Positions 1 through 64,000 of a DNA stretch of 64,000 nucleotides are shown in pieces (the first letter of the stretch is position 1; each line of letters starts with the position of its first letter). The notes beneath the pieces were generated by a model, which saw only the letters and a program-made list of their open reading frames with translations, made no database searches and had not been told where the DNA came from. This DNA comes from Streptomyces liangshanensis (GTDB taxonomy: Bacteria; Actinomycetota; Actinomycetes; Streptomycetales; Streptomycetaceae), in assembly GCF_011694815.1 (NCBI RefSeq), contig NZ_CP050177.1, forward strand, positions 3,479,001 through 3,543,000. The letters are read 5' to 3'. Both the position numbers and the translations under genes were made by a program.

Positions 1-867
1 CGGGCAGTCCTTCCGCTTCACGCAGTCGGCCGCGAAGGACGTGAAGGCCGTCTCGAAGCCGGCGGTCTGGTCGCGGTTCAGCTCGCGGGCCGGGAGCGAG
101 GGGTCCATCGCCCCGTCGAGGACGAGTCGCCCGGTGTTCCCGGGGAACAGCTCGGCGTACGTCGCCCCGAGGAAGGTCCCGTACGAGGCCCCCACGTACG
201 TCAGCTTCTTGTCGCCCAGCGCCGCGCGGAAGATGTCCATGTCGCGGGCCGCGTCGACCGTGGACACGTGCGGGAGGATCTTGGCCGACCGCTTCTCGCA
301 GCCCGCCGCGAACTTCTTGAACGACGTGGTCAGCAGCGTCTCCTCGCGCGGGTCGTCCGGGGTCTGGTCGACCTGCGTGTACGCGTCCATCTCCTTGCCC
401 GTGAGGCATTCGACGGGCTCGCTGTCGGCCACTCCGCGCGGGTCGACGGCCACCATGTCGTACCGCGCACGGACCGGGGCCGGGTAACCGATGCCCGCGT
501 ACGCCTGGAGGTAGCCGATCGCCGAGCCGCCGGGGCCGCCCGGGTTGACCTGGAGGGAACCGAGGCGTTTGCCGGGGCCCGTGGCCTTCTTCCGGGCAAC
601 CGCCAGGCTGATCTCGGTCCCGTCCGGCTTCGCGTAGTCCAGCGGGGCCTTCATGGTGGCGCAGTCGAAGCCGGCCGCCCCGCACGAACGCCACGCGAGC
701 TTCTGCCCGTAGAACTTCTTCAGCGCGGCCTGTTCCGCCGTCGAGCCCGCTCCCGTTCTCGTCCCCGTACCCGCTCCGGACGCCGAGTCCGAACTACAGC
801 CGGAGAGCAGCAGGCCGGCCGCCACGAGGGCGGTGGCGGAGATACGGAAGAGGCGCCTCGTGTCCAT
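1..867 (-). CDS. Secreted alpha/beta-hydrolase lipoprotein (C-terminus cut off by window)
   Basis: The reading frame enters from the left edge, so the C-terminal part (probably with the acid and histidine of the catalytic triad) is missing. The start at 867 gives a short basic N-terminus, a hydrophobic stretch and a lipobox ending LLLSGC, so the protein is expected to be exported and lipid-anchored. The mature part has an oxyanion-type NPGGPGGS segment and a nucleophile elbow GASYGT, both typical of the actinobacterial tripeptidyl-aminopeptidase/proteinase family of alpha/beta hydrolases. The likely role is cleavage of short peptides or esters outside the membrane. It stands alone upstream of the holB block. 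The family is secure; the substrate is not. Confidence 0.85.
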   Translation of the reverse strand, partial: MDTRRLFRISATALVAAGLLLSGCSSDSASGAGTGTRTGAGSTAEQAALKKFYGQKLAWRSCGAAGFDCATMKAPLDYAKPDGTEISLAVARKKATGPGKRLGSLQVNPGGPGGSAIGYLQAYAGIGYPAPVRARYDMVAVDPRGVADSEPVECLTGKEMDAYTQVDQTPDDPREETLLTTSFKKFAAGCEKRSAKILPHVSTVDAARDMDIFRAALGDKKLTYVGASYGTFLGATYAELFPGNTGRLVLDGAMDPSLPARELNRDQTAGFETAFTSFAADCVKRKDCP

Positions 868-958
868 TCCGCGAGCCTAGCCGCCGGGTGACGCCTTCCT
901 GGTACCCACGCTCGTACGGGTGAATCACGGCCCCAAGCGGGACGAAACCACGTCCCCG

Positions 959-2164
959 TCAGCCCGCGCGCAGCGACACCGCCATCGCCTCGACCGCCAG
1001 CAGCGGCGCCACGTTGCGGTCCAGGGCCTGCCGGCACGCGCTGATCGACTCGATGCGCCGCAGCGTCCGCTCCGGCGTGGAGGCCCTGGCGACCCGGTCC
1101 AGCGCGTCCCGTACGTCCACGTTGGCGAGCTGGACGCGGGAGCCCAACTGGAGGGCCAGGACGTCGCGGTAGAAGCCGGTGAGCTCGGTCAGCGCCAGGT
1201 CGAGGCTGTCGCGCTGCGTACGGGTCGAACGGCGCTTCTGGCGGTCGGCCAGCTCCTTCATCACACCCGCCGTACCGCGCGGCATCCGGCCGCCCGCCGA
1301 CGCGCCGAGCGCCGCCTTCATGTCCTCCGTCTCCTTGACGTCGACATCCTCGGCGACCTGCTTGGCGTCCTCCGTCGCGGCGTCGATCAGCTCCTGGGCC
1401 GCCCGCAGGCAGCCGCCGATGTCGTCGACGCGCAGCGGCATCTTCAGGACCGTGGCGCGGCGGGCGCGGGCCCGCTCGTCCGTGGCCAGGCGGCGGGCCC
1501 GGCCGATGTGCCCCTGGGTCGCGCGCGCGGCGGCGTGCGCGGCCTCGGGGTCGATGCCGTCGCGCCGGATCAGGACGTCCGCCACCGCCTCCACGGGCGG
1601 CGTACGCAGGACGAGGTGGCGGCAGCGCGAACGGATCGTGGGCAGGACGTCCTCCAGCGAGGGGGCGCAGAGCAGCCATACGGTGCGCTGCGCCGGCTCC
1701 TCCACGGCCTTCAGCAGGACGTTGCCCGCGCCCTCGGTGAGGCGGTCGGCGTCCTCCAGCACGTTGACCTGCCAGCGCCCGCCGGCCGGGGAGAGCTGCG
1801 AGCGGCGGACCAGCTCACGGGTCTCCTTCACGCCGATGGAGAGCAGGTCGGTACGGATGACGTCCACATCCGCGTGCGTCCCGATCAGGCTCGTATGGCA
1901 GCCGTCGCAGAACCCGCAGCCCGGCTCCCCGCCCAGCGCGCGGTCCGGGCTGGTGCACTGGAGGGCGGCGGCGAAGGCGCGGGCGGCGGTGGAGCGGCCG
2001 GAACCGGGGGGGCCGGTGAAGAGCCAGGCATGCGTCATCCTCGACGCCTCGGGGGGTACGAGGCCCGCCGCCTCGGCCGTGACGCGCGCGTCCGCGTCCC
2101 GCGCGGCCGCCGCCAGCGTCGCCTGGACGCGGTCCTGCCCGACCAGGTCGTCCCATACGGTCAT
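959..2164 (-). CDS. holB: DNA polymerase III clamp-loader subunit delta prime
   Basis: This 401-residue protein is the delta-prime subunit of the replicative clamp loader, which works with the tau/gamma and delta subunits to place the beta clamp on DNA. It starts MTVWDDLVGQ, has a deviant P-loop GPPGSGRST in which the usual lysine is arginine (delta prime is normally not an active ATPase), and a zinc-type cluster CGFCDGCHTS with one more cysteine a few residues upstream. An AAA lid and a C-terminal helical collar follow. It is the next gene after tmk in the same direction; a strong hairpin lies between the two. Length and motifs fit the family well. Confidence 0.93.
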   Translation of the reverse strand: MTVWDDLVGQDRVQATLAAAARDADARVTAEAAGLVPPEASRMTHAWLFTGPPGSGRSTAARAFAAALQCTSPDRALGGEPGCGFCDGCHTSLIGTHADVDVIRTDLLSIGVKETRELVRRSQLSPAGGRWQVNVLEDADRLTEGAGNVLLKAVEEPAQRTVWLLCAPSLEDVLPTIRSRCRHLVLRTPPVEAVADVLIRRDGIDPEAAHAAARATQGHIGRARRLATDERARARRATVLKMPLRVDDIGGCLRAAQELIDAATEDAKQVAEDVDVKETEDMKAALGASAGGRMPRGTAGVMKELADRQKRRSTRTQRDSLDLALTELTGFYRDVLALQLGSRVQLANVDVRDALDRVARASTPERTLRRIESISACRQALDRNVAPLLAVEAMAVSLRAG

Positions 2165-2312
2165 GTGCCGCCATCACCTCCGTGCCGTGCCGTCTGCCGT
2201 CTGCGTTGTACGGAGTGTTTCGCGCCGTACGGAATCCATTGTGGGGCCCGGGTCTGACAGTCCCGCCCCTCACCAGGAACCCCACGGGCTGACCGGGGCC
2301 CGACCGGCGCGG

Positions 2313-2360
2313 GAACGGCCTCGGGGCCCGGGCGCGAAAGCCCGGGCCCCGAGGCCGTTC
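2313..2360 (-). terminator. Strong intrinsic-type hairpin downstream of tmk
   Basis: Two perfectly complementary 21-base arms (2313-2333 and 2340-2360) enclose the loop GCGAAA. The hairpin lies about 45 bases past the tmk stop codon and upstream of holB. There is no T-run, which is usual in Streptomyces. It should end or attenuate tmk transcription, so holB probably has its own promoter. Confidence 0.8.
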
Positions 2361-2405
2361 AGCCGTACTCAGGTCCTGCCCGCCGGGCAGACCAGCGGAC
2401 GGGTC

Positions 2406-5400
2406 CTAGCGGCGCCGCCGCCGTCCGCCGTTCTCGTCGCGGTCGTCGTCGTGCGGGCCGAGCAGTTCGTCGGCCAGGGTCGGGAGGTCGTCCAAGGGGG
2501 TCTCCTCCGCCCAGTCCGAGCGACGGCGCGGACGCTCCGCCTCCGGCGCCTGCGCGTACCCGGGCTCCGGGCCCTGTCCGGCGTCCGGATACAGCTGCGG
2601 CAGCTCACGCGTGCGCTCGTTGGGGCCGTCGACCGCCGCCGGATCCGGCGTCTCCTCACGGAAGAAGCCCGGCGGCACCCGGTCCGCGGGAACGGTGTCC
2701 TGTACGGGCCGTACCGGCGGCAGTACGGCGGTCTCGTCGGTGGCGCGCACCTCGCGCGCGTCCCTGGCGTCCCGCACGCCACGCGGCTGGGGGGCGGCTG
2801 GCGGGGCCGGCGGGGCCCACGACTGCCGCGGATCCCGCGCGTCCGACGAACCCGGCTCGTCCTGTGAGCCGTGCGAACCCGGCGCCTCCTGCGCACTGCC
2901 CGAGTCCGCCGCGTCCGCCGAACCCTCCGCATCCTTAGGACGCTCGACACGCGCGTCCCGTACCTGCGGGATCACCGCCGTGTCGTCGGCCGCCGGATCC
3001 TGGATCCGCGGGATCACCCGGGTCTCGTCCGCGGCCGGCTCCTGGACCTGCGGGATGACCGCCGTCTCCTCGGCGTCGGAGTCCCGTCCCGGCCGCTCGC
3101 CCTCCGGACGTACCGCCGGCACCTCCCGCGTCACCTCGTCCGGAGCGAACTGCGGTCCCTTCGCCTCCGGCCCCTTCGAGTCGGGCCCCGTCGACTCGGG
3201 CCCCTGCGAATCCGACTCCCCCGACTCCGGCTTCTTCAACTCCGGTTTCGTCAGGTCCGGCTTCTTCAGGAACTTCCCGCTCGGCACCACCGGCGTCGGC
3301 ACCGTCGTCTCGTGCGGCGGATACGCCGGCGGTACGGGCCGCTCCGCGTCCGCCGCAGCCCGAGCCGCCGCCTCAGCGGCCTCCCGAGCAGCCGCGGCCT
3401 CCCGCTCAGCGGCCTGCCTGGCCGCCTCCTCGGCCGCGGCGCGCTCCGCGACAGCCCGCTCGGCAGCGGCCCGTTCCGCCACAGCCCGCTCGGCGGCAGC
3501 CCTCTCGGCCGCGGCCTGCTCCGCAGCGGCGCGCTCCACGGCGGCCCTCTCGGCAGCCGCCTGCTCCGCGGCGGCCCGTCCGGCCGCCGCCTCTTCCTCC
3601 GCCGCCTTGGCCGAAGCCGCCGCGGCCGCCGCCGCGGACTCCTCCGCGAGCCGCCGCGCCTCCTCGGCCCTGAGCAGCGCCTCCTCCGCCTTGCGCTGCT
3701 TCTCCCGGCGCCGTTCCTCCGCCTCGGCACGCAGCCGGGCCTCGTCCTCGGCCTGCCTCCTGAGACGCGCCTGCTCCGCCTCGTGCGCCTGCTGCTCGGC
3801 CTCCCGGCGCCTGCGCTCCTCCTCGGCCAGCCGGCGTTCGTCCTCGGCGCGCTGCCTGGCCTCCTCCGCCTGCCGTTCGGCCTCGCGCTGCCGCGCCTCC
3901 TCCAGCTCGCGGCGCTTGCGCTCCTCCTCCTCGGCCCGGAGCTTGGCCAGCTGCGCCTGGCGCTCGCGCTCCAGCCGCTCTTCCTCCGCCTTGCGCGCCG
4001 CCTCTTCCTCGGCCCGGCGGCGAGCCTCCTCGATGGCGGCCTTCCGCGCGTCCTCCCGGGCTTTCACCTCGGCCTCGGACAGCGGCAGCATCTGGTCGAG
4101 CCGGTGCCGTACGACCGTGGTGACGGCCGCCGGCTCCTGGCCCGCGTCCACGACGAGGTACCGGGCGGGGTCGGCCGCCGCGAGGGTCAGGAAGCCGGAC
4201 CGTACCCGCTCGTGGAACTCCGCGGGCTCCGACTCCAGCCGGTCCGGCGCCTCCGTGAACCGCTCACGCGCCGTCTCCGGGGAGACGTCGAGCAGCACCG
4301 TCAGGTGCGGTACGAGACCGTCCGTCGCCCAGCGCGAGATCCGCGCGATCTCCGTGGGCGAGAGGTCACGGCCCGCGCCCTGGTACGCCACGGACGAGTC
4401 GATGTACCGGTCCGAGATGACAATCGCACCCCGCTCCAGGGCGGGACGGACCACCGAGTCGACGTGCTCGGCGCGGTCGGCCGCGTACAGCAGCGCCTCC
4501 GCGCGGTTCGACAACCCGGCGCTCGACACGTCGAGCAGGATGGACCGCAGCCGCTTGCCGACCGGCGTCGCGCCGGGCTCGCGCGTGACGACCACCTCGT
4601 GTCCCTTGCCGCGGATCCACTCCGCCAGCGCCTCCACCTGCGTGGACTTGCCGGCGCCGTCACCGCCCTCCACCGCGAGGAAGAAGCCGGACGCGGCCGG
4701 GGCCTGCGCCGGATCGGCGCCGCCGCGCACCGCGTCCCGCAGGTCCCTGCGCAGCGGCACACCCGCGCGGTCGTCGGTCTTGGCGAGCACCACGGCCGCG
4801 ACGGGCAGCAGCAGCGCGCCGACCAGCATGAGCGTGAAGGCCGCGCCGCCGTGCGCGAAGACGAAGTCCTCGTTGGCGAGGCGGTGCGGGCCGATGGCGG
4901 CGGCGAGCAGGGGCGCGACGACCACGCCGGCCGCCACGAAGACCCGTACGACCGCGTGGAGATGTTCCGTCACGCGCGTACGGAGTGATTCCTCGGTCTC
5001 CAGATCGATGAGCGTGTGCCCGGTGTTCGCCGCGACACCGGCGGCGAAGCCGGTGAACAGCGCGAGGAACAGGACGGTCGCCGTGTCCGGGACGAGCCCC
5101 ATGGCGAGCAGCGAGATCCCGGTCAGCGCGATCGCCAGCGGCAGCAGGCGGCGGCGGGACAGGGAGGGCAGCACCTTGGCCGCGCGCCGGATGCCGAGCC
5201 CGGTGCCTCCGGTCAGGAGGAGGACGAGCAGCGCGAACGCGACGGGGCCGCCGCCGAGGTCCTTCGCGTGCAGGACGGACACGGCCACGGCGGCCGACAC
5301 CGCGCCGGCCACGGCGGAGCAGGCGAGGACGAACAGCGGCACTCCGCCCGTACGCCCCTTGCCCGCACTGGAGCGGGAACCGGCGGACGTGGAGGCCGAG

Positions 5401-6407
5401 GGCCGTCGCAGCCCTTCCAGCGGCGAGCGCGGCCGGGGCGTCCGCCCGTCGGGCAGCTCGATGAAGTAGAGCGTCGACACGGAGGCGGCGAAGAGTCCCG
5501 CCGCCACGTACGACCCGAGGGCCGCCTGATGCAGCGAGAACCAGTCGATGCCCGTGCCGAGCAGATTGCCGATCAGTGTGGCCACGAGCAGCACGGCCGC
5601 CGCCGCGGGCACGGCGAGGAACGCCGTGCGCAGCGAGAGCCGGTGCAGGGCGTCGAGATGGTCGGGCAGCGGGCGGACCGCCGCGCCCTCCAACGGAGGC
5701 GCCGGGAGCAGGGCGGGAGCCGCGCTCTCCTTGGCGATCGTCCAGAAGCGCTCGGCGACGCCGGCCACGAAGACCGTGCCGAGCAGGATGGGCAGGGCGC
5801 GGTCCGGGGTCCAGTCGATCCACAGCGGCGCGATGATCAGGAGCGCGAGGCGTACGACGTCCGCGCCGATCATCGTCCAGCGGCGGTCGAGCGGCCCGCC
5901 CTCCCGCGGCTGCTTGCGCGGCTTGGCACGCTTGCCGGAAGCGGAAGCGGGGGCAGAGGCGTTACGCGGCAGGGGGCTGCCGTCGGCCGCGACGGCCGAG
6001 GCGCCGGTCCCGCCGGCCTCGCCCGCACCGGCGCCCGTCCTCGGACGTGTGCCGGAAGAACGGGTGCCGGAAGGGGGAGTCACCAACGCCGTCAGCGGTC
6101 CCAGGAGCACCGCCCCGAACAGCACCGTGGCCACGACCCGTGCCCCGAACACCGCCGCGACGGCGAACGCCGCGCCCCGGTATCCCGCACCGAACGAGCC
6201 CTCGGAGATCGCCGCTTGCAACGACAGGAGCAGAAGCACGAGAACGGCGAGCGCGTCGCCCACCCCGCCGATGAGCTGGGCGCCCCACAGCCGCCGGAGC
6301 GGTGGGAGGCGCAGCAGTGATCGGACGGCGCGCTCTCGTGAGTCTGCGGCAAGTGCGTCGGAGTCGGAGGTGGGGCTCACGACCGTTGGCTGCTCGGCTC
6401 GCGTCAT
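2406..6407 (-). CDS. tmk: dTMP kinase fused to a transporter-like membrane domain and a long coiled-coil tail
   Basis: A 1333-residue fusion. Residues about 1-550 are a polytopic membrane segment resembling an MFS transporter (a dozen hydrophobic helices with a basic Ser/Arg-rich loop). Residues about 575-780 are a complete thymidylate kinase, which phosphorylates dTMP to dTDP: P-loop EGGDGAGKST, DR(Y/x) motif in SDRYIDSSVAYQGAGR, and a TREPG motif. Residues about 780-1040 are a charged Glu/Arg/Ala coiled coil with near-identical AAAERA/AVAERA units. The acidic tail carries four copies of an (E/D)(E/D)TxV(I/L)P motif. Stand-alone Tmk is about 210 residues; the fused form is known in Streptomyces. 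The start at 6407 gives MTRAEQP. The role of the membrane and tail parts is unknown. Confidence 0.93.
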   Translation of the reverse strand: MTRAEQPTVVSPTSDSDALAADSRERAVRSLLRLPPLRRLWGAQLIGGVGDALAVLVLLLLSLQAAISEGSFGAGYRGAAFAVAAVFGARVVATVLFGAVLLGPLTALVTPPSGTRSSGTRPRTGAGAGEAGGTGASAVAADGSPLPRNASAPASASGKRAKPRKQPREGGPLDRRWTMIGADVVRLALLIIAPLWIDWTPDRALPILLGTVFVAGVAERFWTIAKESAAPALLPAPPLEGAAVRPLPDHLDALHRLSLRTAFLAVPAAAAVLLVATLIGNLLGTGIDWFSLHQAALGSYVAAGLFAASVSTLYFIELPDGRTPRPRSPLEGLRRPSASTSAGSRSSAGKGRTGGVPLFVLACSAVAGAVSAAVAVSVLHAKDLGGGPVAFALLVLLLTGGTGLGIRRAAKVLPSLSRRRLLPLAIALTGISLLAMGLVPDTATVLFLALFTGFAAGVAANTGHTLIDLETEESLRTRVTEHLHAVVRVFVAAGVVVAPLLAAAIGPHRLANEDFVFAHGGAAFTLMLVGALLLPVAAVVLAKTDDRAGVPLRRDLRDAVRGGADPAQAPAASGFFLAVEGGDGAGKSTQVEALAEWIRGKGHEVVVTREPGATPVGKRLRSILLDVSSAGLSNRAEALLYAADRAEHVDSVVRPALERGAIVISDRYIDSSVAYQGAGRDLSPTEIARISRWATDGLVPHLTVLLDVSPETARERFTEAPDRLESEPAEFHERVRSGFLTLAAADPARYLVVDAGQEPAAVTTVVRHRLDQMLPLSEAEVKAREDARKAAIEEARRRAEEEAARKAEEERLERERQAQLAKLRAEEEERKRRELEEARQREAERQAEEARQRAEDERRLAEEERRRREAEQQAHEAEQARLRRQAEDEARLRAEAEERRREKQRKAEEALLRAEEARRLAEESAAAAAAASAKAAEEEAAAGRAAAEQAAAERAAVERAAAEQAAAERAAAERAVAERAAAERAVAERAAAEEAARQAAEREAAAAREAAEAAARAAADAERPVPPAYPPHETTVPTPVVPSGKFLKKPDLTKPELKKPESGESDSQGPESTGPDSKGPEAKGPQFAPDEVTREVPAVRPEGERPGRDSDAEETAVIPQVQEPAADETRVIPRIQDPAADDTAVIPQVRDARVERPKDAEGSADAADSGSAQEAPGSHGSQDEPGSSDARDPRQSWAPPAPPAAPQPRGVRDARDAREVRATDETAVLPPVRPVQDTVPADRVPPGFFREETPDPAAVDGPNERTRELPQLYPDAGQGPEPGYAQAPEAERPRRRSDWAEETPLDDLPTLADELLGPHDDDRDENGGRRRRR

Positions 6408-6528
6408 CCGCCCAGCCTATCCGCAGCCGCTGACAGTCCGTGCGGCCGGTGCGGAGCGGGTGGCCCCGGCGTGGTGATTACCGCCCGGTTGCCCTCCCCG
6501 ACCCGCCCATCGGTCCGCCCGGGTCCGC

Positions 6529-9405
6529 CTATTCGTCCGTTTTCGCCGACCTCGAAGCGGAGGCGGACGTCTTCTTGGCCGTCGACTTCGCCGCGGTCGA
6601 CTTCGCCGCCGTGGACTTCGCCGCCGTCGTCTTCTTGGCGGCCGTCTTCGCCGTGGTCTTCTTCGCGACGGCCTTCTTCGCCGTCGTCGCCTTCTTGGCC
6701 GGCGCGCGCTTGGCGGGGGCCTTCTTCGCCGTCTTCTTGGCAGGCGACTTGGCGCGCTTCTCCGCGAGCAGCTCGTAACCCCGCTCAGGAGTGATCGCCT
6801 CGACGCTGTCGTCCGTCCGCAGCGTCGCGTTCGTCTCGCCGTCGGTGACGTACGGCCCGAACCGGCCGTCCTTCACCACCACGGGACGCTCGCTCACCGG
6901 GTCCGTGCCCAGTTCCTTGAGCGGCGGCTTGGCCGCGGCGCGGCCCCGCTGCTTCGGCTGGGCGTAGATCGCCAGCGCCTCGTCGAGCGTGATGTCGAAG
7001 AGCTGGTCCTCGGTCGTCAGGGACCGTGAGTCGGTGCCCTTCTTAAGATACGGGCCGTACCGGCCGTTCTGCGCCGTGATCTCGACCCCCTCGGCGTCCG
7101 TCCCCACCACACGCGGCAGCGACATCAGCTTGAGGGCGTCGTCGATGGTGACCGTGTCCAAGGACATCGACTTGAAGAGGGAGGCGGTACGCGGCTTGAC
7201 CGCGTTCTTGCCCGTCTTCGGGGTGTTCTCCGGGAGGATCTCGGTGACGTACGGGCCGTACCGGCCGTCCTTGGCGACGATCTGGTTCCCCGTCACGGGG
7301 TCGGCGCCCAGTTCGAAGTCGCCGCTCGGCTTGGCCAGCAGCTCTTCCGCGTACTCGACCGTCAGCTCGTCCGGTGCCATCTCCTCGGGCACGTCGGCGC
7401 GCTGGTGGCCCTCTTCGTCCTTCTCGCCGCGCTCCACGTACGGCCCGTACCGGCCGACGCGCAGCATGATGCCGTCGCCGACGGGGAACGAGGAGATCTC
7501 CCGGGCGTCGATCGCGCCGAGGTCCGTGACCAGTTCCTTCAGGCCGCCGAGGTGGTCCCCGTCGCCGTTGCCCGCGGCCGAGGCGGCGCCGACGTCCTCG
7601 CCGTCCCCGCCCTCGCCGAAGTAGAAGCGCTTGAGCCACGGCACGGAGTGCGCCTCGCCCCGCGCGATGCGGTCGAGGTCGTCCTCCATCCGGGCCGTGA
7701 AGTCGTAGTCGACGAGCCGGCCGAAGTGGGTCTCCAGCAGATTGACCACGGCGAAGGAGAGGAAGGACGGGACGAGCGCCGTGCCCTTCTTGAACACGTA
7801 ACCGCGATCGAGGATGGTCCCGATGATCGAGGCGTACGTGGACGGGCGGCCGATCTCGCGCTCCTCCAGCTCCTTGACCAGCGACGCTTCCGTGTAGCGG
7901 GCCGGGGGCTTGGTGGAGTGGCCGTCGACGGACAGTTCCTCGGCGGACAGCGCGTCGCCCTCGGCGACCTGCGGCAGTCGGCGCTCGCGGTCGTCCAGCT
8001 CGGCGTTCGGGTCGTCGGCGCCTTCGACGTACGCCTTCATGAAGCCGTGGAAGGTGATCGTCTTGCCGGACGCGGAGAACTCCGCCTCGCGGCCGTCGGA
8101 GGCGGACCCGACGATCTTGACGGTGACGCTGTTGCCGACCGCGTCCTTCATCTGGGAGGCGACGGTCCGCTTCCAGATCAGCTCGTAGAGGCGGAACTGG
8201 TCGCCGGACAGACCCGTCTCGGCGGGCGTGCGGAAACGATCACCCGAAGGCCGGATCGCCTCGTGCGCCTCCTGCGCGTTCTTGACCTTGCCGGCGTACG
8301 TGCGCGGCTTGTCCGGCAGGTAGTTCGCCCCGTACAGCTGCGTGACCTGCGCGCGGGCCGCCGAGATCGCGGTGTCGGAGAGCGTCGTGGAGTCCGTACG
8401 CATATAGGTGATGAAGCCGTTCTCGTACAGCTTCTGCGCGACCTGCATCGTGGACTTGGCCCCGAAGCCCAGCTTGCGCGAGGCCTCCTGCTGGAGCGTC
8501 GTCGTACGGAAGGGGGCGTACGGGGAGCGGCGGTACGGCTTCGACTCGACGGACCGCACCGAGAAGGAAGCGTTCTCCAGCGCGGCGGCCAGGGCGCGCG
8601 CGTTCGCCTCGTCCAGGTGGAGCGTCTGGTCGGACTTGATCCGGCCGTCGGAACCGAAGTCACGGCCCTGGGCGACCCGCTTGCCGTCGACCGCGTTGAG
8701 CCGGGCGAGCAGCGAGGACGGGTCGGAGGCGTCACCGGCACGGCCGGTGGAGAACGTGCCGGTCAGGTCCCAGTACTCGGCGGAGCGGAACGCGATGCGC
8801 TCCCGCTCGCGCTCGACGACGAGGCGGGTGGCGACGGACTGCACACGGCCGGCGGACAGGCCGCGCATGACCTTCTTCCACAGGACCGGCGAGACCTCGT
8901 AGCCGTACAGCCGGTCGAGGATACGGCGGGTCTCCTGGGCGTCGACCATGCGCGTGTTCAGCTCGCGCGGGTTGGCGACGGCGGCCCTGATCGCGTCCTT
9001 GGTGATCTCGTGGAAGACCATCCGGTGGACGGGGACCTTGGGCTTCAGGACTTCCTGGAGGTGCCACGCGATGGCTTCGCCCTCGCGGTCCTCATCGGTG
9101 GCGAGGTAGAGCTCGTCGGACTCGGCCAGCAGCTCCTTGAGCTTTCTGACCTGTGCCTTCTTGTCGGCGTTGACGACGTAGATCGGCTCGAAGTCGTTGT
9201 TCACGTCCACGCCGAGACGGCGTACCTCGCCCGTGTACTTCTCCGGCACCTCGGCGGCACCGTTCGGGAGGTCGCGGATGTGCCCGACGCTCGCCTCGAC
9301 GACATATCCGGGGCCGAGGTAGCCCTTGATCGTCTTCGCCTTGGCGGGCGACTCGACGATGACGAGTCGGCGGCCGCCGTGTGCGGCTTCGCTGGTCGGG
9401 GACAA
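6529..9405 (-). CDS. topA: DNA topoisomerase I (type IA) with lysine-rich tail
   Basis: TopA relaxes negative supercoils by cutting one strand through a tyrosine. The open frame extends upstream to 10095, but the protein starts at a TTG at 9405, preceded by a GGAGAG-type ribosome site, giving LSPTSEAAHGG and then the Toprim motif VIVESPAKAKTIKGYL. The active tyrosine lies in ITYMRTDSTT. At least four C-terminal GRYGPY/GRFGPY repeats replace zinc fingers, as in other actinobacteria. The end is a lysine/alanine-rich tail of about 70 residues that is known to help DNA binding and processivity in this family. The product is 958 residues, as expected for Streptomyces. Start confidence is good because homology begins there. 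Confidence 0.95.
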   Translation of the reverse strand: MSPTSEAAHGGRRLVIVESPAKAKTIKGYLGPGYVVEASVGHIRDLPNGAAEVPEKYTGEVRRLGVDVNNDFEPIYVVNADKKAQVRKLKELLAESDELYLATDEDREGEAIAWHLQEVLKPKVPVHRMVFHEITKDAIRAAVANPRELNTRMVDAQETRRILDRLYGYEVSPVLWKKVMRGLSAGRVQSVATRLVVERERERIAFRSAEYWDLTGTFSTGRAGDASDPSSLLARLNAVDGKRVAQGRDFGSDGRIKSDQTLHLDEANARALAAALENASFSVRSVESKPYRRSPYAPFRTTTLQQEASRKLGFGAKSTMQVAQKLYENGFITYMRTDSTTLSDTAISAARAQVTQLYGANYLPDKPRTYAGKVKNAQEAHEAIRPSGDRFRTPAETGLSGDQFRLYELIWKRTVASQMKDAVGNSVTVKIVGSASDGREAEFSASGKTITFHGFMKAYVEGADDPNAELDDRERRLPQVAEGDALSAEELSVDGHSTKPPARYTEASLVKELEEREIGRPSTYASIIGTILDRGYVFKKGTALVPSFLSFAVVNLLETHFGRLVDYDFTARMEDDLDRIARGEAHSVPWLKRFYFGEGGDGEDVGAASAAGNGDGDHLGGLKELVTDLGAIDAREISSFPVGDGIMLRVGRYGPYVERGEKDEEGHQRADVPEEMAPDELTVEYAEELLAKPSGDFELGADPVTGNQIVAKDGRYGPYVTEILPENTPKTGKNAVKPRTASLFKSMSLDTVTIDDALKLMSLPRVVGTDAEGVEITAQNGRYGPYLKKGTDSRSLTTEDQLFDITLDEALAIYAQPKQRGRAAAKPPLKELGTDPVSERPVVVKDGRFGPYVTDGETNATLRTDDSVEAITPERGYELLAEKRAKSPAKKTAKKAPAKRAPAKKATTAKKAVAKKTTAKTAAKKTTAAKSTAAKSTAAKSTAKKTSASASRSAKTDE

Positions 9406-9821
9406 CTTCGCTCTTCTCTCCGGATCGACACTCGGTGGGCCCGTACGCCAGTACGGCAGAACGGCACGGCGGGACCGGGTACGGCCCAGCGGTGACGCTG
9501 CTTCGCTGCGGAGTGTGACGGTACAACCCGCCCCCGTGTCAAACGGCGAAAGACCGCAGCGGCCACTCGAACGGTAACCCGACTCCGGGCATTCCTGCCG
9601 CCCGGACCCCCGGGCCCGTCGCGTCGGGGCGCTTCCCGGGTGGTTCCGGGGCGGGCCGGGAGGGGGGTCGCGTACCGGCGGCCCGGAGAGGGTCCGGTGC
9701 AGGTCCGGGGTGGTCGGGGCGCCGGGCGGAGGCGCCTGTCGATCATGGACGGGAGATTCCGGTCCGGGACCGGAAAGCCGGAATCGGATCGGGGAGCCGG
9801 AGCCGGATCGCGGGGAGCGGA
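9406..9821 (-). promoter_or_regulatory. topA upstream region
   Basis: A 416-base stretch without a convincing gene. Reading towards topA it holds a TTGACA match at 9537-9542, about 130 bases before the TTG start, but no good -10 box at the usual distance. The long upstream open frame here is an extension of the topA frame without homology and is not counted as coding. topA promoters in Streptomyces respond to supercoiling; that response cannot be judged from the sequence. Confidence 0.45.
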
Positions 9822-10058
9822 TCAGATACGACCGAAGAACCAGACGCCGAGAGCGAGAAAGACCACGCCAGAGAGTGTCGTGAGCGTGACGGAGGCCGCG
9901 GTGCCCACTCCGTGGGCCACCGGCGCGCGGTGCAGGACCCGGACCCCGGTCCACAGCAGCAGCGCGGCGCCGAACAGCGCGAAGGCCGTCCCCGCGAAGA
10001 TCGCCGGTCCGCTCTCCATGCCCGCACCCCGTTCGCTCCGTCGTACCCCGGCGCCCAT
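9822..10058 (-). CDS. Small two-helix membrane protein
   Basis: This small protein (78 residues from 10058, or 65 from the internal ATG at 10019, which begins MESGPAIF) consists almost entirely of two hydrophobic helices, FAGTAFALFGAALLLWTG and TLSGVVFLALGVWFFG, joined by a short loop with a histidine and an arginine. I do not recognise a named family. A small membrane protein of this kind sits in the same place next to topA in other Streptomyces as far as I recall. Neither start has a strong ribosome site; the shorter one fits the conserved part better. Function unknown. Confidence 0.65.
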   Translation of the reverse strand: MGAGVRRSERGAGMESGPAIFAGTAFALFGAALLLWTGVRVLHRAPVAHGVGTAASVTLTTLSGVVFLALGVWFFGRI

Positions 10059-10142
10059 GACGCGGCGCCGGGACCCAGGAGCCCGAGGCTGGCACCCCGG
10101 AGCGTCAGGAGTACGAATTTCGGGTGAACGCCACGCGCCGGT

Positions 10143-11642
10143 TCACCCGGAAGCCGGTTCCAGGAAGCCTTCCTCCACCAGGAGCCGGATCGACTGCGGC
10201 GTACGGTCCCTGAGCAGCACCGGGTCCTCGCCCATGACCTGCGCGATCGCGTCCAGGATCCGGCCGGCGCTCAGCGTCCCGTCGCAGACCCCGGCGAAGC
10301 CCGCCCCGACGGTGTCGACCTTCGTGGCCCGCCGCATCCCCCGGTGCTGGCGCAGCACCACGTGCTCGGGGTCCTCCGCGCCGGGCAGCCCCACCTGCTC
10401 CTGGACGACCTCGGTCGCGAGGACGAAGTGGTCGGCGAGCAGCGCCGCGTCGTCATGCCCCCGCAGGTAGTCCTGCCGCGCGAAGTGCGCCTGTACGGCG
10501 TCGCCGAGCGGCTGCTCCACCGCGTGCGGCCACTCCTCCACGACGACCGAGGGCTCCTCGGCGCCGGACTTCCTCAGCGTGATCCAGCCGAAGCCGACGG
10601 CCTTGGTCCTACGGGACTCGAACTCGTCCAGCCACGCCCCGTACCGCTCCGCGTACGCCTCCGGGTCGCTGCGGTGGTCGCCGCTGTCCCGCAGCCACAG
10701 CTCCGCGTACTGCGTGATGTCCTGCACCTCCCGCTGGACGATCCACGCGTCGCACCCGCGCGGCACCCAGGAGCGCAGCCGCTCCTGCCATTCCTCGCCC
10801 TCGACGTGCTCCCAGTTGGCGAGAAACTGCGCGTACCCGCCCCGGTTCAGGTGCTCCCCCGCCTGCGACACCAGCGTCCGGCACAGGTCGTCGCCCGCCA
10901 TGCCGCCGTCCCGGTAGGTGAGCCGGGCGCCGGGCGAGATCACGAAGGGCGGGTTCGACACGATGAGGTCGTACGTCTCGTCCGCGACCGGCTCGAACAG
11001 TGATCCCTCGCGCAGGTCGGCCCCGGGCGCCCCGGAGAGGGCCAGGGTCAGGCGGGTGAAGGCCAGGGCGCGCGGATTGAGGTCGGTGGCGGTGACGCGT
11101 GTGGCGTGCCGGCTGGCGTGCAGGGCCTGGATGCCGGAGCCCGTGCCGAGGTCGAGGGCGCTGTCCACCGGCGTCCGTACGGTGATGCCGGCCAGGGTCG
11201 TCGAGGCGCCGCCGACCCCGAGCACGACCCCCTCGTCGTGGTCACCCACGCCGCCCGCGCCGCCGACGGCGCAGCCCAGGTCGGAGACGATGAACCAGTC
11301 CTGCCCCTCGGGTCCGCCGTACGGCCGGACGTCGACCGTGGCGCTGATCTCGTCCCCGTCCTCGACGATCCAGCCGTCGGCCAGCGCCTCGGGGAGCGTC
11401 AGGGCGCGCTCCGCGTGTTCGCGGGCGACGGGCCGCTGGAGCAGGAAGAGCCGGACGAGCGATTCGAGCGGGGTGTGGCCTTCGGTGGCGCGCAGGGCGG
11501 GCACGGTCTCGCTGCGGGCCAGCGCGGCGTAGGCGGGGGCGCCGAGCAGGTCGAGCAGGCCGTCGACGGTGAAGTCGGCGGCGAGGAGGACCTCACGGAG
11601 CCGGGACGAGTGGTCGGGCGAGGGAAGGCTGGTCGTACTCAC
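10143..11642 (-). CDS. Class I SAM-dependent methyltransferase (RNA/protein N-methyltransferase type)
   Basis: This 499-residue protein has an N-terminal helical domain of about 150 residues and then a Rossmann methyltransferase core: motif I LDLGTGSGIQALHAS for S-adenosylmethionine, an ATDLNPRAL acidic loop, and the catalytic motif SNPPFV. The NPPF signature is typical of enzymes that methylate an amino nitrogen in RNA bases or glutamine (RsmC/PrmC type). A C-terminal extension of about 180 residues follows. It is a stand-alone gene between a small membrane protein and a lipoprotein. The reaction class is well supported; the exact target is not visible. Confidence 0.87.
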   Translation of the reverse strand: MSTTSLPSPDHSSRLREVLLAADFTVDGLLDLLGAPAYAALARSETVPALRATEGHTPLESLVRLFLLQRPVAREHAERALTLPEALADGWIVEDGDEISATVDVRPYGGPEGQDWFIVSDLGCAVGGAGGVGDHDEGVVLGVGGASTTLAGITVRTPVDSALDLGTGSGIQALHASRHATRVTATDLNPRALAFTRLTLALSGAPGADLREGSLFEPVADETYDLIVSNPPFVISPGARLTYRDGGMAGDDLCRTLVSQAGEHLNRGGYAQFLANWEHVEGEEWQERLRSWVPRGCDAWIVQREVQDITQYAELWLRDSGDHRSDPEAYAERYGAWLDEFESRRTKAVGFGWITLRKSGAEEPSVVVEEWPHAVEQPLGDAVQAHFARQDYLRGHDDAALLADHFVLATEVVQEQVGLPGAEDPEHVVLRQHRGMRRATKVDTVGAGFAGVCDGTLSAGRILDAIAQVMGEDPVLLRDRTPQSIRLLVEEGFLEPASG

Positions 11643-11733
11643 GCCACCATTGTGGCGGGTGTCACCGACAACGGCCCGCGGCCCGCCGCCCGGAAGGGGT
11701 GACGGGCCACGGCGCCGGCTCGCGCTCGGCGTC

Positions 11734-12315
11734 CTAGGACGCGCTCGCGCCGTCCGAGGCGGACGGGGAGGGCTTCTGGCAGCCGGGCTGCTTGGCCATG
11801 GCCTTGCCGACCTCGCCGGACTGGAGCCTCTGGAGCGCGTCGTCCCCGCTCTTGCTGAGCTTGTCGAGCTCGTCGGCGATCCCGGTCAGGCCGTCGGCGA
11901 ACCGGGCCTGGTCCTTGGTGTCGAGCGCGTCGACCTTCTGCTTGAGGCCCGCGTAGGCGGCCGAGGTGGCGTTGAGTTCCTTGACGGCTTCCTGCTGGGT
12001 CGTCGCGCCGTCCTTGACGGGCGGGGCGCCCGCGCCGTTCACGGCGGAACCCAGGGCCTTGTAGGCGTCCGAGATGGACTGGAAGGCCGCCGAGTCCGTC
12101 TTCTGGACGTCGGCCGGCTTGCTGCTGTCCGAGGTCACCTGCTGGATGGAGACGTTGGCGGCCGCGATCTTCTTGAGCTGCGGCTGCACCTGGTCGCAGA
12201 CCTGCTTCGCCCAGTCGTTGACCTTGTTGTCGCTGTCGTCGCCGCTACTGCAGCCGGTCAGCGCCATGAGCAGTGCCGCACCGCCGGACAGCGCGGCCAC
12301 AAGCTTCTTGTTCAC
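11734..12315 (-). CDS. Small secreted lipoprotein, helical
   Basis: A GTG at 12315, eight bases after a GGAAGGGA ribosome site, gives VNKKLVAALSGG, a signal helix and the lipobox LMALTGC. The mature part, about 170 residues, is rich in Asp, Lys, Gln and Ala and predicted to be helical, without known catalytic motifs (segments such as DALDTKDQARFADGLTGI). An upstream in-frame start at 12357 would only put a proline-containing stretch before the signal. It is expected on the outer face of the membrane. I do not recognise a named family, and the gene has no clear operon partner. Confidence 0.78.
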   Translation of the reverse strand: MNKKLVAALSGGAALLMALTGCSSGDDSDNKVNDWAKQVCDQVQPQLKKIAAANVSIQQVTSDSSKPADVQKTDSAAFQSISDAYKALGSAVNGAGAPPVKDGATTQQEAVKELNATSAAYAGLKQKVDALDTKDQARFADGLTGIADELDKLSKSGDDALQRLQSGEVGKAMAKQPGCQKPSPSASDGASAS

Positions 12316-12463
12316 CGGTTTGGTCCCTTCCAAGGCTCTCGGCCCCGGAACATACACGCCATGTGGGCTACATCCGCGCGCCGGACGTCCGGTTCAGATC
12401 GCATTGTCACCGTTTGCACCAGCGGCGAGGGAGAGACACCTCACGCTCGCCGGACGTTCCGGA

Positions 12464-12490
12464 GAACAAGAAAGACCCTGCTCAGCAGGG
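12464..12490 (-). terminator. Terminator after the anti-sigma factor/bldG unit
   Basis: On the minus strand, CCCTGCT-G-AGCAGGG (12476-12490) is followed by the T-rich run TCTTTCTTG. This is one of the few hairpins in the window with a classical T-rich tail. It lies 25 bases past the stop of the anti-sigma gene. Confidence 0.7.
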
Positions 12491-12514
12491 CCTCTCCCGA
12501 AATGAATCAAGAAT

Positions 12515-12970
12515 TCACGACAGCGCCACGGCGTGCGCCGTCGGCCACGTCATGCGGATGACACCACCGTCGTCGTCCGAGGTGACCTGGACGTCGTCGA
12601 CGAGCCCGCTGATGACCGCGAGACCCATCTCGTCCTCGCCGTCGGCCTCATGGTCGTAGAGATCGCCGGCAGGCGCTCCCCCGCTCGTCTCCGGGGTCCC
12701 GGTGGCGACGCTGCCCGTACTCGGCACCTCGTCGCCGACCTCGATGGAGAAGCTCTTCTCCTCCTCGATCAGGACGACCCTCACCGGGGCGGTGATGCCA
12801 TGGCTGCGATGCAGCCCGACCGCCCGGCTGCATGCCTCACCGACCGCGAGTCTGACCTCGTCCAACACAGCTTCGTCGACCCCGGCCCGGCGTGCCACGG
12901 CGGCCGCCACCAGACGGGCCGTCCTGACATGTTCGGGCTGGGCGCTGAAGCGGAGTTCAACGGTGGCCAT
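12515..12970 (-). CDS. apgA: RsbW-like anti-sigma factor, BldG partner (ApgA type)
   Basis: This 151-residue protein of the HATPase/RsbW group lies just downstream of bldG, like ApgA (SCO3548), which binds BldG in S. coelicolor. The ATG at 12970 follows GAGGGGGATCGC. The GHKL fold is visible: AVGEACSRAVGLH corresponds to the N-box, GDEVPS to the first glycine motif and DEMGLAVISGLVDD to the second. The N-box asparagine that normally binds magnesium is arginine here (GEACSR instead of EACTN), so kinase activity towards BldG is doubtful. It probably binds BldG and one or more sigma factors in a partner-switching circuit that controls development. Confidence 0.88.
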   Translation of the reverse strand: MATVELRFSAQPEHVRTARLVAAAVARRAGVDEAVLDEVRLAVGEACSRAVGLHRSHGITAPVRVVLIEEEKSFSIEVGDEVPSTGSVATGTPETSGGAPAGDLYDHEADGEDEMGLAVISGLVDDVQVTSDDDGGVIRMTWPTAHAVALS

Positions 12971-13073
12971 GCGATCCCCCTCGAACGTACGAGCGTGCAA
13001 ACTCACAGGACGCGGGCGCCCGGGCGCACAGCCCGGAGCCCACCGCCCTTCCTCCGGAAGGTGGCGACCGACC

Positions 13074-13427
13074 TCAGTCGGTGGCCGCCACGGCCTCGTC
13101 GACCGTGGTGTGGATGGGGAACACCTTGGTCAGACCGGTGATCCGGAAGATCTTGAGAATGCGCTCCTGGTTGCAGACCAGGCGCAGCGAGCCTTCATGC
13201 GCACGCACCCGCTTGAGTCCGCCCACGAGCACGCCGAGACCGGTGGAGTCCAGGAAGTCCACGCCTTCCATGTCGACAACCAGGTGGTAGCTGCCGTCGT
13301 TCACCAACTCGACCAACTGCTCGCGCAGCTTGGGCGCGGTATACACATCAATCTCGCCACCGACCTCGACGACCGTACGGTCGCCACCAGGGCCGGACAC
13401 ATTGCGAGTCGACAGAGACAGGTCCAC
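13074..13427 (-). CDS. bldG: Anti-sigma factor antagonist BldG
   Basis: BldG is a SpoIIAA/STAS-domain protein needed for aerial hyphae and antibiotic production in Streptomyces. The 117-residue product covers the complete STAS fold; the phosphorylated serine lies in [12 protein letters not shown] (Ser61 here, equivalent to Ser57 in the shorter S. coelicolor numbering). When dephosphorylated it binds anti-sigma factors and frees their sigma factors. It is the promoter-proximal gene of a two-gene unit with the RsbW-like gene 103 bases downstream. It is divergent from the helicase gene across about 80 bases. Confidence 0.96.
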
Positions 13428-13506
13428 GGATCCTCCAGCACCTTGCTATCGAGCGGTCGCCCCTCGGGTCTCCCCGACGGAGCCAGGGGACGTATCGCCA
13501 GCCGCG

Positions 13507-16149
13507 ATGGCATTCAATCACTTACCAGCAGCCATGCACGACGCCTTGGGACCATTGTCCGTCATGCCAGTGACACACTCGATGCCGATGGCCAGGAATC
13601 ACCGCCCCCAAGGACCCGCCGAGAGCGGGGAAAGCCGCCCCTCCCCGGACACGGTCCTCGACCGGCTCGCCGCGGGGGCGGGTCGTGCTGCGCGCATCAC
13701 CCATACGGAGCACCTGCCCCCGAGGGAGGGACGTCATGCGGTCTGGCCTGATCGCATCCGCGCGGAGGTGATCGACGCCGTCCAGCGGGCCGGGATCGAC
13801 CATCCGTGGGCCCACCAGGCGACCGCCGCCGAGCACGCCCTCGACGGCGAATCCGTCGTGATCGCCACCGGCACCGCCTCCGGCAAGTCCCTCGCCTACC
13901 TCGCCCCCGTGCTGAGCACCCTCCTCGACGGCTCCGAGGCCCCCAACGGGCGCGGCGCGACCGCGCTCTACCTGGCCCCCACGAAGGCCCTCGCCGCCGA
14001 CCAGCGCCGCTCCGTCAAGGAACTGGCCGCCCCGCTCGGCACGCGCGTACGCCCCGCCGTCTACGACGGGGACACCCCCGTCGAGGAACGCGAGTGGGTC
14101 AGGCAGTACGCCAACTACGTCCTGACCAATCCGGACATGCTGCACCGCGGGATACTCCCGTCCCACCCCCGCTGGGCCTCCTTCCTGCGCTCCCTGCGCT
14201 ATGTCGTGATCGACGAGTGCCACACCTACCGCGGGGTCTTCGGCTCCCACGTGGCCCAGGTGCTGCGGCGGCTGCGCCGCGTCTGCGCCCGGTACGGGGC
14301 CGACCCCGTCTTCCTCCTCGCCTCCGCCACCGCCGCGAGCCCCGCCCAGGCCGCGGGACGGCTCACCGGCCTGCCCGTCCACGAGGTCGCCGACGACGCC
14401 TCCCCGCGCGGCGAGCTGGTCTTCGCCCTGTGGGAGCCCCCGCTCACCGACCTGCACGGCGAGAAGGGCGCCCCCGTCCGCCGTACCGCCACCGCCGAGA
14501 CCGCCGAGCTCCTCACCGACCTCACCCTCCAGGGCGTCCGTACGGTGGCGTTCGTACGCTCCCGGCGCGGCGCCGAGCTCATCTCCGTCATCGCCCAGGA
14601 ACGGCTGGCCCAGGTCGACCGCTCCCTGGTCCGCCGGGTCGCCGCCTACCGGGGCGGCTACCTGCCCGAGGAACGCCGCGCCCTGGAGCGGGCCCTGCAC
14701 TCCGGCGAACTCCTCGGCCTCGCGGCCACCACCGCCCTGGAACTCGGCATCGACGTGTCCGGCCTGGAGGCCGTCCTGATCGCGGGCTACCCGGGCACCC
14801 GCGCCTCCCTGTGGCAGCAGGCGGGCCGCGCGGGCCGCGCCGGGCAGGGGGCGCTGGCCGTCCTGGTCGCGCGGGACGACCCGCTGGACACGTTCCTCGT
14901 CCACCACCCCGAGGCGCTGTTCCAGCAGCCCGTCGAGTCGACCGTCCTCGACCCGGACAACCCGTACGTCCTCGCCCCCCACCTGTGCGCGGCCGCGGCG
15001 GAGCTGCCCCTCACCGAAGAAGACCTGCCGCTCTTCGGCCCGGCCGCCGCCGGGCTACTCCCCCAGCTGGAGGCCGCGGGGCTGCTGCGGCGGCGCGCGT
15101 CCGGCTGGTACTGGACGCGCCGGCAGCGGGCCGCCGACCTCGCGGACATCCGGGGCGAGGGCGGCCGGCCCGTCCAGATCGTCGAGGCGGCGACCGGGCG
15201 GCTGCTCGGCACCGTCGACGAGCCCGCCTCGCACGCCGCCGTCCACGACGGCGCCGTCCACCTCCACCAAGGCCGCACCTACCTGGTGAAGCGGCTCGAC
15301 CTGGAGGACTCGGTCGCGCTGGTCGAGGAGGCCGCCCCGCCGTACTCCACGACCGCCCGCGACACCACCGCCATCTCCGTCCTGGAGACCGACACCGAGA
15401 TCCCGTGGGGCGCCGGGCGCCTCTGCTACGGCTCCGTCGAGGTCACCAACCAGGTCGTCTCCTTCCTGCGCCGCAGGCTCATCACGGGCGAGGTGCTCGG
15501 CGAGACCAAGCTCGACCTGCCGCCGCGCACGCTGCGCACCCGGGCCGTGTGGTGGACGGTCACCGAGGACCAGCTGGACGCCGCCCGGGTCAACCCGGAG
15601 CAGCTGGCCGGCGCCCTGCACGCCGCCGAGCACGCCTCGATCGGGATGCTCCCGCTCTTCGCCACGTGCGACCGCTGGGACATCGGCGGGGTGTCCGTAC
15701 CGCTCCATCCGGACACGCTGCTGCCGACGGTCTTCGTGTACGACGGCCACCCCGGCGGCGCGGGCTTCGCCGAGCGGGCGTTCCACACGGCCCGTGAATG
15801 GCTCACGGCCACCCGCGAGGCGATCTCCTCCTGCGAGTGCGAGGCCGGCTGCCCCTCCTGCGTCCAGTCCCCCAAGTGCGGCAACGGCAACGAGCCCCTG
15901 CACAAGCGCGGTGCCGTCCGCCTCCTCACCGAACTGCTCAGGGGATCCCCGGCGGACTCCGCCCCCACGGCGACCCCCGCGGCACACCCCCCGGCCCCGG
16001 AGCCGGCTGCAAGGGAGCCGGTGACGTCGCCGGGGACCACGGCGACCGTGCCGCCGGCCCGGTCCCGACCCGCGCCCCGGTCCCGACCCGCGCTCCGGTC
16101 CGAACCGGAGCAGGGCCCGGCGCCTGTGGTGGCCCCGCCCGGGACCTGA
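13507..16149 (+). CDS. DEAD/DEAH-box helicase with DUF1998 cysteine cluster (MrfA-like)
   Basis: An 880-residue superfamily 2 helicase. Visible are motif I ATGTASGKSLAYL, motif II IDECH (a DECH box), motif III SATAAS and motif VI QQAGRAGRAG, followed by a C-terminal DUF1998 module with the cysteine cluster CECEAGCPSC...KCGNGN. This architecture matches B. subtilis MrfA (YprA), a 3'-5' helicase in excision repair of mitomycin-type damage. The start at 13507 (MAFNHLPAAMHDAL) fits what I recall of homologues; the open frame continues further upstream into the bldG promoter. The proline-rich tail is unlike the core and overlaps, on the opposite strand, the end of the last Tad-locus gene. Confidence 0.9.
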   Translation: MAFNHLPAAMHDALGPLSVMPVTHSMPMARNHRPQGPAESGESRPSPDTVLDRLAAGAGRAARITHTEHLPPREGRHAVWPDRIRAEVIDAVQRAGIDHPWAHQATAAEHALDGESVVIATGTASGKSLAYLAPVLSTLLDGSEAPNGRGATALYLAPTKALAADQRRSVKELAAPLGTRVRPAVYDGDTPVEEREWVRQYANYVLTNPDMLHRGILPSHPRWASFLRSLRYVVIDECHTYRGVFGSHVAQVLRRLRRVCARYGADPVFLLASATAASPAQAAGRLTGLPVHEVADDASPRGELVFALWEPPLTDLHGEKGAPVRRTATAETAELLTDLTLQGVRTVAFVRSRRGAELISVIAQERLAQVDRSLVRRVAAYRGGYLPEERRALERALHSGELLGLAATTALELGIDVSGLEAVLIAGYPGTRASLWQQAGRAGRAGQGALAVLVARDDPLDTFLVHHPEALFQQPVESTVLDPDNPYVLAPHLCAAAAELPLTEEDLPLFGPAAAGLLPQLEAAGLLRRRASGWYWTRRQRAADLADIRGEGGRPVQIVEAATGRLLGTVDEPASHAAVHDGAVHLHQGRTYLVKRLDLEDSVALVEEAAPPYSTTARDTTAISVLETDTEIPWGAGRLCYGSVEVTNQVVSFLRRRLITGEVLGETKLDLPPRTLRTRAVWWTVTEDQLDAARVNPEQLAGALHAAEHASIGMLPLFATCDRWDIGGVSVPLHPDTLLPTVFVYDGHPGGAGFAERAFHTAREWLTATREAISSCECEAGCPSCVQSPKCGNGNEPLHKRGAVRLLTELLRGSPADSAPTATPAAHPPAPEPAAREPVTSPGTTATVPPARSRPAPRSRPALRSEPEQGPAPVVAPPGT

Positions 16150-16450
16150 CCACCGGGCCGTACGGGCCGAAGCGCGCCCGTACGCTCACGTCCGCGACCT
16201 CCCCCGTCAGCGCGCACCGCACCAGCTCGGCCCCCTGGGCCGCGGCCACCTCCGCCGCCCGGTCGCAGGCGGCGGCCCGGCCCTGGAGCGCCCGCCCGGC
16301 CGCACCGAGGGCGGCCAGGTCGGCGGCGCCCCCGGCCCGGTGGCGGGTGGCGACCGCCTGGCCGAGCGCGAGGACCACCGCGAACACCGCGCACATCGCC
16401 GTCGCCGCCATCGCCGCCCAGACCGTCGCGGCCCCCCGGTCCCCGCTCAT
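15938..16450 (-). CDS. TadE/TadG-like pilus-associated membrane protein (Rv3654c-like)
   Basis: This 170-residue protein has the N-terminal motif MSGDRGAATVW followed by a single membrane helix, as in the pseudopilin-like Tad proteins and Rv3654c. Its ATG overlaps the stop of the preceding TadE gene by four bases (ATGA), so translation is coupled. The last part is a Pro/Arg/Gly tail with tandem RTGARVGTGARVGTG units. Its final 212 bases overlap the 3' end of the convergent helicase gene. It is probably a minor pilin or an exported component of the Flp pilus. The tail is poorly conserved, so the true stop is less certain. Confidence 0.78.
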   Translation of the reverse strand: MSGDRGAATVWAAMAATAMCAVFAVVLALGQAVATRHRAGGAADLAALGAAGRALQGRAAACDRAAEVAAAQGAELVRCALTGEVADVSVRARFGPYGPVVRSRAGPPQAPGPAPVRTGARVGTGARVGTGPAARSPWSPATSPAPLQPAPGPGGVPRGSPWGRSPPGIP

Positions 16451-16938
16451 GAGGCGACCCGCACAGCCCCAGGGCCTCCAAGGCCGCCTCCAGAGCCGCC
16501 CTGGGCGTCCTCGGCCGGAGCCACGGCCTCCGCACCGAGCGTGAGGGCGAGCGCGCCCGGCCCCGGCATGGGGGCCTCCACCCGTACCCGCCACAGGTCG
16601 CCGGACCGCGCCATCGTGATCCGCGCGCCCTCCGGAGCGGCCGACCGGGCCGCCGCCAACGCCTCGGCCCCGGGCTCCGACCTGGCAGCCGCCCGCGCCC
16701 CCGCCCGCGCCGCGTCGACGCACCGGATCTGCGCGGCGGCCGCCCACAGCCCCCAGACCAGCGCCAGCGTGAACGCCACCAGCACCGGCACGGCCATCGC
16801 CGCCTCCACCGTCACCGACCCCCGGTCACCCGCCACGGACCGCCGGCGGCCCACCCGGGGTCGACCGGATGATCGCCACGACCGCCCCACCGTTCGCCGA
16901 AGGTCCCGCACCGGGCGCCGGGCGTCAGTAGCGCGCAC
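16447..16938 (-). CDS. TadE-family pilus assembly protein
   Basis: A GTG at 16938 lies six bases after a GGGGAGG ribosome site inside the end of the upstream gene (14-base overlap). About 35 basic residues precede the TadE signature GDRGSVTVEAAMAVPVLVAF, which has a pilin-like glycine, the +5-type glutamate and a hydrophobic helix. The periplasm-side domain is small (about 100 residues). TadE proteins are minor pseudopilins of Flp pili. The neighbours, all closely linked on the minus strand, are DUF4244, TadC, TadB, TadA and Ssd. Confidence 0.85.
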   Translation of the reverse strand: MRATDARRPVRDLRRTVGRSWRSSGRPRVGRRRSVAGDRGSVTVEAAMAVPVLVAFTLALVWGLWAAAAQIRCVDAARAGARAAARSEPGAEALAAARSAAPEGARITMARSGDLWRVRVEAPMPGPGALALTLGAEAVAPAEDAQGGSGGGLGGPGAVRVAS

Positions 16939-17137
16939 CGAGCGCCTCCCCGATGACCGACCGCAGCGCCTCGGAGACCTGTCCGCCCGTGACGACCTTG
17001 TAGAGCACCGCCGCCAGCGCCGCGGCGGCCAGCGTCACCATGGCGAACTCCGTCGTCGCCATCCCCGCGTCCGTCCAGGCCCCGCGCAGCCGCAGCCACC
17101 GCACGCCCGCCCGCATCCCCATGACGATCTTCCTCAT
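16925..17137 (-). CDS. DUF4244 protein, candidate Flp pilin
   Basis: This 70-residue protein has a basic N-terminus, then TDAGMATTEFAMVTLAAAAL, a class-III-like leader with Glu-Phe next to the cleavage site and one hydrophobic helix, and a short tail. It belongs to DUF4244, found beside tad genes in actinobacteria. By size and form it is the best candidate for the major Flp pilin of this locus. Its stop lies inside the start region of the TadE gene. No prepilin peptidase gene is present in the cluster. Confidence 0.85.
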   Translation of the reverse strand: MRKIVMGMRAGVRWLRLRGAWTDAGMATTEFAMVTLAAAALAAVLYKVVTGGQVSEALRSVIGEALGARY

Positions 17138-17216
17138 GCCTGCCTCCCGTGATCCGCGAAATGAACATGAACTCGAAGGGTGAAAAGGCCTCGCGACCGT
17201 TGACAGCTGCCGCGCC

Positions 17217-17999
17217 TCACCTGCCGCGCAGCAACCCGCCCGCCAGGCCCACCACCACCGGCGCCACCCCCAGGGCCAGGAACGCGGGCAGGAAGCACAG
17301 GCCCACCGGCGCGGTGATCAGCACCTGCGCCCGCTGGGCCCTGGCCAGCGCCGCACGGGCCCGGTCCGCCCGGAGGCCTTCGGCCAGCCGCGCCACCGGC
17401 TCGGCCGCGGGCGCCCCGCTGGCCCCGGCCCGCTCCAGGCACCTGGCCAGCCCCGCCGCGCCCGGTATCGCGCCGAACCTCCCCCACACCTGAGCCGGTT
17501 CACCGCCGAGCCGAAGCTCCGCCGCCGTCCGGGCCAGCCGCTCCCCGACCGGTCCGCCCAGCGACTCACCGACCGCCGCGGCCGCCTCACGCGGGCCCGC
17601 CCCGGCGGCGACACAGGCCGCCAGGAGATCCGCGGCGAGCGGCAGCCGGCGCGCCACCTCGGCCTCGTCGGCGGCGACGGCGTCCTGGTCCGGCGTCCGG
17701 CCCCGCGCCCACCGCCACACCCCGTACGCCGCCGCGCACCCCACGATCCAGCCGGTCACGCCTCCGACCAGCGCACAGCCGACAACCAGCGCCCCGAACA
17801 CCGGGACCCAGCGCCGCGCCCGAGCCCGCACGTCCGGCCACGGTCGCCGCCGCCGCCCGTACTCCACGGCTAGGACACCCGCGAGCCGCCTGCGCACGCG
17901 CCGCTCGGACCGCACCGCCCCCACCGCGAACCACACGCACCCGACAGCGGCCAACGCCCAGACCACCACCCACAACAGATGGCTCAACTCCCCACTCAT
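17217..17999 (-). CDS. tadC: TadC-like type II secretion F-domain membrane protein
   Basis: This 260-residue protein has two N-terminal helices, an F-domain (AADEAEVARRLPLAADLLAAC, LARCLERAGASGAPAA) and two C-terminal helices. It is the usual inner-membrane platform partner of TadB in Tad/Flp pilus machines. The ATG at 17999 overlaps the TadB stop (ATGA), showing coupled translation. A longer in-frame reading exists upstream but lies within tadB and lacks homology. The gene is followed by 79 bases and then the pilin-like gene. Confidence 0.88.
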   Translation of the reverse strand: MSGELSHLLWVVVWALAAVGCVWFAVGAVRSERRVRRRLAGVLAVEYGRRRRPWPDVRARARRWVPVFGALVVGCALVGGVTGWIVGCAAAYGVWRWARGRTPDQDAVAADEAEVARRLPLAADLLAACVAAGAGPREAAAAVGESLGGPVGERLARTAAELRLGGEPAQVWGRFGAIPGAAGLARCLERAGASGAPAAEPVARLAEGLRADRARAALARAQRAQVLITAPVGLCFLPAFLALGVAPVVVGLAGGLLRGR

Positions 18000-18910
18000 G
18001 TCCCCATCCCCGTCCGCACGATCCGGCCGGCCCACCACAGACCGGCCCCCTCCAACAACCCGCCGACCACCAGGCAGCCGCACCCGGCCGGCGTGTGCAG
18101 CAGCACGCGCAACGGATCCGCGCCGAGCGCCCAGCCCATCGCCAGGCCCAGCACCGGGAGGAGCCCGAGCACCGCGACCGTCGACCACGCCCCGGCCAAC
18201 TGGGCCCGCAAGGCCTCCCGCTGCTCCCTCTCGGCCCGCAGGGCCGCCTCCAACCGGTCGAGACCGGCGGCCAGACCCGCCCCGCCGTCCACGGCCACCC
18301 GCCAACAGGCCGCCAGCCCGGCCAGCCCTTCGCATCCGGGCTCCCGCGCCGCCCGCCGCAGCGCCTCGGACACGTCGCCCCCGAACCGCGCGGCGGCCAC
18401 CACCCGGGCCTCGCCGTCGCCCAGGCCACCGGTCGCCACGGCCGCCGCCAGCAACGCCGGGACGGGCTGCGCACCGGACCGCAACTCCCCCGCCGCCGCC
18501 CCGCACAACGCGACGACACCCCCGGCCCGCCGCTCGGCCGCCCTCGCCCGCTCCCCGGCCCGCAACCGCCGCCGCACGAACGGCACCGCGACCGCGCCTC
18601 CGACCAGCGGCAGCACCGAGTCGCCCAGCACCGCGAGCACCACCGCCACCGGCAGACAGAGCCACTCCCCGCGCAACCGCCGCGCCCCCAGCACGACGCG
18701 CACCCGCCACCGCCGCCACAACACCGCGCCGGACCACCGACCGACCCCGGCACGGCCACCGTCCACACCGTGGGCCGCCCCCTCCGGGCCGTCCACGAAC
18801 AGCACCGTGGCCCGCCTCACCGCCGCGTCGCGGTCAACCGTCAGCCACGCCGCGACCCCCGCGCAGAGCATCGCCGCGTACGCCGCGGCCGACATCGGCA
18901 CCGTCGTCAC
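17996..18910 (-). CDS. tadB: TadB-like type II secretion F-domain membrane protein
   Basis: This 304-residue platform protein starts at the GTG at 18910 that overlaps the tadA stop (GTGA). It has an N-terminal helix, a cytoplasmic F-domain with the segments GDVSEALRRAAREPGCEGL and AGLDRLEAALRAEREQREAL, and C-terminal helices. With TadC it forms the membrane base on which the TadA ATPase acts. Four-base overlaps on both sides place it firmly inside the ssd-tadABC operon. Confidence 0.88.
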   Translation of the reverse strand: MTTVPMSAAAYAAMLCAGVAAWLTVDRDAAVRRATVLFVDGPEGAAHGVDGGRAGVGRWSGAVLWRRWRVRVVLGARRLRGEWLCLPVAVVLAVLGDSVLPLVGGAVAVPFVRRRLRAGERARAAERRAGGVVALCGAAAGELRSGAQPVPALLAAAVATGGLGDGEARVVAAARFGGDVSEALRRAAREPGCEGLAGLAACWRVAVDGGAGLAAGLDRLEAALRAEREQREALRAQLAGAWSTVAVLGLLPVLGLAMGWALGADPLRVLLHTPAGCGCLVVGGLLEGAGLWWAGRIVRTGMGT

Positions 18911-20094
18911 AGCGCACCCCCGATCAGCATCAACAGCCGTGGCCAGCCCCGGTCGTACGCGAACGCCTCCTCGCCCCACCGCAACGCGGGCACCGGCACC
19001 ACCAGCCCCGCGCTGTCCCGCTCCAGCACGTCCACCTCCGCGACCCGCCGCCGCCCCTCCCGGTCCCGCACCAGATGGATCACCACCGACAGCGCGGCCG
19101 CCAACTGGCTGTGCAGCGCCGCCCGGTCGAGACCCGCCGCCGTCCCGAGAGCCTCCAGCCGGGCGGGCACATCGGCCGCCGCATTGGCGTGCACCGTCCC
19201 GCAGCCGGCATGACCCGTGTTGAGCGCGGCCAGCAGGCTCGTCACCTCAGGCCCGCGCACCTCGCCGACGACCAGCCGGTCGGGCCGCATCCGCAACGCC
19301 TGCCGGACCAGGTCCTCCAGCGTCACCAGGCCCGCGCCCTCCTGATTCGCCGGCCGGCACTCCAGCCGCACCACATGCGGATGATCCGGCCGCAGCTCCG
19401 CCGAGTCCTCGGCCAGGACGATCCGCTCCCGCTGGCCGACCAGCCCGAGCAAGGTCGAGAGAAGGGTTGTCTTTCCCGTGCCGGTCCCGCCGCTGATCAG
19501 GAACGACTGCCGCGCTTGGACCAGGGCGCGCAGCACCCGGTCCCCGCCCGGCGGGACCGTCCCCGCCGCGGCCAACTCCCCCAGCGAGAAGGCCTTGGGC
19601 CGCACCACCCGCAGCGAGAGATACGGCGATCCGACCGCCACCGGCGGCAGGACCGCGTGCATCCGGGTGCCGTCGGGCAGCCGGGCGTCCACCCAGGGCC
19701 TCGCGTCGTCCAGCCGCCGCCCGGCCACCGCCGCCAGCCGTTGCGCGAGCCTCCGCACGGAAGCCGCGTCCGCGAACGCCACCCCCGTCAGCTCCAGTCC
19801 GCCGCCCCGGTCCACCCACACCCGGTCGGGCGCCGAAACCAGGACGTCCGTCACCGAGGGGTCGGCGAGCAGCGGCTCCAGCGGCCCCGTGCCCACCAGC
19901 TCGCACCTCAACTCCTCCGCCGCACCGAGCACTTCCGCGTCCCCGAGCAACCGCCCCTGGGCCCGCAGCGCCGCCGCCACCCGTGCCGGGGTCGGCTCCG
20001 CCCCGCTCTCCGCCAGCCGCTGCCGCACGGCGTCCAGCAGACCGCCCGCCGCCGTCCCGCCGTACGGGATCTCGTCCCGCGCGCGGCCGGTCAC
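18907..20094 (-). CDS. tadA: TadA/CpaF-like secretion ATPase
   Basis: The motor ATPase of the Tad pilus, 395 residues from the GTG at 20094, which overlaps the ssd stop. It has an N-terminal helical domain, the NTD segment LADPSVTDVLVSAPDRVWVDRGG, Walker A GGTGTGKTT, an aspartate box and a Walker B-type LVVGEVRGPE, and a histidine box NTGHAGCGTVHAN. These are the complete set for an active type II/IV secretion ATPase. It is the only ATPase of the locus, so it may drive both extension and retraction as in Caulobacter CpaF. Confidence 0.94.
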   Translation of the reverse strand: MTGRARDEIPYGGTAAGGLLDAVRQRLAESGAEPTPARVAAALRAQGRLLGDAEVLGAAEELRCELVGTGPLEPLLADPSVTDVLVSAPDRVWVDRGGGLELTGVAFADAASVRRLAQRLAAVAGRRLDDARPWVDARLPDGTRMHAVLPPVAVGSPYLSLRVVRPKAFSLGELAAAGTVPPGGDRVLRALVQARQSFLISGGTGTGKTTLLSTLLGLVGQRERIVLAEDSAELRPDHPHVVRLECRPANQEGAGLVTLEDLVRQALRMRPDRLVVGEVRGPEVTSLLAALNTGHAGCGTVHANAAADVPARLEALGTAAGLDRAALHSQLAAALSVVIHLVRDREGRRRVAEVDVLERDSAGLVVPVPALRWGEEAFAYDRGWPRLLMLIGGAL

Positions 20095-21200
20095 GGGCTC
20101 ACGCTCCCCTCGCCGGCGAGCGCCCGCTCCCAGAACGCCGTACAGAACGCGGCGAGCGGCCCACGCGCACTCGATCCCGGCGGCGCACCCCCGTCCTGCG
20201 CCTCGGCCAGCCCCGGCTCCCACGGCAGCTCACCCACCAGCGGCAACCCGAGCGCGCCCGCGATCCACCGCTCGTCCAGCCCCGCCGCGTACGGCCCCCG
20301 GACCACGGCCCGCAGGTCCTGGAGGACCATCCCGACCATGGCGGCCACCCGGCCTGCCGCCGCCACGGCCCGCAGCTCGGCGGGCACCACCAGCAGCCCC
20401 AGATCCACCTGGGCCAGGGCCTCCGCCATGGCCTCGTCGATCCGGCGCGGCAGATCCACCACCACGATCCCGCCGCGCCTGCGGGCAGCGGCGAGCACGG
20501 ACCGCATGGCCTCGGGCTGCACCACCACCGCGTCACCGCGATCCCAGCTCAGCACCCGTAATTCGTGCAGCCGGGGCAGCGACTCCTCCAGCGCGCCGCC
20601 CGCGACCCGGCCCTTCGAGGCCGCGAAGTCCGGCCAGCGCCGGCCTTCGGTCTGCTCGCCGCCGAGGAGCACGTCGAGGCCGCCGCCCAGCGGATCGGCG
20701 TCGATCAGCATCGTGCGGCGCCCGGCCCGCGCGGCGGTGACGGCCAGCGCGCAGGCCAGGGTCGAGGCGCCCGCCCCACCCCGCCCGCCGATCACGCCGA
20801 CGGTGAGGGCCTGCCGGCCCACGCCCTCCGTCGCGTCGGCGATCCGGTCGACCAGCCAGCCTTCCGCGTCGGGAAGCCGCAGGACACAGTCGGCGCCGAT
20901 CTCCACGGCGCGGCGCCACACGTCCGGATCGTCCTGGTCCCGGCCCACCAGCATCACGCCCCGCCGGCGGGTGGCACCGCGGCAGCGCGCCGCCGCGTCG
21001 TCCCCGACGAGAACCATCGGCGCGTCCTCCCAGCACCCCTTCGCCGCCGGCACCCCGTGGTGGACCTGCGGCTCGGCGCCCGCCGCGGCGCACAGCCGCA
21101 GCAGGTCGTCCAGCAGGTCCGCGTCCTCGGTCACGATCAGCGGTCCCGCCCGCCGCCCTCCGGCGACCTGCGACCGATCGGATGTCATGGATCCCGCCAC
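20091..21200 (-). CDS. ssd: Septum site-determining protein Ssd (CpaE/TadZ-like)
   Basis: A 369-residue ParA/MinD-type protein, homologue of mycobacterial Ssd (Rv3660c) and of CpaE/TadZ, which place Tad machines at cell sites. An N-terminal receiver-like domain (PLIVTEDADLLDDLLRL) is followed by the deviant P-loop domain. The Walker A reads GGRGGAGAS: both the signature lysine and the P-loop lysine are replaced (Arg and Ala), so ordinary ATP hydrolysis is unlikely. LIDADPLGGGLD and VVVDLPR follow. The start is a GTG at 21200; an ATG at 21188 is an alternative. It heads the Tad operon. Confidence 0.9.
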   Translation of the reverse strand: MAGSMTSDRSQVAGGRRAGPLIVTEDADLLDDLLRLCAAAGAEPQVHHGVPAAKGCWEDAPMVLVGDDAAARCRGATRRRGVMLVGRDQDDPDVWRRAVEIGADCVLRLPDAEGWLVDRIADATEGVGRQALTVGVIGGRGGAGASTLACALAVTAARAGRRTMLIDADPLGGGLDVLLGGEQTEGRRWPDFAASKGRVAGGALEESLPRLHELRVLSWDRGDAVVVQPEAMRSVLAAARRRGGIVVVDLPRRIDEAMAEALAQVDLGLLVVPAELRAVAAAGRVAAMVGMVLQDLRAVVRGPYAAGLDERWIAGALGLPLVGELPWEPGLAEAQDGGAPPGSSARGPLAAFCTAFWERALAGEGSVSP

Positions 21201-21353
21201 GATCTCCGCCCCCTCATCCCCGCTCGATGCCGGAACGCCTCGATCCGTGATCCGCGAGCGCTTCTCGGCGATCTCGCGGGAATCCGGTATCGGCGATTCC
21301 GGCTGCCGCGGACTTCGCGGTCGGAATCACCGTGCGGGGGAACGGAAAATCTT

Positions 21354-21399
21354 GTGGATCTTGGTCAAAAACTGTGGACAACTCACAGGTTGTGAATAA
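21354..21399 (+). repeat. Row of three DnaA-box-like 9-mers
   Basis: TGTGGATCT (21354), TGTGGACAA (21373, exact complement of the Streptomyces consensus TTGTCCACA) and TGTGAATAA (21391) are in one orientation, 19 and 18 bases apart, in an A/T-rich patch upstream of ssd. No dnaA, dnaN or parAB gene is near, so this is not oriC. It could titrate DnaA or regulate ssd. Confidence 0.55.
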
Positions 21400-21551
21400 C
21401 TCGCTCGCTCGTACCGGTGACTTCCGGAGCGCAGCGCATCGGCTACGCAGAGTGAGGGGTATGAATGAAAACGCGCCGCCGCACGCCGAGCCGTCGAGAG
21501 GGACCGAGAGAGAGGGGACAGCGGGATCCGAGAGCCGAAAACGCGTCCGGA

Positions 21552-21640
21552 CATGCGACGACCCCCGCCGGGGGGGAGAGCGGGGGTCGTCCCCACGGCC
21601 TGACTCGGGGGGGGAGGAGTCGGGCCGGGTTAGCACGGTC
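21552..21640 (-). ncRNA. 6C RNA
   Basis: On the minus strand two hairpins with C-runs in their loops follow each other. The first has a GACTC/GAGTC stem (21617-21621 with 21602-21606) around CTCCCCCCCC. The second has a perfect 12-base stem GACGACCCCCGC/GCGGGGGTCGTC (21580-21591 with 21557-21568) around a loop containing seven C. Two such loops define the actinobacterial 6C RNA. It also lies in the expected place, between ssd and the HAD phosphatase gene, as in M. tuberculosis (B11) and S. coelicolor. In mycobacteria the C-rich loops pair with G-rich ribosome sites of target mRNAs. The exact ends are not visible; the second hairpin may double as terminator. Confidence 0.88.
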
Positions 21641-21727
21641 GCGAACGATCCGTGACTTCCATGGTGTACCCGAGGGGCTTCTCAGGCAAACCCACGCGCC
21701 GGACCTTACGCCGAATGGTGGGCGCAT

Positions 21728-22564
21728 ATGCTCACCCTCGTGGAAATCCGCTCCTTGCCGCGCACAGCTGCCTTCTTTGACCTGGACAAGACGGTCATTG
21801 CGAAGTCATCGACGTTGACCTTCAGCAAGCCCTTCTACCAAGGCGGTCTGATCAACCGCCGGGCGGTACTACGGACCGCTTACGCGCAGTTCGTCTTCCT
21901 CGCGGGAGGCGCCGATCACGACCAGATGGAGCGGATGCGCGAGTACCTCTCCGCGCTCTGCAAAGGCTGGAACGTCTCACAGGTCAAGGAGATCGTCGCA
22001 GAGACCCTGCACGACCTCATCGACCCCATCATCTACGACGAAGCGGCGTCCCTCATCGAGGACCACCACACCGCCGGCCGGGACGTGGTGATCGTCTCCA
22101 CCTCGGGCGCCGAGGTGGTCGAACCGATCGGTGAACTCCTGGGCGCCGACCGGGTGGTGGCGACCCGGATGGCCGTCGGCCCCGACGGTTGCTTCACCGG
22201 CGAGGTGGAGTACTACGCGTACGGACCGACCAAGGCCGAGGCGGTCAAGGCGCTCGCCGAGTCGGAGGGCTACGACCTGTCGCGCTGCTACGCGTACAGC
22301 GACTCCATCACGGACGTACCGATGCTCCAGTCCGTCGGCCATCCGTACGCGGTCAATCCGGACCGATCGCTGCGGCGTGAGGCGATCGCGCGCGACTGGC
22401 CGATCCTGGTCTTCAGCCGGCCCGTTCGGCTGAAGCGACGCCTGCCCGCCCTGTCGATGCCGCCGCGCCCGGCGTTGGTGGCCGCGGCCGCCGTGGGCGC
22501 GGCGGCGGCCACGGCGGGGCTGGTCTGGTACGCCAGCCGTCGCAGGACGGCGACGCCCGTGTGA
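21728..22564 (+). CDS. HAD-IB family phosphatase with C-terminal membrane helix
   Basis: A 278-residue HAD hydrolase of the SerB/CicA-like group. The catalytic nucleophile is in AAFFDLDKTVI, motif II in VIVSTSGAEVV, the motif III lysine in YGPTKAEAV and the motif IV acids in YSDSITDVPML. Residues about 250-270 form one membrane helix ending in a basic stretch (YASRRR), so the enzyme is tail-anchored with its active site in the cytoplasm. The orthologous place is held by Rv3661 in M. tuberculosis and a 'morphological differentiation-associated' gene in S. coelicolor. The substrate is unknown. It is flanked by two small RNA loci. Confidence 0.9.
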   Translation: MLTLVEIRSLPRTAAFFDLDKTVIAKSSTLTFSKPFYQGGLINRRAVLRTAYAQFVFLAGGADHDQMERMREYLSALCKGWNVSQVKEIVAETLHDLIDPIIYDEAASLIEDHHTAGRDVVIVSTSGAEVVEPIGELLGADRVVATRMAVGPDGCFTGEVEYYAYGPTKAEAVKALAESEGYDLSRCYAYSDSITDVPMLQSVGHPYAVNPDRSLRREAIARDWPILVFSRPVRLKRRLPALSMPPRPALVAAAAVGAAAATAGLVWYASRRRTATPV

Positions 22565-22699
22565 CCGCCTCACCCACGTCACCCGCTGCGCCGACTCCAC
22601 CCGCTTCACCCGCGCGCGCCCGGTCGCCCCTTTCCTGGGAACCGGCTGTCCGTTTCACCCCTGTTTGAACGTGAAAGTAAAGAAGTCGGGCCGGGGGTT

Positions 22700-22960
22700 T
22701 CGCATCCCTGGGGAGAGGAGTACAAAGGAATCAACGGCCCGCGAGACCAAGGACATCCGAGAGGATCACCTGAGAAACGCTTGAGGCCCCACGGACCGAA
22801 GCACGGAAGTCGAGTACCCACGCGACGTCGACCCGTCGATTACGGGCCAGCCGCACCAGGTGACGGGCGAAGATCCCGGCCTGATGGGCACTACTTCGAG
22901 GACGCTTGGTAACTCGGCGGACGTGTTGGCGGCGGCATCGAATGTGATGCCGCCGCAATT
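22700..22960 (+). ncRNA. Ms1/scr3559-type 6S-like RNA (ends approximate)
   Basis: The 526 bases between the HAD gene and the Fic-like gene hold no credible protein. This is the exact syntenic position of Ms1/MTS2823 in mycobacteria (after the Rv3661 homologue) and of scr3559 in S. coelicolor, an RNA that binds core RNA polymerase. The stretch is less G+C-rich than its neighbours and purine-rich, and it ends near a perfect hairpin GCGGCGGCATC/GATGCCGCCGC (22929-22956) with a six-base loop. A possible promoter is TTTCGC (22698) with TACAAA (22721), 17 bases apart, giving a start near 22733. The call rests on position and character; I cannot fold or align it here. Confidence 0.68.
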
Positions 22961-23090
22961 ACGTCCGGACGCGACGCGAATTCGGACCCGGAGACCGCGC
23001 CGAACGAATGCGGGGCGAATTCACCGGAGCGCCCGATTCGGAAGCGCCGACCGGTCAGGCCGGGTCGGGTGCGATGAGCAGGGCGTCAGG

Positions 23091-23969
23091 TCAGGCCGCG
23101 CCGCGCTGGAGGGCTTCGCACACCGCCGTGGACTCCCGTACGCCCAGCTCGATCGCGCGGGCGCAGTGCGCGATCCACGTGACCATCCCGTCCGGGGTGC
23201 CCGACAGGTAGCCCGCGAAGGCGGCGGCGTACGCGGCCCGGCCCAGCTCCGCGTGGCCGGCCTCCGCGGGACAGACCGACTTGGGGTCGAGCCCGCTGCC
23301 GGTCAGCACGATGCGTTCGGCGGCGCGCGCCACGAGGCCGTTGTACGAGCCGAACGGGCGCAGCGCCAGGAGTTCGCCGTGGACCACCGCGGCCGTCACC
23401 AGGGCCGGCGCCGAACTCCCCGCCAGGATCAGGGCCGACAGCCCCTTCAGCCGTCCCGCCACCTCGTCGGCGCCGGGGAGCGGCGCCTCGGTCAGCGGTC
23501 CGGTGGCGTCGGCGCCGGGGGTCTCCGTCACGCGTTCGCCGTGGAGCCGGGGACGCCCGACCGTGTCATCGGCGGGGCCCGCGCCGCCCGCCGCCACCAG
23601 ATGCAGCCGGGCCAGCACCCGTACCGGTGACTGGTCCCAGATGGAGAGGAGTTGGCCGGCCTCGGCGGTCAGGCGCAGGGCGGCGCCGACCGTGCGGGCC
23701 TCGTCGTCGGCGCCGAAGTCGCTGCGCCTGCGCACCTCTTCCAGCGCCCAGTCGGCGCCGGACAGCGCGGCGGAACCACGCGCGGCGCGCAGGGCCGCCT
23801 CCGAGGTGACCTCGTTGCTGCGGCGGCGCATGACCCGGTGGCCGTAGACGCGGTCGACCGCCCTGCGCACGGAATCCACCGCGTCGGGGACACCCGGCAG
23901 GGAGGCCAGCGCGAGCAGGGGTTCCTCCGGCCGCGGAGCGGAAGAGGCGTCAGAGGCAGTCGTACTCAT
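23091..23969 (-). CDS. Degenerate Fic-like protein (Rv3662c/SCO3559-like)
   Basis: This 292-residue protein has an Ala/Leu-rich helical fold. The segment VHGELLALRPFGSYNGLVAR lines up with the Fic motif HPFxxGNGRxxR, but the histidine is Arg and GNGR is eroded, so AMP transfer is not expected. It carries no signal or membrane helix. An ATG at 23969 (MSTTASDASSAP) starts it, a few codons inside the longest frame. The gene lies next to the HAD phosphatase/Ms1 locus and the P-loop ATPase gene, a grouping kept in mycobacteria. It has been annotated elsewhere as an oxidoreductase, for which I see no support. Confidence 0.82.
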   Translation of the reverse strand: MSTTASDASSAPRPEEPLLALASLPGVPDAVDSVRRAVDRVYGHRVMRRRSNEVTSEAALRAARGSAALSGADWALEEVRRRSDFGADDEARTVGAALRLTAEAGQLLSIWDQSPVRVLARLHLVAAGGAGPADDTVGRPRLHGERVTETPGADATGPLTEAPLPGADEVAGRLKGLSALILAGSSAPALVTAAVVHGELLALRPFGSYNGLVARAAERIVLTGSGLDPKSVCPAEAGHAELGRAAYAAAFAGYLSGTPDGMVTWIAHCARAIELGVRESTAVCEALQRGAA

Positions 23970-24070
23970 AAGTAGCAAGGCTACGCGCCCGGAACGGGGG
24001 CCCTACCTTGGAGTGGACTTCTTCACTGAATGTGATCGGCGAACACAGAGAGCCGCTAACCTATGTGAAC

Positions 24071-25057
24071 ATGAAGATCGCTTTCGTGGGTAAGGGCGGC
24101 AGCGGCAAGACCACGCTGTCCTCGCTCTTCATCCGCCACCTGACCGCCAATGAGGCTCCCGTCGTCGCGGTGGACGCCGACATCAACCAGCACCTGGGGG
24201 CCGCGCTCGGCCTCACGGACGAGGAGGCGGCCGCGCTGCCCGCGCTCGGCGCGCACCTTCCGCTGATCAAGGACTATCTGCGCGGCAGCAATCCGCGGAT
24301 CGCGTCCGCCGAGGCAATGATCAAGACGACTCCGCCGGGCGAGGGGTCGCGGTTGCTCCGGGTGAACGAGGACAACCCGGTGTACGACGCGTGCGCGCGG
24401 CCCGTCCGGCTGGACGACGGGGAGATCCGGCTGATGGCGACCGGGCCCTTCACGGAGTCGGACCTCGGGGTGGCCTGCTACCACTCCAAGGTCGGCGCGG
24501 TCGAGCTGTGCCTGAACCACCTGGTCGACGGGCCGGACGAGTACGTCGTCGTCGACATGACGGCCGGTTCCGACTCGTTCGCGTCGGGGATGTTCACGCG
24601 GTTCGACATGACGTTCCTGGTGGCCGAGCCGACCCGCAAGGGGGTGTCGGTCTACCGCCAGTACAAGGAGTACGCGCGGGACTTCGGCGTCTCCCTGAAG
24701 GTCGTCGGCAACAAGGTGCAGGGGGAGGACGACCTGGACTTCCTCCGCCAGGAGGTGGGCGACGACCTGCTCGTCACCATGGCGCACTCCAACTGGGTCC
24801 GGGCGATGGAGAAGGGCCGCCCGCCCCGCTTCGAACTGCTGGAGACGGACAACCGCTGCGCGCTCCAGACCCTCCAGGACGCGGCGGAGGACTCGTACGC
24901 GAACCGCGACTGGGAGCGGTACACCCGGCAGATGGTCCACTTCCACCTCAGGAACGCGGAGAGCTGGGGCAACGCGAAGACGGGCGTCGACCTGGCTTCC
25001 CAGGTCGACCCCGCCTTCATCCTCAGCGAAGCCTCAGCCGTCCCCCTGCCCGGCTGA
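24071..25057 (+). CDS. CooC/ParA-like P-loop ATPase
   Basis: A 328-residue SIMIBI ATPase that begins MKIAFVGKGGSGKTTLSSL, the deviant Walker A with both lysines, directly after the start. VVAVDADINQHLGAALGL supplies switch I and VVVDMTAGSDSFASGMF switch II. It has the form of CooC-type metal-insertion or ParA-like ATPases, but no metal-enzyme gene lies beside it. Start 24071 is chosen because the P-loop begins there. It is convergent with the deacetylase-like lipoprotein gene. Substrate or partner unknown. Confidence 0.87.
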   Translation: MKIAFVGKGGSGKTTLSSLFIRHLTANEAPVVAVDADINQHLGAALGLTDEEAAALPALGAHLPLIKDYLRGSNPRIASAEAMIKTTPPGEGSRLLRVNEDNPVYDACARPVRLDDGEIRLMATGPFTESDLGVACYHSKVGAVELCLNHLVDGPDEYVVVDMTAGSDSFASGMFTRFDMTFLVAEPTRKGVSVYRQYKEYARDFGVSLKVVGNKVQGEDDLDFLRQEVGDDLLVTMAHSNWVRAMEKGRPPRFELLETDNRCALQTLQDAAEDSYANRDWERYTRQMVHFHLRNAESWGNAKTGVDLASQVDPAFILSEASAVPLPG

Positions 25058-25086
25058 GACCCCGCTGTGCCTCGGTCGCCGCGCCC

Positions 25087-25110
25087 CGGCCGGCGGTCCC
25101 GCGCCGGCCG
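25087..25110. terminator. Convergent terminator hairpin
   Basis: CGGCCGGCG-GTCCCG-CGCCGGCCG forms a perfect nine-base stem between the stops of the ATPase gene (25057) and the lipoprotein gene (25132). It could serve both strands. Confidence 0.6.
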
Positions 25111-25131
25111 AGGCCGCGTCGCCCGGCCCGG

Positions 25132-26409
25132 TCAGTGCTTCGCTTGCGGGCCTGCCGGGGCCACGGAGGGGGTGAGGGTGGCCGGGTCCGTCATGTACGG
25201 GGCCCAGCCGCCCTTCGGCGCCTGGCCGACGCCGAGACCGCGCAGCTTCTCGAGGATCACCGGGTCCTGCGTGTCCAGCCAGTCGGCCAGCTGACGGAAC
25301 GACACGCAGCGCACGTCCCGCTTGACGCAGACCGTCTTGATCGTCTCCTCGACGGCGCGCATGTACGTGCCGCCGTTCCAGGACTCGAAGTGGTTGCCGA
25401 TGATCAGCGGGGCGCGGTTGCCGTCGTACGCGCGGTCGAAGGCCTTCAGCAGCCCGTCCCGCATCTGGTTGCCCCAGTACGTGTGCTTGGCCGGGTCGCC
25501 CTTCGTGGTCCCCGACTGGTTGAACATGAAGTTGTAGTCCATCGACAGCGTCTCGAAGGCGCGCCCCGGCACCGGGACCAGCTGGAGCGGCAGGTCCCAC
25601 AGGCCCTCGGTCTTCTTCGGCCAGACCTGGTTGCCGACGCCGCTGGAGTCGTAGCGGAAGCCCATCGTCCGCCCGGCCAGCATCATGTTCTTCTGCCCTT
25701 CCAGGCAGGGGGTGCGGCCGCCGACCAGTTCCTTGTCGTAGTCGAAGGGCAGCGGCGGCTCGTTCGTGAGCCCCGCGTTGGTCTTCCAGCCCTTCACGAA
25801 CGCCTTGGCCTGGCTGATCTCGCTCTTCCACTCGTCGACCGACCAGGTGCCGACGCCACCGTCCTTGCCGCAGAAGTGGCCGTTGAAGTGCGTGCCGATC
25901 TCGTTGCCGTCGCGCCAGGCGCCCCGGAGCTGCCGCAGGGTGTCGGAGATCCCCTTGGTGTCGTTGAAGCCGATGTCCGAGCTGCCGGAGGCGTGCTGCG
26001 GCGGGTCGTACTGCCGGGCCTTCTCCTTGGGGAGGAGATAGACGCCGCTGAGGAAGTACGTCATGGTCGCGTCGTACTTCCGGCCCACCTCGCGGAAGTG
26101 GGAGAAGAGGCGCTGGCTGTCCTCGCCCGCCCCGTCCCACGAGAACACCACGAACTGCGGGGGCTTCTGACCGGGCTTCAACCGGAGCTGCTTGGGCAGG
26201 CGCGGCTGCGCACCGGTGTACGCGGTGGACCCGTCGCCGATGAGCCGTACGACGTTCTTGGGCGCGGCCGGGGCCTTCTTGGCCCCGTGCGCGCCCTTCT
26301 CGGCCGCGGGGCCGTCCCCCGGGGCGCCGGCGCCCGAGCAACCGGCGAGTCCGACGGCGAGCGCCGTGACGACGGCGCCGAAGGTGATTCTCTTTCTGGC
26401 GGCCAGCAT
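25132..26409 (-). CDS. Polysaccharide deacetylase-like secreted lipoprotein
   Basis: An ATG at 26409 follows GGAAGAGGTGGGCGG and gives MLAARKRITFGAV, a signal helix and lipobox VGLAGC, for a 425-residue protein. The mature domain resembles a NodB-type carbohydrate esterase: an early acidic motif VVFSWDGAGED and the zinc motif GTHFNGHFCG (HxxxH). A later segment LIIGNHFESWNGGTY probably supplies a further His. Likely action is removal of acetyl groups from a cell-wall or exported polysaccharide on the outer membrane face. It is divergent from the SulP/carbonic anhydrase gene over an A/T-rich spacer. The substrate is inferred only from the fold. Confidence 0.84.
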   Translation of the reverse strand: MLAARKRITFGAVVTALAVGLAGCSGAGAPGDGPAAEKGAHGAKKAPAAPKNVVRLIGDGSTAYTGAQPRLPKQLRLKPGQKPPQFVVFSWDGAGEDSQRLFSHFREVGRKYDATMTYFLSGVYLLPKEKARQYDPPQHASGSSDIGFNDTKGISDTLRQLRGAWRDGNEIGTHFNGHFCGKDGGVGTWSVDEWKSEISQAKAFVKGWKTNAGLTNEPPLPFDYDKELVGGRTPCLEGQKNMMLAGRTMGFRYDSSGVGNQVWPKKTEGLWDLPLQLVPVPGRAFETLSMDYNFMFNQSGTTKGDPAKHTYWGNQMRDGLLKAFDRAYDGNRAPLIIGNHFESWNGGTYMRAVEETIKTVCVKRDVRCVSFRQLADWLDTQDPVILEKLRGLGVGQAPKGGWAPYMTDPATLTPSVAPAGPQAKH

Positions 26410-26489
26410 CCGCCCACCTCTTCCTTCAGGTTTCGCGTACCGAAGTGCCGAGCGCCGCCAACCTCGCATCACGACCAAAAGGAAGATGA

Positions 26490-26610
26490 AACGACAAGCC
26501 GTACAAAATTACTAATCACTAGTTCGAGTGATTGATTACCCCAATTGACTGGAAAGTCCTGCCTGAGTCTTTACTCTGCATTACGATCTGTTTACCTAGA
26601 TTTGCCTTCG
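26490..26610. promoter_or_regulatory. A/T-rich divergent promoter region with palindrome
   Basis: This spacer between the deacetylase-like gene and the SulP gene is strikingly A/T-rich for this genome. It contains the inverted repeat AATCACT-AGTTCG-AGTGATT (26514-26533) and a TTGACT at 26545-26550. It is a plausible operator plus promoters for one or both genes. Confidence 0.5.
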
Positions 26611-26673
26611 GCTTCCCCACCGCCGCGTCCCCCCACGTTCCGCGACCGCGCCGCCCCGGAGGAGACGGGAATC

Positions 26674-29577
26674 ATGTCTGCTCGCGTACCCACTCGCGCC
26701 GACCGCGCGTCCCGATCGACCCGTACCGACCCGTCCGACCCGTCGTCCCCCGGCTCCGAGTCCGGTTCCGAGTCCGGTTCCCGGTCCGGATCCGACTCGG
26801 GCTCCGGCTCCGGCGCCCGGCCCCCCTTCCGGTCCCGGTTCCGTTTCCGGATCGCCGGGGCCGACCTGTCCGCCTCCGTCACCGTCTTCCTGATCGCGCT
26901 GCCGCTCTCGCTCGGCATCGCGCTCGCCACCGGCGCGCCGCTCCAGGGCGGCCTGGTCGCGGCGGCCGTCGGCGGCCTGGTCGTCGGCCGTCTCGGCGGC
27001 GCCCCGCTCCAGGTGAGCGGACCGGCCGCGGGGCTCACGGTCGTGACGGCCGATCTGATCCAGCTGTACGGCTGGCGCACGACCTGCGCCATCACCGTCT
27101 GCGCCGGCCTCGCCCAACTCGCCCTCTCGGCGCTGCGGGTGGCCCGCTCCGCCCTCGCCGTCAGCCCGGCGATCGTGCACGGCATGCTCGCCGGCATCGG
27201 GGTCACGATCGCCCTGTCCCAGCTCCACATCGTGCTGGGCGGCTCCCCGCAGAGCTCCGCCGTCGCCAACGTCAAGGGGCTGCCGGCCCAGCTGGCGGAC
27301 CTGCACCCCGGCGCGCTGTCGGTCAGCGCGTTCACGATCGTCGTGCTGCTCGCGTGGCCGCGGATCCCGGGGCGCGGCGGCCGGATCGTACGGAAGGTCC
27401 CCGCCACGCTCGCCGCGGTGGCCCTGGCGACCTCGGTGGCCGCCGTCTTCGGGGTGAGCCTCCCCCGGGTCGACCTGCCCTCGTGGCGCAACCACGCCCT
27501 CCCGGAGCTGCCCGAGGGGCCGGTGCTCGGGCTGATCGCCGCGGTGCTGACGGTCACGCTGGTCGGCAGCGTCGAGTCGCTGCTCTCCGCGGTCGCCGTG
27601 GACAAGCTGGTGGCCGCGCGCAAGGAGCCGGCCGTCCGGATCCCGCGCGCCCGTCTCGACCGCGAGCTGTTCGGTCAGGGGTCGGGCAACGTCCTGTCCG
27701 GCGCGCTCGGCGGGCTGCCCATCACGGGCGTCGCCGTCCGCAGCTCGGCCAACGTGGCGGCCGGCGCGGTGAGCCGGAACTCGACGATGCTCCACGGGCT
27801 GTGGGTCGCGGTCGCGGCGCTGCTGCTGGTGCCGGTGCTCGACCTCATCCCCCTGGCGGCGCTGGCCGCGCTGGTGATGGTCGTGGGGATCCAGATGGTC
27901 AACCTCGTCCATCTGCGCAGCGTGAAGCGGAACCGCGAGATGCTGGTGTACGCGGTGACGCTGGCCGGGGTGGTGTTCACCGGCGTCCTCGAAGGGGTGG
28001 CGATCGGGATCGCCGTCGCGGTGGCGGTCGCGATGCACCGGCTGACCAGGACGCGGATCACGGTGGCCGAGCGGAACGGTGTCCACCGCATCCGGGTCCG
28101 GGGCCAGTTGACGTTCCTGGCGGTGCCGCGACTCAGCCGGATCCTCCAGGAGGTGCCGCAGCGCGCGGACAGCGTGGTCGAGCTGGACGGGTCCTTCATG
28201 GACCACGCGGCGTACGAGGCGTTGCACGACTGGCAGACGGCGCATCTCGCGCAAGGGGGGACGGTGGAGTTCACCGGGCGGGCCGGCGGGAGGATCGCCG
28301 AGCCGACGACGGAGCTCCAGTCCTGTTGCCGTCCGTGGACGCCGTGGCGCAACCACCACTGCGGGGAGCACCCTGCGGCGGAGGCGACGCGGGAGGCGGC
28401 CGTCGCCGAGGTGTCGGGCGCGAGTCCGTCCTCGGACGTGGCCCCGGCAGACGTGCCCGCGACGGAGCCGACAGCGCCCGGCACGACGGCGGTCAGCGCG
28501 ATGACGCCCGACACGACGACGGCCGACGCAACGACGGCCGACGCAACGACGGCCGAAGCGACCGCGCCCGGGGCGACGGCCTCCGGCCCGGGCCCGCTCG
28601 ACAAGACCGCCCCCTCGGTCGCTCCGACCTCGCCCGGGGACCACCCTTCCGAGGACCACCCCTCCGAGAACCACCCCTCCGAGAACCACCTGCCCGAGGG
28701 CCACGCCTCCGGGGCCCCCTCCGGGAACCTCTCGGCGCACATCAACGCGCTCAACGCCGGCACGCCCACCCCTGACCTGTCCGCCACCGCTCCCTCCCCC
28801 GCCACCCCCCGCGTCACCGAGCCCCACCCCGGGCGGCGGCCCGCGGGCGGCGGGGCGAGCAGTCGTCAACTGGCCAGCGGGATCAGCTCGTTCCAGCGCA
28901 ACACGGCTCCCCATGTCCGGGAGGAGCTGGCGCGGCTCGCCCGCGAGGGGCAGCGCCCGTCGCAGCTCTTCCTCACCTGCGCGGACTCCCGCCTGGTCAC
29001 CAGCATGATCACGTCCAGCGGTCCGGGCGACCTCTTCACCGTACGGAACGTCGGGAACCTCGTGCCGCACCCCGGCGCCGACGGCGCGCACGGTACGGGG
29101 GACGACTCGGTGGCGGCCGCGATCGAGTACGCCGTGGACGTCCTCCGCGTCCAGTCCATCACCGTCTGCGGGCACTCCGGATGCGGCGCGATGCAGGCCC
29201 TGTTGAACACGCCGGACGTCAACGGCGAGCCCCGCACCCCCCTGCGGCGCTGGTTGCGGCACGGGCAGCCGAGCCTGGACCGGATGAAGAGCAAACGTCA
29301 CTCCTGGGCCAGGATCTCCGGACGGCTGCCGGCCGACGCGGTCGAGCAGCTCTGCCTGACCAACGTCGTCCAGCAGTTGGAGCACCTGCGCGCCCATGAC
29401 GCGGTCGCGCGCGGACTGGCCGACGGGAGGCTGGAGTTGCACGGCATGTACTTCCACGTCGGCGAGGCGCAGGCGTACCTGCTGGCCGACGGCAGTACGA
29501 CGGGCAGTTCGGGCGGCGGCGACGAAGAGGTGTTCAACCGCGTGGCTCCCACGGCCCTGGAGGGCTCGCGCGCCTGA
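26674..29577 (+). CDS. SulP anion transporter fused to beta-carbonic anhydrase
   Basis: The ATG at 26674, after GGAGGAGACGGG, gives a 967-residue fusion. After a Ser/Gly-rich N-terminus, residues about 65-450 are a SulP/SLC26 permease (ADLSASVTVFLIALPLSLGI, QVSGPAAGLTVV). Residues about 460-550 are a STAS-type domain (GVHRIRVRGQLTFLAVPRL). A Thr/Ala- and His/Pro-rich linker follows, with TTADA and HPSEN repeats. Residues about 730-960 are a beta-carbonic anhydrase with zinc ligands in TCADSR and GHSGCGAM. The pairing suggests bicarbonate uptake coupled to CO2 interconversion, as in Rv3273. The enzyme domain must be cytoplasmic. Confidence 0.93.
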   Translation: MSARVPTRADRASRSTRTDPSDPSSPGSESGSESGSRSGSDSGSGSGARPPFRSRFRFRIAGADLSASVTVFLIALPLSLGIALATGAPLQGGLVAAAVGGLVVGRLGGAPLQVSGPAAGLTVVTADLIQLYGWRTTCAITVCAGLAQLALSALRVARSALAVSPAIVHGMLAGIGVTIALSQLHIVLGGSPQSSAVANVKGLPAQLADLHPGALSVSAFTIVVLLAWPRIPGRGGRIVRKVPATLAAVALATSVAAVFGVSLPRVDLPSWRNHALPELPEGPVLGLIAAVLTVTLVGSVESLLSAVAVDKLVAARKEPAVRIPRARLDRELFGQGSGNVLSGALGGLPITGVAVRSSANVAAGAVSRNSTMLHGLWVAVAALLLVPVLDLIPLAALAALVMVVGIQMVNLVHLRSVKRNREMLVYAVTLAGVVFTGVLEGVAIGIAVAVAVAMHRLTRTRITVAERNGVHRIRVRGQLTFLAVPRLSRILQEVPQRADSVVELDGSFMDHAAYEALHDWQTAHLAQGGTVEFTGRAGGRIAEPTTELQSCCRPWTPWRNHHCGEHPAAEATREAAVAEVSGASPSSDVAPADVPATEPTAPGTTAVSAMTPDTTTADATTADATTAEATAPGATASGPGPLDKTAPSVAPTSPGDHPSEDHPSENHPSENHLPEGHASGAPSGNLSAHINALNAGTPTPDLSATAPSPATPRVTEPHPGRRPAGGGASSRQLASGISSFQRNTAPHVREELARLAREGQRPSQLFLTCADSRLVTSMITSSGPGDLFTVRNVGNLVPHPGADGAHGTGDDSVAAAIEYAVDVLRVQSITVCGHSGCGAMQALLNTPDVNGEPRTPLRRWLRHGQPSLDRMKSKRHSWARISGRLPADAVEQLCLTNVVQQLEHLRAHDAVARGLADGRLELHGMYFHVGEAQAYLLADGSTTGSSGGGDEEVFNRVAPTALEGSRA

Positions 29578-29617
29578 ACCGTAGGCGCCTCCCGTCCGTG
29601 AGAGTGTGTGGCCCGCC

Positions 29618-29654
29618 GTGGCCCTCTTCCCCGCCGCCCGGGGCGGAGGGCCAC
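29618..29654 (+). terminator. Terminator hairpin after the SulP/carbonic anhydrase gene
   Basis: Arms GTGGCCCTC (29618-29626) and GAGGGCCAC (29646-29654) enclose a G+C-rich loop that can pair further. It lies 40 bases after the stop codon and before acs. Confidence 0.6.
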
Positions 29655-29808
29655 GCCCCGTCGTACCCGAAGAGCCTCCGCGGCAGGGCCGTACCCCACA
29701 CAGGTCTAAACCAATTGCCGGAAGGGCCTTGTCACCCGGGCATCCGCCTGATGAGCTAGGCCAGGGACACATAGGACGCCCTGGGGACGCCCGGGAGAGG
29801 GAGATGTC

Positions 29809-31764
29809 GTGAGCAACGAAAGCCTGGCCAATCTGCTCAAGGAGGAGCGGCGGTTCGCGCCGCCGTCCGAGCTGGTCGCGCACGCCAATGTGACGGCGGA
29901 GGCCTACGAGCAGGCCGAGGCGGACCGGCTCGGCTTCTGGGCCGAGCAGGCGAGGCGGCTCACCTGGGTCACCGAGCCGACCGAGACGCTGGACTGGTCG
30001 AACCCGCCCTTCGCGAAGTGGTTCGCGGACGGTGAGCTCAACGTCGCGTACAACTGCGTGGACCGTCACGTGGAGGCCGGCAACGGCGACCGGGTCGCGA
30101 TCCACTTCGAGGGAGAGCCGGGCGACAGCCGCTCGATCACCTACACGGAGCTCCAGGACGAGGTCTCCCGCGCCGCCAACGCGCTGACGGAGCTGGGCGT
30201 TCAGGCCGGCGACCGGGTCGCGGTCTACCTGCCGATGATCCCCGAGGCCGCGATCGCGATGCTCGCCTGCGCCCGGATCGGAGCGGCGCACTCCGTCGTC
30301 TTCGGCGGCTTCTCCGCCGACGCGGTCGCCTCCCGCATCCAGGACGCGGACGCCAAGGTCGTCATCACCGCCGACGGTGGCTACCGCCGCGGCAAGCCGA
30401 CCGCGCTCAAGCCCGCCATCGACGAGGCGGTCACGAAGTGCCCGCAGGTCGAACACGTGCTGGTCGTGCGCCGTACGGGGCAGGACACCGCCTTCGACAG
30501 CACCCGTGACGTGTGGTGGCACGAGATCGTCGCCCGCCAGGCCGCGACCCACACCCCGCAGGCGTTCGGCGCGGAGCACCCCCTCTTCATCCTCTACACG
30601 TCCGGGACGACGGGGAAGCCGAAGGGCATCCTCCACACCTCCGGCGGCTACCTCACCCAGGCGGCCTACACCCACCACGCCGTCTTCGACCTCAAGCCCG
30701 AGTCGGACGTCTACTGGTGCACGGCCGACATCGGCTGGGTGACGGGCCACTCGTACATCGTGTACGGGCCGCTCGCCAACGGCGCCACGCAGGTCATGTA
30801 CGAGGGCACCCCCGACACCCCGCACCAGGGGCGGTTCTGGGAGATCGTCCAGAAGTACGGGGTGACGATCCTCTACACCGCGCCGACCGCGATCCGTACG
30901 TTCATGAAGTGGGGCGACGACATCCCCGCCAAGTTCGACCTGAGCAGTCTCCGGGTCCTGGGCTCGGTCGGTGAGCCGATCAACCCCGAGGCGTGGATCT
31001 GGTACCGCGAGCACATCGGCGCCGGCAAGACCCCCATCGTGGACACCTGGTGGCAGACCGAGACCGGCGCGATGATGATCTCGCCGCTCCCCGGCGTCAC
31101 CGAGACGAAGCCGGGCTCCGCCCAGCGCGCCCTGCCCGGCATCTCCGCCACGGTGGTGGACGACGAGGCCAACGAGGTCCCGAACGGGGGCGGCGGGTAC
31201 CTGGTCCTGACCGAGCCGTGGCCCTCGATGCTCCGGACGATCTGGGGCGACGACCAGCGGTTCATCGACACGTACTGGTCCCGCTTCGAGGGCAAGTACT
31301 TCGCCGGTGACGGCGCGAAGAAGGACGACGACGGGGACATCTGGCTGCTGGGCCGGGTGGACGACGTCATGCTGATCTCGGGTCACAACATCTCGACCAC
31401 CGAGGTCGAGTCGGCGCTCGTCTCGCACCCCAAGGTCGCGGAGGCCGCCGTGGTCGGCGCCGCCGACGAGACCACCGGCCAGGCCATCGTGGCGTTCGTC
31501 ATCCTGCGCGGCACCGCCAGCGTCGACGACGGGCTCGTCGCCGAGCTGCGCAACCACGTCGGTACGGCCCTGGGCCCGATCGCCAAGCCCAAGCGGATCC
31601 TGCCGGTGGCGGAGCTGCCGAAGACCCGCTCGGGCAAGATCATGCGGCGCCTGCTGCGCGACGTGGCCGAGAACAGGACCCTCGGGGACGTCACGACCCT
31701 CACCGACTCCTCCGTCATGGACCTCATCCAGACGCAGCTGCCGTCGGCCACCACCGAGGACTGA
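29809..31764 (+). CDS. acs: Acetyl-CoA synthetase
   Basis: Acs makes acetyl-CoA from acetate, ATP and CoA through acetyl-AMP. The 651-residue protein has the AMP-binding signature [12 protein letters not shown], the core motif DTWWQTETG, and the C-terminal [15 protein letters not shown] whose lysine is the usual acetylation switch. The GTG start at 29809 follows GGGAGAGGGAG. Length and motifs match the full enzyme. Terminator-like hairpins on both sides suggest a single-gene unit. The catalytic lysine means it may be regulated by acetylation and deacetylation. Confidence 0.97.
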
Positions 31765-31824
31765 CCGCCACCGCGCGAAGCGGCCGGAGCACCGAGCCCC
31801 GCCGCGCGCACGAACCGTCCGTAT

Positions 31825-31857
31825 CGGGGCACCCGGGTCAACACCCCGGGTGCCCCG
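31825..31857 (+). terminator. acs terminator
   Basis: A perfect 13-base stem CGGGGCACCCGGG/CCCGGGTGCCCCG (31825-31837, 31845-31857) with loop TCAACAC, 60 bases after the acs stop. Confidence 0.75.
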
Positions 31858-31884
31858 GCGCGCACCCGGGTACGGTGTGCGGGA

Positions 31885-31918
31885 CGCCAACAAATCAACA
31901 CCGCCAACAAATCAACAC
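31885..31918 (+). repeat. Exact 17-base tandem duplication upstream of nhaA
   Basis: CGCCAACAAATCAACAC occurs twice head-to-tail (31885-31901, 31902-31918), about 50 bases before the nhaA start. It is A-rich against the surrounding sequence and may be an operator. Confidence 0.7.
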
Positions 31919-31966
31919 CGAGCATTCTGGGTGCGCCGGGAAGTCTGGTCGGCAACGTGATCCGCC

Positions 31967-33400
31967 ATGTCCGCCGAACCGCCCCGGAGGTACGACCCCG
32001 TGCCAGCCCCCACGGCCACCACGGCCCGCAAGTTCCTCGGCCGGCTGCCGCTGCCCGAGCGCAACCACCTCGCCGACGCGCTGCGTACCGAGACGGTGGG
32101 CGGACTGCTCCTCCTCGCCGCTGCCGTCGCGGCCCTGATCTGGGCCAACACCCCGGCGAGCGCCTCGTACGCCTCCGTACGTGACTTCCACCTCGGCCCC
32201 GCCGCCCTCGGCCTGCACCTCTCCGTCCAGCACTGGGCGGCCGACGGCCTCCTCGCCGTCTTCTTCTTCGTGGCCGGCGTGGAGCTGAAGCGCGAGCTGG
32301 TCGCCGGCGAGCTGCGCGATCCCCGGGCCGCCGCCCTCCCCGTCATCGCCGCGCTCTGCGGGATGGCGACCCCGGCGCTCGTCTACCTGGTCGTGAACGT
32401 GGTGGGCGGCGGGTCCCTCGACGGCTGGGCCGTGCCCACGGCCACCGACATCGCCTTCGCCCTCGCCGTCCTGGCCGTCCTCGGCACCTCCCTGCCCGCC
32501 GCGCTCCGCGCCTTCCTCCTCACCCTCGCCGTCGTCGACGACCTCTTCGCGATCCTGATCATCGCCGTCTTCTTCACGAGCGACCTGGACTTCGCCGCGC
32601 TCGGCGGCGCGTTCGCCGGCCTCGCGCTCTTCTGGCTGCTGCTCAGGAAGGGCGTCAAGGGCTGGTACGTGTACGTCCCGCTCGCCCTCGTCAACTGGGG
32701 GCTCATGTACAACAGCGGCGTCCACGCCACCATCGCGGGCGTGGCGATGGGCCTGATGCTCCGCTGCGTCAGGACCGGCGACGAGACCCGGTCCCCGGGC
32801 GAGCGCGTCGAGCACCTGGTGCGCCCCCTGTCGGCGGGGGTCGCCGTGCCCGTGTTCGCGCTCTTCTCCGCGGGCGTACTGGTGACCGGGAGCGTCCTCG
32901 GCGACGTCTTCACCCGCCCGGAGACCCTCGGGGTGGTCCTGGGGCTGGTGGCGGGCAAGGCCGTCGGCATCTTCGGCGGTACGTGGCTCGCGGCGCGCTT
33001 CACGCGGGCGCGCCTCAACGAGGACCTGGCCTGGCCCGACGTGTTCGCGGTCGCCGTCCTCGCCGGGATCGGCTTCACCGTGTCGCTCCTCATCGGCGAA
33101 CTGGCGTTCGCCGGGAACGCGGCGCTCACCGACGAGGTGAAGGCCTCCGTCCTGCTCGGCTCCCTCGTGGCGGCGGTCCTCGCCGGCGTGCTGCTCAAGC
33201 TGCGCGTACGGACCTACCGGGCGCTGTACGAGGCCGAGGAGCGCGACGAGGACGAGGACGGCGTACCGGACATCTATGAACAGGACGATCCCGGGTATCA
33301 CCTGCGCATGGCCGCGATCTTCGAGGCGAAGGCCGCCGAGCACCGCCGTCTGGCGGAACACGCGGGGGCAACGCGCGATGACGGCGACGGTCCGGCATGA
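31967..33400 (+). CDS. nhaA: Na+/H+ antiporter NhaA with calcium-loop-like tail
   Basis: A 477-residue NhaA that exchanges sodium for protons across the cell membrane. The core has about twelve helices; the essential aspartate pair is in LTLAVVDDLFAI, and the family motifs FFFVAGVELKRELV and VPTATDIAFALAVL are present. After the last helix a cytoplasmic tail of about 70 residues contains DEDEDGVPDIYE, which matches the calcium-binding loop pattern DxDxDGxxDxxE. The E. coli protein (about 390 residues) lacks such a tail. Downstream come a holin-like gene and an epoxide hydrolase gene, closely spaced on the same strand. Confidence 0.94.
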   Translation: MSAEPPRRYDPVPAPTATTARKFLGRLPLPERNHLADALRTETVGGLLLLAAAVAALIWANTPASASYASVRDFHLGPAALGLHLSVQHWAADGLLAVFFFVAGVELKRELVAGELRDPRAAALPVIAALCGMATPALVYLVVNVVGGGSLDGWAVPTATDIAFALAVLAVLGTSLPAALRAFLLTLAVVDDLFAILIIAVFFTSDLDFAALGGAFAGLALFWLLLRKGVKGWYVYVPLALVNWGLMYNSGVHATIAGVAMGLMLRCVRTGDETRSPGERVEHLVRPLSAGVAVPVFALFSAGVLVTGSVLGDVFTRPETLGVVLGLVAGKAVGIFGGTWLAARFTRARLNEDLAWPDVFAVAVLAGIGFTVSLLIGELAFAGNAALTDEVKASVLLGSLVAAVLAGVLLKLRVRTYRALYEAEERDEDEDGVPDIYEQDDPGYHLRMAAIFEAKAAEHRRLAEHAGATRDDGDGPA

Positions 33401-33467
33401 TCTGACAACGGATCCGCCACACATGACCCACACACGCGAGACCCAGAGCGAGAAGAGGGAGTCACCG

Positions 33468-33962
33468 ATGAGCGACCCCGGCAGGAAAGCCGCCGACGCA
33501 GTCCGGACCGGCGTCATCGTGGAACCCGTCAGTGCCGACCGCAGCCTCGGCCAGCTGGTCGCCGAGGCGACGACCGAGCTGTCCGGGCTGGTGCACGACG
33601 AGATCGCGCTCGCCAAGGCGGAGATCCGGGAGGACGTCAAGCGGGGCGCGATCGGCGGCGGGGCCATCGCCGTCGCGGGGATCCTCGCCCTCTTCTCGCT
33701 GCCGGTGTTCAGCTTCGCGGCGGCGTACGGCATCCACAACTGGGGACTGGGCCTCGCCTGGTCGTTCCTGATCGTGGGCGGGGCGTTCGTGGTGCTCGCG
33801 GGCCTGCTGGCCGGGCTCGCCGTACTCAAGTTCAAGAAGATCAAGCCGCCGGAGAAGACCATCGCCTCGTCCAAGGAGACGGCGGCCGTTCTCCAGAACG
33901 CGAAGCCTCACCCCCGGGGGGTCCGGCAGGAGACCAAGTCTGTGGCACGCTCGTCCGCATGA
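33468..33962 (+). CDS. Holin-X/DUF1469-type membrane protein
   Basis: This 164-residue protein follows AAGAGGGAGTCACCG with ATG at 33468. An amphipathic helix (QLVAEATTELSGLVHDEIAL) precedes two membrane helices (AIAVAGILALFSLPVFSFAA and SFLIVGGAFVVLAGLLAGLA) and a basic tail. This is the actinobacterial 'putative holin' family (DUF1469); Rv3669 holds the equivalent place. A true phage lysis role is unlikely in this chromosomal setting. Its stop overlaps the start of the next gene (ATGA), so the two are translated together. Confidence 0.86.
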   Translation: MSDPGRKAADAVRTGVIVEPVSADRSLGQLVAEATTELSGLVHDEIALAKAEIREDVKRGAIGGGAIAVAGILALFSLPVFSFAAAYGIHNWGLGLAWSFLIVGGAFVVLAGLLAGLAVLKFKKIKPPEKTIASSKETAAVLQNAKPHPRGVRQETKSVARSSA

Positions 33963-34882
33963 CCGTCCCTGATTCCGCCTCCGCCGTCCGCCTCGATGGC
34001 CCGTGGGTCCACCGCGACGTGGCGGCCAACGGCGCGCGCTTCCACATCGCCGAGGTGGGCGACGGACCGCTGGTGCTGCTGCTGCACGGGTTCCCGCAGT
34101 TCTGGTGGACGTGGCGGCACCAGCTGACTGCGCTCGCGGACGCCGGGTACCGGGCGGTCGCCATGGACCTGCGGGGGGTGGGCGGCAGCGACCGTACGCC
34201 GCGGGGGTACGACCCCGCCAACCTGGCGCTCGACATCACCGGCGTCGTGCGCTCCCTCGGCGAGCCCGACGCGGCCCTCGTGGGGCACGACCTGGGCGGC
34301 TACCTCGCGTGGACGGCCGCCGTCATGCGGCCCAAGCTGGTGCGCAGGCTCGCGGTGTCCTCGATGCCGCACCCGCGCCGCTGGCGCTCCTCGATGCTCT
34401 CCGACCTGTCGCAGAGCCGGGCCGGCTCGTACATCTGGGGCTTCCAGCGGCCGTGGCTGCCGGAACGTCAGCTCGTGGCGGACGACGCGGCGCTGGTGGG
34501 GCAGCTGATCCGGGAGTGGTCGGGGCCGACCCTGCCGGACGAGGAGGCGATCGGCGTCTACCGGCGGGCGATGACCATCCCGTCCACGGCGCACTGCTCG
34601 ATCGAGCCGTACCGCTGGATGGTGCGGTCGATGGCCCGTCCGGACGGCATCCAGTTCAACCGGCGCATGAAGCGCCCGGTACGGGTGCCCACCCTCCAGC
34701 TGCACGGGTCGCTGGACCCGGCGATGCGTACGCGCAGCACGGCGGGGTCGGCGGAGTACGTGGAGGCGCCCTACCGGTGGCGGCTCTTCGACGGGCTCGG
34801 GCACTTCCCGCACGAGGAGGACCCGGCGGCGTTCTCCTCGGAGCTGATCAACTGGCTGAAGGACCCGGAACCGGACCGCTGA
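33959..34882 (+). CDS. Epoxide hydrolase-like alpha/beta hydrolase (EphE type)
   Basis: A 307-residue alpha/beta hydrolase with the oxyanion motif HGFPQFWW, nucleophile elbow VGHDLGGYLAW (Asp, as in epoxide hydrolases, not Ser) and a C-terminal HFPHEEDP histidine. An Asp nucleophile with the HGFP motif fits soluble epoxide hydrolases that open epoxides through an ester intermediate. In M. tuberculosis ephE (Rv3670) lies at the same position before marP. The ATG is coupled to the holin-like gene. The physiological substrate is unknown. Confidence 0.9.
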   Translation: MTVPDSASAVRLDGPWVHRDVAANGARFHIAEVGDGPLVLLLHGFPQFWWTWRHQLTALADAGYRAVAMDLRGVGGSDRTPRGYDPANLALDITGVVRSLGEPDAALVGHDLGGYLAWTAAVMRPKLVRRLAVSSMPHPRRWRSSMLSDLSQSRAGSYIWGFQRPWLPERQLVADDAALVGQLIREWSGPTLPDEEAIGVYRRAMTIPSTAHCSIEPYRWMVRSMARPDGIQFNRRMKRPVRVPTLQLHGSLDPAMRTRSTAGSAEYVEAPYRWRLFDGLGHFPHEEDPAAFSSELINWLKDPEPDR

Positions 34883-35025
34883 GGGGGCGTCGGGCGGCGC
34901 CGGAACGGTCCTCCCGAGCCCCACCGCGAACACCTGTCCTACGAAGCGCCACTTGCCGGGCGCATAGGCCAATTGGCCCTCCCCCAGGCGGTTATCGACC
35001 TTGGGGCACGGGCACACGTCCCCGT

Positions 35026-35205
35026 ATGGGCTGGACGCACGACTACGGTGACGCACCACGCAAGCGCCGCTCGGCCACCGCGCCGATCACCCACGAGAGG
35101 GGCGGCCCGCCGGATCGAGCACACGATCCGAGGCTCGGCATTTCCCTCATCCTCCGCCGCAGGGCCCGCTGGGTCTCCGCGCGGCTGCGCCACCCGCGCA
35201 CGTAG
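35026..35205 (+). CDS. Possible small basic protein
   Basis: The 386 bases between the epoxide hydrolase and marP genes contain this 59-codon frame, MGWTHDYGDAPRKRRSAT... ending RRRARWVSARLRHPRT. Third positions are mostly G or C, as in coding sequence here, and a hairpin follows 20 bases after the stop. There is no clear ribosome site and I know no family. It could be a real small protein or a chance frame. Confidence 0.35.
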   Translation: MGWTHDYGDAPRKRRSATAPITHERGGPPDRAHDPRLGISLILRRRARWVSARLRHPRT

Positions 35206-35224
35206 CCACGAGCGGCCCGCCCGC

Positions 35225-35243
35225 GCGGATCCGGTGGATCCGC
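35225..35243. terminator. Hairpin between small ORF and marP
   Basis: GCGGATCC-GGT-GGATCCGC forms an eight-base stem with a three-base loop, 26 bases past the marP stop on the minus strand and 20 bases past the small frame on the plus strand. Confidence 0.5.
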
Positions 35244-35268
35244 CACCGGGCCACGGTCCGCCGTCGGG

Positions 35269-36468
35269 CTACAGCGCGCACCCCTGGCTGTCGACCTCCT
35301 GATTGGCCGTACGGCCCTTCTCGATGTCCTCGCGGATCTCGTCGACCGTCAGGGCGTACCCCGTGTTCGCGTCGTCGAGCGACCGCGCGAAGATCACGCC
35401 GTACACCTTGCCGTCCGGCGTGAGCAGCGGGCCGCCCGAGTTGCCCTGGCGCACGGTCGTGAACAGCGAGTACACCTGGCGGCTGACCTCGCCCCGGTGG
35501 TAGATGTCGGGCCCGTTGGCGTTGATACGGCCCCGGACGCGCGCGGAGCGCACGTCGTACGCGCCGTTCTCGGGGAAGCCCGCGACGATCGCGTTGGCAC
35601 CGCTGCTCGCCTCGCTGCCGCTGAAGCGGAGCGGGGTCGCGGGCAGGTCCGGCACGTCCAGGACGGCGATGTCGCGCCGCCAGTCGTAGAGGACGACCTT
35701 CGCGTCGTACAGCTTGCCCTCGCCGCCTATCTGGACCGTCGGCTGCTCCACGCCGCCGACCACGTGCGCGTTGGTCATCACGCGGCGGTCCGCGAAGACG
35801 AACCCGGAGCCTTCGAGGACCTTGCCGCAGCTCTGCGCCGTACCGACCACCTTGACGATGGACCGCTGCGCGCGGGCCGCGACGGGGCTGCCCGCGAGGG
35901 CGGGGTCGGGGGGCTGGACCGCGGTGATCGGCTCGTTGGCGAAGGGGCTGAAGACCTGCGGGAAGCCGTTCTGCGCGAGGACGGACGAGAAGTCCGAGAA
36001 CCACGTGGAGGCCTGGCCGGGCATCACCCGGGAGACCCCGAGGAGCACCTTGGAGCTGCGGACCTCCTTGCCGAGCGTCGGCAGTGTCGTCCCCGCGAGG
36101 GCGGAGCCGATCAGCCAGGCGACCAGCAGCATGGCGAACACGTTGACCAGCGCCCCGCCGGACGCGTCCAGGGCGCGGGCCGGGGACCACGTGATGTAGC
36201 GGCGGAGCTTGTTGCCGAGGTGGGTCGTGAAGGCCTGCCCGATGGAGGCGCAGACGATGACGATCACGACCGCGACGACGGCGGCCGTGGTGGAGACCTC
36301 CGCGTCCTCGGTGAGGTTGTCCCAGACCACCGGGAGCAGGTACACGGCGACCAGGCCGCCCCCGAGGAAGCCGACGACCGACAGGATGCCGACCACGAAG
36401 CCCTGGCGGTAGCCGACGATCGCGAACCACACGGCGGCGAGCAGCAGCAGGATGTCCAGCACGTTCAC
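35269..36468 (-). CDS. marP: Membrane-anchored serine protease MarP
   Basis: A 399-residue homologue of mycobacterial MarP (Rv3671c), a protease in the cell envelope needed for acid resistance. The first half is a colicin-V-production-like membrane domain of four helices (FAIVGYRQGFVVGILSVVGF). The outer half is a chymotrypsin-like domain with His in MTNAHVVGG, Asp in RRDIAVLDVP and Ser in RQGNSGGPLL. Cysteines in AQSCGKV and at the very end (DSQGCAL) match the regulatory disulfide pair of MarP. The GTG at 36468 starts the frame. It is followed upstream by a Nudix gene in the same order as in mycobacteria. Confidence 0.93.
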   Translation of the reverse strand: MNVLDILLLLAAVWFAIVGYRQGFVVGILSVVGFLGGGLVAVYLLPVVWDNLTEDAEVSTTAAVVAVVIVIVCASIGQAFTTHLGNKLRRYITWSPARALDASGGALVNVFAMLLVAWLIGSALAGTTLPTLGKEVRSSKVLLGVSRVMPGQASTWFSDFSSVLAQNGFPQVFSPFANEPITAVQPPDPALAGSPVAARAQRSIVKVVGTAQSCGKVLEGSGFVFADRRVMTNAHVVGGVEQPTVQIGGEGKLYDAKVVLYDWRRDIAVLDVPDLPATPLRFSGSEASSGANAIVAGFPENGAYDVRSARVRGRINANGPDIYHRGEVSRQVYSLFTTVRQGNSGGPLLTPDGKVYGVIFARSLDDANTGYALTVDEIREDIEKGRTANQEVDSQGCAL

Positions 36469-36561
36469 CGTCGTTAGCCTCGCAGATTCGTCAACGGCCT
36501 GGGCAGCGGGGTCGGGCGGGGGCGGCGCGCGGGGGCCGGCGCGTCCCCCGGAGTCAGCGTG

Positions 36562-37287
36562 TCACGCGCGCCAGTCCAGTGGGACCTCCTTCGAGCGGTC
36601 CCAGGGGACCTCGAAGCCGGCGAAATGCAGGATGCGGTCGATGAGTCCGGCGGTGAAGCCCCAGACCAGGGTGGACGCGACCAGGAACGCCGGGCCCACG
36701 TACCCGCTCGGGTGCAGGGCGCTGACCCGGTGGTCGGGGTCCGTGAGCTCCGCCACGGGGACGGTGAAGACGCGGGCGGTCTCGGCGGGGTCGACGGCGG
36801 CCACCGGGGTCGGCCGGCGCCACCAGCCGAGCACGGGCGTCACCACGAAGCCGCTGACGGGGATGTAGAGGGCGGGGAGCACCGCGAAGAGCTGGACCCC
36901 CGACGGGTCGAGGCCGGTCTCCTCCTCGGCCTCCCGCAGGGCGGCCCGCAGCGGTCCGGTGGTCGCCGGGTCGCCGTCCTCGGGGTCGAGCGCGCCGCCG
37001 GGGAACGACGGCTGGCCCGGGTGCGAGCGCAGGCTGCCCGCCCGCTCCATGAGGAGCAGCTCGGGGCCGCGCTCGCCCTCCCCGAAGAGGATGAGCACGG
37101 CGGACTGGCGTCCGCCGCCGCTCTTGGGCGGCAGGAAACGGCTCAGCTGCTCGGGCGCCACGCCGAGCGCGGCGCGCGCGACGGGCATGAGCCACTCGGG
37201 CAGCCCGTCCGTGGTCACGTCGAGCCCGGTCGTCCCGTCGTCGTACATCCGGTCGTGGTACGTCCTGTCAGCGCGCGTCATCTGCAC
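36562..37287 (-). CDS. Nudix hydrolase, CoA pyrophosphatase type
   Basis: A 241-residue protein. The Nudix box is in GGALDPED...REAEEETGL, and the CoA-specific motif LLMERAGSLRSHPGQPSFPGG-like stretch lies directly before it, so the likely reaction is cleavage of CoA or its derivatives to phosphopantetheine and ADP. A hydrophobic segment near the C-terminus (GPAFLVASTLVWGFTAGLID) belongs to the fold. It lies between marP and nth on the same strand; Rv3672c holds the same position. The spacing to marP is 93 bases, so co-transcription is possible. Confidence 0.9.
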   Translation of the reverse strand: MQMTRADRTYHDRMYDDGTTGLDVTTDGLPEWLMPVARAALGVAPEQLSRFLPPKSGGGRQSAVLILFGEGERGPELLLMERAGSLRSHPGQPSFPGGALDPEDGDPATTGPLRAALREAEEETGLDPSGVQLFAVLPALYIPVSGFVVTPVLGWWRRPTPVAAVDPAETARVFTVPVAELTDPDHRVSALHPSGYVGPAFLVASTLVWGFTAGLIDRILHFAGFEVPWDRSKEVPLDWRA

Positions 37288-37467
37288 CCCTGTCGCATAA
37301 CGCCTGCCGTCGGCCGGATCGTTCCGCCCTCGTCCGGCTCCGCCCGTGTGTGTCGCCGCGCGGCCGTCACGCGTCGCCGCACGGCACTCGCGTCGTGCGG
37401 CTGTGACGTCATACGGCGGGGGCCCCTCATACGCTCAACGCGCGCGGTTCTTCTGTGCGACCGCGCT

Positions 37468-37496
37468 CTGTACGGGGGCTGTCAGCCCCCGTACAG
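37468..37496 (-). terminator. nth terminator and flanking duplicated repeat
   Basis: CTGTACGGGGGCTG-T-CAGCCCCCGTACAG is a near-perfect palindrome of two 14-base arms around one base, 53 bases beyond the nth stop. The right arm is repeated: CCCCCGTACAGCGGTCAG occurs at 37486 and 37505. The hairpin can work on both strands. Confidence 0.65.
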
Positions 37497-37548
37497 CGGT
37501 CAGCCCCCCGTACAGCGGTCAGCCCCCGGTCCACCGGCCGCCCGTCGC

Positions 37549-38490
37549 TCATTCGGCCCCCGCGTCGCCGCCGGTCCCGGCGTCCGCGCTCGCGCCCAGC
37601 GGGGGCGCGGGCCTGCCCGGGTAGTCGGGGGGCGGGCTCAGGCGCTGGCCCGGGTAGCCGCCCTTCTCGTACTTGAGGAGCTTCTCCGCCTTCTCCGGGT
37701 CCGTCTCCCCCACCCCGTACGACGGACAGAGGTGCGCGATCGGGCAGGCGCCGCACGCGGGCTTGCGTGAGTGGCAGATCCGGCGGCCGTGGAAGATCAC
37801 CCGGTGCGAGAGCATCGTCCACTCGCTCTTGGGGAAGATCGCCTCGATCTCCGCCTCGACCTTCTCCGGGTCCTCCTGCTCCGTCCACTTCCAGCGGCGC
37901 ACCAGCCGGCCGAAGTGGGTGTCGACCGTCAGGCCGGGGACCCCGAACGCGTTGCCCAGCACCACGTTCGCCGTCTTGCGCCCCACTCCGGGCAGCGTCA
38001 CCAGGTCGGCGAGGCGGCCGGGGACCTCGCCGCCGAAGTTGTCGCGGAGCGCCTTCGACAGCCCTATGACGGACCGCGCCTTGGCCCGGAAGAAGCCCGT
38101 CGGGCGGATGATCTGCTCCAGCTCCTCGGGCACGGCGGCGGCCATGTCCTCGGGCGTGGGGTAGGCGGCGAAGAGCGCGGGGGTGGTCTGGTTCACCCGC
38201 AGGTCGGTCGTCTGGGCGGACAGGACCGTCGCGATCAGCAGCTCGAACGGATTCCGGAAGTCCAGCTCCGGGTGGGCGTACGGATAGACATCGGCCAGCT
38301 CGCGGTTGATCCGCCGGGCCCGCCGGACCATGGCCAGTCTCGATTCCGGTTTCGCCGCGCTACGGACGGGCGTAGCGGCTTTCGTCGCTTTTCTCGGTTT
38401 CTCCGAGGGCTGTTCGCCCACAGCGGAATTGTGGTCGGCCGCCACTTCTCCAGCCCCCTCTGCCTGCGCTGTCACCGGCTTTTTGGACAC
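37549..38490 (-). CDS. nth: Endonuclease III
   Basis: A DNA glycosylase/AP lyase that removes oxidised pyrimidines. The 313-residue protein has a non-conserved Ala/Lys-rich N-terminus of about 55 residues, then the helix-hairpin-helix [18 protein letters not shown] with the catalytic Lys, the catalytic Asp in VDTHFGRL, and the 4Fe-4S ligands in [17 protein letters not shown] (spacing 6-2-5). The C-terminus is proline-rich. E. coli Nth has 211 residues; actinobacterial forms are longer. The GTG at 38490 begins the frame; an internal start cannot be ruled out. It is divergent from crp. Confidence 0.94.
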
Positions 38491-38747
38491 CCGGCCAGCC
38501 TAAAGCCCTGCACCGACATCCGCCCCGGCCACGGCCGATCACCACCCGAATCGGCCTCCCGGGCACGGTCCGGGGCCCCTGTACGTCAAGCTTGTGACCG
38601 ATCACACGGTTTCGAACACGGGGTGGCACGGCAGACGGCGAGAGGGCCGTGAGATACGGAGCCACCCGAGAACGGACAGCACGTACGGCATTATGGGGAC
38701 CCTGGTTCCGCTCTGGTTCCCTGAGCAGGTCGACAAGGAGAGAACAC

Positions 38748-39422
38748 GTGGACGACGTTCTGCGGCGTGCCCCGCTCTTCGCGGCGCTCGATGACGAGCA
38801 GGCCGGAGAGCTCCGCGCCTCCATGAGTGAAGCGACGCTGGCCCGCGGTGATGCTCTCTTCCACGAGGGCGACCCCGGCGACCGTCTCTATGTGGTCACC
38901 GAAGGCAAGGTCAAGCTCCACCGCACTTCCCCGGACGGCCGGGAGAACATGCTGGCCGTGCTGGGCCCCGGCGAGCTGATCGGCGAGCTGTCCCTCTTCG
39001 ACCCCGGCCCGCGTACGGCCACGGCGAGCGCGCTCACCGAGGTCAAGCTGCTCGGCCTCGGCCACGGCGACCTCCAGCCCTGGCTGAACGCGCGGCCCGA
39101 GGTGGCCACGGCGCTGCTGCGCGCGGTCGCGCGCCGGCTCCGCAAGACCAACGACCAGATGTCCGACCTGGTCTTCTCCGACGTCCCGGGCCGGGTGGCC
39201 CGCGCGCTCCTCGACCTGTCGCGCCGCTTCGGCGTGCAGTCGGAGGAGGGCATCCACGTCGTGCACGACCTGACGCAGGAGGAGCTGGCCCAGCTGGTCG
39301 GCGCGTCCCGCGAGACGGTCAACAAGGCGCTCGCGGACTTCGCCCAGCGCGGGTGGCTGCGGCTGGAGGCGCGCGCGGTGATCCTGCTGGACGTGGAACG
39401 GCTCGCGAAGCGCTCGCGCTGA
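38748..39422 (+). CDS. crp: Crp-family cyclic AMP receptor regulator
   Basis: A 224-residue Crp, the length of S. coelicolor Crp (SCO3571), which governs germination, development and antibiotic production. GTG at 38748 follows AAGGAGAGAACAC. The cyclic-nucleotide pocket is in GELIGELSLFDPGPRTATASA, the dimer helix in LLRAVARRLRKTNDQM, and the winged helix-turn-helix in TQEELAQLVGASRETVNKAL. The open frame continues upstream but the added residues are not conserved. Divergent nth shares the 257-base promoter region. Confidence 0.95.
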   Translation: MDDVLRRAPLFAALDDEQAGELRASMSEATLARGDALFHEGDPGDRLYVVTEGKVKLHRTSPDGRENMLAVLGPGELIGELSLFDPGPRTATASALTEVKLLGLGHGDLQPWLNARPEVATALLRAVARRLRKTNDQMSDLVFSDVPGRVARALLDLSRRFGVQSEEGIHVVHDLTQEELAQLVGASRETVNKALADFAQRGWLRLEARAVILLDVERLAKRSR

Positions 39423-39424
39423 CC

Positions 39425-39456
39425 CGCTGAGGCGCTGAGGCCCTGAGGCCCTGAGG
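39425..39456 (+). repeat. Four 8-base tandem units after crp
   Basis: CGCTGAGG CGCTGAGG CCCTGAGG CCCTGAGG directly follows the crp stop codon. It is a short slippage-type repeat, probably without function. Confidence 0.7.
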
Positions 39457-39496
39457 TTCGACGCCCTCGGCCTGAACCCGCCGTATCCGTAGGACG

Positions 39497-39536
39497 ACCT
39501 CCGTCCGGGCCGCCGCACCGGCGCCCGGACGGAGGT
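39497..39536. terminator. Convergent terminator between crp and MBL-fold gene
   Basis: ACCTCCGTCCGGGC (39497-39510) and GCCCGGACGGAGGT (39523-39536) form a perfect 14-base stem with a 12-base loop between the two converging genes. Confidence 0.75.
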
Positions 39537-39604
39537 GTGTCGGGGGCGGGGTGAGGGGTGGCCCGCCGGCGGGTTGAGCGGCTGACCCCGGCGCCCCGCG
39601 GCGA

Positions 39605-40438
39605 TCAGGTGATCAGGCCGTGTTCGCGCAAGTACTCCAGCTGCGCCCGTACCGACAGCTCCGCCGCCGGCCAGAGGGATCTGTCCACGGCCGCGTAGAC
39701 CTGTTCCACCACCTCGGACGGGGTGCGGTGGCCGTTCTCGACGGCGGTCTCGACCTGGGCCAGCCGGTTCGCGCGGTGGGCGAGGTAGAACTCGACCGCC
39801 CCCTGGGCGTCCTCCAGCACGGGACCGTGGCCCGGGAGCACCGTATGAACGCCGTCGTCCACCGTCAGCGAGCGCAGGCGGCGCAGCGAGTCCAGGTAGT
39901 CGCCGAGCCTGCCGTCCGGGTGGGCGACGACCGTCGTCCCCCGGCCGAGAATCGTGTCGCCCGTCAGTACGGCGCGGTCGGCGGGCAGGTGGAAGCAGAG
40001 CGAGTCGCCGGTGTGGCCCGGGGTCGGGACGACCCGCAGTTCCAGCCCGCCGGTGGTGATCACGTCGCCCGCCGCGAGCCCTTCGTCGCCGAGGCGCAGC
40101 GCGGGGTCGAGGGCTCTGACGTGGGTACGGGTCAGCTGGGCGAAGCGCGCCGCGCCCTCGGCGTGGTCCGGGTGGCCGTGGGTGAGCAGGGTCAGCGCGA
40201 CCCGCTTCCCGGCGCGCTCGGCGGTGGCGACGACCGCTTTCAGGTGGAGGTCGTCCAGGGGGCCGGGGTCGATGACCACGGCGAGGTCGGAGTCCGGCTC
40301 CGCGACGATCCAGGTGTTGGTGCCGTCCAGGGTCATGGCGGAGGCGTTGGGCGCGAGGACGTTGACGGCGCGGGTGGTGGCCGGGCCGGAGAGCGTGCCG
40401 CCGCGCGGCTGGCCGGGCAAGGCCGCGGCGTCCGTCAT
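39605..40438 (-). CDS. MBL-fold metallohydrolase (LACTB2-like)
   Basis: A 277-residue metallo-beta-lactamase-fold hydrolase with metal motifs THGHPDHAEG, PTPGHTGDS, LTGDTILG and the final His in VLPGHGP. A C-terminal helical region (EVVEQVYAAVDRSLWPAAEL) is like that of LACTB2 and plant GLX2-like enzymes. The likely role is hydrolysis of thioesters, esters or RNA; the substrate is unknown. Its ATG overlaps the stop of the upstream Nudix gene (ATGA). Rv3677c is the positional equivalent. Confidence 0.9.
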   Translation of the reverse strand: MTDAAALPGQPRGGTLSGPATTRAVNVLAPNASAMTLDGTNTWIVAEPDSDLAVVIDPGPLDDLHLKAVVATAERAGKRVALTLLTHGHPDHAEGAARFAQLTRTHVRALDPALRLGDEGLAAGDVITTGGLELRVVPTPGHTGDSLCFHLPADRAVLTGDTILGRGTTVVAHPDGRLGDYLDSLRRLRSLTVDDGVHTVLPGHGPVLEDAQGAVEFYLAHRANRLAQVETAVENGHRTPSEVVEQVYAAVDRSLWPAAELSVRAQLEYLREHGLIT

Positions 40439-41391
40439 CGGGGCCCTCCCTCGGCTCGGGCCGCGGGATTGGCTCCCGGGGGCGTGGCCGCGCCCGTACC
40501 GACCGGGTCCACGCGCTTCGTGAACTCGTCGTGGCCCGGCCAGCTCAGTACCAGCTCGCCGTCCACCAGCCGGGCCGTCGCCAGCACGGGCGTCAGGTCC
40601 GGGCCCCCCGCGGCGGCGTCGTCGGCTGCTGCGGCGGCGGCGGCGAGCGCCTCGGCCGCCGAACCGTACGCCGTGAGCGCGCGCAGGGTCGAGACGGTCG
40701 GCGGCATCATCAGCAGGTCGCCCTTGTCGTACGCCTCGATGGCCGCGGCCGGCCTGATCCACACCGTACGGTCGGCCTCCGTGGACGCGTTCCTGGTGCG
40801 CTGCCCGGTCGGCAGGGCGGCCACGAAGAACCAGGTGTCGTAGCGGCGCGGTTCGAACTCCGGGGTGATCCAGCGCGCCCACGCGCCGAGCAGGTCGCTG
40901 CGCAGGACCAGGCCGCGGCGGTCGAGCAGGTCGGCGAAGGACAGCTCGTGGCGGACGAGGGCCGCGCGGTCGGCCTCCCAGTCGTCGCCGGTGGTGTCGC
41001 CGACGACGGTCCCGGGCGTCTCGCCCGCGAGCAGGACGCCGGCCTCCTCGAACGTCTCGCGGACGGCGGCGCAGACGATGGCCTGCGCGGAGGCCGCGTC
41101 GACGCCGAGGCGGCCCGCCCAGACGTCCCGGCCGGGCCCGGCCCAGCCGACCGGCCGGTTGTCGTCACGGGGGTCGACGCCGCCGCCGGGATAGACGTAC
41201 GCGCCGGCCGCGAAGGCCATCGAGGCCTGCCGCCGCAACATGTGCACCTCGGGCCCGCGGAGGCCCGCGTGATCGTCACGCAGCAGCATCACGGTGGCCG
41301 CGCGCCGTGGCGTCACCGCGGTGATCTCACCGGCGGCGAGGGCCCGGATCCGTTCGGGCCACTCCGGCGGGTACCACTGACCATTGGGCAT
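40435..41391 (-). CDS. Nudix hydrolase, NUDT19-like
   Basis: A 318-residue protein with an early VMLLRDDHAG segment, the Nudix box split by an insertion (YPGGGVDPRD...AAVRETFEEAGVLLAG) and an Ala-rich helical C-terminus. Nudix enzymes with an insertion before the REx2EE part and LLR motifs near the start resemble NUDT19-type CoA-diphosphatases. A poorly conserved Pro/Ala tail ends the protein. It is translated together with the MBL-fold gene and probably belongs to one unit with RidA and DUF4177 upstream (113-base gap). Confidence 0.85.
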   Translation of the reverse strand: MPNGQWYPPEWPERIRALAAGEITAVTPRRAATVMLLRDDHAGLRGPEVHMLRRQASMAFAAGAYVYPGGGVDPRDDNRPVGWAGPGRDVWAGRLGVDAASAQAIVCAAVRETFEEAGVLLAGETPGTVVGDTTGDDWEADRAALVRHELSFADLLDRRGLVLRSDLLGAWARWITPEFEPRRYDTWFFVAALPTGQRTRNASTEADRTVWIRPAAAIEAYDKGDLLMMPPTVSTLRALTAYGSAAEALAAAAAAADDAAAGGPDLTPVLATARLVDGELVLSWPGHDEFTKRVDPVGTGAATPPGANPAARAEGGPR

Positions 41392-41504
41392 GGCGGGATG
41401 CTATGCGCTGAGGACCCGATGTTCGAGAGCCACCCGCCTCCCGAACGCGCTGCCCGCCCTCGGCAAGGCACCCGCCCGCACCGTCACGACTCAGGACGCC
41501 GGCC

Positions 41505-41996
41505 TCACGCCTCCGTCAGTTCCACCAGGATCTCGACCTCGACCGGCGCGTCCAGCGGCAGGACCGCGACGCCCACCGCGCTGCGCGCGTGCACGCCCTT
41601 GTCACCGAGGGCCTGGCCCAGGAGCTCGCTGGCGCCGTTGACCACCGCCGGCTGGCCGGTGAAGTCCGCCGCCGAGGCGACGAACCCCGTCACCTTCACC
41701 ACCCGCGCGATGCGGTCCAGGTCGCCGGTGACCGACTTCACGGCGGCCAGGGCGTTCAGGGCGCAGATGCGCGCGAGGTCCTTCGCCTCCTCGGGCGTGA
41801 CCTCGGCCCCGACCTTGCCGGTGACCGGAAGCTTGCCCTCCACCATCGGGAGCTGGCCCGACGTGTAGACGTAGAGGCCCGTCCGTACGGCCGGCTGGTA
41901 CGACGCCAGCGGCGCGACCACCTCGGGCAGGGTCAGGCCGAGCCCGGCGAGGGCGGCCTCGACGGTCCCGGTCGCCGTGCTGTCCGACGCGCTCAC
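41505..41996 (-). CDS. RidA-family protein
   Basis: This 163-residue protein of the YjgF/RidA family begins at a GTG at 41996 that overlaps the DUF4177 stop (GTGA). It keeps VYTSGQLPMVEGKLPVTGKV, ALNALAAVKSVTGDLDRI and VEVEILVELTEA. RidA enzymes destroy reactive enamine/imine intermediates. This branch is longer than E. coli RidA (about 130), and the arginine of the RidA core that binds the substrate carboxylate is not clearly visible (the region reads GVAVLPLDAPVEVEI). It may therefore have another activity. Rv3678c is equivalent. Confidence 0.88.
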   Translation of the reverse strand: MSASDSTATGTVEAALAGLGLTLPEVVAPLASYQPAVRTGLYVYTSGQLPMVEGKLPVTGKVGAEVTPEEAKDLARICALNALAAVKSVTGDLDRIARVVKVTGFVASAADFTGQPAVVNGASELLGQALGDKGVHARSAVGVAVLPLDAPVEVEILVELTEA

Positions 41997-42154
41997 GCGG
42001 CCCGCTCCCGCTTCAGGTAGGCCACGAGCTGCTCGGGGTTGTTCGGCCCGGGCACGACCTGGACGAGCTCCCAGCCGTCCTCGCCCCAGGTGTCCAGGAT
42101 CTGCTTGGTCGCGTGCACGAGAAGGGGCACGGTCGCGTATTCCCACTTGGTCAT
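41993..42154 (-). CDS. DUF4177 small protein
   Basis: A 53-residue protein, MTKWEYATVPLLVHATKQIL... ending YLKRERAA. The pattern WEYATVPLL and WGEDGWELVQVVPG is typical of DUF4177, a small beta-rich family of unknown function. Its ATG at 42154 follows GGGGGCAGTCGCC-like sequence. Its stop overlaps the RidA start, so both are co-translated. Mycobacteria carry the same tiny gene before the RidA homologue. It is divergent from the first ArsA-like ATPase gene. Confidence 0.88.
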   Translation of the reverse strand: MTKWEYATVPLLVHATKQILDTWGEDGWELVQVVPGPNNPEQLVAYLKRERAA

Positions 42155-42162
42155 GGGGGCGA

Positions 42163-42227
42163 CTGTATCCGTACGGCGCGGGCGGCTGTATCCGTACCGC
42201 CCGGCGACCGTACGCGTACCGCCGGGC
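42163..42227. promoter_or_regulatory. Phased direct repeats between DUF4177 and ArsA-like genes
   Basis: CTGTATCCGTAC occurs at 42163 and 42186 (23 bases apart). A second pair, GTACCGCCCGGC/GTACCGCCGGGC, occurs at 42194 and 42216 (22 apart). Spacing near two helical turns in a divergent promoter region suggests an operator. Confidence 0.45.
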
Positions 42228-42271
42228 AGCCTCGTGCGTAGCCCGCGGCCTTACTGGTTAGGCTCGAATAC

Positions 42272-43237
42272 GTGAGCAGGCTCCAGGTCGTCAGCGGCAA
42301 GGGCGGTACCGGTAAGACGACGGTCGCCGCCGCCCTCGCGCTCGCCCTCGCGACGGAGGGCAAGCGCACCCTCCTCGTCGAGGTCGAGGGCAGGCAGGGC
42401 ATCGCACAGCTCTTCGAGACGGAGGCCCTTCCGTACGAGGAACGCAAGATCGCCGTCGCCTCGGGCGGCGGGGAGGTGTACGCGCTGGCGATCGACGCCG
42501 AGCGCGCCCTTCTCGACTACCTCCAGATGTTCTACAAGCTCGGCGGCGCGGGGCGGGCCCTCAAGAAGCTCGGCGCGATCGACTTCGCGACGACGATCGC
42601 CCCAGGCGTCCGGGACGTCCTGCTGACCGGCAAGGCGTGCGAGGCGGTCCGGCGCAGGGACAGGCAGGGACGTTTCGCCTACGACTACGTGGTGATGGAC
42701 GCGCCGCCCACCGGGCGCATCACGCGCTTCCTGAACGTGAACGACGAGGTGGCGGGGCTGGCGAAGATCGGCCCCATACACAATCAGGCGCAGGCGGTGA
42801 TGCGGGTCCTCAAGTCGCCGGGGACGGCCGTGCACCTGGTGACGCTGCTGGAGGAGATGCCGGTCCAGGAGACCGTGGACGGCATCGCCGAGCTGCGGGC
42901 CGTGGAGCTGCCGGTCGGCAAGGTGATCGTGAACCAGGTACGGCCCCATCTCCTGGACGAGGCAGCCGTGCGCGCCGCGTCGGGCGACCGTCGCAAGGAG
43001 GTCGCGAAGGCGCTCGGTACGGCGGGGGTCGGCGCCCCCACGAAGCTGGTGGGTCCGCTGCTCGACCAGGCGGCGGAGCACGCGCAGCGCGTGGAGCTGG
43101 AGCGCGAGCAGCGGGCGGTCCTGGCGAAGCTGGGCCTGCCCACGTACGAACTCCCCCTGATCGGCGAGGGGATGGACCTCGCCGGTCTCTACCGGCTGGC
43201 GGGGGAGCTACGGCAACTCGGGAAGGCCTTCGCATGA
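42272..43237 (+). CDS. ArsA-like anion-transporting ATPase, first subunit
   Basis: A 321-residue SIMIBI ATPase (Rv3679-like). The GTG at 42272 is followed at once by VVSGKGGTGKTTVAAALAL, a complete deviant Walker A with the signature lysine. VVMDAPPTGRITRFLNV is the switch II part. No arsenite-binding cysteines are visible, and no arsB or arsR is near, so arsenic transport is unlikely. The Get3-like fold suggests handling of a membrane protein or envelope role. The stop overlaps the second ATPase gene (ATGA). Confidence 0.9.
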   Translation: MSRLQVVSGKGGTGKTTVAAALALALATEGKRTLLVEVEGRQGIAQLFETEALPYEERKIAVASGGGEVYALAIDAERALLDYLQMFYKLGGAGRALKKLGAIDFATTIAPGVRDVLLTGKACEAVRRRDRQGRFAYDYVVMDAPPTGRITRFLNVNDEVAGLAKIGPIHNQAQAVMRVLKSPGTAVHLVTLLEEMPVQETVDGIAELRAVELPVGKVIVNQVRPHLLDEAAVRAASGDRRKEVAKALGTAGVGAPTKLVGPLLDQAAEHAQRVELEREQRAVLAKLGLPTYELPLIGEGMDLAGLYRLAGELRQLGKAFA

Positions 43238-44610
43238 CCCGGACCCAGCCCACCGCATCCGCCGCCGGCCGGACCTCCCCCGCCCTCGACGCCGCGGCCG
43301 CCCCCCTGGAGATCGATCCCCTGCTCGACGACCCGGACACCCGCATCATCGTGTGCTGCGGCTCCGGCGGCGTCGGCAAGACGACCACGGCGGCGGCTCT
43401 CGGCGTACGGGCGGCGGAGCGCGGGCGCAAGGTGGTCGTGCTCACGATCGACCCGGCCCGCCGGCTGGCCCAGTCCATGGGCATCGACTCGCTCGACAAC
43501 ACCCCGCGCCAGGTCAAGGGCGTCGAGGGTCCGGGCGAACTGCACGCCATGATGCTCGACATGAAGCGGACGTTCGACGAGATCGTCGAGGCGCACGCGG
43601 ACCGCGACCGGGCGCGCGCCATCCTGGACAACCCCTTCTACCAGTCCCTGTCGGCCGGGTTCGCGGGCACGCAGGAGTACATGGCGATGGAGAAGCTCGG
43701 GCAGTTGCGGGCGCGGGACTCCTGGGACCTGATCATCGTCGACACCCCGCCCTCGCGCTCCGCGCTGGACTTCCTGGACGCGCCGAAGCGCCTCGGGTCG
43801 TTCCTGGACGGGAAGTTCATCAGGTTGCTGATGGCGCCGGCCAAGGTCGGCGGCCGGGCCGGGATGAAGTTCCTGAACGTCGGGATGTCGATGATGACCG
43901 GCACGATCGGGAAGGTGCTGGGCGGCCAGTTCCTCGGTGACGTGCAGATGTTCGTGACGGCGATGGACTCGATGTTCGGCGGGCTGCGGACGCGCGCGGA
44001 GGCGACGTACCGGCTCCTCCAGGCGCCCGGCACGGCGTTCCTGGTGGTCGCGGCGCCGGAGCGGGACGCCCTGCGCGAGGCGGCGTACTTCGTGGAGAGG
44101 CTGGCCGCCGAGGAGATGCCGCTGGCGGGTCTGGTGCTCAACCGGGTGCACGGCAGCGGCGCGGCGCGGCTCTCCGCCGAGCGCGCCCTGGCCGCCGCGG
44201 AAAATCTTGAAGAGGGCGGCATTGTGGATCAGGAGCCCGGGAATGCTCCTCCTCGTGGCGTCGCAGCCGCGGCAGGCTCCTCTCCCCGGGCCTCCGAGGC
44301 GCCGCCCGAGCCGCCCCCCGAGTCCCCCGAAGCCCCCGTGTCCGACTTGTCCACAACTGCGCCTGCCCCCGGGGCGGGTTCCGTCACACCTTCTGTCACA
44401 AGTGTGGAACAGCTGACCGCTGGTTTGCTGCGTCTGCACGCCGAACGGATGCAGGTGCTCGCGCGCGAACGACGCACGCGCGACCGCTTCACCGCGCTGC
44501 ATCCGGAGGTCGCGGTGGCCGAGGTGGCCGCCCTGCCCGGCGACGTTCATGACCTCGCCGGGCTCAGGGCCATCGGTGATCACCTCGCGGCGGGTCGTAG
44601 TACGACCTGA
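43234..44610 (+). CDS. ArsA-like anion-transporting ATPase, second subunit
   Basis: A 458-residue partner (Rv3680-like), translationally coupled to the first. Walker A reads CCGSGGVGKTTTAAALG: the P-loop lysine is kept but the signature lysine of the ArsA/Get3 group is serine. VDTPPSRSALDFLDAPKRLG is the switch II region. Residues about 330-390 are a Pro/Ser/Ala-rich insertion, and a helical end with HAERMQVLARERRTR follows. The pair probably forms a heterodimer with unequal ATP sites. In mycobacteria the homologues are linked to WhiB4-controlled redox and drug responses. Confidence 0.9.
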   Translation: MTRTQPTASAAGRTSPALDAAAAPLEIDPLLDDPDTRIIVCCGSGGVGKTTTAAALGVRAAERGRKVVVLTIDPARRLAQSMGIDSLDNTPRQVKGVEGPGELHAMMLDMKRTFDEIVEAHADRDRARAILDNPFYQSLSAGFAGTQEYMAMEKLGQLRARDSWDLIIVDTPPSRSALDFLDAPKRLGSFLDGKFIRLLMAPAKVGGRAGMKFLNVGMSMMTGTIGKVLGGQFLGDVQMFVTAMDSMFGGLRTRAEATYRLLQAPGTAFLVVAAPERDALREAAYFVERLAAEEMPLAGLVLNRVHGSGAARLSAERALAAAENLEEGGIVDQEPGNAPPRGVAAAAGSSPRASEAPPEPPPESPEAPVSDLSTTAPAPGAGSVTPSVTSVEQLTAGLLRLHAERMQVLARERRTRDRFTALHPEVAVAEVAALPGDVHDLAGLRAIGDHLAAGRSTT

Positions 44611-44717
44611 CCTGCGAGGACGCGCTCGGTGGCGCGGCTGATCGAGCCGCCACCACCGGTCCCACTACCGGGCCGTACCGCCGTCAGGCCGTACCGCCCA
44701 CGCACTACCGGCCGCGC

Positions 44718-44740
44718 ACGTCCGGACGCACACCGGACGT
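44718..44740. terminator. Possible convergent terminator
   Basis: ACGTCCGG-ACGCACA-CCGGACGT gives an eight-base stem between the converging ATPase and wblA genes; weak compared with other hairpins in the window. Confidence 0.4.
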
Positions 44741-44805
44741 AGCAGTCGTACGCGCTCCACGTGCTGCGCGAGCCGTACGGGTCGTACGGATCCGTACGTC
44801 CGCCG

Positions 44806-45150
44806 CTATCCCGCGGCCGCGTACGTCTCGTACGTCTCGTCGTCCTCCAGGCCCACGGGCAGGAGGCCCGCGCCGCGCTCGTACTCGGTACGCGCGGTTT
44901 CGAGCAGTCTTCGCCACGACGTGACGGTCGGACGCCTGCGCAGCAACGCGCGGCGCTCCCGCTCCGTCATCCCACCCCACACGCCGAACTCGACGCGGTT
45001 GTCCAGCGCGTCCGCCAGGCACTCCGTGCGCACCGGGCAACCGGTGCACACCGCCTTGGCCCTGTTCTGCGCTGCACCTTGCACGAACAATTCATCCGGA
45101 TCGGTAGTGCGGCAAGCTGCCTGCGCACTCCAGTCGGTTACCCAGCCCAT
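44806..45150 (-). CDS. wblA: WhiB-like iron-sulfur regulator WblA
   Basis: WblA (SCO3579; mycobacterial WhiB4) is a 4Fe-4S protein and pleiotropic repressor of antibiotic production, needed for sporulation. From the ATG at 45150 (MGWVTDWSAQAACRT) the product is 114 residues. The four cluster cysteines are in AACRTTD and AVCTGCPVRTEC, followed by the GVWGG turn and a basic C-terminal RRALLRRRPTVTSWRRL. A GTG at 45207 would add 19 residues (MNMPLPPWGS); the shorter start agrees with S. coelicolor WblA. It is divergent from the PBP gene. Confidence 0.95.
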   Translation of the reverse strand: MGWVTDWSAQAACRTTDPDELFVQGAAQNRAKAVCTGCPVRTECLADALDNRVEFGVWGGMTERERRALLRRRPTVTSWRRLLETARTEYERGAGLLPVGLEDDETYETYAAAG

Positions 45151-45546
45151 TCCGGCGCCGTCCTCTCCCGAATCGAGGCTCCCCCACGGCGGCAGCGGCA
45201 TATTCACCGCTGCCAGTTGAGGACGTTACGGAAGGCGGGCACAGCGCAACACCCCCTTCGGGCCCAATCTTGAATGGCCCGAACGGACTATGCGTGCGTG
45301 GTAGATCACCCAGGGGAGTGAGCGAAGGACATCACTCATGAACCCGGCACGGCGGGGCAAGAGGGGTGAGTCACAACGGACGTTCAGGGGCAGACATACT
45401 CAATACAGACGTGGCTCCCCGTGTTTCGGGTTCACGGGAAGTTCACACCGAGGGCTTGATGCGCAACCCCACTGCTGTGACAGTTGGATACAGCTTAGGC
45501 CAGAGCCTTGACGCGTGTCCGGCGAATGAGAACGTAGGCTGCCCTC
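45151..45546. promoter_or_regulatory. wblA/PBP divergent regulatory region
   Basis: A 396-base spacer with lower G+C. It holds an inverted repeat TTCGGGCC-N11-GGCCCGAA (45257-45264, 45276-45283), 107 bases before the WblA ATG. No other gene is visible. wblA is known to have a long, controlled leader region in Streptomyces; which regulator uses this repeat is not known. Confidence 0.5.
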
Positions 45547-47832
45547 ATGCCAAAGAAGCGCTCGGGCGGGGGTCTGACCGGGACCCAGCAGGCCGCCAAA
45601 TTCCTCGGTGTCAGTGTGCTCGCGGGAGCGGTGCTGGCGGGAATCGCCTTGCCGGCGTTCGGCGCGCTGGGACTCGCGGCCAAGGGAACGGTCGAGGGAT
45701 TCGACGAGATCCCCGCCAATCTCAAGACGCCGCCGCTGAGCCAGCGCACCGAGATCCTGGACGCCGACGGCGGCCAGATCGCCACGGTCTACTCGCGTGA
45801 CCGCACCGTCGTGCCGCTCAAGGACATCTCCCCGTACATGCAGAAGGCGATCGTCGCGATCGAGGACTCGCGCTTCTACGAGCACGGGGCGATCGACCTC
45901 AAGGGCGTGCTCCGCGCGGCCAATCGCAACGCGCAGTCGGGCGGGGTGTCGGAAGGCGCCTCGACACTGACCCAGCAGTACGTGAAGAACGTGTTCGTCG
46001 AGGAGGCCGGCGACGACGCGACGAAGTTCAAGCAGGCCACCCAGCAGACGCTGGGCCGCAAGATCCAGGAGTTGAAGTACGCGATCCAGGTCGAGGAAGA
46101 GCTCGGCAAGAAGAAGATCCTCGAGAACTATCTGAACATCACCTTCTTCGGTCAGCAGGCGTACGGCATCGAGGCCGCGTCGCAGCGGTACTTCTCCACG
46201 TCGGCGAAGAACCTGAGCCTCGGCCAGGCCGCCATGCTGGCGGGCATCGTCCAGTCGCCGACGCGCTACGACCCGGTCAACGACCCGGCGGAGGCGCAGA
46301 AACGCCGTAACACCGTCCTCCAGCGGATGGCCGACGTCGGCGCCGTCACGCAGGCCGAGGCCGACAAGGCCGGCGCCGAGCCGATCAAGCTGAAGGTCAG
46401 CAAGCCGAAGAACGGCTGCATCACCGCCGTCAGCGGCGCGGGCTTCTTCTGCGACTACGTCCGCGAGGTCTTCCTCACCGACCCGGTCTTCGGCAAGACG
46501 CGCGAGGCGCGCGCCAAGGTCTGGAACCAGGGCGGGCTGACGATCCGTACGACGCTGGACCCGCAGGCGCAGAAGTCGGCGCAGGCGTCGATCAAGGACC
46601 ACGTCTACAAGAGCGACCCGGTCGCGACGGCGCTGTCGATCGTCGAGCCGGGCACCGGCAAGATCCTGGCCATGGGCCAGTCGCGGCCGTACGGCTTCGG
46701 GAAGAACGAGACCCAGATCAACCTGTCCGTGAACCAGAACATGGGCGGCGGCGCCGGGTACCAGCCGGGGTCGACGTTCAAGCCGATCGTCGCGGCGGCG
46801 GCGCTGGAGCAGGGCATTCCGGCGACGCAGCAGTTCCCGTCCCCGTACCAGATGACGTACCCGCGGCCGGTCCAGACCTGCGACGGTCCCTGGAACGACA
46901 GGGACGTCCCGGTCGAGAACGAGAACGAGTCGGAGCACGGCCCGTACGACATGAAGGAAGCGACCGCGAAGTCGGTCAACACCTACTACGTCGAGCTGAT
47001 CAGCAAGATCGGCGTCTGCCCGGTGACCGACATGGCCACCAAGATGGGCGTCAAGCGGGCCGACGGCAACCGGATCCAGCAGGTGCCGTCGATCACCCTG
47101 GGCACGCAGGAGATGTCGCCGCTGACCATGGCGTCGGCGTACGCGACGTTCGCCAGCCGCGGCATGTACTGCTCGCCGATCGCGATCGAGTCGATCACCG
47201 GCCCCGGCAAGAAGCAGCTGCCGGTGCCGAAGTCGACCTGCAACCGCGCGATGTCCGAGAAGACCGCCGACACCATCAACACGCTGCTCAAGGGCGTGGT
47301 GGAGGACGGTACCGGTACGGAGGCGGGCCTCGGCCCGCAGCGGCCGAGCGCGGGCAAGACCGGTACGACGGACTACCGCTACGCGGCCTGGTTCGTCGGC
47401 TACACGCCGAACATGTCGGGCGCGGTGTGGGTCGGTGACCCGCAGCACAAGCGGAAGATGGTGAACATCACCATCGGTGGCGAGTACCAGGCGAAGGTCT
47501 TCGGTGGGCAGGTGCCGGGGCCGATCTGGAAGGACGCCATGACGGGCGCGCTGGCCGGGCACCCGGCTCCGCCGTTCAACGAGATCAGCATCCCGGATCC
47601 TCCGAGGAAGGACGCGAAGCCGGAGAACGGGGACGCTAAGCCGGGTGACATCGCGGGCCAGACGGACGGCGGGAACGGCGATGGCGGCGGCAACGGTGAC
47701 GGTGGGAACGGGGGCGGTGGGAACGGCGGCGACAACCCCTTCCCGGACTTCTCGGTGCGGCCGGGGCTGCTGAGCGGCGGGAACGGCAACGGCGGCGGGA
47801 ACGGCCAGGACGGCGGCGGAAACGGCCCGTAG
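45547..47832 (+). CDS. Bifunctional penicillin-binding protein (PonA2-like)
   Basis: A 761-residue class A PBP that polymerises and cross-links peptidoglycan. After a short basic N-terminus and one membrane helix (about 20-45) comes the GT51 glycosyltransferase (IEDSRFYEHGAIDLKGV, GASTLTQQYVKN, AQAAMLAGIVQSP). The transpeptidase has its active Ser in GSTFKP, then KSVNTYY and GKTGTTD. The last 100 residues are a Gly/Asn/Asp-rich tail of GGNGDGG-type repeats, likely disordered outside the cell. Mycobacterial PonA2 sits beside whiB4 in the same way but carries a PASTA domain, absent here. Confidence 0.95.
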   Translation: MPKKRSGGGLTGTQQAAKFLGVSVLAGAVLAGIALPAFGALGLAAKGTVEGFDEIPANLKTPPLSQRTEILDADGGQIATVYSRDRTVVPLKDISPYMQKAIVAIEDSRFYEHGAIDLKGVLRAANRNAQSGGVSEGASTLTQQYVKNVFVEEAGDDATKFKQATQQTLGRKIQELKYAIQVEEELGKKKILENYLNITFFGQQAYGIEAASQRYFSTSAKNLSLGQAAMLAGIVQSPTRYDPVNDPAEAQKRRNTVLQRMADVGAVTQAEADKAGAEPIKLKVSKPKNGCITAVSGAGFFCDYVREVFLTDPVFGKTREARAKVWNQGGLTIRTTLDPQAQKSAQASIKDHVYKSDPVATALSIVEPGTGKILAMGQSRPYGFGKNETQINLSVNQNMGGGAGYQPGSTFKPIVAAAALEQGIPATQQFPSPYQMTYPRPVQTCDGPWNDRDVPVENENESEHGPYDMKEATAKSVNTYYVELISKIGVCPVTDMATKMGVKRADGNRIQQVPSITLGTQEMSPLTMASAYATFASRGMYCSPIAIESITGPGKKQLPVPKSTCNRAMSEKTADTINTLLKGVVEDGTGTEAGLGPQRPSAGKTGTTDYRYAAWFVGYTPNMSGAVWVGDPQHKRKMVNITIGGEYQAKVFGGQVPGPIWKDAMTGALAGHPAPPFNEISIPDPPRKDAKPENGDAKPGDIAGQTDGGNGDGGGNGDGGNGGGGNGGDNPFPDFSVRPGLLSGGNGNGGGNGQDGGGNGP

Positions 47833-47858
47833 GGGCCCTGCTCCTCCGTACCTGACAG

Positions 47859-47910
47859 AGAAGGGCGCCCGGCCGGTGACGAGACACAGTCACCGGCCGG
47901 GCGCCCTTCT
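47859..47910. terminator. Strong convergent terminator
   Basis: A perfect 22-base stem (47859-47880 with 47889-47910), starting AGAAGGGCGCCC and ending GGGCGCCCTTCT, around an eight-base loop, between the converging PBP and YqeY genes. Confidence 0.85.
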
Positions 47911-47953
47911 GTGCTGCGGCCGCAGTCCCTTTACATCTCTGCTTCTGTGCTTC

Positions 47954-48421
47954 TCACCCAGCGGCGAGCTGCTGCTTGACCAGGGCGGCGACCCGGCCGC
48001 CCTCGGCCCGGCCGGCGACCTTCGGGTTCACGATCTTCATGACGGCCCCCATCGCGCGCGGCCCCTCGGCGCCCGCGGCGCGCGCCTCGCCGACGGCCTG
48101 GGCGACGATGTCGCCGAGCTCGTCGTCGGACAGCTGCTTCGGCAGGTACGCGTCGAGGAGCACGCCCTCGGCCTTCTCCCTCTCGGCCTGCTCCGTACGC
48201 CCGCCGAGCGCGAACGCCTCGGCCGCCTCACGGCGCTTCTTCGCCTCCCGGGCGATGACCTTCTGCACCTCGTCGTCGGAGAGCTCACGGGCGGACGTGC
48301 CCGAGACCTCCTCCTTGGTGATCGCGGTGAGGGTCAGCCGGAGCGTGGCGGAGCGCAGCTCGTCACGGGCGCGGATGGAGGCGGTGAGGTCTTCCTTGAG
48401 CTTGGACTTGAGGCTGGTCAT
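47954..48421 (-). CDS. GatB/YqeY domain protein
   Basis: A 155-residue protein of the YqeY family, related to the tail domain of the GatB amidotransferase subunit. The helical bundle is visible from MTSLKSKLKEDLTASIRARD through EREKAEGVLLDAYLPKQLSDDEL to AEGGRVAALVKQQL. It may act on or near tRNA, but no reaction is established. The start at 48421 is chosen because homology begins there; the longer frame would run into the divergent phosphoesterase promoter. Confidence 0.92.
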   Translation of the reverse strand: MTSLKSKLKEDLTASIRARDELRSATLRLTLTAITKEEVSGTSARELSDDEVQKVIAREAKKRREAAEAFALGGRTEQAEREKAEGVLLDAYLPKQLSDDELGDIVAQAVGEARAAGAEGPRAMGAVMKIVNPKVAGRAEGGRVAALVKQQLAAG

Positions 48422-48521
48422 GGTTCCAAGTGTGACAGGTACGCCACGAAACCCGCCCCGCATTAAGGGCCTCCTCCCCTGGTCGTACAGGGTCGGACAC
48501 AACCTCTGAGACGATGGGAAC

Positions 48522-49448
48522 ATGCGCGCACGTTACGGAGTACCCCTCGGAATCGCGGCAGTCGGCGCGGCCGGAATCGCCTACGCGGCGGGGATCGAAG
48601 CACGCTCGTTCCGGTTGCGGCGGGTCACCGTCCCCGTACTGCCGCGGGGCATGCGTGATCTTCGTTTCCTCCAGGTGTCCGACATCCACATGGTGAGCGG
48701 ACAGCGCAAGAAACGGCACTGGCTCCAGGCGCTCGCGGGGCTGCGCCCGGACTTCGTGGTGAACACCGGCGACAACCTGTCGGACCCGGAGGGCGTACCG
48801 GAGCTGCTGGACGCGCTGGGCCCGCTGATGGAGTTCCCGGGCGTGTACGTCTTCGGCTCGAACGACTACTACGGCCCGAAGCTCCGCAACCCGGCCCGCT
48901 ACCTCCTGGAGAAGGCCCAGGGCCGCCACGGCCTGAACGGCAACGCCCCGGCGCCGGCCGCGGTGCGCAACCCCTGGGAGCCGATGCGCGACGCCTTCGA
49001 CGCGGCGGGCTGGGCGGACCTCACCAACACGCGCGGCCGGCTCAAGATCGACGGCTACGAGCTCGCGTTCACGGGCCTGGACGACCCGCACATCAAGCGG
49101 GACAGGTACGAGCGGGTCGCCGGCGGCCCGGAGGCGGACGCGGACCTCTCGATCGGCGTGGTCCACGCCCCGTACCTGCGCGCCCTGGACGCCTTCACGG
49201 CCGACGGCTACCCGCTGATCCTGGCGGGCCACACCCACGGCGGCCAGCTGTGCATCCCCTTCTACGGCGCCCTGGTCACCAACTGCGACCTGGACACGGA
49301 CCGCGTGAAGGGCCTCTCGACCCACCGCTCGGGCGGCCACACCTCGTACCTGCACGTCTCGGCGGGCTGCGGCACGAACCGCTACACCCCGGTCCGCTTC
49401 GCCTGCCCCCCGGAAGCCACGCTGGTCACCCTGACCCCCCACCCCTGA
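48522..49448 (+). CDS. Calcineurin-like metallophosphoesterase
   Basis: A 308-residue phosphoesterase with the full metal set: SDIHM, NTGDN, GSNDYY (Asn-Asp instead of Asn-His), VVHAP and GHTHGGQ. A hydrophobic N-terminal helix (PLGIAAVGAAGIAYAAG) probably anchors it, as in YkuE-type enzymes that act on lipid-linked substrates at the membrane. Rv3683 is the positional equivalent. It ends about 85 bases before tRNA-Pro and is the last member of the block shared with mycobacteria. Confidence 0.92.
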   Translation: MRARYGVPLGIAAVGAAGIAYAAGIEARSFRLRRVTVPVLPRGMRDLRFLQVSDIHMVSGQRKKRHWLQALAGLRPDFVVNTGDNLSDPEGVPELLDALGPLMEFPGVYVFGSNDYYGPKLRNPARYLLEKAQGRHGLNGNAPAPAAVRNPWEPMRDAFDAAGWADLTNTRGRLKIDGYELAFTGLDDPHIKRDRYERVAGGPEADADLSIGVVHAPYLRALDAFTADGYPLILAGHTHGGQLCIPFYGALVTNCDLDTDRVKGLSTHRSGGHTSYLHVSAGCGTNRYTPVRFACPPEATLVTLTPHP

Positions 49449-49532
49449 CACGCCACCCCTCCCCGAAACCGGATTTCGTCCTCGGCCAGCGGTGGGCTAA
49501 AGTAAGCGATGTCGCCGCCACACGGGCGACAT

Positions 49533-49606
49533 CGGGGTGTAGCGCAGCTTGGCAGCGCGCTTCGTTCGGGACGAAGAGGTCGTGGGTTCAAATCCCGCCA
49601 CCCCGA
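49533..49606 (+). tRNA. tRNA-Pro (anticodon CGG)
   Basis: The cloverleaf is complete: acceptor CGGGGTG/CACCCCG, D stem GCGC/GCGC, anticodon stem CTTCG/CGAAG with loop TTCGGGA, T arm GTGGG-TTCAAAT-CCCGC, discriminator A. The CCA end is not encoded. It reads CCG codons. A strong hairpin follows at once. tRNA-Pro genes are common integration targets, and the genes beyond it look accessory. Confidence 0.95.
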
Positions 49607-49624
49607 CAGCCAAAGCAGCAGGTC

Positions 49625-49657
49625 AAGGGCCTGATCCTCTCTGAGGGTCAGGCCCTT
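49625..49657 (+). terminator. tRNA-Pro terminator
   Basis: AAGGGCCTGATCCTC and GAGGGTCAGGCCCTT pair over 15 bases (one G-T) around the loop TCT, 18 bases after the tRNA. Confidence 0.8.
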
Positions 49658-49759
49658 CCCGCGTCTCCGGATCGGGCGTCGGAAGGCGGCCCGTGTCCGC
49701 GGTATTCCCTCGTCGGCGGAACCCACCTATCGTCGCGGTCACGCAACCGGGGGGTGAGT

Positions 49760-50263
49760 ATGGCTGCTGAGGCGACAAGCTGGCAGAAGGAGCAAGTCAG
49801 CCGCGCTTACGTGCACGCCTTAGCCACGCAGGGTGGGTACACGATCTGCGACTGGAACGTGGACAAGGACGGAGTCGACGTCACTCTTCGTTCTCGTGGC
49901 CTCATGGTCGATATCCAGCTCAAGTGCACACAGAACCCGCGCACTATCAGGAGCGGCTACAGCTTCGACCTGGACATCGAGACCTACGACAAATTGCGTG
50001 ACCCTGAGCGCTCGGCGCCTGGTCATCTTGCACTGCTCATCGTCCCGCGCGACATCGGGCGCTGGGTCATCCACCAGCCGGATTCGATAGTCCTTGCTTG
50101 TCACGGCTACTGGTCCTCCCTCTACGGGATGGAACACGCCCCAGGGAGCTCAACCACCGCGATACACCTTCCTGAGCACCAAGAGCTCACCGTGAAGGCC
50201 ATGGGGACCATGTTCGATGCTGCACGCCGCATGACCAACAGCGCCGGTCCGGGGTTGAACTGA
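49760..50263 (+). CDS. DUF4365 protein, PD-(D/E)xK nuclease-like
   Basis: A 167-residue protein from the ATG at 49760 after GGGGGGTGAGT. The segment DKDGVDVTLRSRGLMVDIQLK is characteristic of DUF4365 and reads as a nuclease-like core: Asp in GVD, then a beta strand with DIQLK (Q/D-x-K). Such domains resemble Mrr/Holliday-junction type PD-(D/E)xK enzymes. No membrane segment is present. It lies directly behind tRNA-Pro and one base before an uncharacterised gene, forming a tight pair. Codon use is less G/C-biased than in the flanking core genes, suggesting transfer. A role in DNA cleavage or defence is inference. Confidence 0.82.
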   Translation: MAAEATSWQKEQVSRAYVHALATQGGYTICDWNVDKDGVDVTLRSRGLMVDIQLKCTQNPRTIRSGYSFDLDIETYDKLRDPERSAPGHLALLIVPRDIGRWVIHQPDSIVLACHGYWSSLYGMEHAPGSSTTAIHLPEHQELTVKAMGTMFDAARRMTNSAGPGLN

Positions 50264-50264
50264 C

Positions 50265-51401
50265 ATGGCGGACATCACCCCTGACTTCGGCCCCGAAGAG
50301 ATTCGCAGCTACCTCAAGGTCACCGGATGGGCCCCGGTATCGGGCGGCGCCGTAGCTGAGCTATGGACGCTTCCGGGGCCGGCTGACGAAGTCGTCCTGG
50401 TCCCGATGAAGCCCGGCGCGCCAGACTTCGCCAAGAGGGCGCGGATTCTCATCCAGGACCTCTCGAGGATCGAGTGCGAAGACGTCCAGACAGTCCACGA
50501 CGCCATCGCCACGATCTACAACGACGTCACCGACCTCCGGGCCTCCCACCCATCGATGAGCGACGGATCGATCCCCCTTGAGTCCGGGTACGAGCTCTTC
50601 GTCTCCGCCAAGCGTCTCCGTGTCGCCTCCGCAGCGGCGACCCTCCGACGCCAAGGGCACTTCCGGAACTTCCCACCTCGGGCGCGTGATCAAGCACGAG
50701 AGGTTCGCCTGGGCCAGACGCGTCGTGGCTCGTACATCGTCCCCATCATCAGCCAGGCACGCTCCCCCGAGGACGTCTACTCACCGCGTCAAGATCACAT
50801 CGACGTCAAGATCGAAGAGACTCTCTTCGACCGGCGGGTGACTGCCACAATGTCCCGCGCGCTGGGCGTGCTGGGGGATATGGCGGGTGCCGACCACGAA
50901 CCCACCCCGAGCGAGATCAACGACTCCATCGGGGAAGGCGTCTCGTACGAGCTCTGCAAGGCCCTCGCCAAAGTCGTGAACACAGAATCCGTCAGCGCGC
51001 TCGACGTGACCTTCAATTGGTCGCGCGTGGCGGCGCCACCACCGGGCACCCCGACGCGTGTCGAGTTCAACCGCGAGGCGATCGAGATCGTCGACCTGGT
51101 ATCCGAACAGCTCAAGTCCAAAATCCACACACGGAATCACTTGATCTACGGTGTCGTCACAGACCTCAGTCGGCATCCCAATGACGACACCGGCCATGTC
51201 GGCGTCCAGACGCTTCTTCAGCGCCGCAGTCGCACGGTGTGGATGGACCTTCCGGACAGGGAGTACCACACGGCCGTGCGTTGTCACGACGCCGGAATCC
51301 CTGTCCGCGTCAGCGGCACGTTGACCAGTCCGCCAGGTGGGCTCGCCCGCATGAATGTCAGCGCCTTCGGCCCCGATCCGTCGCTGGGAGCGGACAACTA
51401 A
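50265..51401 (+). CDS. Uncharacterised 378-residue partner of the DUF4365 gene
   Basis: I do not recognise this family. The ATG at 50265 lies one base after the DUF4365 stop, so translation is probably coupled. The protein is soluble and mixed alpha/beta. It opens with FGPEEIRSYLKVTGW and a beta-rich part (GGAVAELWTLPGPADEVVLV), has a helical middle (TMSRALGVLGDMAGADHE, VSYELCKALAKVV), and ends in a beta-rich stretch (NHLIYGVVTDLSRHP, YHTAVRCHDAG, VRVSGTLTSPPGG) that looks like an OB-like binding domain. No nuclease or ATPase motif is visible. It could be a sensor or immunity-type partner of the DUF4365 protein. Confidence 0.78.
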   Translation: MADITPDFGPEEIRSYLKVTGWAPVSGGAVAELWTLPGPADEVVLVPMKPGAPDFAKRARILIQDLSRIECEDVQTVHDAIATIYNDVTDLRASHPSMSDGSIPLESGYELFVSAKRLRVASAAATLRRQGHFRNFPPRARDQAREVRLGQTRRGSYIVPIISQARSPEDVYSPRQDHIDVKIEETLFDRRVTATMSRALGVLGDMAGADHEPTPSEINDSIGEGVSYELCKALAKVVNTESVSALDVTFNWSRVAAPPPGTPTRVEFNREAIEIVDLVSEQLKSKIHTRNHLIYGVVTDLSRHPNDDTGHVGVQTLLQRRSRTVWMDLPDREYHTAVRCHDAGIPVRVSGTLTSPPGGLARMNVSAFGPDPSLGADN

Positions 51402-51607
51402 CAGCCCGAAGGGCCTCTCCGTCCGCCCGACCGCAGCAGGCGTTCGAGACCTCGCACCGGCGAGGTCGAGCACGTGGCACGACGCGTCCCGAGGGCGGCT
51501 TCTCTCTGCTCGGTCAGAACCGTGTACACGGCGCTTTCGCATTCCGCAGGTGACGTGGGCGTGCGCCGACACCAAGCCGTCGACCTGGCCCGTGCGCTCG
51601 TCCATGA

Positions 51608-52317
51608 ACAGCCTCTCGGGTACCGCTCTGGAGCGCTGTCGTCGCTGCGCTCGCTTTCGCGGTCCCCACGGCCGTATCGGCCAAGCAAGCCCTCTTCCCC
51701 TCGGCCCGGGCCACGCTTTTGGTCGAACCCAACAACCACTTCTGCTTGAACCGTTGGTACATTCCGGACTCGGACGCGGCCCTGCGGCCGCGGGTGAACG
51801 GCGCGACTCCCCATCAGCTGAAAACCTGGCAACGGGAGGGCCGCATCGCGCACGCGGGGTTCTGGAAACGGCCGTCACAGTGCATGGCAAAGCGGGTTCG
51901 TCCGTCGAGGTGCGAGACATATCCATCACGGTGACCCGGCGCGAGAAGGTCGCGCCCGGTACGGTGACTGCTCCGTCTGGCTGTGGGGGCGATCCGAACG
52001 AACCTGCCTATCTGGTCGTCGACCTGGACACTCTCCCGCTGAACAGGCCCGCACCCGCCGCTTATCTGCTGCGGAGCCCCCAGCAAAGGTCGGCCCGCCA
52101 ACTGGAGAGCGATTTCGGCAAGTCGCTCAGCCTTCCCCATACCGTTGCCGCCGGCGACTTCTACTCGCTCTTCCTGATCAGCCGCACACAGCGTCATGAC
52201 TCTTACTGGCGTGCCACGATTACTTGGTGGGACGGCGAGGAAACGCATCGCCGTTCGATCTCGGGAAGCAGTGGCCAGGACCTCCGTGTGGTTCCGACCG
52301 GGGACGACGCGCCGTAG
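51608..52317 (+). pseudogene. Frameshifted remnant of a membrane-anchored protein
   Basis: Two overlapping frames join into one protein-like sequence. The first (from about 51608) gives a membrane helix in VPLWSAVVAALAFAVPTAVS, then LVEPNNHFCLNRWYIPDSDA up to EGRIAHAG near 51850. The frame then shifts, and the second continues VLETAVTVHGKAGSSVEVRD through WWDGEETHRRSISGSSGQDL to 52317. No start codon or N-terminal domain is left; a stop at 51605-51607 precedes it. The intact form is probably an actinobacterial protein with a cytoplasmic N-terminus, one helix and an outer beta-rich domain. The 200 bases before it (51402-51607) contain no gene I can support. Confidence 0.65.
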
Positions 52318-52483
52318 CACTGATGGTCTGGAACTCAGTTGCCAGCGCAGTCACCGGGTTGCAGGCCCACCTCCCACCTGTACGCAGGTAAGGGGTCCAT
52401 CGACCTGTCCTGGCCCGGGACGAAGCGCTGTGAGGTCGTACGCCGGACCGGCGTCACAGGCCGGATTCGGTGGCAGTGGAAGG

Positions 52484-52558
52484 CGGGACCGGCCGGGATC
52501 GAACCGGCGTCCTCGCGATTGTGGAGACCGCGCGCGTCGACCTCTGCGCTACGGCCCC
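52484..52558 (-). tRNA. Atypical tRNA-like gene, anticodon CCA (tRNA-Trp-like, possibly pseudo)
   Basis: On the minus strand the acceptor GGGGCCG/CGGTCCC (one G-T), D stem GCGC/GCGC and T arm GCCGG-TTCGATC-CCGGC are clear. The anticodon arm GCGGT-CTCCACA-ATCGC gives CCA (Trp). Base 26 is missing or the D arm is shifted, position 37 is C instead of a purine, the variable loop has six bases, and the acceptor pairing runs on to ten base pairs. No CCA end is encoded. This differs strongly from the usual Streptomyces tRNA-Trp as I know it. It may be a mobile-element tRNA or a decaying one. The remaining bases of the 52318-52621 gap show nothing else. Confidence 0.55.
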
Positions 52559-52621
52559 GCCCCGTCGGCCATTCTACGGATCGTACGGACTCCTGCGCCC
52601 TGGGCTGTCCGGCGGTCGCGC

Positions 52622-54001
52622 CTACGGAGCGGCCTGCTCGTCGCCCCGGACGGGCTCGGGCTTGGTCTCCTCCGCCATCCGCGCGAAGAACGCCATCACC
52701 TCGTCGGCCAGCCGGAAGCCCGTGGCCCAGGAGGGCTCGTCCGGCGAACCGTAGATGGTGCGCAGCAGGAACGGCTCCTCACCGGTGAGCACTCCCTTGT
52801 CCTCCAGGTTTCGCGTGACCGTGCTGATCGGCCGCGTGAACCCCTTGAGTTGCCGATCCGGTCGGTATCCGGCCAGCTCGTAGACCCTCGCCCGATCCAC
52901 GAAACCACCGTTCTGAGCGGCCTCGACCACCACCTTGTGGTGCACCGGGTACCGCGCCTCGAGTTCCCCGACGAAGCGCCCGAGGGACATCACTCCCCAC
53001 CCCGTCGGCGCGCTCGTGTCGCCGTCCTGGCCCTCCCCTCGCAGTCGGTCCAGGTCGGAGACCGAGTCCTCGTCGACCTCCAGGCCTTCGAGCAGATCCT
53101 CGGCCCACTTGAGCAGCTCACCCGGGGTGAGCATGTAGAGGCGGCCGCCGGCCTGCTTGCGTAGCTCGACGACAAGCTCCGGCCGGGGGCGCGCGGGGAT
53201 GTCCGCGTCCCGCGGCACCCACCAGTCCTTCTTCACGTCGCCGGTGACCAGCAGCACGTCACCCCCGCGGCGCTGCGCCTCCTGCATGAGTTGCAGCCAC
53301 AGCACGTAGTCACCGGCCGCCTGCTCGGGGGACTTGGTCCTGAAGTCCTCGTACCCCGGCGGGATTTCGTCCTCGGCACGTGTCTGTGCCTCTTGTACGG
53401 CCTTGTCGTACTCATCCTGAGGCAACGGACCGCCGATGCGGCCCGACAACAGCGTTTCCAGCTCGGTCAGTACAGGATCGGTGTACGTCTCCGCGGTTCC
53501 GACCAGTGCGTCGAGCTTCGCCTGGCCCTCGATGAGGCCACGCAACTCCGCTGCTGCCTCTCTGAGTTGCTCCAAAGCCGCTTCGATCTGCTGAGTGACG
53601 GCCTCGTCCTTCTTCAGCCTCACGTCTCTCATCCAGCGCTCCACCGCGTCCTCCGCAGTCCGCGGCACCTTGTCCATCACCGCGGCGGCGTCCTTCGCCT
53701 TGGTGCTGTGGTGGTGGCGGACGGAGCGCTGCTCCCGGTTGCGCCAGATCTCCGTCAACACCTGGTGCGGAACCCACAGTCGGTCGCGGAGCTTGGTCAG
53801 TACGGCGAGGGTGTCCAACCGTGTCCGCTCGTTCGAACGGTAGAGATTGAGCAGCACATTGGTGTCCAGGACGACCATGCCGGTCCGGAAGACGTGCGCG
53901 TAGTCGGCGGCGACCGGACTGCGGTACGCCTCGTCACAGTCGAAGATCCCGCGCGGCACTTCGACACCGCCCGCTTCCGGGTCTGTTCCCGCGTACGTCA
54001 T
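52622..54001 (-). CDS. PIN-like domain protein (PIN_8/DUF4935 type)
   Basis: A 459-residue protein. Residues about 45-300 form a PIN-type nuclease domain with acidic residues in MVVLDTNVLLNLYR, VLTEIWRNREQRS, AAGDYVLWLQL and VTGDVKKDWWVPRD; a long helical insertion lies in the middle. The C-terminal part (VDRARVYELAGYRPDRQLKG, TVTRNLEDKGVLTG) looks like a small winged domain. PIN_8 proteins are thought to cleave RNA and are common in accessory and defence-rich regions. No antitoxin-sized partner is adjacent. The start at 54001 (MTYAGTDPE) is chosen over an upstream GTG at 54034. Confidence 0.83.
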   Translation of the reverse strand: MTYAGTDPEAGGVEVPRGIFDCDEAYRSPVAADYAHVFRTGMVVLDTNVLLNLYRSNERTRLDTLAVLTKLRDRLWVPHQVLTEIWRNREQRSVRHHHSTKAKDAAAVMDKVPRTAEDAVERWMRDVRLKKDEAVTQQIEAALEQLREAAAELRGLIEGQAKLDALVGTAETYTDPVLTELETLLSGRIGGPLPQDEYDKAVQEAQTRAEDEIPPGYEDFRTKSPEQAAGDYVLWLQLMQEAQRRGGDVLLVTGDVKKDWWVPRDADIPARPRPELVVELRKQAGGRLYMLTPGELLKWAEDLLEGLEVDEDSVSDLDRLRGEGQDGDTSAPTGWGVMSLGRFVGELEARYPVHHKVVVEAAQNGGFVDRARVYELAGYRPDRQLKGFTRPISTVTRNLEDKGVLTGEEPFLLRTIYGSPDEPSWATGFRLADEVMAFFARMAEETKPEPVRGDEQAAP

Positions 54002-54151
54002 GGTCGTGCGCCCCCCGTCCCCCGCGCCGCTCACACGGCGGTATGAGCGGCGATTCTGGCAGGGGATCGATCGAGTAGGGGCAGGAATTCGCGGATTGGC
54101 TCGCGTCCGAAGGGTCTTTTCCGCGCGGCTGCGAGACGGCCCGCGGGTGGT

Positions 54152-54352
54152 GTGTTCGTGGACGAGCGGGACGGCGACGACGTCAAGCTGCTCGGTGTGT
54201 TCTCGACGCGGGAGCGGGCAGAGGCGGGGCGGGAGCGGGCGCGGGTTTTGCCGGGGTTTCGGGATGAGCCCGAGTGCTTTGTCGTCGACGGGTACGAACT
54301 CGACGTGGGCACCTGGGGCGAGGGGTTCGTTCGGGTCCCGCCCGGTGAGTAG
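54152..54352 (+). CDS. Small conserved-type protein
   Basis: A 66-residue frame from a GTG at 54152: VDERDGDDVKLLGVFSTRER...FRDEPECFVVDGYELDVGTW. It resembles small actinobacterial proteins with a KLIGVYRTRELA / PGFRDYPEGFxVDxYELD pattern, which usually begin with a further beta strand; that strand seems replaced or lost here. It lies between the PIN-like gene and the type VII locus and converges with the YbaB-like gene 20 bases downstream. Function unknown. Confidence 0.65.
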   Translation: MFVDERDGDDVKLLGVFSTRERAEAGRERARVLPGFRDEPECFVVDGYELDVGTWGEGFVRVPPGE

Positions 54353-54371
54353 GTGCCCACGTGCGTTCTCG

Positions 54372-54794
54372 TTACTCCGGGGTCGGGCGCGGGCGTTGTG
54401 CGGCGTTGGGGTGGCGGGGGTCGAGGTGTTGTCGGATGCCGTGGGTCAGGGTGTCGGCTATGGCCGGGAGCAGGGCGCTGGTCGCGGTCTCGCGGGCCGA
54501 GGCGCGTGCGTTCTCCGTTGCCGTGAGGATCAGGCGGGCCAGGTGTTCGGTGTCGTTGGGGTCGGCGGCCTCGGGGGCGATGAAGACGTGCTTGAGCTGG
54601 AGGGCTCCGTCCACCGTGACGCGGACCGCCCCGCCGCCGGCCGAGCCCTCGATGGCCAGTTCGGTCAGTTCCCGTTGCGCGGCCAGCAGGCCGGCCTGCA
54701 TCTGCTGGGCCTGTTGCAGGAGTTGACTCATGTCCGGGCGGCGGGAGGCAGGGGGAGGGGAAGAGGGGGGAGGGGGCGAGGGGGGTGTTTTCAT
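54372..54794 (-). CDS. YbaB/EbfC-like (EspL-like) protein of the type VII locus
   Basis: A 140-residue protein with a Pro/Ser N-terminus of about 20 residues, then MSQLLQQAQQMQAGLLAAQR, the beta part GGGAVRVTVDGALQLKHVFI and a helical end. This is the YbaB/EbfC fold, in nucleoid-associated proteins and in EspL of mycobacterial ESX-1. Its position beside WXG100, EccD and EccC genes points to the EspL-like role, probably as chaperone or regulator of a substrate rather than a global DNA binder. The ATG at 54794 begins MKTPPSPPPP; the alternative M at the start of MSQLLQQ is possible. Confidence 0.82.
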   Translation of the reverse strand: MKTPPSPPPPSSPPPASRRPDMSQLLQQAQQMQAGLLAAQRELTELAIEGSAGGGAVRVTVDGALQLKHVFIAPEAADPNDTEHLARLILTATENARASARETATSALLPAIADTLTHGIRQHLDPRHPNAAQRPRPTPE

Positions 54795-54841
54795 GGGGGC
54801 CTGTCTTTGGGCTGGGGCCTGGGCCTGGTGGGCTGGTCGGG

Positions 54842-55771
54842 TCAGCCGAAGTGCCACTTCTGGTTGTTGGTGCCCTCGCAGGCGTAGATCTGGAGCGCCG
54901 TGCGGTCCGCGGTGCCGAAGTCGCGGGCGTCCAGGCACTTGTTGGCCTTGACGTTGGCGATGTCACCCGCCGCTTCGACGCGCCACTGCTGGCTGGCGCT
55001 GCCGTCGCAGGTGTAGAGGTCGACACTGGCGCCGTCGGCCGTGGAGCCGCCGCCCACGGACATGCACATCCCCAGGGAGCGGATGGTGCCGTCGGAGTGG
55101 ACGGTCCACTGCTGGTTCGGGTTGTTGCCGCACGCGAACAGCTGGAGCGCGGTCGCCGGGGCGGCGGTGTAGATGGCATCCTTCACGTCGACGCAGCGGT
55201 TCGACGCGGCGCCGACGATGCGGTGGCTCGGCTGGGAGGCCTGGAGGCTGAAAGATTTCTGTCCGGCCGCCAACTGCTGGGAGTTGCCGGCGGAGGAGTT
55301 CGCGGGCTTCTCGGAGGGCTTCTGTGACGGCTTCTTGTCGGCGGGCGCCTTGGACGGCTTGTCGCTCGGCTTGCCCGTCGGGCTCGGCGAAGAGGGGGCG
55401 ACGGGCTGGAGCGCCGGGGGCACCAGGTACCGGATCGGCCCCTGCCCGGACGGCAGTTGGGGGATGTCCCGGGGTTTGCCCGTGCCGCTCGGCGCGGGCG
55501 ACGGGCGGGACGGTTCGCTCAGCGCGACCCGTTCGGCGGCCTGGGCCTGCGCCGCCCGGCTCTTGTCGCGCTGGTAGTCGATGAGCTTGCCCACGCCCAT
55601 GACCCCCGCGCCCAGAACCACGACCACCAGTCCGGTGGTGAGGAGCCGGCCCAGCAGACCCGGGGTGTCGCGGTCGCCCCGCTGCCTCGAACTCGTCGCG
55701 AAGCTGGCCGCGAAACCCGGTACGCCGGGGCCCTTGGGCCCCTCGTGTATGGGCTCTCCCACAGCGTGCAT
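54842..55771 (-). CDS. Membrane-anchored ricin B-type lectin
   Basis: ATG at 55771 directly follows GGAAAGG. The 309-residue protein has about 40 cytoplasmic residues, a membrane helix (LLTTGLVVVVLGAGVMGVG), a Pro/Ser/Lys-rich stalk (KPSDKPSKAPADKKPSQKPS) and a C-terminal beta-trefoil of about 125 residues with three QxW repeats (NQQWTV, SQQWRV, NQKWHFG) and paired cysteines (NRCVDV, FACGNN, KCLDAR, YACEGT). It should bind sugars outside the cell, perhaps cell-wall glycans. Its place between the EspL-like gene and esx genes suggests a link with type VII secretion. Confidence 0.88.
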   Translation of the reverse strand: MHAVGEPIHEGPKGPGVPGFAASFATSSRQRGDRDTPGLLGRLLTTGLVVVVLGAGVMGVGKLIDYQRDKSRAAQAQAAERVALSEPSRPSPAPSGTGKPRDIPQLPSGQGPIRYLVPPALQPVAPSSPSPTGKPSDKPSKAPADKKPSQKPSEKPANSSAGNSQQLAAGQKSFSLQASQPSHRIVGAASNRCVDVKDAIYTAAPATALQLFACGNNPNQQWTVHSDGTIRSLGMCMSVGGGSTADGASVDLYTCDGSASQQWRVEAAGDIANVKANKCLDARDFGTADRTALQIYACEGTNNQKWHFG

Positions 55772-56243
55772 CCTTTCCGGCGCCGGAAGATTTTGCCTGC
55801 ACCGTACAATACGGTTGCCGCGGCCCACAATTGAGCCCCCTTGATACCGCTATACCGTTGCTTTCCGAAGTCACTTCCCTTCGGCGCGGGTTGAACAGAA
55901 CCAATGAGTAACCAACCCATCGGTATGTTGTCTCCTGTTCATTCATCGGCCACCGACCGTGACATGACAGGGCCGCACATGCGCTGACCTCGGACGCAGA
56001 CATGGCGTCCCGCTGGGTAAAAAAAGCGTAAACAGCGCTGCCCGGGCTGGCCCGGTTGACATGGACAATGTGAGCATATAGCCGTCACGTCGGCCGCCGA
56101 GCGGCACCAACGCCGCTTCCGCCGACTGCTTTCGCCCCGCACCGCAGGCTATTTTGGGTAACTGAGACAAAGCATTCAGGGCTGTCCCGAGTGATTTCTC
56201 CGTGTTCCCTCGCAGGCAGTCGCGGCAGGTACGAGGAGGATCC
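55772..56243. promoter_or_regulatory. Divergent regulatory region of the type VII locus
   Basis: A 472-base spacer, unusually A/T-rich for this genome, between the lectin gene and the first WXG100 gene. It contains a good plus-strand promoter (TTGACA at 56056-56061, TAGCCG at 56079-56084, 17-base spacing; TATAGC two bases earlier is an alternative -10), about 160 bases before the first ATG, and an A-run at 56021-56027. No protein frame here is credible. Confidence 0.6.
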
Positions 56244-56603
56244 ATGTCCACTCCGGTCGAACAATCCACAACAATCGGTGATGTCGAGTACAGCGTCACT
56301 CCCGGTGAGCTTCTGGCGGCGGCGAACAGTACGAACACCACCGCGCAGGAACTCGACGCGCAGCTGAGCGCGCTCAAGACGTACGTGATCGGCCTGGAAG
56401 AGGCCTGGCACGGTATGGCGGCCAACGAGTTCCAGGACCTCATGGTCCAGTGGGACACCTACGCGCGGATGCTCAACGACGCGCTGACCAGCATCGCCGG
56501 CGGCCTCCAGGGGAACTACGGCAACTACGACGTCTCCGAGCAGCGGAACCTGACGAACCTGTCGTCCGTCCGCGCCAACATCCCCTCCGCCAACTTCTCC
56601 TGA
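56244..56603 (+). CDS. WXG100-family protein (EsxA/EsxB-like)
   Basis: A 119-residue helical-hairpin protein after ACGAGGAGGATCC. Two helices flank the turn EEAWHGMAANEF with the W-x-G motif. The N-terminus has about 20 extra residues and the C-terminus ends in NYGNYDVSEQ..., without an obvious YxxxD/E export signal except YDVSE. It is the first of a pair with the next gene (11-base gap); such pairs form dimers exported by the EccC ATPase. Confidence 0.9.
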   Translation: MSTPVEQSTTIGDVEYSVTPGELLAAANSTNTTAQELDAQLSALKTYVIGLEEAWHGMAANEFQDLMVQWDTYARMLNDALTSIAGGLQGNYGNYDVSEQRNLTNLSSVRANIPSANFS

Positions 56604-56614
56604 GGAGTCCCGCC

Positions 56615-56935
56615 ATGCCCGGTTTCGACGACGTACAGATCCTTGTCACCCATGAACTCGGCACCGCCGGCCCCACTTTGACCAACCGGGCCGACGAGTG
56701 CGTCGACGAGCTCAACGCGCTGAAGGCGCGGCTCGCGCCGCTCGCCGACTCCTGGACCCGCAGCCAGGCCGCCTCCTTCTACCAGGAGAAGCAGGCCGAG
56801 TGGGACACCGCGGCGCTCGGCCTGTTCGGGCCCGAGGGGATCCTCGCGCAGATCGCCCACGCCATGAACGTCAACTACGGCAACTACGCGGACGCGGAGC
56901 TGTCCAACATCAGCACCTGGCGCAGCGGCAACTGA
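56615..56935 (+). CDS. WXG100-like protein, second of the pair
   Basis: A 106-residue partner. The turn motif is degenerate: ADSWTRSQAASF has W-x-R instead of W-x-G. The C-terminal NYGNYADAEL echoes the first protein (NYGNYDVSE), so the two are related by duplication and both carry a YxxxE-like end (YADAE). It probably dimerises with the upstream protein. A 64-base spacer with GGAAGACAGA-type repeats separates it from eccD. Confidence 0.87.
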   Translation: MPGFDDVQILVTHELGTAGPTLTNRADECVDELNALKARLAPLADSWTRSQAASFYQEKQAEWDTAALGLFGPEGILAQIAHAMNVNYGNYADAELSNISTWRSGN

Positions 56936-56999
56936 CCCGCCCGGCCACCGGAAGACAGAAGCCCGAACACCGGAAGACAGAGGACAGAGGACAGCGCTA

Positions 57000-58358
57000 G
57001 TGGACGACGAACGGTGCCGGATCACGGTGGTGGGCAGCCGCAGGCGGGTCGATCTGGCGGTCCCGGCCCGGACGGCGATCGCCGAGTACACCCCGGGTCT
57101 GCTGCGGCTCTGCGGGCAGGACGAGGAGGACGACACCTTCCCCGCCGCCTGGTCGCTGGCGCTGCCCGGGGCGAGGCCGCTCTCCCCCGGCGTCTCGCTC
57201 AGCGAGGCCGGTGTCGCCGACGGCGCGACGCTGTACCTGCGGGACGCGGCCGCGGGTGAGTTCGACGGCCCGGAGATCACCGACCTGGACGAGCTGGTCG
57301 GCGAGGCCAACCAGGACGGGCTGCACTGGGACACCCGGCAGCACGCGCTGACCGTGCTGTTCCTCGGGCTGGGCGGCATGGTCGCCGCACTCGCGGTGTT
57401 CGTCGGCCTGACCGCCGGCGACGCCGTGTACCAGGCGGCCGGACTCGGCGCGGTGGTGGGCGGGTTGGGGCTCGCGGTGCTCGCGGGCCACGCGACCCGC
57501 CGCGCCTGGCCGCTCGCCCTGCCGGTACGGCTCGGGCTGGCGCTCGCGGCCGTCCCCCTGGTCGCGGTCGGCGCCGTACTCCTCGTACCGTCGTCGCGGG
57601 ACAGCTCCACGGCGGTGATCGTCGCGACGGCCTCGGGCGTCCTGGCCGGCGCTCTCGCGGCCCGGCTCGCGGTCAACCACGCGCTCACCCTGACCACCCT
57701 GGTGGTGGCCGCGGTCGTGCTGCCCACGGCCGGGCTGCTCGCCGGCTTCGGCGCCACCCTGGTGGAGAGCGCCGGGGTGGTCGCGGTCCTGGCGATGGGC
57801 GCGCTCGCCGTACTCCCGGTGACGGCAGGTCACTTGGTGGCGCTCTCGGCGCCGTCCGACGCGCGGGAGGGCGTCTCGGGGGCCTCGGTGCCGGGCCTGG
57901 TGGCCCTCGGCCGCCGGGTGCTCGCCGGGCTGACGCAGGTCCTCTCGGCGGTCCTGGTGGCCGCGCTGGTGGTGCTCGGCACCGCCGCCGACGCGTACGC
58001 GCTGATCCTCACGCTCGTCGTCAGTGGCGTACTGCTGCTGCGCTCGGGCCAGTTGAAGATCACGGCGGCGGTGCTGCCGATGGCCGCGGCGGGCTTCGCG
58101 GGCCTCGCCACGGTGCTGCTCCACGCACCCGGCGCCCTCGGGGCGCCCGACTGGTCCGGCCCGCTGGCCGGGCTGGTGGCCGGCGCCGTCCTGCTCGGCA
58201 CCGGAGTCGTCAGGGCCCTGCCCGCCGCCGAGCAGATCCGGGAGCGGCCCTCGTGGTTCTCCGGCCTCTCCTCGGCGCTCGCCCTGACGGCCGTACCGCT
58301 CGCCGTCGGTCTCTTCGGGGTCTTCGGCACCCTGATGAACATGGGTGAGTTGATGTGA
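57000..58358 (+). CDS. eccD: Type VII secretion integral membrane protein EccD
   Basis: A 452-residue channel component. Residues about 1-85 form the ubiquitin-like YukD domain (CRITVVGSRRRVDLAVPART, EAGVADGATLYL), followed by about eleven membrane helices from VLFLGLGGMVAALAVFVGLT to the end. EccD lines the ESX pore. The GTG at 57000 starts it; its stop overlaps the start of the next gene (GTGA). Both neighbours are ESX genes. Confidence 0.93.
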   Translation: MDDERCRITVVGSRRRVDLAVPARTAIAEYTPGLLRLCGQDEEDDTFPAAWSLALPGARPLSPGVSLSEAGVADGATLYLRDAAAGEFDGPEITDLDELVGEANQDGLHWDTRQHALTVLFLGLGGMVAALAVFVGLTAGDAVYQAAGLGAVVGGLGLAVLAGHATRRAWPLALPVRLGLALAAVPLVAVGAVLLVPSSRDSSTAVIVATASGVLAGALAARLAVNHALTLTTLVVAAVVLPTAGLLAGFGATLVESAGVVAVLAMGALAVLPVTAGHLVALSAPSDAREGVSGASVPGLVALGRRVLAGLTQVLSAVLVAALVVLGTAADAYALILTLVVSGVLLLRSGQLKITAAVLPMAAAGFAGLATVLLHAPGALGAPDWSGPLAGLVAGAVLLGTGVVRALPAAEQIRERPSWFSGLSSALALTAVPLAVGLFGVFGTLMNMGELM

Positions 58359-61078
58359 CAAGGGAGTTGCAGCGCGTCGCCGCGCGGGGCTGGGGCACCC
58401 ACCGCACCATCGCCTCGGCCGTCCGCGCCGCCGCGGACGGCGCGGTGGTGTCCGTACAGCCCGGTACGTACACCGAGTCCCTGGTCCTCGACCGCGACGT
58501 GACCCTGGTCGCCGAGAAGGGGCCGGGCACCGTACGCCTCACGGCGGCGCACGGGCCCGCGGTCAGTGTGCCCGCGGGCCGCGTGGCGTTGCGGGAGCTG
58601 GAGATCACCGGGGCGGATCCGGCGGAGCCCGCGGTGCTCGTCCGGGGCGGCGAAGTGGAACTGGAGCGCTGCGAGATCTCCGGCGGACGGCTGGAGTTGG
58701 CGCGCGACGCGCGCGCGGTGGTCCGCGGGTGCACGGTCCGGGACAGCCGCCGGGCCGGGGTGCACGTCACGGGCACCGCCCACGGCACCTTCGAGGACTG
58801 CGTCGTCCACACCGTCGACGGCCACGGGATCACCCTGGTCGACACCGCGGGCGCGGAGTTGCGGCGTACCCGGGTACGGCACACCACCGCCTGCGGGATC
58901 CTCCTCGGCGGCACCAGCACCGCCGTCCTCGACGACTGCGACGTGGCGCACGCCGGGGACGCCGCCCTGCTGGTGTACGCGCCCGCGCGGCCGCTGCTGC
59001 GCGGCTGCCGCCTGCACGACACCACGGCCCAGGGCGTACGGGTGGAGGACGCGCCCGATGTGCCGGTCCAGCGGACCCGGGCGGGCACGGCAGGCGCGTC
59101 GGCCACGGCAAGCACCGCGGGCGCGTCGGACGCCGGCGCGGAGTCGGCCGGCCAGGACGAGCGCCGGATCCGGCTCGACGGGTGCGAGATCTTCCGTACG
59201 GGGGCGGAGGGCGTCCTCGTCTCGGGCGGCAGCGAGGTGCTGCTGCGCGCCTGCGAGGTCCGCGAGACGCCCGGCGCCGGGGTGCTGGCGCGCGGCCTCG
59301 CGCGAGTGGAACTGGACACGGTACGGATCGTCGACGTACCGGACACCGCGCTGACGGCCACCGAGGGCGCCGAACTCCGCGCCCGGGCCTGCGAGCTGGC
59401 GCGCAGCGGGGGCAACGGGCTCCTGGCCGACGGCACTTCGGTGGTCGAGATGGTGGACTCCTCGATCGCCGCCACCGGGAACTGCGGGGTGCGCCTGGCG
59501 GGCAACGCCCGGCTGCGCCTCGCGGACTGCCGGGTGGCGGACAGCGCGCAGGACGGCGTCCGGGTCGGGGGCAGCGCCGAACTGGTGGCGGAGCACACCC
59601 GCGTAGAGCGCAGCGCGCTCGCCGGGGTGCGGGTGGACGGCGCGGACGCGGTGCTGCGCGCGTGCGAGGTCACCGGCGCCGAGACGGGGGTACGGGTGGC
59701 GACCCGGCACCGGCCGCTGCTGGAGGACTGCGTGGTCACCGGGGCCCGCCGCACCGGGATCGAGGTCGGTCCGGACACCGGCGTGCTGATCCGCGGCGGA
59801 CGGGTCGCGGACACCGGCTCGGCCGGGGTGTTCCTTGAGGAGCGCAGCCAGGCCTGGATCGAGGGGCTGGAGATCTCGGAGGCGCGGGGCAGCGGGCTCG
59901 TGGTGTGGACCGGTGCCGATCCGCGGATCCGCGCGGTGACGGTCGCGGGCAGCGGGAAGAACGGGATCTACGTGCATGAGGAGGGCGCGGGGGTCTTCGA
60001 GGACTGCGAGATCTCCCGGTCCGCCTTCCCCGCGCTGTACGTGGGGTCCAAGGCGGCCCCGGTGCTGCGCCGTTGCCTGGTGCGCGACGTACAGGAGGAT
60101 CTGTCGGCGGCCGAGGACGCCGTGCCGGTCTTCGAGGACTGCACGGTCCGTGACGTCGCCGTCGGCACGATGCCGCACCGCCCGGAGGAGGCCGCGCGGT
60201 CCGGCGGCCCGGGGTCTTCCGCGGTCCCCGGCCGGCCGGCGGAGCAGGACCCCGCACCGGAGCAACTGCCCGCGCTGATGAAGGAGTTGGAGGCGCTGGT
60301 CGGGCTGGAGCGGGTCAAGCAGGAGGTCGGCTCGCTGACCAAGGTGATGCAGATGGTCAAGCGGCGCGAGGAGGCGGGCCTGCAACCGCCGCCGCTCAGC
60401 CGCCATTTGGTGTTCGCGGGGAATCCCGGGACCGGCAAGACGACGGTGGCCCGGCTGTACGGGCGGTTGCTGGCGGCGCTCGGGCTGCTGGCCCGGGGGC
60501 ATCTGGTGGAGGCCGACCGGGGCTCGCTGGTCGGTGAGTACGTGGGGCACACCTCCCCGAAGACCACCGCGGTCTTCCGGCGGGCGATGGGCGGGGTGCT
60601 CTTCATCGACGAGGCGTACGCCCTGGTCCCGCACGGGCAGTCCACCGACTTCGGCCACGAGGCGATCGCCACCCTCGTCAAGCTCATGGAGGACCACCGG
60701 GACGACGTCGTGGTGATCGCGGCGGGCTATCCCGCCGACATGCGGCGGTTCATGGAGTCGAACCCGGGGCTGGAGTCGCGCTTCACCCGGACGCTGACCT
60801 TCGACGACTACGCCGCAGACGAGCTGGTGGAGATCGTCCGCTACCAGGCGGTGCGGCACCAGTACCGGCTGCCGGACGAGACGCTGGCCGCGCTGCTCGG
60901 TTACTTCGACGGGCTGGAGCGCGCGGAGCACTTCGGCAACGGCAGGGCCGCTCGGCAGGTGTTCCAGCGGATGACCGAGCAGCACGCCGAGCGGGTGGCC
61001 GATCTGCCGGAGCCCGACACCGACGACCTGACGATCATCCGGCCGCAGGACCTGCCCGAGTCCCTGGCGCCGCCGTGA
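58355..61078 (+). CDS. EccA-like AAA ATPase with N-terminal right-handed beta-helix
   Basis: A 907-residue fusion coupled to eccD. Residues about 1-600 are many beta-helix repeats like those of pectate lyases (VSVQPGTYTESLVLDRDVTL, then repeated CEVRETPGAGV, RVADSAQDGVRVGGSAELV units). Residues about 620-900 are a CbxX/CfqX-type AAA ATPase: Walker A FAGNPGTGKTTVARLYG, Walker B GGVLFIDEAYAL and the arginine segment GLESRFTRTLTF. EccA of mycobacteria has TPR repeats instead of the beta-helix. It probably works in the cytoplasm on substrates or their complexes; the beta-helix may be the substrate-binding surface. Confidence 0.92.
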   Translation: MTRELQRVAARGWGTHRTIASAVRAAADGAVVSVQPGTYTESLVLDRDVTLVAEKGPGTVRLTAAHGPAVSVPAGRVALRELEITGADPAEPAVLVRGGEVELERCEISGGRLELARDARAVVRGCTVRDSRRAGVHVTGTAHGTFEDCVVHTVDGHGITLVDTAGAELRRTRVRHTTACGILLGGTSTAVLDDCDVAHAGDAALLVYAPARPLLRGCRLHDTTAQGVRVEDAPDVPVQRTRAGTAGASATASTAGASDAGAESAGQDERRIRLDGCEIFRTGAEGVLVSGGSEVLLRACEVRETPGAGVLARGLARVELDTVRIVDVPDTALTATEGAELRARACELARSGGNGLLADGTSVVEMVDSSIAATGNCGVRLAGNARLRLADCRVADSAQDGVRVGGSAELVAEHTRVERSALAGVRVDGADAVLRACEVTGAETGVRVATRHRPLLEDCVVTGARRTGIEVGPDTGVLIRGGRVADTGSAGVFLEERSQAWIEGLEISEARGSGLVVWTGADPRIRAVTVAGSGKNGIYVHEEGAGVFEDCEISRSAFPALYVGSKAAPVLRRCLVRDVQEDLSAAEDAVPVFEDCTVRDVAVGTMPHRPEEAARSGGPGSSAVPGRPAEQDPAPEQLPALMKELEALVGLERVKQEVGSLTKVMQMVKRREEAGLQPPPLSRHLVFAGNPGTGKTTVARLYGRLLAALGLLARGHLVEADRGSLVGEYVGHTSPKTTAVFRRAMGGVLFIDEAYALVPHGQSTDFGHEAIATLVKLMEDHRDDVVVIAAGYPADMRRFMESNPGLESRFTRTLTFDDYAADELVEIVRYQAVRHQYRLPDETLAALLGYFDGLERAEHFGNGRAARQVFQRMTEQHAERVADLPEPDTDDLTIIRPQDLPESLAPP

Positions 61079-61100
61079 GCCCGGCGGCGGGACCCGGGGG

Positions 61101-61850
61101 TCATCCGACGACGGGGCCGGGACCGAAACCCTTCGGCACGGAGTCCGGCGGCACCGCGTGGCCGAACCGGATGTCCCCGCCGATGCCCTTCGGTACGGAT
61201 TCCGGCGGGACCCCGTGGCCGAATCGGAGATTACCGATGGAGCGGACCACTTCCTGGCCGAGTGCGTCGGTGGGGAATCGGGAGTTGCGGTCGACCTCCG
61301 AGTAGGTCTGGCCGGCGCGGTTCACCATGGCGATGTATTCGCCGACCAGCTCCAGCACATTCCCGATGGAATAGAGCGCCTTCTCCATCGCCGGATTCAT
61401 CGTCGCGGCGAACTCCTTGGCGAAGGGCTGGATGTCGCTGTCCACGGGACCCGGGAAATACGGAATCCCGTAGACGGGGTCCTCCGCCTCCTGCCCGAAT
61501 ACGGAGTCACCCATGCCGAGGACCCGGTCGCGCAACGCCTGGTAACTGTCGGTGGCGACCCGGGCGGCGGCCAGCATGGTCTCCTCGGCACCGCGCATGC
61601 TGGCGAGGTTCACCCTGATGGGAGGCGTTTCGGGCACATCGGCGGTGGGCGCCTGGCCGCTTCCGGCAGGGGACCCGGGAGGGGGGTTGTTGAAGGAGGG
61701 CGGGGTGGTGCCCCAGCCGACGTGGACATTCGGCGCCAGATAGCCGAGGTCTTTTCCCCGGTCCGGATCGGGCCCGGGATTTGTCTGGATGTCCGGGTTC
61801 GGTTGCCAGTGGTCGTACGAAGAGTGCTGGATTCCATCGTCGTCAGCCAT
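61101..61850 (-). CDS. Uncharacterised type VII-associated protein
   Basis: A 249-residue protein, not recognised. The first 75 residues are Pro/Gly/Asn-rich. The middle (about 85-195) is helical, with RGAEETMLAAARVATDSYQA and MEKALYSIGNVLELVGEYIA, like a long WXG100/PE-type hairpin. The end carries a duplicated motif: RFGHGVPPESVPKGIGG and RFGHAVPPDSVPKGFGP. It has no signal peptide. It lies inside the locus on the opposite strand and converges with the EccA-like gene 22 bases away. It is a candidate secreted ESX substrate or its chaperone. Confidence 0.78.
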   Translation of the reverse strand: MADDDGIQHSSYDHWQPNPDIQTNPGPDPDRGKDLGYLAPNVHVGWGTTPPSFNNPPPGSPAGSGQAPTADVPETPPIRVNLASMRGAEETMLAAARVATDSYQALRDRVLGMGDSVFGQEAEDPVYGIPYFPGPVDSDIQPFAKEFAATMNPAMEKALYSIGNVLELVGEYIAMVNRAGQTYSEVDRNSRFPTDALGQEVVRSIGNLRFGHGVPPESVPKGIGGDIRFGHAVPPDSVPKGFGPGPVVG

Positions 61851-61993
61851 GGTCCGGATATTACCTCGGCGACCCGCCCCGGATGATTAAGATTTGGTAA
61901 TGAGTGGGCTCATGTGCTTATCCGCTGTGGCAGGATGGGAAAGCGGCGGCATGAATGCGTGTGGCGGCGGACAGGCAAGCGGAAGGTCTAATT

Positions 61994-62296
61994 ATGCCCG
62001 ATATGTCGTGGTCGGATTTCAAGGTGGCACTGGGGCAATTGCAGGCGGCCGTCGGCTCGGTGAACGGCGAGGCGGGCAATATCGCCGGAAGTATGTCCAG
62101 CATCTCCGGTGAGTTCGCCAAGATCGGCTCGGCCTGGCAGAGCCCCGCCTCCATGACCCTCCAGGAGGTGCAGGAGTGGTTCGCGCGCTCGTCCTCCGAC
62201 CTGCACGCCCTCCTGGAGGACGTCGGACGGCGCCTCCAGGTCGCGTACGACAACTACCACCAGGTCGAGACGACCAACACCGGCAACCTCACCTGA
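61994..62296 (+). CDS. WXG100-family protein, third copy
   Basis: A 100-residue WXG100 protein: helix, turn KIGSAWQSPASM (W-x-S), helix, and a YDNYHQVE end, a good YxxxD/E-type signal (YHQVE). Size and form are classical for EsxA/EsxB. The ATG at 61994 has only a weak ribosome site. It starts a second WXG100 pair directly before eccC and is 143 bases from the divergent uncharacterised gene. Confidence 0.88.
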   Translation: MPDMSWSDFKVALGQLQAAVGSVNGEAGNIAGSMSSISGEFAKIGSAWQSPASMTLQEVQEWFARSSSDLHALLEDVGRRLQVAYDNYHQVETTNTGNLT

Positions 62297-62359
62297 GCAC
62301 CGCCGCCCGCGCGCCCCTTCCTTCCCCCACCCTCCCCCTGCATCCCTCGCGGAGACGGC

Positions 62360-62797
62360 ATGGCCAGCGACCCCAACTACGACGCCTCGTCCCTCTACAT
62401 CGACCCGCAGTCCATCGTCACGTCGGCCCGGCTGCTGACCACGTACGCCCAGGACGTGGCCGACGCGATCACCCGCATCAACACCACACTGGGCGACCTC
62501 GCCCTCGGCTGGGCCGGGGAGACGCAGCAGGAGGTCGACCTGATGAACCAGCGGTGGACCACGGTCATGCGGGGCCTGTTCGGCACGGAGGACTCCCCCG
62601 AGAGCGGCGTGCTCAACGTCATGGCCGCCGGGGCGGAGGCGGTCGCCGCGGGCAACGCCCAGACCGAGGTCGCCCTGCGCGACATGTTCAAGCAGTTCGG
62701 CAGCGCCATCGACGCGCCGCAGGGCAGCGGCACCCCCGGCTCCGCCCCCGCGGACCGTACCGATCTCGACTACACCGCGATCACCGCGGACTGGTGA
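62360..62797 (+). CDS. WXG100-family protein, long form
   Basis: A 145-residue protein with helix one (SIVTSARLLTTYAQDVADAI), the turn LGWAGETQQ (W-x-G), and a longer second helix region ending in a Gly/Pro/Ala-rich tail (PQGSGTPGSAPADRTDLDY). It is longer than typical WXG100 proteins and may be the substrate-like member of the second pair. The ATG at 62360 follows CGGAGACGGC. EccC follows seven bases after its stop. Confidence 0.87.
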   Translation: MASDPNYDASSLYIDPQSIVTSARLLTTYAQDVADAITRINTTLGDLALGWAGETQQEVDLMNQRWTTVMRGLFGTEDSPESGVLNVMAAGAEAVAAGNAQTEVALRDMFKQFGSAIDAPQGSGTPGSAPADRTDLDYTAITADW

Positions 62798-62804
62798 ACC
62801 CCAC

Positions 62805-64000
62805 ATGACCCGTACCGCGTTCCACCGCCCCGCCCGCACCTTCCCGCCGTCGGTGCCGGAAGAGCGGATCAGCCTCGCCGCCGCGCCGCAGAAGCCGGCC
62901 AACAACCAGGCGTCGAACTGGCTGATCATCCTGCTGCCGCTGCTCAGCAGCGTCAGCATGGCCGCCTACATGGTCACCTTCGGCCGCCCGTGGATGATCC
63001 TCCTCGGCGTGTCCTTCGTGATCCTGTCCGTCGCCATCACGGTGTACGTGCGCTGGCAGTCCCGCAGCACCACACGCCAGCAGCGGCTGCGGCAGCGCGA
63101 CCGGTACGTCGAGTACCTGTCCGGCATCCGGGCCAAGGCCCGCGCCTCGGCCTCCGCCCAGCGCGCCGTCGGCGCCTTCCTGCACCCCAGCCCCCGGCGG
63201 CTGTGGGCCATCGCGGTGAACCGGCGCCGGGTGTGGGAACGCCGCCCCGGTGACGCGGACTTCCTCACCGTACGGGTCGGACTCGGCCGGGGCCTGCCGC
63301 AGTTGCGGATCGCGCCCGGCAACCGCAACGACCCCACCGCCGAGTTCGAGCCGCTGTCCCAGCGCGCCGCGGAGAAGCTGACCCGGGACTACGCCTGGGT
63401 CGGCCTCCAGCCCGCCTGCGTCGACCTCGCCCGCACCGGGGTCGTCAGCCTGCTCGGTACGAAGGAGCGCACCCGGTCCACCGCCGCCGCCCTCCTCCTC
63501 CAACTCGCCGTGCTGCACGCCCCCGACGACGTCCAGCTCGTCGTCCTCGACGGGGACGCGGCCGCGAAGGGCGACGGGCCCCGCGAGGCGGGAACCGCCA
63601 CGACCGACTCCCCCTGGTCCTGGGTCAAGTGGCTGCCGCACACCCACGAATCGGACGCGTCCTCCTCCGGCGCGGGCCTGGTCCCCACGATCGCGGGACG
63701 GCTCGACGGAGTCGCCGACGTCCTGGAACGCCGGCTGGAACGCGCCCGCGCCGAGCGCTCGGAACGCTCCACCGTGCTGCCCTCGCTGCGCAACGCCGAC
63801 CCGGGCCGCCGCTGCGTCGTCGTCCTCGACGGATACCGCCCCGACGCCCTCTGGGCCCGCTCGTCCCTGATCGCCGAACTCCTCGCCGAGGCCGGCCCGG
63901 CCAGCGGCATCCACGTCGTGTGCCTGGTCTCCAAGGAGAACGAGGAGCCCGGCCGGGTCGACGTACGGGCCAGGCTCGACGGCGGCCGGGGCCTCACCCT
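62805..64000 (+). CDS. eccC: Type VII secretion ATPase EccC (N-terminal part; runs off window)
   Basis: About 398 codons are present. The N-terminus has two membrane helices (NWLIILLPLLSSVSMAAYMV and WMILLGVSFVILSVAITVYV), then the basic RWQSRSTTRQQRLRQRDRYV and the first cytoplasmic domain (FLHPSPRRLWAIAVNRRRVWERRPGD-type region), all typical of EccC. The FtsK/SpoIIIE ATPase domains lie beyond the window; the first region up to DGGRGLTL shows no full Walker A (LLGTKERTRSTAAALLL is degenerate). EccC recognises and drives export of the WXG100 pairs encoded next to it. Confidence 0.92.
   Translation, partial: MTRTAFHRPARTFPPSVPEERISLAAAPQKPANNQASNWLIILLPLLSSVSMAAYMVTFGRPWMILLGVSFVILSVAITVYVRWQSRSTTRQQRLRQRDRYVEYLSGIRAKARASASAQRAVGAFLHPSPRRLWAIAVNRRRVWERRPGDADFLTVRVGLGRGLPQLRIAPGNRNDPTAEFEPLSQRAAEKLTRDYAWVGLQPACVDLARTGVVSLLGTKERTRSTAAALLLQLAVLHAPDDVQLVVLDGDAAAKGDGPREAGTATTDSPWSWVKWLPHTHESDASSSGAGLVPTIAGRLDGVADVLERRLERARAERSERSTVLPSLRNADPGRRCVVVLDGYRPDALWARSSLIAELLAEAGPASGIHVVCLVSKENEEPGRVDVRARLDGGRGLT

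Follow-up and report, generated by a model that had tools for sequence, protein, structure and literature searches.

A conserved Streptomyces locus very probably encoding a small RNA of the Ms1/scr3559 class

In the genome of Streptomyces liangshanensis (7.72 Mb, single contig), the gap that separates a HAD-IB phosphatase gene from a convergent gene very probably holds, on the plus strand, the gene for a folded small RNA of the Ms1/scr3559 class that would bind RNA polymerase core. The stretch of DNA analysed, hereafter the window, comprises the 64,000 nucleotides of contig NZ_CP050177.1 from 3,479,001 to 3,543,000. The original prediction of an Ms1/scr3559-type locus is supported by conservation of the gene throughout the genus, a closing stem with bubble that covaries, synteny, and homology, seen in covariance models that meet the Rfam Ms1 family. 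The RNA belongs to an already known type; the analysis makes its homology across the taxonomic class explicit and adds a core shared there with variants, a conserved promoter, clean losses and a puzzle of A.C oppositions.

Locus, neighbouring genes and conservation

The RNA had been predicted in a 526-base gene-free interval following a HAD phosphatase gene and facing a Fic-like gene, and the interval is present at 22565–23090 (Table 1). The HAD assignment stands by Pfam and TIGR01490, and the protein is 95% identical to its homologue in Streptomyces sp. MnatMP-M17, whereas the Fic-like character of the facing gene is weakly supported: its sole Pfam signal is Fic, scoring 13.6 bits (E 0.12) where the cut-off is 24. 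Judged from its sequence, any relationship of the protein to Fic is a distant one; it has a stretch RPFGSYNGLVAR that we take to resemble a degenerate Fic motif. The locus thus has the position known for the Ms1/scr3559 class, after a HAD-IB gene and facing a gene labelled Fic or oxidoreductase, the Fic label being sub-threshold here. In the published Ms1 synteny tables, "Fic" is one of the phrases applied to this neighbour (PMC9130861). Just ahead of the HAD gene, a 6C RNA (RF01066, 51.9 bits) was detected on the minus strand at 21553–21629; a 6C RNA occurs in 8 of 16 scanned loci (L142, L143, L149, L153, L171, L177, L178 and L179).

The segment originally proposed, 22665–22960, runs from the conserved promoter region to the predicted 3' end of the RNA. 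It is purine-rich as described, with a fraction of 0.581 on the plus strand that 23 of 1275 window stretches of the same length equal or exceed. Its G+C content is indeed lower than that of the whole window (0.611 versus 0.717; 28 of 1275 stretches as low), but comparably low values (0.595–0.645) occur in parts of the HAD gene as well.

By blastn, the gap matches DNA in 142 of 150 sampled genus genomes, including the window's own. A match is present in 109 of 110 fetched loci, and the remaining one, L031, ends at the HAD gene. All 80 fetched loci of named relatives are from Streptomyces. Across 99 aligned sequences, conservation sets in near 22660 and fades past about 22960, and the RNA region of the relatives is 0.67–0.85 identical to the window (median 0.80). 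Removal of near-duplicates at 95% identity reduced 108 relatives to 87, of which 56 were aligned with the window by plain MAFFT (alignment A1). Two covariance models were used, R1 built from Streptomyces sequences only and R2 from 41 sequences excluding family f4, which is called mycobacterial-type here because of its Rfam Ms1 scores. E-values of both models are rough owing to a short calibration, and the class and phylum searches used stricter filters by which weak matches are lost.

Within the family, R1 gave matches in 98 of 101 genomes, covering 17 of 17 genera. In the class sample it matched 77 of 296 genomes and 34 of 114 genera, namely 28 Streptomyces and 49 other genomes spanning 33 genera. 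R2 reached 151 of 296 genomes and 56 of 114 genera, although 38 of these 151 genomes had, by hand count, supplied training rows of R2. In the phylum search R2 matched 14 of 198 genomes, each listed as genus or class, and none of the 181 genomes outside the class (198 minus 17 listed as genus or class). One R1 match, L180 in G161 (E 8.6e-4), was rejected as probably false, as neither neighbour is present and R2 picks another place.

No blastn match was obtained in 8 of the 150 genus genomes, and R2 found none there either, while it matched 28 of 28 Streptomyces in the class sample. In four of the eight (G121, G120, G010 and G037; loci L221–L224), both neighbours are kept in convergent orientation only 34–92 bases apart, and an unfiltered R1 search found nothing convincing (best 12.9 bits, E 0.018); these are clean losses of the RNA, in 4 of 150 genomes. 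As to the other four, G001 and G046 lack a match to the Fic-labelled protein and G008 and G102 have a partial one. When the two neighbour proteins are placed in a midpoint-rooted tree, three losses stand beside L153, with support of 0.996 for the four, and the RNA of L153 is itself very divergent (49.2 bits); the fourth loss lies elsewhere with weak support (0.45), and two or more losses would be the simplest count on this tree. Since these genomes measure 5.9–8.0 Mb, loss is not restricted to small genomes, for which a trend is discussed in PMC9130861.

Table 1. Features of the locus and its surroundings in window coordinates
Feature	Position	Strand	Evidence
HAD-IB family phosphatase gene, SCO3558 type, upstream neighbour	21728–22564	+	Pfam HAD 116.2 bits, TIGR01490 207.4 bits
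GTAAAG upstream element, −56 to −51 from predicted start	22677–22682	+	
−35-position element TTTCGC (consensus TTCCGC), 17 nt ahead of −10	22698–22703	+	
−10 element TACAAA	22721–22726	+	
Ms1/scr3559-type RNA, 228 nt, both ends predicted	22733–22960 (end about)	+	conservation edges; R1 243.9 bits (window itself a training sequence of R1); RACE-length match
5' domain, near-invariant strands GGCCCGCGAGACC and GGCCCCACGGACCG flanking a variable hairpin	22736–22798	+	
Closing-stem domain with bubble and inner hairpins	22801–22926	+	
Closing stem P1	22801–22805/22922–22926	+	
Closing stem P2	22809–22814/22913–22918	+	
Closing stem P3	22818–22820/22907–22909	+	
Closing stem P4	22822–22824/22903–22905	+	
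Conserved core, 5' half, ACCCACGCG	22816–22824	+	
Conserved core, 3' half, ACGCUUGGUAAC	22902–22913	+	
3' hairpin, 11 bp, six-base loop	22929–22956 (arms 22929–22939, 22946–22956)	+	fold, covariation
Convergent gene, Fic label in synteny literature	23091–23978	−	Pfam Fic sub-threshold
ParA-like gene beyond convergent gene	24074–25057	+	CbiA domain

Fold, core and promoter

The predicted RNA is as long as the S. coelicolor RNA measured between its RACE ends, 3,934,693 and 3,934,920 (PMC9130861). RNAalifold on A1 (57 sequences) yielded 60 pairs, 17 of them with compensatory change, in a consensus fold comprising the closing stem, a bubble region with two inner hairpins, and the 3' hairpin, which itself covaries. 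The long closing stem with a central bubble that structure prediction had been expected to reveal was thus found, with covariation, and the hairpins near the ends complete the architecture of the class; the perfect 11-base hairpin is likewise present as described. In A3, 49 of 60 pairs show double changes and 94.7% of cells are paired, neither value being reached by any of 500 shuffles, although A2, A3 and A4 were fitted to the R1 structure and their pair counts lean towards it.

For an RNA ending at 22960, the minimum-energy fold of the single sequence holds the whole closing stem, with tested-pair probabilities of 0.97–0.999 for P1, P2 and P4 and 0.847 for P3. If six more bases are added (to 22966), a longer palindrome around the 3' hairpin beats P1, the probability of which falls to 0.06. 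This palindrome, 22918–22967, in which the flanks extend the hairpin, was seen as a blastn self-match and is absent from the A1 consensus; it could rival the closing stem in the fold model, should the RNA be a few bases longer. Rfam matches to mir-548, which covers the local palindrome, and CRISPR-DR20 lie below their gathering scores and were set aside as chance or side matches. In the 5' domain, pairing of the two strands involves four A.C oppositions and has a probability of 0.115 at the tested pair of the single-sequence fold, the consensus pairing differing from the preferred single-sequence fold, and is less certain than the rest of the structure.

Sequence similarity between genera had been described as low, a statement that needs qualifying, as a core pair, ACCCACGCG with CGCNUGGU, is common across the class, with variants. 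ACCCACGCG occurs in 57/57 Streptomyces, 22/40 other Streptomycetaceae and 36/39 other class loci, and is followed by CGC[A/C/U]UGGU in 56, 12 and 30 of them, respectively; the lower counts in other Streptomycetaceae indicate that core variants are common there. From these counts, and from those given below for the closing stem and the six A.C sites, four matches on the antisense strand were left out, as were L180 and the Streptomyces locus L153. In A3, where most helices covary, P3 and P4 belong to the least variable. Retention of sequence where the neighbours retain only pairing suggests a direct contact, and the core plausibly touches the polymerase; our best guess for the contact site is the stem beside the bubble, formed by ACCCACGCG with CGCNUGGU. 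Hnilicova et al. described the bubble as important for binding and found it, together with the stems next to it, to be most conserved (PMC4191392). Among the matches listed from the open-licence literature, neither a statement of the shared core sequence nor a class-wide covariance model was found.

Promoter elements were scored in the 110 bases before the predicted start and the 12 after it. TA[C/G]AAA was found in 57/57 Streptomyces, 36/40 family and 19/38 class loci (mononucleotide-shuffle means 1.86, 1.36 and 0.90) and TAAAG in 49/57, 20/40 and 17/38 (means 3.85, 2.70 and 1.96). Single elements are thus commoner than the strict three-part pattern, which is present in 26/57, 15/40 and 5/38 upstream regions, where shuffles expect 0.00. 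The pattern GTAAAG-N14-16-TTYC-N18-20-TASAAAG, derived from these same loci, occurs once per genome, directly before the RNA, in 17 of 20 Streptomyces genomes, and read backwards in none of the 20; in the window, a promoter with these GTAAAG, TTYC and TASAAAG elements spans 22677–22727. A TTGA-type −35 pattern was found in 5/38 other class loci and 0/97 Streptomycetaceae, and by eye in three f4 loci. On sequence grounds, we read the arrangement as an old promoter accompanied by an UP-like element or a site for an upstream activator. A consensus promoter scan gave no hit on either strand and thus does not discriminate between them.

The position of the 3' hairpin between convergent genes makes it a possible terminator for both the RNA and the convergent gene, although a consensus terminator scan of the locus found none. 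It could be argued that the conserved block is no separate RNA gene but belongs to the HAD transcript as its 3' end, with the hairpin serving as a bidirectional terminator for both transcripts. We give this almost no credence, since conservation extends beyond the hairpin over the promoter region and the full RNA, the promoter pattern is single in each of those 17 genomes and located here, and the four loss genomes dropped the entire block but kept both genes.

Strand of the functional RNA

The segment 22733–22965 folds better than dinucleotide-shuffled versions of itself (z −3.92; 1 of 200 equally good), but its reverse strand folds even better (z −5.05). The same holds for 19 of 19 Streptomyces, sampled as every third of the 57 A1 rows (mean z −6.11 antisense versus −4.05 sense), and by plain energy for 57/57 Streptomyces, likewise as an alignment. 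The better antisense folding traces to six helix sites at which an A.C on the sense strand would become G.U on the antisense. On the sense strand these sites are A.C in 334 of 342 Streptomyces cells; in other Streptomycetaceae, 202 of 240 cells are A.C, 5 G.U and 12 Watson-Crick. The near-invariant A.C oppositions in sense helices of Streptomycetaceae lie within 22738–22884.

Minus-strand RNAs of 260 nt and 192 nt were described in S. coelicolor by Bobek et al. (2021), who consider that RNAs of both strands may exist (PMC8539372). A functional minus-strand RNA in their sense, 6S-like and binding the HrdB holoenzyme, would agree with these transcripts and with the antisense folding, yet we judge it highly improbable. 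In the closing stem, G.U outnumbers A.C on the sense strand by 36:15 cells in 57 Streptomyces and 54:17 in 40 other Streptomycetaceae. The conserved promoter is directed to the plus strand, and RNA-seq, RACE and Term-seq data cited in PMC9130861 map the main transcript to that strand, where the RNA is also placed in PMC11077062. In other genera (34 sequences) the two strands fold alike (z −3.22 and −3.30). Over all pairs shared by the folds of both strands, G.U:A.C is 55:35 in A1. In the 40 other Streptomycetaceae it is 85:87, with one doubtful pair accounting for 33 of the 87 A.C cells. Cells in these counts are not independent; the two ratios point to the closing stem as the source of the sense signal. 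We take the sense strand as functional, relying mainly on the closing stem, on the promoter and on where published work maps the RNA.

It appears unlikely, if somewhat less remote, that the Streptomycetaceae locus is constrained on both strands, with an additional structured, functional antisense RNA, or by A+.C pairs. The first case would imply a sense/antisense pair of polymerase-binding RNAs, the second a pH-sensitive Ms1 helix with a protonated A+.C wobble, which would tie polymerase storage to cell physiology.

Homology to Ms1, proposed function and known systems

The plus-strand RNA was compared with the Rfam Ms1 family (RF02566), which aligned over its full length to 22776–22964 with 19.5 bits (E 0.011, 1001 bases searched), short of the gathering score of 162 for membership. 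A search of the whole genome at E ≤ 0.001 gave no match, but as the controls matched nowhere either, it shows little. The gathering score was passed by 17 of 296 class genomes, all f4 and none Streptomyces. At E ≤ 0.001, 26 of 296 matched, namely 24 f4 genomes, G390 (f46) and one Streptomyces, G340 (29.6 bits, at the place of R1), the sole one of 28 sampled. R1 and R2 match at places that RF02566 also finds. All three R1 matches in f4 (G179, G250 and G329) overlap RF02566 matches; at L179 of G329, RF02566 scored 287.9 bits at 2003–2308 and R1 28.7 bits at 2001–2272 on the same strand (E 8.5e-4 for the genome). Among the 24 f4 genomes with an RF02566 match, R2 lists 18 and misses six, and all 17 places given overlap. 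According to PMC9130861, the Streptomyces RNA has no BLAST-detectable similarity to M. smegmatis Ms1 and was found via the wording of neighbour annotations.

Synteny provides an independent check, because neighbours were not used in finding the loci. Of the 49 non-Streptomyces genomes with R1 matches, 39 loci were fetched (L153 and L138–L140 left out, L138 and L140 duplicating fetched places), and 34 of the 39 have HAD upstream and/or the Fic-labelled gene convergent downstream. Within the fetched sequence, HAD lies upstream on the same strand in 20 (two more than 1 kb away), the Fic-labelled gene is convergent downstream in 30 (one more than 1 kb away), both are present in 16 and neither in 5.

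In the proposed mechanism, a plus-strand RNA of ~228 nt would be made from its own promoter with the TACAAA −10 element. Its fold would comprise a 5' domain, a long closing stem with interruptions and an inner bubble, and the 3' hairpin, which probably terminates transcription. By orthology with scr3559 of S. coelicolor, it would build up towards stationary phase and bind sigma-free RNA polymerase core, keeping enzyme in reserve. A transcript of ~230 nt on the HAD strand is abundant late in growth of S. coelicolor (PMC9130861). There, scr3559 from the same locus binds the core, mostly without HrdB (PMC9130861, PMC11077062), being about 310-fold enriched on RNA polymerase in exponential and 1250-fold in stationary phase, and about 45-fold on HrdB in stationary phase (PMC11077062). 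According to published work, the RNA binds sigma-free core in both S. coelicolor and M. smegmatis (PMC9130861, PMC11077062, PMC4191392), and in the latter Ms1 is said to regulate the amount of polymerase and to speed outgrowth (PMC11077062).

A covariance model built from Streptomyces alone reaches Rfam Ms1 places, and the second covers about half of the class sample; the models would allow Ms1 annotation by sequence and structure. The short core offers a target for mutations in polymerase-binding tests, and the loss genomes now pinpoint Streptomyces that lack the RNA yet retain its neighbours.

Among known systems, CoRP RNA of Corynebacterium glutamicum is likewise an abundant RNA polymerase-binding actinobacterial RNA, but is 516 nt long, flanked by tRNA genes and binds the holoenzyme too (PMC11077062), a distinction drawn from its published description. 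6S RNA shares the long hairpin, the central bubble and RNA polymerase binding, but is a holoenzyme binder. A canonical 6S RNA at the locus has, despite the similar shape of a long stem with bubble, a practically negligible probability: the Rfam 6S families give no match in the window even at E ≤ 5, whereas Ms1 matches at E 0.011, and the published RNA of the locus binds core, mostly without HrdB (PMC9130861, PMC11077062). An Ms1/scr3559-class RNA is thus the preferred reading. M. smegmatis Ms1 (MTS2823, RF02566) shares the HAD neighbour, closing stem, bubble and 3' hairpin, as well as the core, written ACCCaCGCG and ACGCUuGGUa in the Rfam consensus, but mycobacterial Ms1 is about 300 nt long with a longer inner domain. 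The mycobacterial-type loci L177–L179 have the TA[C/G]AAA −10 in common with the window and differ in their TTGA-type −35. The scr3559 RNA of S. coelicolor (Str13/Ms1) has the same locus between SCO3558-type HAD and SCO3559-type genes, the same strand (PMC9130861) and the 228-nt span. The two were compared by locus, strand and span, the sequence link running via other species such as S. tendae (L090), and the window differs in that the hairpin flanks extend the palindrome.
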